A DNA stretch of 21,096 nt from Oscillospiraceae bacterium (GTDB lineage Bacteria; Bacillota_A; Clostridia; Oscillospirales; Ruminococcaceae): the NCBI GenBank assembly GCA_017829075.1, contig JAGAJA010000033.1, forward strand, positions 1 to 21,096. Direction: 5' to 3'. The notes beneath the pieces were generated by a model, which saw only the letters and a list, made by a program, of their open reading frames with translations, was not told where the DNA came from and did not search any database. Shown here piece after piece: positions 1 to 21,096 of this stretch. The first letter of the stretch is position 1. Every line of letters begins with the position of its first letter. The position numbers and the translations under genes are program-made.

Positions 1-1458
1 ATGGGTCCTATCGGCTCTCCTCTCGCTAAGGTAGGCGTTGAGCTGACCGACTCTATCTACGTTGTTCTCAACATGAACATCATGACCCGTATGGGCGCTG
101 ACGCTTTCAAGAACCTCGGCGACACCTCCAACGACTTCGTTCGCGGTCTGCACAGCAAGGCTGATGTTGATCCCGAAAACAGATACATCGTTCAGTTCCC
201 GCAGGACAACACTATCTGGTCTATCAACTCCGCTTACGGCGGAAACGTTCTCCTCGGCAAGAAGTGCTTCGCACTGCGTATCGCTTCCTATCAGGGCAAG
301 AACGAGGGCTGGATGGCTGAGCATATGCTTATCCTCGGCGTTAAGAAGCCTGACGGCGATGTTAAGTACATCACCGCTGCATTCCCCTCTGCCTGCGGCA
401 AGACCAACCTCGCAATGCTCATTCCTCCCGCTGTTTACAAGGAGCAGGGCTACGAGGTATTCACAGTAGGTGATGATATCGCTTGGATGAAGCCCGGCGA
501 GGACGGCAGACTTTACGCTATCAACCCTGAGAACGGCTTCTTCGGCGTAGCTCCCGGCACAAACGCTAAGTCCAACTACAACGCACTTGCTTCTACTCAG
601 AAGAACACCATCTTCACCAACGTTGCTCTGAACAACGCAGACAACACCGTTTGGTGGGAAGGTCTTGACAAGAATCCGCCGGTTGATGCAACCGAGTGGA
701 AGGGCGATAAGGTAAACGGTGTAGAATTCACCTCCGTTATGGGCGCTGACGGCAAGCCCCAGAAGCTTGCTCACCCGAACTCCAGATTTACCGCTCCGGC
801 TGTAAACTGCCCCTGCGTATCTCCTGAGTTCAACAACCCGAAGGGCGTTCCGGTAACCGCTATGATCTTCGGCGGCAGACGTGCTTCCACCACTCCGCTG
901 GTATATCAGTCCTTCGACTGGGTACACGGCACATATATCGGCTCCGCTGTTTCCTCTGAGACAACTGCGGCTGCCACCGGTGCAGTAGGCGTTCTCCGTC
1001 ACGATCCTATGGCTATGAAGCCGTTCATCGGTTACAACGTTGGCGATTACTGGGCACACTGGCTCGAAATGGGCGAGAAGCTCGGCGACAAGGCTCCTAA
1101 GATCTTCAATGTAAACTGGTTCAAGCAGGACGAGAACGGCAACTTCATCTGGCCGGGATTTGGCGACAACATGAGAGTTCTCGACTGGATCATCAAGCGC
1201 TGCGAGGGCAAGGTTGACGCTGTTGAAACTCCTATCGGCTACCTGCCTAAGAAGGGCGACATCAACCTCAAGGGCATCGAGGACGAGGTTACCTCCGAAA
1301 TCGAGGACAAGCTTCTCGAAGTTGACGTTGACCTCTGGAAGAAGGAGATCGCTGGTATGCGTGAGTATTATACTGACCTCAGCAACGGCGGCGCTCACAT
1401 TCCGCAGGCTCTGTATGATCAGCTCGATAAGATTGAGGCTAGACTCAACAAGGCTTAA
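1..1458 (+). CDS. pckG: Phosphoenolpyruvate carboxykinase (GTP), 5' end outside window
   Basis: Interconverts oxaloacetate plus GTP and PEP plus CO2 plus GDP in the cytosol. In fermentative anaerobes it often runs toward CO2 fixation. The frame is open at the left edge, and the first Met lies in the internal MGPIGSP motif of the family, so it is not the real start. The 485 residues seen compare with about 600 in a full GTP-type enzyme. Visible motifs are the kinase-1a loop PSACGKTN (residues 129-136, with the active-site Cys 132), the kinase-2 segment VGDDIAWM (156-163) and NPENGFFGVAPGT (175-187). These are diagnostic of the GTP form rather than the ATP form. Codon use is strongly biased, as in a highly expressed gene. 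It ends at TAA, 22 bases before a hairpin shared with convergent minus-strand genes. Confidence 0.97.
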   Translation: MGPIGSPLAKVGVELTDSIYVVLNMNIMTRMGADAFKNLGDTSNDFVRGLHSKADVDPENRYIVQFPQDNTIWSINSAYGGNVLLGKKCFALRIASYQGKNEGWMAEHMLILGVKKPDGDVKYITAAFPSACGKTNLAMLIPPAVYKEQGYEVFTVGDDIAWMKPGEDGRLYAINPENGFFGVAPGTNAKSNYNALASTQKNTIFTNVALNNADNTVWWEGLDKNPPVDATEWKGDKVNGVEFTSVMGADGKPQKLAHPNSRFTAPAVNCPCVSPEFNNPKGVPVTAMIFGGRRASTTPLVYQSFDWVHGTYIGSAVSSETTAAATGAVGVLRHDPMAMKPFIGYNVGDYWAHWLEMGEKLGDKAPKIFNVNWFKQDENGNFIWPGFGDNMRVLDWIIKRCEGKVDAVETPIGYLPKKGDINLKGIEDEVTSEIEDKLLEVDVDLWKKEIAGMREYYTDLSNGGAHIPQALYDQLDKIEARLNKA

Positions 1459-1480
1459 TTGCTTAACTGCATAATAATTT

Positions 1481-1502
1481 CCCCCGTTCCTAGGAACGGG
1501 GG
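1481..1502. terminator. Hairpin between convergent genes (pckG and anti-sigma gene)
   Basis: A perfect 10-bp inverted repeat with a 2-base loop lies between the stop of pckG and the stop of the convergent gene at 1521. It is GC-rich at the base. Neither side has a strong T run: plus reads ATTATGTGTT, minus reads AAATTATTAT. It is therefore a plausible but not textbook bidirectional terminator. Confidence 0.6.
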
Positions 1503-1520
1503 ATTATGTGTTATTCGGAT

Positions 1521-2603
1521 TTATTCAAGGTATAGCGTGTAGTCGCCTATCGTGACGGAAGCAAGATCGTTCACATTTATCGGCTTGTCTAGCAAAACAC
1601 TGTGGAATTCGCGGTCGCCTTTGTATTCAGAGGATGCCGTGATACCGTAATTCTTCACCTCTGTGCCGTCCTTGAAGCGATAGATGAGCGGGTCAGATCT
1701 CATCGGCAAATGCTCGATTCTCTCGCCGGGCTGGGTGTACCATTGAATGTTCAGCGGCGTAATTACAACATCTTCAAGAAAATAGCGGTAGTTGTCGTGG
1801 GTTATCTCAACGTTGGGCGAAACGGCTATGCGGTCAGTGTTCATAAAGTCCAGCGGCAGGGACAGCACCACGGGTTCGTCCAGTTCCAGCTCCCACCATG
1901 AGTGGTCGCTTGCGAACATTATAAAGGTGTTGAATTCAAGCTCCAGAACCATATCCTTACTGAGAAAACCGTCTTGGTAGTAATATGCGTCTGTTCTGGT
2001 ACAATCCACCCCGTTATCGTTGATAGTTTCATATGGCATGGAGAGAGGGTATCCGAAACCATCTGAGAAATTGCAGCCGGGCTTCATGAAATCAAAAGTA
2101 AGGTGCAGCCCCGGCTTTTTTCCCTCCTTACTGTACTTGCTGTAATACTCCTCCAGAACCTCGTCATCAACGGTGAGATTGTACATTATCATCACCACGT
2201 TGCTGTCTGCGATAGCCCCGGTAAATGTCACAGTTCCATATCCAAAATCCACGGTCTGGTCGAGGCTTATTCCCATTTCGGACAAGTCCGCAGTTATGAC
2301 CTGATTTTCAATACCTGTATCAACATATCCGGCATTGTCCTGCGCTCTCTGGGAATAGAATCCCTCGAACAGCCGCGAGAAGTCCCACCCGGTAGAAGCT
2401 CCCACAGCGGTAACTCCCACCGAAACAGCCGTCACCGCCGCAGCCGCGATAATAATAGGCTTGCGGAATGCGCGCCTTTTCGTGGTTTCTGTGAATTCTC
2501 TAGGAACGGCTTCCTCCCTGCGGGAAAGCACCTCCCGAAGCAGCTCGTCATCGGTTTTCGGCGGGGTGATATTGTCGAAAAGCTCGGTATATTTTGATTT
2601 CAT
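1521..2603 (-). CDS. Anti-sigma factor-like single-pass membrane protein, DUF4179-type
   Basis: Probable membrane-anchored partner of the sigma factor encoded just upstream. The 360-residue protein has a charged cytosolic N-terminus (1-48), one hydrophobic segment at about 49-70 (rich in Ala, Val and Ile), and a beta-rich C-terminal region of about 290 residues that would lie outside the cell. This layout is typical of DUF4179-type proteins found downstream of ECF sigma genes in Clostridia. No zinc-binding HxxxCxxC anti-sigma motif is seen. The start is supported by GGAGGAA 6 bases upstream, embedded in the end of the sigma gene with only 2 bases between the genes, which suggests translational coupling. 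The signal it senses cannot be read from the sequence. The sigma-binding role is inferred from gene order and topology. Confidence 0.8.
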   Translation of the reverse strand: MKSKYTELFDNITPPKTDDELLREVLSRREEAVPREFTETTKRRAFRKPIIIAAAAVTAVSVGVTAVGASTGWDFSRLFEGFYSQRAQDNAGYVDTGIENQVITADLSEMGISLDQTVDFGYGTVTFTGAIADSNVVMIMYNLTVDDEVLEEYYSKYSKEGKKPGLHLTFDFMKPGCNFSDGFGYPLSMPYETINDNGVDCTRTDAYYYQDGFLSKDMVLELEFNTFIMFASDHSWWELELDEPVVLSLPLDFMNTDRIAVSPNVEITHDNYRYFLEDVVITPLNIQWYTQPGERIEHLPMRSDPLIYRFKDGTEVKNYGITASSEYKGDREFHSVLLDKPINVNDLASVTIGDYTLYLE

Positions 2604-2605
2604 AA

Positions 2606-3082
2606 CTATTCCTCCTCTGTCAGCAGTTTTTTCAGCCGCCTGCGCCCTCTCGACAACCGGGAGGTCACCGCAGTTACGCTGATGTCCAGCATTTGCGCTA
2701 TCTCCTTTGCCGAATAGCCCTCGTAGTAGAACAGGTGTATCACCGCGCCGTATTCCGGGGGCAGTGACTTTATCAGCGGCAGAAGCTCGCTTTCTGCGGT
2801 GGGTTCGGCTGGAATATCGGCGTTATCGTCCGGGTATTCCAGCGGCTCGCCGTGGGTGCGGCGGTATTTCAGGAGATTTTTCGAGAGATTGACGGCTACC
2901 CGGATAAGCCAGCGCTTGCAGTCCTCGTCCGTTGGGAAGTCCCCAGAGAAGTTCATCAGCCGTACAAACGTGTCCTGGCATACGTCCTCGGCGTCCGCGC
3001 GGCTTCGCAGATAGCTGAACGCCACCCGATGCAGCATTGTGTGGTACAGCCGGACGTATTTCTCGACGTTCTGGTCTGTCAT
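2606..3082 (-). CDS. ECF-type RNA polymerase sigma factor
   Basis: A 158-residue sigma-70 family protein of ECF size. Region 2 spans about residues 12-43, with the DAEDVCQDTF core that contacts the -10 element and core polymerase. Region 4 spans about 108-154, with a helix-turn-helix at YSAKEIAQMLDISVTAVTSRLSRGRRRLKKLL-type residues near the C-terminus. No region 1 or 3 is present. It has a GGAGGG ribosome site just upstream of the ATG and a stop 2 bases before the anti-sigma-like gene. The pair forms a classic sigma/anti-sigma module: under stress the membrane partner would release the sigma factor. A sigma-A-like promoter and a perfect palindrome precede it. Its regulon is unknown; the neighbouring lipoprotein gene is a possible member only by position. 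Confidence 0.93.
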   Translation of the reverse strand: MTDQNVEKYVRLYHTMLHRVAFSYLRSRADAEDVCQDTFVRLMNFSGDFPTDEDCKRWLIRVAVNLSKNLLKYRRTHGEPLEYPDDNADIPAEPTAESELLPLIKSLPPEYGAVIHLFYYEGYSAKEIAQMLDISVTAVTSRLSRGRRRLKKLLTEEE

Positions 3083-3104
3083 GCTCTCCCTCCTTTTTTG
3101 ATGT

Positions 3105-3118
3105 GAAAGACGTCTTTC
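3105..3118. promoter_or_regulatory. Perfect 14-bp palindrome at predicted start of sigma transcript
   Basis: GAAAGACGTCTTTC is fully self-complementary. It lies between the -10 element (3123-3128) and the ribosome site of the sigma gene, covering the expected transcription start. Such a position suits a repressor operator. No regulator can be named. Confidence 0.45.
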
Positions 3119-3122
3119 GTAT

Positions 3123-3151
3123 ATATAACAAATAAACCGGAGGATTTGTCA
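3123..3151 (-). promoter_or_regulatory. Predicted sigma-A-like promoter of the sigma/anti-sigma operon
   Basis: On the minus strand, TGACAA and TTATAT are separated by exactly 17 bases, about 40 bases upstream of the sigma gene ATG. The element resembles a housekeeping promoter more than a typical ECF one, but auto-regulation is not excluded. Confidence 0.55.
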
Positions 3152-3159
3152 CCGCAGCG

Positions 3160-3217
3160 CAAAAAATCCGCCGGGCAAAACCACCCTCATCTTTTGGAGT
3201 GCGGTTTTGCCCGGCGG
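3160..3217 (-). terminator. Strong intrinsic terminator of the lipoprotein gene
   Basis: A perfect 15-bp stem (3168-3182 with 3203-3217) with a 20-base partly paired loop is followed on the minus strand by ATTTTTTGCG. It lies about 50 bases past the stop of the lipoprotein gene and just upstream of the sigma operon promoter, separating two minus-strand units. Confidence 0.9.
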
Positions 3218-3265
3218 GTCGAATGCGGTTTTTAAAGCCGAACTGAGGCGTTACCTATAAGCTCA

Positions 3266-4357
3266 TCACTCTGCGTAGTCGGACAAATCAATTTCAGTCC
3301 CCGTTATATCGTCAGTTCCCTTCAGCGTTACCCGGTCAAGGGTGCACAATGCGGCGGTGGAGCTGCGGTCGTCTACAAGGTCAAACAGATGCACGGTCGC
3401 GGTACCGTCAAAATTGTGCTGTACATCGAAATACTGCGGTGTGTAGTTGTTGTCCTCCTGATAGTATTTCAGCACGATATCATGAAGCTGCTCGTCGGTG
3501 TAAAACTTAAACTCATCATATCCCAGTGGGGAAACATATGTGAAATTCTGGCTTCTTCCGTTCCCCCAAGTCAAGGTGAAGGAGTCCTCCGTTTTATTGG
3601 AAATAACTACCCCCTCGCTGTTGTCCGCAGAGCCTTGATGGAAATTCACAAACCCCTCTGAGCGGCTCATCACTTCATAATTGAAGCCGATCCCGACACC
3701 CATGTTAAAGGACAATGTATCGCCGCTGGTGCCGTCCTCGTTGAAGAAATAGTATGATTCATTATCGCAGTTCCATGTTCCCGGCTTAAAGTAGTTACCG
3801 ATCTCTTTCTCAATGTCCTCCAGCGTCTTTCCTGGCAAATAGGTGAGGTGATCTGTCCTGCCGAAGTCCCACGTCAGCATGATCTCGCTGTCGGAGATGA
3901 CCTGCGCTGACGCCGGAGATTGATCGTCTGCCGAGAATATGTGGAACATCAGCGTACCGCTGTCTGGGTCTATGACTTCGTATTCGAACGGCTGACCGAG
4001 ATTGGAGTCGAAGTCCATCATACTTCCGCCGTGCTCGCCGAATTGATAGAAATAGTACTCGCTGCACTGCCAGATCCCCGGCTTAAAGAATGCGTCAGAC
4101 TCACCCTCAGATGAGGTTTCGGGGGTTTCAGGGGGTTCTGAGGCGGTGGTCTGCTCCGTAGTCTGCGGCGTGGTAGTCACCTCAGATTTTGGCGTTTCAG
4201 AGGACTGCGCAGGCGGTTCCTGCTCCGTAACGTCAGAATTTACCGTGCTGGTGGAATTTGTCGGCTCTGACGAACCTGCGGCGCTCTCCACCGAACCGGA
4301 ATTGCACGCGGTGAAGAGAAAAACCATGGCAAGAATTATTGCAGTATTCTTTTTCAT
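3266..4357 (-). CDS. Putative lipoprotein with two tandem copies of a beta-rich domain
   Basis: A 363-residue exported protein of unknown function. The N-terminus MKKN plus a hydrophobic run ends in a lipobox LFTAC (Cys 18), so it should be cut by signal peptidase II and lipid-anchored on the outer face of the membrane. A Ser/Thr/Pro/Glu-rich linker follows (about 19-90). Two diverged copies of one domain then occur (about 91-176 and 190-275). Each begins FxPGxW(Q/N)C, has a YYF segment, and ends with a TW(D/G)xGR segment. A distinct C-terminal domain (about 280-362) contains FYTDEQLHDIVLKYY. The start was moved from an upstream Met at 4381 to the ATG at 4355-4357, because AAAGGA sits 9 bases before it and the signal peptide begins there. 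The gene has its own predicted promoter and terminator. Confidence 0.82.
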   Translation of the reverse strand: MKKNTAIILAMVFLFTACNSGSVESAAGSSEPTNSTSTVNSDVTEQEPPAQSSETPKSEVTTTPQTTEQTTASEPPETPETSSEGESDAFFKPGIWQCSEYYFYQFGEHGGSMMDFDSNLGQPFEYEVIDPDSGTLMFHIFSADDQSPASAQVISDSEIMLTWDFGRTDHLTYLPGKTLEDIEKEIGNYFKPGTWNCDNESYYFFNEDGTSGDTLSFNMGVGIGFNYEVMSRSEGFVNFHQGSADNSEGVVISNKTEDSFTLTWGNGRSQNFTYVSPLGYDEFKFYTDEQLHDIVLKYYQEDNNYTPQYFDVQHNFDGTATVHLFDLVDDRSSTAALCTLDRVTLKGTDDITGTEIDLSDYAE

Positions 4358-4384
4358 TGCGTTTTGTCCTTTCTCCATCAAGCA

Positions 4385-4413
4385 ATATTATTTGATTTAC
4401 TGTGTATAAACAA
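4385..4413 (-). promoter_or_regulatory. Possible sigma-A promoter of the lipoprotein gene
   Basis: On the minus strand, TTGTTT and TAATAT are 17 bases apart. The -35 overlaps the U-tract of the folded terminator-like element upstream (4412-4490), a very compact arrangement. The -35 is a weak match. Confidence 0.4.
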
Positions 4414-4490
4414 AAAAACGCCGTCCTAAAAGGGTATCTCCTTTCGGCAGATCATAAACTGCTTTATCGGCGGTGCCCTAAAGGACAGCG
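4412..4490 (-). terminator. Compound folded terminator-like element downstream of small Cys protein
   Basis: Read on the minus strand, an outer stem pairs 4482-4490 with 4419-4427 (9 bp including one G-T pair). A second stem pairs CCCT with AGGG (4476-4479 with 4431-4434). An inner hairpin GCAG/CTGC (4447-4450 with 4459-4462) follows. The whole is followed by seven T on the minus strand (4412-4418). The T run supports termination of the upstream minus-strand gene, but the layered fold is larger than a simple terminator. Confidence 0.65.
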
Positions 4491-4511
4491 GAATGATATT
4501 ACACTGAAAAA

Positions 4512-4727
4512 TCAGAAATCAATATCGTTTACAGCGGAGTTAGCAAGCTGAAGCTCTTTCTTAGGAATTCTCTTCAGCGGAGAGTATACGAACTTCTTGC
4601 AGGAATCATAGGCTTTTACGTCGCCCATCTTCGAGCATTTGATCTTGTCACCCTCACCGGCAGTCCCCAGCTCACAGTATTTACAGGAGGGCTTGATATT
4701 GTTGCCGAACAGCTTTTTCTTTGCCAT
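4512..4727 (-). CDS. Conserved small four-cysteine protein
   Basis: A 71-residue basic protein of unknown function. It has a CxxC pair (Cys 15 and 18) and two further Cys (31 and 43), spaced like a small zinc-ribbon or metal-binding knuckle. The C-terminal half contains FVYSPLKRIPKK. I recall small proteins of this shape (MAKKLFGNN-type start, CxYC, then a PLKR segment) as common in Clostridia, but no function is established to my knowledge. The start is the ATG at 4725-4727, with GGAGGAA 6 bases upstream. An upstream in-frame TTG at 4742 would place the ribosome site inside the coding region and is rejected. It has its own promoter flanked by TTCCGGAA boxes, a long hairpin-containing leader and a folded terminator-like element downstream. 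Confidence 0.85.
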   Translation of the reverse strand: MAKKKLFGNNIKPSCKYCELGTAGEGDKIKCSKMGDVKAYDSCKKFVYSPLKRIPKKELQLANSAVNDIDF

Positions 4728-4812
4728 AAAAAATTCCTCCAATCATTACAACAAGGCTTGACAATGGTTATCCGGTTTTCTGACACCGCGCCGTAACGCA
4801 TGAGTGCAGAAC

Positions 4813-4839
4813 GCTTTTTCGCGTTGAGCGGCAAAAAGC
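4813..4839 (-). other. Hairpin in leader of the small Cys protein mRNA
   Basis: GCTTTTT pairs with AAAAAGC (7 bp), followed by an inner CGC/GCG stem and a short loop. It lies in the roughly 130-base untranslated leader between the predicted start near 4860 and the ATG at 4727. Function is unknown. Confidence 0.4.
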
Positions 4840-4841
4840 AA

Positions 4842-4887
4842 TTCCGGAAGTCATTTATCTTATTCTATTATATCACAGCTTCCGGAA
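4842..4887. promoter_or_regulatory. Paired TTCCGGAA boxes around promoter of small Cys protein
   Basis: The 8-base palindrome TTCCGGAA occurs at 4842-4849 and 4880-4887, centres 38 bases apart. Flanking bases extend it as an inverted pair (TTCCGGAAG and CTTCCGGAA). One box lies in the promoter spacer and the other just past the expected transcript start, a layout that suits operator sites for one regulator. Alternatively the two arms could form a long hairpin. Confidence 0.45.
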
Positions 4888-4895
4888 AATGTCTA
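4867..4895 (-). promoter_or_regulatory. Predicted sigma-A promoter of the small Cys protein gene
   Basis: On the minus strand, TAGACA and a perfect TATAAT are separated by 17 bases, giving a predicted transcript start near 4860. A TTCCGGAA box lies within the spacer. Confidence 0.65.
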
Positions 4896-5005
4896 CAATA
4901 ATTAAGAAAATTTGCGTTTAATTTTCTGTGGACGGTTTTGTGTATTATGACTAAAAGCTTCTGTACACTTGTCAGTCGCAAAGCAATTATTTTCCAAATA
5001 ACATA

Positions 5006-5034
5006 TTGCAAAAACGAACAGTTTGTGGTACAAT
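5006..5034 (+). promoter_or_regulatory. Predicted sigma-A promoter of the PHP/TRSP operon
   Basis: TTGCAA and TACAAT are separated by 17 bases, 49 bases upstream of the PHP gene ATG. The rest of 4743-5082 holds the divergent promoter, boxes and hairpin listed separately. I see no gene in it. Confidence 0.75.
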
Positions 5035-5082
5035 AAATCTGTACATCTATCTGAAAGCATATTTCCACGGAGGAATTATATA

Positions 5083-5769
5083 ATGTATAAATACGAAACT
5101 CATCTTCATACAAAAGAGGGAAGCGCCTGCGCCAGCGCTCCCGCCGCAGATATGGCAAGGGCGCATAAGGCGGCGGGCTATGACGGGATTTTCGTGACTG
5201 ACCATTTCTTTAATGCAAACACGGCAGTTCCCCGCGACCTGCCGTGGGAGGAGCGGATAGACCGCTTTTTCCTCGGATATGAGCGGGCAAAGGCTGTCGG
5301 GGACGAGATCGGACTGAAAGTATGGTTCGGGTTTGAATACACAGTGTACAACGCAGATCTCCTGATCTACAACATGAGCAAGGAGTGGATGAAAGCCAAC
5401 GAACAGCTCCTTATGCACACAGATGAGCGGGAGTGCTTTCGCACTATACGGGAGAGCGGCGGCTTTATAGTCCACGCGCACCCGTTCCGCTACGACCCGT
5501 ATATACACCACATCAGCCTTTATCCCAACGATGTGGACGCAGTGGAGGTCATAAACGCCAGCCACGACCCCAGAAAAATGTACAACGAACGCGCAAAGCT
5601 GTATGCTGACAGCTACGGTCTGATAAAGACAGGAGGCTCTGACAGCCATCATCTGGACAAGCTTTTCGGAGGAGGCATTGACGTGCCGGAGCCTATAAAC
5701 TGCCCGGAGGATTATCTCAGGCTTTTAAGGGAGGGTAAGGTTTACCCAAGGGAAAGGACATTAAAATAA
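5083..5769 (+). CDS. PHP-domain metal-dependent phosphoesterase
   Basis: A 228-residue PHP-family hydrolase, expected to cleave a phosphomonoester or diester with two or three metal ions in the cytosol. Ligand motifs are present in the usual order: HLH (His 7 and 9), TDH (Asp 40, His 41), Glu 85 in FEY, HAH (His 131 and 133) and SDSH (Asp 187, His 189). It is a stand-alone PHP enzyme, not a polymerase domain. The start is the ATG at 5083, with GGAGGAA 7 bases upstream; an upstream TTG at 5023 lies in the promoter and is rejected. It is first in an operon followed 8 bases later by the TRSP/StiP fusion and then a HAD phosphatase, so its substrate may be an intermediate of that pathway. Histidinol phosphatase activity cannot be excluded but no his genes are nearby. 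Confidence 0.88.
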   Translation: MYKYETHLHTKEGSACASAPAADMARAHKAAGYDGIFVTDHFFNANTAVPRDLPWEERIDRFFLGYERAKAVGDEIGLKVWFGFEYTVYNADLLIYNMSKEWMKANEQLLMHTDERECFRTIRESGGFIVHAHPFRYDPYIHHISLYPNDVDAVEVINASHDPRKMYNERAKLYADSYGLIKTGGSDSHHLDKLFGGGIDVPEPINCPEDYLRLLREGKVYPRERTLK

Positions 5770-5777
5770 AAACATCT

Positions 5778-7964
5778 ATGAACGACACTTCACACCTGTT
5801 TCTTGCCAAAAGAGAGAACAACCCCAACCGGGATTTCATTATCATGAACACCCGGCAGGCGAAGCATTTCCCCTCCGACCCGGAAAGCTCGCTGGAGCTT
5901 ATGGAGGAGCTTGGACGCAAACTCGCGCAGGACGGCAGAGCCGAAAAAAGCACCGTTGTCATTGCCTTTGCGGAAACTGCGACAGCTATCGGCGCGGTGG
6001 TTTCAGGGTTCTTTCACGACTGCTTTTTCGTGACGACCACAAGAGAGGCTCTGCCGGACTGGGTTACTTCCATTTCCTTTGAGGAAAGCCACAGCCACGC
6101 GAAACGGCACTCTCTGTGTATCCGGGACGAGGACTTGTTCCGCAGGGCGGCGCAGGTCATTCTTGTGGACGATGAATTCACCACCGGTAACACCGCCATA
6201 GGACTTAAAAACGCGCTGGACGGCTGTCTTGCGCCGGGGTGCAGAGTATATGCGGCGGCTCTGGCGGCTTCTAAGGAAAGCATTGAGAATTTCAATAACG
6301 CAGGAATTATCCCGGTTTCTCTTGCGAAGCTTGAGGACATGACAAACCGCGCCGTTCCGGAGAAATTCTCCCCGGACAGGAATGTACAGCCGAGGGAATT
6401 CGGAGAAATTCTGCGCCGGAATGCTATTTTTGACCCGCGGCTGGGAGTGCCTGCGGACAGCTATCTTTCAGAGGTGCGGAAATTCTGTGGGCAGTTAGCG
6501 GAAAGCTTTTCCGGAAATACCGAGCAGACTGTGGAGATAATCGGCACGGAAGAATTCTGCTATCCCCCGCTGCTGCTTGGGAAAAAGCTTTCAGAGAAAT
6601 ATAAACGTGTGGTAGTCCACAGCGTCACCAGAAGTCCCATGCTTCCGTATGACAGTGGGCGCGAGGGCTTTGCTCAGCCCGCTCCGGGGGAATACCCCAT
6701 TGTGAACCGCACGGCGCTGACAAGCCTTTACGACCCGGAAAGAACGGTGTATCTCTACAATACGCAGCCCTGCGACATCAGCATAATATTTACGGACGTG
6801 CAGACCCCGGACGAAGACGCGCTTCGGGCATTGTGCGGCGCTGCCGGGGGCAGAGAGGTCAGGGTGATATGCTTTGGCGGAAAGAAGCTGCCCACCTCCT
6901 ACCGTCCGGAGGACGTTCAGCTCCTGCTGACGGATATCACCGGGAAGCTTCCGCCGCTTGCCGCAAAGGAGCGGGAGCCGCTTATCCAGAGCGGTATACA
7001 TTACAGCGAGCTTCTTCCTGCGGAATATGAGCCGTCTCCTGCGTATTTCAGAGAGTACGAAAACGGGCTGAGGCTCTGGGCAAAGGCTAACGCGCAGGCA
7101 GTCCAGACCGTCGCAGAGGCGATATGGGCGGAAAAAGGCAGGCGCGCGGTACTTGTTTCGCTGGCGAGGGCGGGAACTCCTGCGGGAGTGCTGATAAAAC
7201 GGTATATCCGTAAGAAGTACGGCGTATCTCTGCCGCATTATTCCATTTCGATTATTGTAGGCAGGGGGATCGACCGCCGTGCCATGGAATACATTCTGGC
7301 GCGGCATTCCGCAGACGGTATCCAGTTCATAGACGGCTGGACGGGTAAGGGAATGATCACCAGAACCCTCCGCACCGCGCTGGAGCAGTTTCCGCTGTAT
7401 GAGTACGGGATAGGCAGGGAAAAGCTGCCGAAGCTGTGCGAGATCGCTGTGCTTGCTGACCCGGCGGGGCTGTGCAGGCTGTGCGGTACTCACGAGGATC
7501 TGTTTATCCCCTGCGCCTGCCTTAACAGCGTGGTTTCCGGACTTTTCAGCCGTACTGTGCTGAAAGAGGGAGTGATCCAGCCGGAGGAGTTCCACGGAGC
7601 AGCTTATTTCGGGGAACTTGCCGGGCTTGACCGGACGTATGAGTTCATCGAAGCCGTGGAGCGGGAAATGAGCTATGACCGGACGAAGCTGCCGGAGCAG
7701 ATATCCGGCGCGGGTCTTGCTGAAACTCAGGAGATCGCCGCCGCATTCGGAGTGAACGATATAAAGCTTGTAAAGCCGGGAATAGGCGAAACCACACGGG
7801 TGCTGCTGCGGCGCATTCCGGAGCTTATCCTGCTCAGGGACATAAACAGCCCCCTCACCCGGCATATCGCGGAGCTTGCGCAGGAAAAGGGAGTTCCTGT
7901 GCGTGAATATCCGCTGAGGAACTACAAAGCCTGCGGAATAATTAAGGTAATGGACAATGTTTGA
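5778..7964 (+). CDS. Four-domain PRTase-TRSP-StiP-PELOTA fusion protein
   Basis: A 728-residue soluble protein joining modules usually split over two genes in Ter (tellurium/stress) operons. The N-terminal half (about 20-235) is an orotate-type phosphoribosyltransferase with the PRPP loop VILVDDEFTTGNT (127-139). A TRSP domain follows (about 240-395), with its literal signature TRSP at 284-287. The StiP/PRTase-like domain (about 415-635) has SLARAGTPAG (461-470), HYSISIIVGRGID (487-499) and a second loop FIDGWTGKGM (517-526). The C-terminus (about 645-728) matches the PELOTA RNA-binding module with KPGIGETTRVLLRR (666-679). In Ter operons this set is proposed to make a nucleoside-like metabolite; the reaction is unproven. 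The StiP 'cysteine protease' label is historical. No strong ribosome site precedes the ATG, so coupling to the PHP gene 8 bases upstream is likely. Its stop overlaps the HAD gene. Confidence 0.88.
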   Translation: MNDTSHLFLAKRENNPNRDFIIMNTRQAKHFPSDPESSLELMEELGRKLAQDGRAEKSTVVIAFAETATAIGAVVSGFFHDCFFVTTTREALPDWVTSISFEESHSHAKRHSLCIRDEDLFRRAAQVILVDDEFTTGNTAIGLKNALDGCLAPGCRVYAAALAASKESIENFNNAGIIPVSLAKLEDMTNRAVPEKFSPDRNVQPREFGEILRRNAIFDPRLGVPADSYLSEVRKFCGQLAESFSGNTEQTVEIIGTEEFCYPPLLLGKKLSEKYKRVVVHSVTRSPMLPYDSGREGFAQPAPGEYPIVNRTALTSLYDPERTVYLYNTQPCDISIIFTDVQTPDEDALRALCGAAGGREVRVICFGGKKLPTSYRPEDVQLLLTDITGKLPPLAAKEREPLIQSGIHYSELLPAEYEPSPAYFREYENGLRLWAKANAQAVQTVAEAIWAEKGRRAVLVSLARAGTPAGVLIKRYIRKKYGVSLPHYSISIIVGRGIDRRAMEYILARHSADGIQFIDGWTGKGMITRTLRTALEQFPLYEYGIGREKLPKLCEIAVLADPAGLCRLCGTHEDLFIPCACLNSVVSGLFSRTVLKEGVIQPEEFHGAAYFGELAGLDRTYEFIEAVEREMSYDRTKLPEQISGAGLAETQEIAAAFGVNDIKLVKPGIGETTRVLLRRIPELILLRDINSPLTRHIAELAQEKGVPVREYPLRNYKACGIIKVMDNV

Positions 7965-8718
7965 CCCGATAATTTTCACCGACCTTGACGGAACGCTGAT
8001 ATTCTCCGCCTCCAAAAAGCTGCCGGGGGATATCGTATGCGAATACAAGGACGGCGCGGAGATAAGCTGCATTACTGCGAAGCAGTCGCGGCTGCTGCCG
8101 CGACTTTCGGGAGTGATCCCGGTGACTACCCGAAGCATTGAGCAGTACCGGAGAATACGCTTCCCGGAGGGCTTCCAGCCGGAATACGCGCTCACGGACA
8201 ACGGCGGAACACTGCTCATTAACGGCGAGCCGGACAGGGAATGGACGGAAAATTCGCTGCGGCTGGCGGAGGAATGCTCATCAGAGCTGGAGCAGTGCCG
8301 CCGGATAATGGAGCAAGACAGCCGCCGCAGCTTTGAAATACGCATGGTGGACGGAATGTTCCTGTTCACGAAATCCGATTGCCCCGAAAAGTCGCTGGAA
8401 ATGCTGAGGGAAGCTGCGGGAGATAAAGTACGCTGCTTTTCCACAGGCGCGAAGATATACGCTCTGCCGGCGAAGCTGGACAAGGGAACGGCGGCGAAAC
8501 GGCTCGTGCAGCGGCTCTCTCCGTGCAGCAGGATAGTCTGCGCCGGGGACAGCCTTATGGACGTTCCGCTGCTGAATATCGCGGATATTGCAGTGTTTCC
8601 GGAGGACATAAGTGAGCAAATCCGCGCTGCGGAAAAGGTCGGATACCGCCGGGAACGTTTCCCGGAATATGTGACGGAATATTTTTGCATACTGCGCGGA
8701 ATTAATACAGAGGTTTAA
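7957..8718 (+). CDS. HAD-family phosphatase of the TRSP/StiP module
   Basis: A 253-residue HAD hydrolase, probably a Mg-dependent phosphatase. Motif I is TDLDGTL with Asp 9 and Asp 11. Motif II is the Thr/Ser pair in VTTRS (56-60). Motif III is Lys 176 in LDKG. Motif IV is GDSLMD (Asp 198 and 202). The inserted cap between motifs II and III is of the sucrose-phosphatase (C2) type. A HAD of this kind regularly accompanies the PRTase-TRSP and StiP genes in Ter operons, which supports one pathway. It starts inside the end of the fusion gene (8-base overlap), with AAGG 9 bases upstream of its ATG. Its own stop lies 2 bases before hemZ. The substrate is unknown; a phosphorylated ribosyl compound is the inference. 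Confidence 0.86.
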   Translation: MFDPIIFTDLDGTLIFSASKKLPGDIVCEYKDGAEISCITAKQSRLLPRLSGVIPVTTRSIEQYRRIRFPEGFQPEYALTDNGGTLLINGEPDREWTENSLRLAEECSSELEQCRRIMEQDSRRSFEIRMVDGMFLFTKSDCPEKSLEMLREAAGDKVRCFSTGAKIYALPAKLDKGTAAKRLVQRLSPCSRIVCAGDSLMDVPLLNIADIAVFPEDISEQIRAAEKVGYRRERFPEYVTEYFCILRGINTEV

Positions 8719-8720
8719 AA

Positions 8721-10142
8721 ATGACGCTTATTTTCAGCAATCACAAATTTCAATACGAGATAGAGCGGCTGTTCAGGAGCTTCTTTCCTCCGATGGAATT
8801 AAAGCTGTCCACCGATACCGCTGACGCGCAGGGGGACTATTGCCTGACAGAATGCGCTGAGGACGGAAACAGCGTAACGCTGTCTGTACAGCTTTCCTGC
8901 GATGGGAAAAGTTATTCCATGAGCCGCACAGTTCCGGCTTCAACTCCGGACAAGGAGCAGGAGCGGGAAATTTCCGTGCTGCTGTACAAGGCGCTGAGGG
9001 AATATACCGGGCGGGATCTGCCCTGGGGAATTCTCACCGGAGTGCGCCCGGTCAAGGTGCTGTCGAAGCTGACGGACGCGCAGGCGCTGCAAAGCCTGCT
9101 GGTGAGCAGCAGAAAGCTCCAGCTCGCCCGGAGGATAGAACAGGTTCAGAAGCCGCTTGAGGACAGCATTCCTACAAACTCCTTCAGCCTTTATGTGTCA
9201 ATACCCTTCTGCCCTACCCGGTGCAGCTATTGCAGCTTTGTGTCGCACTCGGTAAGTCAGGCGGCGGCAAGGCTGGACGAATATCTGCGGCGGGTGTGCG
9301 AGGAAATGAAGCAGCTTGCCACGATATCAAGGCATCTTGGGCTTATTCCGGATACGATATATTTCGGCGGAGGAACTCCCACGGTTCTTTCTGCGGAGCA
9401 GCTAAAACGGCTGTTTGCGGCGCTGGAATGTTTCGACCTGTCGCATATCCGGGAATTTACCGTTGAAGCCGGCAGACCGGATACAATAACCATAGAGAAA
9501 CTTAAAGCTATAAAATCCGCAGGAGCAGGCAGGATCAGCGTAAATCCCCAGACGATGAATGACCAAGTGCTGAAAGCAATCGGCAGGGCGCATGACAGCT
9601 CACAGACCGAGCAGGCGTTCCTTATGGCGCGGGAGATAGGATTTGATGTGATCAACATGGATCTTATCGCAGGACTGCCCACGGACAATTTCGACAGCTT
9701 TGCGGCGAGCCTTGACGCGGTATGCGGACTGTCGCCGGAAAACATCACAGTCCACAGCCTGTCGCTGAAACGCGCGGCGGCGCTGTTCCGTGAAAATTCC
9801 GGGAATACCCCCGGAGAGGCGGAAAAGATGATAGACTATGCCCACAGCAAACTTGCGGAATGCGGCTATGTCCCCTACTATCTCTACCGCCAGAAAAACA
9901 CCGCCGACAATCAGGAGAACACCGGATATGCAAAGCCCGGCTGCGAGAGCCTGTACAACACCTACATCATGGAGGAGCTTCAGACGATACTTGCGGTAGG
10001 TGCGGGAGCTTCCACAAAACTGGTTGACAGGAAGAACGGCAGAATAAAGCGGATAACTAACCATAAATACCCTTATGAATATTTAGACAGATTTACCGAC
10101 ATTCTGGAAAACAAGCGGGATATTTTTGGATTTTTCGTATAA
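8721..10142 (+). CDS. hemZ: HemZ-type radical SAM coproporphyrinogen dehydrogenase-like protein
   Basis: A 473-residue radical SAM protein of the HemN/HemZ group. The Fe4S4 motif CPTRCSYC uses Cys 164, 168 and 171. GGGTP (216-220) is the SAM-binding signature. The roughly 150-residue N-terminal extension before the cluster and the length fit HemZ of Clostridia and Bacillus rather than HemW. HemZ is named for oxygen-independent conversion of coproporphyrinogen III to protoporphyrinogen IX. In gut anaerobes that lack a full haem pathway the true substrate is uncertain, and no other haem genes are visible here. A ribosome site CAGAGG overlaps the end of the HAD gene 7 bases before the ATG, so it is probably co-transcribed with the preceding genes. 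Functional linkage to them is not shown. Confidence 0.9.
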   Translation: MTLIFSNHKFQYEIERLFRSFFPPMELKLSTDTADAQGDYCLTECAEDGNSVTLSVQLSCDGKSYSMSRTVPASTPDKEQEREISVLLYKALREYTGRDLPWGILTGVRPVKVLSKLTDAQALQSLLVSSRKLQLARRIEQVQKPLEDSIPTNSFSLYVSIPFCPTRCSYCSFVSHSVSQAAARLDEYLRRVCEEMKQLATISRHLGLIPDTIYFGGGTPTVLSAEQLKRLFAALECFDLSHIREFTVEAGRPDTITIEKLKAIKSAGAGRISVNPQTMNDQVLKAIGRAHDSSQTEQAFLMAREIGFDVINMDLIAGLPTDNFDSFAASLDAVCGLSPENITVHSLSLKRAAALFRENSGNTPGEAEKMIDYAHSKLAECGYVPYYLYRQKNTADNQENTGYAKPGCESLYNTYIMEELQTILAVGAGASTKLVDRKNGRIKRITNHKYPYEYLDRFTDILENKRDIFGFFV

Positions 10143-10167
10143 TTTATTATTTTGCCGCTCCTTTTTA

Positions 10168-10196
10168 TTGACAAATGAGCAATTTTGTTGTATCAT
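10168..10196 (+). promoter_or_regulatory. Predicted sigma-A promoter of small membrane protein gene
   Basis: Consensus TTGACA and TATCAT are separated by 17 bases, giving a predicted start near 10203 and a leader of about 88 bases. Confidence 0.85.
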
Positions 10197-10213
10197 TGTA
10201 GTAAGGCTGCTGT

Positions 10214-10260
10214 ATTATTCAGAAATGCTTCCGAGGTTTGTGGCGCTTTCGGAGCATAAT
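10214..10260 (+). other. Folded leader of the DUF4870-like gene mRNA
   Basis: A stem pairs 10225-10234 with 10249-10257 (9 bp with one bulged T). ATTAT/ATAAT (10214-10218 with 10256-10260) can extend or compete with it. It ends about 17 bases before the AGGAGG ribosome site. No known riboswitch class is recognised. Confidence 0.4.
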
Positions 10261-10290
10261 GGCTGCCTTTTAATCTAGGAGGTATTTATT

Positions 10291-10620
10291 ATGGATTCAA
10301 ACGATAAGGTATTTGGTGTTCTTGGCTATTTTGGTCTTCTGTTCCTTGTTCCGCTGCTTGCAGGCAAGACAGAGTTCACACGTTTCCACGCTAATCAGGG
10401 TCTGGTGCTGTTCCTTGCAGAGGTAGTTCTCGGCATCGTTGTCGGAATCGTATCTGTTATTCTCGGATTTATTCCGATCATTGGCGCAATCATCGGCGGT
10501 ATTTTAAGCGGCGCTCTCGGCATTGCTTCCGTCGTATTAATGATCATGGGCATTGTCAGCGCAGCACAGGGCGAAATGAAGCCCCTGCCCATCATCGGCG
10601 GCATCAAGATCATCAAGTAA
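10291..10620 (+). CDS. Small DUF4870/Tic20-like membrane protein
   Basis: A 109-residue integral membrane protein of unknown function. A short N-terminus precedes a hydrophobic segment (about 11-25). The stretch KTEFTRFHANQGLVLF is typical of the DUF4870 family, where 'FHAxQ' joins the first two helices. Two long Gly/Ile/Val-rich segments follow (about 35-67 and 66-92). The C-terminus PLPIIGGIKIIK is also family-like. The start has AGGAGG 8 bases upstream. The gene is monocistronic, with its own consensus promoter, an 88-base folded leader and a terminator. Codon use is like the well-expressed pckG, so it may be abundant. Confidence 0.85.
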   Translation: MDSNDKVFGVLGYFGLLFLVPLLAGKTEFTRFHANQGLVLFLAEVVLGIVVGIVSVILGFIPIIGAIIGGILSGALGIASVVLMIMGIVSAAQGEMKPLPIIGGIKIIK

Positions 10621-10662
10621 TTCATAGTACATAAACTCGCTGTATCAGCAGAGTAAAAAACG

Positions 10663-10694
10663 AGCTGCTTCTGACTTTCAGGGGCAGCTTTTTT
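10663..10694 (+). terminator. Intrinsic terminator after DUF4870-like gene
   Basis: AGCTGC pairs with GCAGCT (10663-10668 with 10684-10689), with an inner CTGA/TCAG stem. It is followed by a run of six T (10689-10694), 43 bases past the stop. Confidence 0.9.
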
Positions 10695-10947
10695 CTTTAA
10701 ATTACATTTTGCAACTATAATTTAAACGCATAATTGAGCTTAACATTTTGGGTATAGTTGTGTATACAATATATAAAATAGAAGTTTTTTCATTTATAAG
10801 GATAATTATATCAATTAACTCCACTCGGGTCAGGTGATATTGCTATATTATGCTTAATCACAAAATCAATAGTAATCCGCTCTGTTATGGTATGCCACAT
10901 GCCGACAGCAGGATATGACGTCAATAGCTTTATATAATAACACAATG
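10695..10947. other. AT-rich gene-free stretch before the glycan operon
   Basis: No supported gene. It holds one second promoter-like element (TTAACA, 17 bases, TATACA at 10740-10768, plus strand) with a small GTATA/TATAC dyad, about 280 bases upstream of the next gene. A 22-codon ORF at 10850 has no good ribosome site. The remainder shows nothing recognisable. Confidence 0.5.
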
Positions 10948-10976
10948 TTGACTTTTTCCTAAATTTGTGATATTAT
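10948..10976 (+). promoter_or_regulatory. Predicted sigma-A promoter of the glycan operon
   Basis: TTGACT and TATTAT are separated by 17 bases, with a perfect TATAAT overlapping 3 bases downstream. It lies 45 bases before the first ATG of a nine-gene operon that has no other obvious internal promoter. Confidence 0.8.
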
Positions 10977-11021
10977 AATTATGATGAAAGATACAATTCA
11001 ATCAACGGAGGTTTGGGGAAA

Positions 11022-13265
11022 ATGAGCAAGCTGAAAAATGCCGGAATATATCTGGCTATTGCTTCAGTATCTGTAATTTTGGTACTCGCATGGGGCGGGT
11101 TTCAGAGAGACGCGTTTCTGATAGACGATAATAGGACGCAGTGGTTTCCGGTTATCGAAAAGGCATATGAGGATTTTTTTGAAACTGGAACTATGCCGTT
11201 CTATAATTTTTATCTTGAAAAAGGGCTTGCAATCGGTGAACCGGGATATTATAGCATAACAAACCCTTTTATGATGCTTGCATATCTTATTTCGCACTTT
11301 CTTCCTCTTGGTTTTTCGACTGTAACAGTCTATATATGCTTACAGACAATGCTAGGCAATCTGTTCTTTTACAAGCTGTGCCGCGAGATAAAGTGTAGTC
11401 ATGCCGTTTCCGCCACTGCAACTGCGGCTTATTTTTCGTGCAGTGCATTTGTATCGCATTGTATCTGGTACTATGTTTTTGTGAATTATATGTTTGTCCC
11501 ATTGCTGATTTGGGTATTTTTGAGATTACAGAATACCAGATTTGAATATGTTGGCTGCGGAATTGTTTTGGCTTTTGATTTACTAATGGGTAATGTGCAG
11601 TATACTTGCTATCACTATATTGTTTTCTGTCTGCTATGTGTAACATTGGTAATTTTTAAAAAGATCAGATACATAAAGATAATGCTGTCTAACATTGCTG
11701 TGGGGATAATACTCTCAATTCCATTCTTCTGTATGCTGATCAACTCGGCTGGTGGGTTTGATGAAACAGGCTTTCTTTCTCTTGAAATACCGTTGGGTGA
11801 ATTATTGATTAAATCATTGGTTCCTATCCCTATAATCTGTCAGATAACAGGTTTGGAGTTTGGTGTTAATTCACCATATCCGAATTTGCTGCAATATATG
11901 GGAGGCATAACCTCATGTCTTGTAATATGTCTTGTTGTTGCCATATCAAGTAAAATTAAGCAGCTTCGCTCTCAAAAGAAAGAAAATGAAAAAATCAAGA
12001 GCAAAAAATCTGAGAGTTTTCTGTACAAGATATATCAATGGAGCGCGGAATGGTATAAGAGAGTTTGTGCTTCCGGATTTTATGGCATAACCACTGTGGG
12101 AATTGTTGTTTGTTTGATTTTCTTTGCTTTGACTCTTAACAAAGGAACAGTGGCATATATCTTAAACTGCCTTCCTGTAATCAACCAATTCAGATATTTG
12201 TTCAAGGCATTGTTTGTCTTTATCCCGGTTTGCGCAGTATTATCAGCAATTGTTCTTTCTAAACAAAATGCAAGGATAAAAAAAGCAGTTGTCATTGTGA
12301 GCACTATGTTTTCATTAATAGGCGTGCTGAATAATTTTGTTGTTGTTAATTTTGACAATAGTTGGTATGATATCAGCCAATACGACAATTTCGAAGAGGA
12401 AAAGGAAACTGTGGATAAGTATAACACAGAAGCAGAAATCAATACCAAGGATTATAGAACAATATGCCTGTTCAGAAATCTATATAATGAGGACGGGAAA
12501 GTTTCTAATATAAACAATGAATTGTTCTTATATTACGAGAATATGACTAGAAATTTCCCAGCATATACTGATTCTTTCTCTCTTTGCGCCTATGAAATAT
12601 CTACATCAACCGAGCGTTTGAAGCAGTTTGATAAGATATATCAAGAGGACGAATTATATACAACCTATGCAAATGGCGGAAAAGTCGACTTCTTTATTCA
12701 AAGCCTGACCGATTGTCCGCAGGAGCTGGAAGCTCAGCTTATTTCCAACAGCGTAAAATATATCCTTGTAGAGAACACCAACATCAAGTATTCTGATGGA
12801 GTTGACTACACATCTGAGATAGTTGAACTGTTTGAAAACCTCGAAAATGTAAGGGTTCTGAGAACTGGTCAGTACAGCCAAAAATACGATCTCATCGAAC
12901 TGGACGGAGTAAACAGCCTTTGCGTTGACGAAAACGGCGGCTTCACTGAGCTGATTGATGATAACATGGATCTTCTTCATTTCGCGGCAGACGGATCGGA
13001 AAGCTACAAACTTTCATTTGCGTATGACAAGAACCTGAAAGCTTTTCTGACAAACGGCGGCGAGGAAACAATACTGGAGATAACCGAAGCGGAGGACGGA
13101 AACGCTGTTATCCGCACCAACGGAGTATCCGGAGAGGTTTATCTAACATACGACAGCGCGTTGTGTACGGCTGCGGTAGTTATGGAGATCGTGATAACCG
13201 CGGCGTTCATCGCTCTGATTGTGATACTGATATATCTCAGCATTAGAAAAAATAAGGAAGCATAA
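11022..13265 (+). CDS. YfhO/GT-C-like multi-pass membrane protein, putative glycosyltransferase
   Basis: A 747-residue polytopic membrane protein. TM1 (about 5-25) is followed by a large outside loop with an acidic DDNRTQW segment (about 38-44) and a loop rich in Tyr/Pro, as in GT-C folds where the first loop carries the catalytic acid. About ten to twelve further hydrophobic segments run to residue 445. A soluble region of about 270 residues precedes a last TM (about 715-740) and a short basic tail. This resembles YfhO-family proteins, which are linked to adding sugars from polyprenyl-phosphate donors to surface polymers. The ATG at 11022 has GGAGG 10 bases upstream; an upstream TTG at 11013 lies too close to it. 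The first 1.6 kb is visibly more AT-rich than the neighbours. First gene of the operon. Family assignment is moderate. Confidence 0.7.
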   Translation: MSKLKNAGIYLAIASVSVILVLAWGGFQRDAFLIDDNRTQWFPVIEKAYEDFFETGTMPFYNFYLEKGLAIGEPGYYSITNPFMMLAYLISHFLPLGFSTVTVYICLQTMLGNLFFYKLCREIKCSHAVSATATAAYFSCSAFVSHCIWYYVFVNYMFVPLLIWVFLRLQNTRFEYVGCGIVLAFDLLMGNVQYTCYHYIVFCLLCVTLVIFKKIRYIKIMLSNIAVGIILSIPFFCMLINSAGGFDETGFLSLEIPLGELLIKSLVPIPIICQITGLEFGVNSPYPNLLQYMGGITSCLVICLVVAISSKIKQLRSQKKENEKIKSKKSESFLYKIYQWSAEWYKRVCASGFYGITTVGIVVCLIFFALTLNKGTVAYILNCLPVINQFRYLFKALFVFIPVCAVLSAIVLSKQNARIKKAVVIVSTMFSLIGVLNNFVVVNFDNSWYDISQYDNFEEEKETVDKYNTEAEINTKDYRTICLFRNLYNEDGKVSNINNELFLYYENMTRNFPAYTDSFSLCAYEISTSTERLKQFDKIYQEDELYTTYANGGKVDFFIQSLTDCPQELEAQLISNSVKYILVENTNIKYSDGVDYTSEIVELFENLENVRVLRTGQYSQKYDLIELDGVNSLCVDENGGFTELIDDNMDLLHFAADGSESYKLSFAYDKNLKAFLTNGGEETILEITEAEDGNAVIRTNGVSGEVYLTYDSALCTAAVVMEIVITAAFIALIVILIYLSIRKNKEA

Positions 13266-13280
13266 GGGCATGGTGGTACT

Positions 13281-14060
13281 ATGAAAATTATTATTCCCAT
13301 GACGGGATACGGCTCGCGGTTTGTCGCAGCGGGATATAAGGAGCTGAAGCCGTTCATCAGCGTTCAGGGTAAGCCCATTATCGAGTGGATAATACAGGGA
13401 ATGTTCCCCGGCGAGAAGGATATTCTGTTCGTCTGCCGGGAGGAGCATCTTCGTACTATCGACGGCATGGAGGAGCGGCTGCGCTCTATCGCTCCCGGCT
13501 GTGAGATAGCAGCAATAAGCGACTGGGTGAAGAAAGGCCCGGTTTATGACGTTCTGCGAGTTTCCGACCTTATCGACGATAACGAACCTTGCATTATCAA
13601 CTACTGCGATTTTTTCATGGAGTGGGACTGGCAGGGCTTCAAGCGCGATGTAACGAAGCGCGGCTGTGATGGGTGTGTGCCGTGTTATTCCGGATTTCAC
13701 CCGCACCTGCTGATAGAGAAAAATCTCTACGCCTCATGCAAGGTAGATGAGGAGGAAAACCTGATCGAAATCCGAGAGAAATTCTCCTTTGAAAAAGACA
13801 AGCAGAAAGCCCGGCATTCTCCGGGAACCTATTATTTTAGAACTGGAGCATTGCTGAAAAAATACTGTACAATGCTGACCGAAAGCGATCAGGCGATAAA
13901 CGGCGAATATTACGCCAGTCTGCCGTATAATTTCATGGTGGCTGACGGACTGAAAGTATGGGTGCCGGTGAACGTAAAACACTTCTGTCAGTGGGGAACT
14001 CCGGAGGATATGGCGGATTACCTTTTCTGGACTGAGTGTACGCGGAGGTTTTCAAAATGA
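13281..14060 (+). CDS. Sugar-phosphate nucleotidyltransferase (first of two)
   Basis: A 259-residue NTP transferase of the glucose-1-phosphate thymidylyl/cytidylyltransferase superfamily, expected to couple NTP and a sugar or polyol phosphate to an NDP-sugar plus pyrophosphate. The nucleotide loop is IIPMTGYGSRFVAAGYKELKP (about residues 4-24), with the conserved Gly, Arg and Lys. The metal Asp is probably in NYCDFF (about 109-114). WGTPED near the C-terminus (about 239-244) is shared with the next gene. It lies 15 bases after the membrane gene, and its stop overlaps the next start as ATGA. The nucleotide and sugar cannot be told from sequence. It could also be a regulatory or catalytically altered partner of the second copy. 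Confidence 0.85.
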   Translation: MKIIIPMTGYGSRFVAAGYKELKPFISVQGKPIIEWIIQGMFPGEKDILFVCREEHLRTIDGMEERLRSIAPGCEIAAISDWVKKGPVYDVLRVSDLIDDNEPCIINYCDFFMEWDWQGFKRDVTKRGCDGCVPCYSGFHPHLLIEKNLYASCKVDEEENLIEIREKFSFEKDKQKARHSPGTYYFRTGALLKKYCTMLTESDQAINGEYYASLPYNFMVADGLKVWVPVNVKHFCQWGTPEDMADYLFWTECTRRFSK

Positions 14061-14863
14061 ATGTTCTTATTCCAATGGCGGGGGCGGGAAAGCGTTTTTC
14101 GGACGCCGGTTACACCATAAGCAAGCCGCTTATTCCCACTACCTCCCGATATGACGGCAGACAAAAGCCAATGGTGGTCTGCGCCGTGGACGATATCATC
14201 GCGCTTACCGGAAAACCTGACAGGCTGATATTTGTCGACCGCACCGATGAACCCTCGCAAATTCGGGACTCCATAAGATTCTATCTCCCAACGGCTGAGT
14301 TTATCGGAGTCGACCATCTCACCGAGGGGCAGGCGTGTACCTGCCTGTTGGCGAAGGGTCTTATAAATAACGACCAGCCTTTATTCATCGGCGGCTGCGA
14401 CAACGGTATGGCGGCGGATAAGGAGCTGTTTAACAGACTTATGGACTGCTCTGACGTGCTTGTTTTTACATACCGCCACAATGACTGTGTTCTGAAAGCT
14501 CCAAACGCATACGGCTGGGTGATTGAAGACGAAAACGGCATTGTAAAAGACGTTTCCGTGAAAAAAGCCATTTCAGACGATCCGATGAACGATCACGCGA
14601 TCGTCGCTTCCTTTGCGTTCAAGAAAGGCTCGGATTTTGTTGAATGCGCGGAGCAGATGATAGCGGCAGATGACCGGGTCAACAATGAATTCTATGTGGA
14701 CAAAGTAATTCATTACTGCGTAAAAAACGGACTTAGGGTTCGGGTATTTGAAATATCAAGATACATCGGCTGGGGAACTCCGGAGGATTATGAGAACTAC
14801 GAAAAAACGCTGAAATACTGGAGCGAATTCACCTCCGGAGAATTGTTCCTGCCTGAAAAATAA
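14057..14863 (+). CDS. Sugar-phosphate nucleotidyltransferase (second, diverged)
   Basis: A 268-residue paralogue of the preceding enzyme. The loop is LIPMAGAGKRFSDAGYTISKP (about residues 4-24), followed by a short insertion before QKPMVV. GGCDNG (about residues 113-118) carries the probable metal-binding Asp, and WGTPED is repeated near the C-terminus. The start is the ATG at 14057, with GGAGG 9 bases upstream, overlapping the previous stop as ATGA. A GTG start at 14036 would put the ribosome site inside the gene and is rejected. Two diverged copies side by side suggest either two activated sugars or a two-subunit enzyme. It is expected to be cytosolic and to feed the membrane glycosyltransferases of the same operon. 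Confidence 0.86.
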   Translation: MNVLIPMAGAGKRFSDAGYTISKPLIPTTSRYDGRQKPMVVCAVDDIIALTGKPDRLIFVDRTDEPSQIRDSIRFYLPTAEFIGVDHLTEGQACTCLLAKGLINNDQPLFIGGCDNGMAADKELFNRLMDCSDVLVFTYRHNDCVLKAPNAYGWVIEDENGIVKDVSVKKAISDDPMNDHAIVASFAFKKGSDFVECAEQMIAADDRVNNEFYVDKVIHYCVKNGLRVRVFEISRYIGWGTPEDYENYEKTLKYWSEFTSGELFLPEK

Positions 14864-14880
14864 TTTTTGCGAGGTCGTAC

Positions 14881-16968
14881 ATGACAGAAGAGATAAAAAA
14901 GGATAAAAGGCTCCTGATAATGATTATTTCGGCTGTTATATTGAAGCTTGTTGCAATGGGGCTGTTTTCTTCAGACTATCAGAACGAAATGTTTGAGCCG
15001 TTTATCGGCGACTGGATAGAGAGCTGGAAAAACGGCTTTGCCGACCCCTATCAGCGATATTATGACAGCGGCATGAGTATACGGTTTCCTTATCCGGCGG
15101 TAATGCTTATCGTTATGACTGTCGGAGGAGTTCTCTCCGGGCTGTTTCCCTCTGCCCCGCTTTTTATTCATAATATACTGTTCAAGCTCCCGCTGCTGAT
15201 TTTTGATCTGATCTCGTTTGTATATCTGATGAAGATGTTCCCGAAACGCGGCAGGAAGTGCTGCGCAGTGTATCTGTTCTCGCCGATCACACTGTACTCG
15301 GTTTTCATGCACGGGCAGTTGGACATAATCCCTATGACGATACTTCTGGTATCTCTGTATTATCTCACCGACCGGAATGATACAAAAAGCTTTGTCATAT
15401 CTTCTGTACTGTGCGGACTTTCACTGCTGGCTAAGCTGAATATCGCAGCGATAGTTCCGCTGGTGCTGATCTATATTCTGAAACGGCACGGCAGACTCAA
15501 AGCACTCATTTATGCTCTCATCATGTGTGTGGTGCTTATCACAGGGTTTGTTCCGTTTTATGGATCAGGATTTATCAATGGGGTCATCTTCAATTCCGAA
15601 CAGAGTACACTGTTTTCTCTGAATCTGTCTTATGGCAATATTCAGCTTTATTTGTGCATATTTGCAATAGCCGCAATATATCTTTATGTGCTGTGCCTAA
15701 ATATAATCAGCAGGGATCTGCTTTACGGCTTCTGCGGCATCATTTTTGCAGCGTTTCTGGCGTTGTGCGTCCCCATGCCGGGCTGGTATGTGTGGTTCGT
15801 GCCGTTTATGTCTGTTTTCCTGCTCAGTGTGAATTACCGCCGGGACAGCGTTATATGCAGCACGGTCTTTGATTTCTGCTACATTCTTTACATCATCTTT
15901 ATGCACAGCAGGGAGGGAGTATGCGACCTGTATTTCCTCACAACAGACTGCGGCTTCCTGAAAATAAAAGACGAGCTGATAACAAACATTGGCTTTACCC
16001 TGCTCAATGTTTCTCTCGTTTTCATGGCATATATGATATTCAAGTTTGACATCAGCCGTAACGGGTATTATCGTTTCCACGACAGATCCTTTGTGATAGG
16101 AATATGTGGCGACAGCGGCTGTGGAAAATCCACGCTGCAAAACAGTCTGGCAAGCATTTTCAGGAAAAAGGACTTCCTCAGGATAGAGGGCGACGGCGAC
16201 CATAAATGGGAACGCGGCGATAAAAACTGGGATCATTACACGCACCTTGATCCCAAAGCCAACTATCTTTATCGTCAGGCAATGGATATCTACAAGCTGA
16301 AAAACGGTCAGGACACAAGGCGGGTAGACTACGACCACACAACAGGAAAATTCACGCCAAGCGAGGTGGTACATCCCAGACGTTTCCTTTCTGTCAGCGG
16401 ACTGCACACCTTTTATCTTCCCCAGCTCAGGGATATAATTGACCTGCATATCTATATGGAGGCTGAGGAGGAACTGCGGTGCCTGTGGAAAGTGGAGCGA
16501 GATTCCGGTGACAGGGGACATACAGCCGAAAACGTAATGAACCAGATAAAAGCGAGATACGAAGACTCCGAAAAATACATAGTCCCCCAGCGTGAATACG
16601 CCGATATAATTATCAGCTATTTCATTGATAGCAATGAACCGCTGTCAGTGGGAATGAAAATCCAGACCAATACAAAAATTGATATCGAGCCGATAATCGA
16701 CGCGTTGCGGGAACACGGGATTACTATCGACTACCGGTTTTCAGACGATTTCCGCTGCCACATCACGGAATACAGACCCTCCGAGAACCCCGAAGCTGTC
16801 AGCGTTGATTTTGACGCTATCGCTTCGGATATAATCGAGTTCAGATATGATATAACAGGAGAAAAGCTGGATTGCAGCGATATTTGTGACGGAATACAGA
16901 AACTGTTTATCCTTAAGGCGATAAGCACGAAGTTTCTGGGAAATGACATCAGGACGAGAGGAAAATGA
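14881..16968 (+). CDS. Fusion of GT-C-like membrane glycosyltransferase and PRK/uridine-kinase-type kinase
   Basis: A 695-residue protein with two unlike halves. Residues 1-390 form a polytopic domain of about ten hydrophobic segments. After TM1 (11-29) comes an outside loop with acidic residues (DYQNEMFEPFIGDW), RFPYPAV (68-74) and HGQLD (144-148), features of polyprenyl-phosphate-sugar-dependent GT-C mannosyltransferase-like enzymes. Residues 404-580 are a P-loop kinase: GDSGCGKST (410-418) is the Walker A. EGDGDHKWER (436-445) and the run to HPRRFLSVSGLH match the phosphoribulokinase/uridine kinase family, with an Arg-rich lid near 540-546. Residues 581-695 form an extra domain I do not recognise. 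The kinase would face the cytosol. It could phosphorylate a sugar, polyol or nucleoside used by the operon. An RBS-like GAGGT precedes the ATG. The stop overlaps the HAD start as ATGA. Confidence 0.85.
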   Translation: MTEEIKKDKRLLIMIISAVILKLVAMGLFSSDYQNEMFEPFIGDWIESWKNGFADPYQRYYDSGMSIRFPYPAVMLIVMTVGGVLSGLFPSAPLFIHNILFKLPLLIFDLISFVYLMKMFPKRGRKCCAVYLFSPITLYSVFMHGQLDIIPMTILLVSLYYLTDRNDTKSFVISSVLCGLSLLAKLNIAAIVPLVLIYILKRHGRLKALIYALIMCVVLITGFVPFYGSGFINGVIFNSEQSTLFSLNLSYGNIQLYLCIFAIAAIYLYVLCLNIISRDLLYGFCGIIFAAFLALCVPMPGWYVWFVPFMSVFLLSVNYRRDSVICSTVFDFCYILYIIFMHSREGVCDLYFLTTDCGFLKIKDELITNIGFTLLNVSLVFMAYMIFKFDISRNGYYRFHDRSFVIGICGDSGCGKSTLQNSLASIFRKKDFLRIEGDGDHKWERGDKNWDHYTHLDPKANYLYRQAMDIYKLKNGQDTRRVDYDHTTGKFTPSEVVHPRRFLSVSGLHTFYLPQLRDIIDLHIYMEAEEELRCLWKVERDSGDRGHTAENVMNQIKARYEDSEKYIVPQREYADIIISYFIDSNEPLSVGMKIQTNTKIDIEPIIDALREHGITIDYRFSDDFRCHITEYRPSENPEAVSVDFDAIASDIIEFRYDITGEKLDCSDICDGIQKLFILKAISTKFLGNDIRTRGK

Positions 16969-17642
16969 TTGAAGCGGTAGTTTTTGACATTGACAATACC
17001 CTATACGATTACGAGACTTGTAATCAGGCAGGCAGTTCAGCCATGTCGCAGGCACTGTGCAGATACCGCCAGACAGATCCGGAGGAATTCCAGCGGCTTT
17101 TACGTCAGGCAAAAACGGATATCAAAAAAAATCTGGAAAATACCGCGGCTTGTCACAACCGTATGCTGTACGCTCAGCGGATATGCGAGCTTGCAGGAAT
17201 AAGGAGCGCCTCGGCGGCTCTGGAGATGTATAACGCCTACTGGGACGCATTTCTGGGGCAAATGAAACTTTATGACGGTGTCAACGCGGTGTTTTCGTTC
17301 CTAAAAGCACGGAGAATAAAAATCGGATTCTGCACCGACCTCACTGCGAACATTCAGATGAGAAAGATCGTAAAGCTGGGGCTTGACGAAATTCCAGACG
17401 CGATAGTTACCAGCGAGGAATGCGGGAGGGAAAAACCGGATAAATCAATGTTCCTGTCTATTCTGAAAAAGCTGGAAACAGCGCCGGAAAGCTCTATAAT
17501 GGTTGGCGATGACTATGAAAAGGACATCTGTGGCGCGAAAGCCTGCGGAATGAACGCGATACTTATGGGTAGGGCGCGCCGCGATTGTGACTGCGCGGCG
17601 GATTTTCCGGAGCTTCTGACGCTTTTGGCAAGGGGGATTTAA
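16965..17642 (+). CDS. HAD-superfamily phosphatase (subfamily IA type)
   Basis: A 225-residue HAD hydrolase, probably removing phosphate from a sugar or polyol phosphate in the cytosol. Motif I is VFDIDNTL (Asp 8 and 10). Motif II is the Thr in FCTDL. Motif III is the Lys in EKPDKSMF. Motif IV is VGDDYEKD. A helical cap (about 18-95) lies between motifs I and II, as in subfamily IA. It overlaps the kinase fusion by 4 bases (ATGA), and its end carries the AAGGGGG ribosome site for the GtrA gene. With the nucleotidyltransferases and aldolase it fits a pathway making a modified sugar. The substrate is not predictable. Confidence 0.88.
   Translation: MIEAVVFDIDNTLYDYETCNQAGSSAMSQALCRYRQTDPEEFQRLLRQAKTDIKKNLENTAACHNRMLYAQRICELAGIRSASAALEMYNAYWDAFLGQMKLYDGVNAVFSFLKARRIKIGFCTDLTANIQMRKIVKLGLDEIPDAIVTSEECGREKPDKSMFLSILKKLETAPESSIMVGDDYEKDICGAKACGMNAILMGRARRDCDCAADFPELLTLLARGI
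17630..17636 (+). promoter_or_regulatory. Ribosome binding site that decides the AUA start of GtrA gene
   Basis: AAGGGGG ends 7 bases before the codon ATA at 17644, an ideal spacing. No ATG, GTG or TTG lies at a suitable distance in the GtrA frame. The stop TAA of the HAD gene (17640-17642) lies between. Confidence 0.6.
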
Positions 17643-17643
17643 C

Positions 17644-18045
17644 ATAAAACTCAAATCAAAATTCAGCCTGCGGGAGATACTTAAGTTTCTGGTGGGCGGT
17701 GGAAGCGCCGTTCTGGTGGATTTTCTTGTATATAACCTGCTGCTTTTTCTGGGCGCTGAAACATGGGCGGCAAAAACCGTTTCCTATATTTCCGGCGCTG
17801 TGGTGGGATTTATCATCAACAAGTTCTGGACATTCAACAGCCCGGAATTCCACGGCTCGGAGATCGTGAAATACATTATTCTCTATGCTGTTTCCGCCGC
17901 TGCGAACGCTCTTGTAAACAGCGCGGTGATAGCATGGCTGGGGTGGAAGATATTTGCGTTTCTTGCGGCGACCGGCACAAGCACGATAATGAACTTTCTC
18001 GGTCAAAAATTCTTCGTTTTTCGCAGAAAGGATAGCAGTCAATGA
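17644..18045 (+). CDS. GtrA-family membrane protein, apparent AUA start
   Basis: A 133-residue protein with four predicted TM helices (about 12-36, 43-61, 75-97, 102-120). GtrA proteins are thought to help flip or present polyprenyl-phosphate-linked sugars and often sit next to a DPM1-like GT2 gene, as here. Family motifs NKFWTF (59-64) and NFLGQKFFVF (117-126) are present. The first canonical in-frame start is GTG at 17692, which would cut into TM1 (EILKFLVGGGSA) and has no well-placed ribosome site. The frame is open upstream to ATA at 17644, 7 bases after AAGGGGG, giving the expected N-terminus (I/M)KLKSKF. Either AUA is used, helped by coupling to the HAD stop 1 base upstream, or the assembly carries an ATG-to-ATA error or a mutation. 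The end overlaps the GT2 gene by 4 bases. Confidence 0.85.
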   Translation: MKLKSKFSLREILKFLVGGGSAVLVDFLVYNLLLFLGAETWAAKTVSYISGAVVGFIINKFWTFNSPEFHGSEIVKYIILYAVSAAANALVNSAVIAWLGWKIFAFLAATGTSTIMNFLGQKFFVFRRKDSSQ

Positions 18046-18749
18046 GATTTTCAATAGTTGTTCCCTGCTATAATGAGGAGGAAAACATACCGCTTATTCT
18101 GGACAGATTTTCTCAATCGATAAAGGATAGAAGCGACATAGAAGTAATTCTCGTAAACAACGGCTCTACCGATAATTCAGAAGCAGTGCTTTCTGAACTG
18201 CTCCCCGGCTATCCCTTTGCAAGGTGCGTAAAGGTAGAAGTAAATCAAGGCTACGGCTTCGGCATTTTATCCGGTTTAAAGCAGACGGAGGGCGAATTCA
18301 TCGGCTGGACTCACGCTGATATGCAGACTGATCCTGCGGACGTAATAAAAGCTGCGGATATCATCGCGCAGAACAACTTCGACAAAACGCTTTTTGTCAA
18401 GGGAAACCGCAAAGGGCGCAGTATTTTCGATGTTTTCTTCACGGTGGGAATGAGCTTTTACGAAAGCCTGTATCTCGGGCAGAGGCTGTGGGATATAAAC
18501 GCTCAACCCAACCTGTTCAGCCGGAGCTTTTTTGAAAGCTGGGAGGATCCGCCCTATGATTTCTCGCTGGATCTGTATGCGCTGTATCTTGCGAGAAAGA
18601 AGCGGTGCCGGCTAATACGCTTTCCGGTACGGTTTCCGAAAAGAATTCACGGAAGCTCCAAATGGAACACCGGACTTGGCGCAAAGCGGAAATTCATCAA
18701 AAGGACGCTTGATTTCAGCAAGGCTTTGAAGAAAAGGGGTGTGCGCTGA
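18042..18749 (+). CDS. GT2-family glycosyltransferase, DPM1-like
   Basis: A 235-residue soluble GT-A enzyme of the dolichyl-phosphate mannose synthase-like branch. It is expected to move a sugar from an NDP donor to a polyprenyl phosphate on the inner face of the membrane. Motifs are VVPCYNEEENI (6-16), NNGSTDNS (39-46), NQGYGFGILSGLK (68-80) and the metal-binding HADMQTD (91-97, in place of the usual DADLQ). A C-terminal GSSKWN segment is typical of this branch. It has no C-terminal TM helices, which fits the separate GtrA protein encoded immediately upstream with a 4-base overlap. It ends TGATG, sharing a base with the next start. The donor sugar is unknown and may be the product of the operon's nucleotidyltransferases. 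Confidence 0.92.
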   Translation: MRFSIVVPCYNEEENIPLILDRFSQSIKDRSDIEVILVNNGSTDNSEAVLSELLPGYPFARCVKVEVNQGYGFGILSGLKQTEGEFIGWTHADMQTDPADVIKAADIIAQNNFDKTLFVKGNRKGRSIFDVFFTVGMSFYESLYLGQRLWDINAQPNLFSRSFFESWEDPPYDFSLDLYALYLARKKRCRLIRFPVRFPKRIHGSSKWNTGLGAKRKFIKRTLDFSKALKKRGVR

Positions 18750-19354
18750 TGCAGTATATCTGCCACAGAATAAACAGGTTCGAGGAACTGGAAAACGTAC
18801 CGGACGGCTGCGGAGTAGAGCTTGACCTGCGCGACGACTTAAACGGAAGCATTTATATCGAACACAACCCATTCACTCCGGGGCAGCGTTTTGAGGAGTA
18901 TCTTAAGCATTATAACAAGGGTCTTATGATACTGAATATCAAAAGCGAACGCATCGAAGAGCCTGTCCTTGAGCTAATAAAAAAATACGGCGTAACGTCC
19001 TATTTCTTTCTAGACAGCTCGTTTCCGATGATATATCTTCTTTCGCAGAAAGGGATAACTCAAACCGCGCTGCGCTTTTCGGAATTCGAGGGGCTTGACA
19101 CTGCCATAAAAATGGCTGGGCGTTGCGAATGGATCTGGGTGGACTGCTTCACCAAAATGCCATTGGATAAAGAAAGCTACGAGTTGATAAAGAGCTGTAA
19201 CTACAAGATCTGCATTGTATCACCGGAGCTTCAAAGTCAGCCGGAAAAGCTGGAGGAATACGCAGGATATCTCACGGAAAACGGACTTATTCCGGACGCA
19301 GTGTGCACGAAATACTATAATATCGACAAGTGGAAGCGTTATTTGGGTGAGTAA
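18749..19354 (+). CDS. Glycerophosphodiester phosphodiesterase-like (GDPD) protein
   Basis: A 201-residue TIM-barrel phosphodiesterase-like protein, shorter than the usual 240-300. The N-terminus CHRINRF gives His 6-Arg 7. GVELDLRDD (22-30) supplies the metal-binding Glu 24 and Asp 26. IEHNPF (37-42) gives the second catalytic His 39, where the family usually has HD. LNIKSE (about 62-67) matches the conserved strand with Lys. No signal peptide or TM is seen, so it should be cytosolic. In this operon it could split a phosphodiester-linked intermediate rather than a phospholipid, but that is inference. Start and previous stop overlap as TGATG; a ribosome-site-like AAGGGG lies upstream. Confidence 0.78.
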   Translation: MQYICHRINRFEELENVPDGCGVELDLRDDLNGSIYIEHNPFTPGQRFEEYLKHYNKGLMILNIKSERIEEPVLELIKKYGVTSYFFLDSSFPMIYLLSQKGITQTALRFSEFEGLDTAIKMAGRCEWIWVDCFTKMPLDKESYELIKSCNYKICIVSPELQSQPEKLEEYAGYLTENGLIPDAVCTKYYNIDKWKRYLGE

Positions 19355-19369
19355 CCTCAGGAGGAAATG

Positions 19370-20419
19370 ATGGACAATATAGAATACGGCAGTGAGCTTT
19401 CTCACATTTCGAAATGCTCCGGCTCTTTTACCGAACTTGTTCAGGCTGGCGGCGGAAATACTTCCGTAAAAATCGACGACCGGTATATGCTCATTAAAGC
19501 GTCAGGGTATCATCTTACGGAGGTCGCACCGGACAGCGGCTATTCGGTGGTGGATCATAAGCTTATCAGCGATATTTTTTCCGGTTCTGAGATTGACGAT
19601 GCAGAGGAGCAGGAAATACTGAAAAAGGCTCTCTGCGAGGGTAAAAAGCCATCTATCGAAACCTTTCTCCACTCTATAACAAAAAAGTATACCATACACA
19701 CTCACCCGCTTGCGGTTAGCGTTCTTGCCTCAAAAGCAGGAGGAATGGAGGAGCTGAAAAAGCTTTTCCCGCAGGCAGCAATGGTGGACTACGCTACCCC
19801 CGGAATAAAGCTCGCAAAGACCTATTACAAAGCAATGAAGCAGCAGGGAGTATCCGATGTGGTTTTCCTGAAAAATCACGGACTTATCGTGAGCGCGGAC
19901 AGCGCAGAGGCTGCTCTCCGGCTGCAATATGATACGGTCACAAAAGTTATGGAGTATCTTCACATGGATACTGCCGGATTTGCGGATCAGATGAGGATAT
20001 ATAACGTAGTGTACGGCGCAGACCCGTCCCTGTCCGTCTGCCGGATAACAGCTCCCGATGTGGTAAAGGCGGCTTGCATCAGCGGCGGTCAGTGGGATTA
20101 CAGGTATTCCCCGGACTGCATCGTGTACTGCGGAAACAAGTTCCTTGTGCTTAACGGCGGCGATGACATAGAAGAGAAGCTTCGCCGGCATATTGAGCAA
20201 TACGGAATGCCGAAAATAATCGTGTCAGGAGATAATGTCTACGCTGCTGCGCCGAATGCTGCAAAATCCGCAGAGATAGGAGTGGTTCTGGATTTCACCG
20301 CAAAGCATTATCTGAAAAGCAGGACGGAGGGCTTTGACTGTGATATGCTTTCGGACAGCGAATGCAGCTTTCTGCTCAACTGGGATTCAGAGAAGTACAG
20401 AAGCGCTCTTGGCAGGTAA
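19370..20419 (+). CDS. Class II aldolase/adducin-family protein
   Basis: A 349-residue zinc-type aldolase, expected to split or form a C-C bond of a ketose phosphate or related substrate in the cytosol. Motifs from this start are GGGNTSVK (27-34, phosphate binding), IKASGYHL (42-49), the probable catalytic Glu 97 in PSIETFLH, and zinc ligands His 110 and His 112 (HTH) and His 170 (KNHG). The C-terminal 140 residues go beyond the common 210-residue fold and resemble the longer rhamnulose-phosphate-aldolase-type proteins that carry an extra domain. Two adjacent ATGs occur at 19367 and 19370. The AGGAGG at 19359-19364 is only 2 bases from the first and 5 from the second, so the second is chosen. 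Last clear gene of the operon, 15 bases after the GDPD-like gene. The substrate is unknown. Confidence 0.88.
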   Translation: MDNIEYGSELSHISKCSGSFTELVQAGGGNTSVKIDDRYMLIKASGYHLTEVAPDSGYSVVDHKLISDIFSGSEIDDAEEQEILKKALCEGKKPSIETFLHSITKKYTIHTHPLAVSVLASKAGGMEELKKLFPQAAMVDYATPGIKLAKTYYKAMKQQGVSDVVFLKNHGLIVSADSAEAALRLQYDTVTKVMEYLHMDTAGFADQMRIYNVVYGADPSLSVCRITAPDVVKAACISGGQWDYRYSPDCIVYCGNKFLVLNGGDDIEEKLRRHIEQYGMPKIIVSGDNVYAAAPNAAKSAEIGVVLDFTAKHYLKSRTEGFDCDMLSDSECSFLLNWDSEKYRSALGR

Positions 20420-20468
20420 TCTCGCCGTTTTTATATTAACATTAGTTATTTATTTTTAGTGGTGCAGC

Positions 20469-20843
20469 TTGTGTTTTTCTCTGATGTCAACAGCATATAT
20501 TTCAAATCCGATAAGCTGTTCTGAACTGTGGCAGTTGAACGATTATTTCCGGGTGGAAATTCCGGTGATCGGAGATTATGAAGCGCTCAACGTAACCGTC
20601 AGAGTATTGGTGAGCAGCGGGCTTTCAAAGTCCTATGAGATCTGTCAAAGCAACAATGTGATCGGGTCAGGTCAGGTATCGGGAATGTCTACTGTTTCTT
20701 TCACCGGAGATGTAGAAAATGGCAAGCTCTCATTTGATATGTATATGCTGGATATATACGACGATGATATTGACGCTGACAAACAGATAAGTCCTGATGT
20801 CTGTCTTCAGGAAATCACTGTAAATCAGATAGAGAACTTCTGA
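20469..20843 (+). CDS. Weak ORF or gene remnant, unknown function
   Basis: A 124-codon frame opens at TTG 20469 (or ATG 20484, giving 119 residues). Neither start has a ribosome site, and an in-frame stop lies at 20457, so the reading frame cannot extend upstream. The translated sequence is acidic and beta-rich, with no signal peptide or TM, and looks like the C-terminal part of a larger extracellular-type protein. It could be a decayed fragment or an expressed small protein. I recognise no family. It sits 50 bases after the aldolase gene in an AT-rich gap. Confidence 0.35.
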   Translation: MCFSLMSTAYISNPISCSELWQLNDYFRVEIPVIGDYEALNVTVRVLVSSGLSKSYEICQSNNVIGSGQVSGMSTVSFTGDVENGKLSFDMYMLDIYDDDIDADKQISPDVCLQEITVNQIENF

Positions 20844-20887
20844 ATGCAGTACTTGCTTTCATTTTAGAAAACTGCTTAAACGAATAA

Positions 20888-20929
20888 AAACCTCTCCCGC
20901 AAGCTTCAAAACAGCTCCGGGAGAGGTTT
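20888..20929. terminator. Strong 12-bp hairpin, probable terminator
   Basis: AAACCTCTCCCG pairs perfectly with CGGGAGAGGTTT around an 18-base loop. On the minus strand it is followed by TTTTTATTCG, and on the plus strand by a poor T run. It can end the glycan operon and, better, a minus-strand transcript entering from the right edge. Confidence 0.7.
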
Positions 20930-20977
20930 CTCGTATGTATCAGTTTTTTCTGTTCATACTAATAACCGTTTGAACGA

Positions 20978-21095
20978 AGGAAAAGATTTGCTGAAAGACA
21001 GTACCGATATCTAGGAAAAGAAACGCAGGCGTACTGTATGTACGTCAAGTTTCTTTGACGACGATAGCGGTGCTGGATTTCTGCAAAGATTTCCT
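20978..21095. repeat. Long imperfect inverted repeat reaching the window edge
   Basis: Roughly 118 bases fold back on themselves with centre near 21037. The core hairpin is CGTAC/GTACG (21030-21034 with 21040-21044). AAAGAAAC (21017-21024) pairs with GTTTCTTT (21049-21056), and the outer arms, starting AGGAAA on each strand, match imperfectly over about 45 bases. It may continue past the window. It looks like a palindromic interspersed element or a large structured RNA. No transposase is present. Confidence 0.6.
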
Positions 21096-21096
21096 G

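Follow-up and report, generated by a model that had tools for sequence, protein, structure and literature searches.

We show that a single reading frame of a clostridial genome joins a predicted GT-C glycosyltransferase to a phosphoribulokinase (PRK)-like kinase, and that this fusion is genuine, spread over two phyla and encoded within the same set of genes in all six loci that we read. The window, the whole stretch of DNA that was analysed, covers 21,096 nucleotides of a contig from an Oscillospiraceae bacterium; the fusion, of 695 amino acids, occupies positions 14881–16968 of its plus strand, on which the cassette genes described below also lie. We consider it an evenly balanced proposition that the fusion combines the acceptor-side transferase with one metabolic step of a Gtr-like surface-glycan decoration cassette that has its own donor pathway. 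A literature search, mostly without subscription papers, found no paper whose listed entry describes the fusion or the cassette.

The original prediction, made from the sequence alone, had proposed one frame joining a GT-C-like membrane part and a P-loop kinase, and had named a false join of two genes near 16050–16100 as one finding that would refute it. The single 695-codon frame is intact. The sole relative found in genome contigs is a 695-aa protein with 93% identity on a MAG contig labelled "uncultured Clostridia bacterium" (L001). Between these two proteins dN/dS is 0.075 over residues 1–690, 0.10 in the membrane half (residues 1–395), 0.032 and 0.096 in the kinase part (residues 396–580 and 581–688, respectively) and 0.025 across the junction (residues 371–420), which is under purifying selection and carries no frameshift artefact. 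Nor are the homologues always two separate genes. A database search scored 7996 candidates, of which 1109 matched at E ≤ 0.001, and the best 120 of these 1109 all carry the PRK Pfam domain in near-full-length fusions of 623–712 aa; a second search, started from three aligned proteobacterial members, scored 7999 candidates and yielded 1258 matches, with the PRK domain in each of the best 120 of 1258 (624–705 aa). The listed homologues of both searches thus repeat the domain order at near-full fusion size. Together, the L001 relative, the selection on the junction and these listed fusions confirm the predicted frame and rule out a chimeric or frameshifted origin. Source names among the matches listed include Ruminococcus, Clostridium and Paenibacillus for the first search and Azospirillum, Orrella, Crenobacter, Solimicrobium and Brucella sp. 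for the second, of which one listed match (P0311) additionally carries PF05208, presumably the ALG3 family.

How common is the fusion? In samples of genomes drawn around two centres, G001 and G119, and counted with the centre included, a near-full-length fusion is present in 2 of 291 genomes of the class of G001, in 2 of 394 of its order, in 1 of 394 of the order of G119, in 1 of 87 of the family of G119 and in 1 of 398 of a phylum sample; the single bearer is G119 itself in its order and family, and the centre itself in the phylum sample. Some match occurs in 83 of the 291 genomes of the class of G001, mostly to the kinase alone or the membrane part alone. All sampled fusion-bearing genomes are the same two sample centres, so the fusion is rare and patchy in these genomes and no taxonomic trend can be drawn. 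A stand-alone kinase as the general rule was also considered: a kinase-only search, with a length limit that prevents the return of full fusions, yielded 92 matches of mixed content, including phage-type fusions, plant PRKs and cyanobacterial PRKs. Because the largest contig measures ≤5 kb for 50 of the 92, many may be fragments. Others sit on long contigs, indicating that separate or truncated kinases exist; by visual inspection, P0166 (309 aa, 716-kb contig) and P0149 (326 aa, 112-kb contig) start with the last membrane helix, and P0173 (301 aa, 49.6-kb contig) and P0152 (277 aa, 58-kb contig) start in or near the kinase.

Structure prediction was carried out for both halves. Residues 1–395 (14881–16065) are predicted to form a GT-C membrane fold, the closest folds to the model, which represents the window protein only, being GPI mannosyltransferase I and ALG3; in contrast to these, ALG6 and other Dol-P-sugar GT-C enzymes, the window fusion is bacterial and carries a kinase. 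Its HGQLD motif (residues 144–148, 15310–15324) contains an aspartate, Asp148, that is invariant in both of our alignments (A1 and A2), while the motif around it is found as H[GSTA]QLD in 120 of 121 clostridial-type sequences and as HGQLD in 5 of 123 proteobacterial-type sequences. The adjacent GT2 and GtrA genes suggest that the GT-C domain uses a polyprenyl-phosphate-linked donor. GT-C enzymes act extracytoplasmically, and we place the kinase, which comes directly after the last membrane helix, in the cytosol because it needs ATP; loop charges, used as an indicator of membrane topology, did not decide the orientation. Direct channelling from the kinase to the GT-C domain is therefore unlikely, and it is more plausible that the fusion tethers the donor pathway to its transferase. 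The earlier functional interpretation, in which the phosphorylated product is made at the membrane next to its use or the kinase gates the transferase, is partly supported.

The kinase half (residues 400–687, 16078–16941) is predicted to adopt the whole PRK fold, including the PRK C-terminal part, so that the further 115-residue domain of the original prediction is not separate but corresponds to this C-terminal part. Walker A, put at residues 410–418 in the original prediction, is GDSGCGKS at residues 410–417 (16108–16131), DGDHKWER (residues 438–445, 16192–16215) aligns with the DxxHxxxR motif of PRKs, and SGLH (residues 506–509, 16396–16407) takes the position of EGLH or EGLL in aligned solved PRKs. 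Is this a PRK or a uridine kinase, the two having been left side by side in the earlier description of the kinase body? In a midpoint-rooted tree, in which P0123, P0195, P0200 and L042 form long branches, the clade of fusion kinases (96/91; a group that includes three kinase-only or truncated rows) lies beside the PRKs (95/92), and the uridine-kinase-like rows are separate (100/100); two PRK rows whose Walker A pattern was not matched were dropped from this tree, 10 of 28 uridine-kinase-like ORFs were used, and some PRK and uridine-kinase labels were assigned by size and similarity. The udk NCBIfam models score 77.5 bits against a cut-off of 180 and 69.1 bits against 220.3. Predicted fold, tree and model scores thus indicate that the kinase half is closer to PRK than to uridine kinase, its usual database name. 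Two stand-alone PRK-like proteins (L040 and L041) have RGLF in place of EGLH, yet branch with the PRK-like rows.

The active site is recognizable but altered. We took a census of 124 fusions, comprising the window protein, the best 120 of the 1109 matches and three plasmid proteins. All 124 keep both Walker A and DxxHxxxR, whereas the glutamate of EGLH, which we take to be a Walker-B type metal ligand, is present in none, being replaced by Cys (79), Ser (42, one as SGLL), Asn (2) or Gly (1). In the proteobacterial-type set SGLH stands at this site in 111 of 123; Walker A ends in GKD, not GKS/T, in 117 of 123, the remaining 6 having no pattern match; and DxxHxxxR is found in 116 and a relaxed Walker A in 117 of the 123. 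A strict KxxRD pattern matches 110 of 121 clostridial-type and 115 of 123 proteobacterial-type sequences, all clostridial- and proteobacterial-type counts having been made with fixed-window patterns in which some "none" counts are pattern misses. These patterns point to a shared change near the metal site and not to general decay. Activity of the fusions on Ru5P is nonetheless uncertain, because the EGLH glutamate is absent from all 124 and Walker A holds an aspartate in 117 of 123 proteobacterial-type sequences; the altered metal site may leave room for a changed or lost activity. Compared with solved PRKs whose C-terminal part is complete (PDB 9qkp/9qko, "cyanobacteria specific PRK"; 5b3f, Methanospirillum PRK), the window kinase stands behind a GT-C domain, its family has replaced the EGLH glutamate, mostly by Cys or Ser, and it is set in a glycan cassette and not in carbon fixation.

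The cassette in the window consists of eight genes in the same direction, from 13281 to 20419, several of which overlap by a few bases. It opens with two nucleotidyltransferase genes: NTP1 (13281–14060, 259 aa), of the sugar-1-phosphate type, has an intact GxGxRF...KP signature and matches NTP_transf_3 with 24.8 bits, slightly below the cut-off of 27, and NTP2 (14060–14863, 267 aa; alternative GTG start at 14036) carries the same signature, has no Pfam match and only weak matches to RmlA/GlmU models, and is 34.6–90.6% identical to its counterparts in all five other fusion loci. Downstream of the fusion are an HAD phosphatase (16965–17642), whose closest curated model is the ribulose-1,5-bisphosphate 5-phosphatase NF053830, a GtrA-family flippase-type membrane protein (17692–18045; PF04138, E 4.4e-19) and a GT2 glycosyltransferase (18042–18749; PF00535, E 1.9e-21), presumably of the polyprenyl-phosphate-sugar synthase type given its GtrA partner. 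These are followed by a small GDPD/PI-PLC-like phosphodiesterase (PDE; 18749–19354), so named after the RefSeq family in L034–L036, which lacks a Pfam match but has a profile match to the PDEs of related loci (prob 99.8), and by a class II aldolase/epimerase-family enzyme (19367–20419; PF00596, E 6.9e-19). The latter keeps the PSxExxxH, HTHP and NHG motifs; it resembles the Ru1P aldolase model weakly (E 4.4e-6) and the aldolase/short-chain dehydrogenase and rhamnulose-1-phosphate aldolase models more strongly. A large membrane protein upstream (11013–13265) was rejected as a member, as only L001 shares its full extent (65%); the membrane proteins of G119 and of the E. coli plasmid are different ones, which align with one another locally over a single stretch of 47 residues. 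Elsewhere in the window, positions 5778–8718 encode a 728-aa protein with, by eye, paired phosphoribosyltransferase domains and then an HAD-like protein, followed by a radical-SAM (HemZ-like) gene (8721–10142), a region reminiscent of tellurite-resistance-associated operons.

The five other fusion loci read come from two phyla, and by tblastn each contains all eight genes: L001, G119 (L032 and L033), Azospirillum brasilense p5 (L034), an E. coli IncR plasmid (L035) and Hirschia baltica pHbal01 (L036). The conservation of the cassette thus extends over six loci, window included, although L036 has its aldolase, NTP and best-matching GtrA genes nearby on the opposite strand. In the three proteobacterial loci, and in most of the phage loci described below, NTP1 and NTP2 together make up a single protein of ~520–590 aa. 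In the four loci of other lineages the GT2 is 52–62% identical to that of the window and the fusion 28–40%, in keeping with a donor that stays the same and an acceptor that varies. Near the G119 and Azospirillum loci there are genes for ABC transporters, glycosyltransferases and methyltransferases. Among 5426 E. coli genomes, 2 have the cassette, both on plasmids; the complete cassette of the IncR plasmid (L035:6022–14984) has an IS26-type transposase gene downstream and recurs as a 100.0% identical copy on a second E. coli plasmid, which comes from another source.

The specificity of the HAD enzyme appears to follow the presence of the kinase. In all five fusion loci tested, the window included and L001 not, its best NCBIfam model is NF053830, with 208.5 bits in the window and 156.4, 181.8, 168.2 and 190.2 bits in the others, against 91–117 for the next-best models and an equivalog cut-off of 330 that none of the five reaches. 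Four loci of Rhizobium, Scandinavium, Azospirillum lipoferum and Pseudomonas alcaligenes (L043, L044, L046 and L047) hold nucleotidyltransferases and the PDE, with no fusion, kinase or aldolase in the stretch read; there, the HAD is matched best by the beta-phosphoglucomutase family in 4 of 4, without any match to NF053830 at E ≤ 1e-8. These plasmid loci, some of which adjoin WavE and ABC transporter genes, indicate that the kinase is not always required by the core, and perhaps they represent a sister pathway with another sugar phosphate.

A related module is found in large phages. Phage contigs (L048–L111) carry clusters of the kinase, a class II aldolase, a small HAD, a PDE and a double nucleotidyltransferase, surrounded by glycosyltransferase 61, methyltransferase and GDP-mannose dehydratase genes. 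A T4-type gp23 match was obtained for 10 of 14 contigs tested and was lacking in the other 4; the NCLDV capsid PF16903 matched none of the 14, and did not match the positive control either. Among 68 phage loci, of which 4 are repeat contigs, 59 have the aldolase on the strand of the kinase. In most of the phage loci, and in P0180, P0186 and P0187, the kinase is joined to a predicted GT-A domain (GT6-like) with weak, sub-threshold Pfam similarity to DUF7796. In P0195 (472 aa, 55-kb contig) a kinase of the same lineage, with EGLH kept, is fused to a class II aldolase. The phage PDE and small HAD were recognized through clustering, motifs and the reading of one example of each: a phmmer search with the window PDE found no PDE in the phage loci, the Pfam match of the small HAD lies below threshold (E 0.005), and its hhalign probability of 0.8 with the bacterial HAD does not demonstrate homology. 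The two phage loci searched against Rfam gave no match. A viral-contig scan with P0057 returned no relatives, and one with alignment A2 returned four loci, all on phage contigs already in the set; a BFVD search with the predicted model gave a few kinase-only matches and unrelated polyproteins. Since searches of phage collections gave only distant kinase matches, the module has no named, annotated example here.

How could these genes work together? Three-component glycan modification systems (GtrABC) need an activated sugar, and the remaining genes of the cassette look like activated-sugar synthesis. We infer the order of steps, the substrates, the chemical identity of the sugar and catalytic activity as follows. 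The class II aldolase/epimerase would shape a pentulose- or pentose-type sugar phosphate, to which the cytosolic PRK-like kinase would add a second phosphate (for PRK, at C1 of a 5-phosphate), giving a sugar bisphosphate; the RuBP-5-phosphatase-like HAD would take off the original phosphate, and the nucleotidyltransferase pair would activate the resulting 1-phosphate. The GT2 would then load the sugar onto polyprenyl phosphate, GtrA would flip it, and the GT-C domain would transfer it outside onto a polysaccharide. The likeness to GtrA–GtrB–GtrC and CsbB–GtcA–YfhO lies in the co-occurrence of a GtrA-family protein, a GT2 and a GT-C in 6 of 6 fusion loci, with the GT-C modelled for the window only, whereas the window cassette adds what appears to be its own nucleotide-sugar pathway (kinase, HAD, aldolase, two nucleotidyltransferases and PDE). 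The link of kinase and aldolase, seen in the P0195 fusion and in the phage loci, supports this cassette reading, as does a link of kinase and glycosyltransferase that appears to recur in phages with a different, predicted fold.

In ADP/GDP-heptose synthesis, a kinase is followed by an HAD phosphatase and a nucleotidyltransferase. By analogy, the cassette may likewise move a phosphate to C1 before activation, although its kinase is of the PRK family and its substrate would be a C5 sugar; enzymes related to its kinase and phosphatase act on Ru5P and RuBP. Heptose activation is partly named in the accessible part of PMC10918830, where work on CDP-6-glucitol indicates, again as an analogy only, that ketose phosphates can be nucleotide-activated. 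In Yersinia O:10, the O-antigen carries an L-xylulose side chain (PMC11380512, accessible part); a link to such xylulose-containing O-antigens found no support, as that part of the source names no such kinase or aldolase. More tentatively, a PRK lineage outside carbon fixation may build a new nucleotide-activated pentose or pentulose by a bisphosphate relay of aldolase, PRK-like kinase, HAD, paired nucleotidyltransferases and PDE, with a core common to two phyla and large T4-type phages, and the kinase may have been joined to glycosyltransferases of two unrelated folds, a bacterial GT-C and a phage GT-A, as its product feeds directly into glycosyl transfer. Against the proposed donor pathway of the cassette stand the altered active site of the kinase, the below-cut-off scores of the HAD, the plasmid loci without kinase and aldolase and the undemonstrated homology of the phage HAD. 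In addition, the cassette contains no aldose–ketose isomerase, and a ketose 1-phosphate is an unusual substrate for sugar-1-phosphate nucleotidyltransferases.

Could the same enzymes serve breakdown? The kinase would convert Ru5P to RuBP, the HAD would release ribulose 1-phosphate, and the aldolase would cleave this to DHAP and glycolaldehyde, feeding a C2/C3 glycan substituent. According to the accessible part of PMC9700705, the haloarchaeal non-carboxylating pentose bisphosphate pathway indeed places an HAD-family RuBP phosphatase, which yields ribulose 1-phosphate, before a FucA-type aldolase of the class II superfamily, there in nucleoside degradation and with other partner enzymes; NF053830 as best HAD model in 5 of 5 loci and the active-site motifs of the window aldolase fit this precedent. 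The window differs from it in an HAD that scores below the equivalog cut-off and in neighbours that are glycan genes. A breakdown route is rather unlikely: the aldolase matches other models better than that of Ru1P aldolase, and the sugar-1-phosphate-type nucleotidyltransferases, GT2 and GtrA would be left without a sugar.

The tie to two glycosyltransferase folds, one in bacteria and one predicted in phages, and the altered metal-site residues would also suit a kinase that phosphorylates a lipid-linked sugar or the end of a glycan, as a cap or phospho-glycan. We regard this as unlikely: PRK-family kinases act on small molecules, the kinase travels with a class II aldolase, and ATP is cytosolic while GT-C action is extracytoplasmic. 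Loss of the EGLH glutamate in all 124 census fusions (best 120 of 1109 included), and the fusion itself, might instead betray a degenerate sensor that gates the transferase by sugar phosphate or ATP; the retention of Walker A and DxxHxxxR in the same 124, KxxRD in 110 of 121 and 115 of 123, and a dN/dS lower in the kinase (0.032, residues 396–580) than in the membrane half (0.10) render this quite improbable. That a uridine kinase was joined by chance to a membrane protein would agree with the names given by the sources, and the Pfam PRK domain spans both families, but udk scores far under their cut-offs, the tree and predicted fold, and the conservation of fusion and cassette across phyla leave this reading very little room.

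In conclusion, the proposed decoration cassette offers a functional context for a large family that sources often name "uridine kinase", with 1109 entries matched in one search and 1258 in the other, judged from the best 120 of each. The PRK family seems to have a second life in glycan synthesis, for which the whole cassette now provides testable substrates. Phages seem to carry the same metabolic core, perhaps for decorating themselves or for changing the surface of their hosts.
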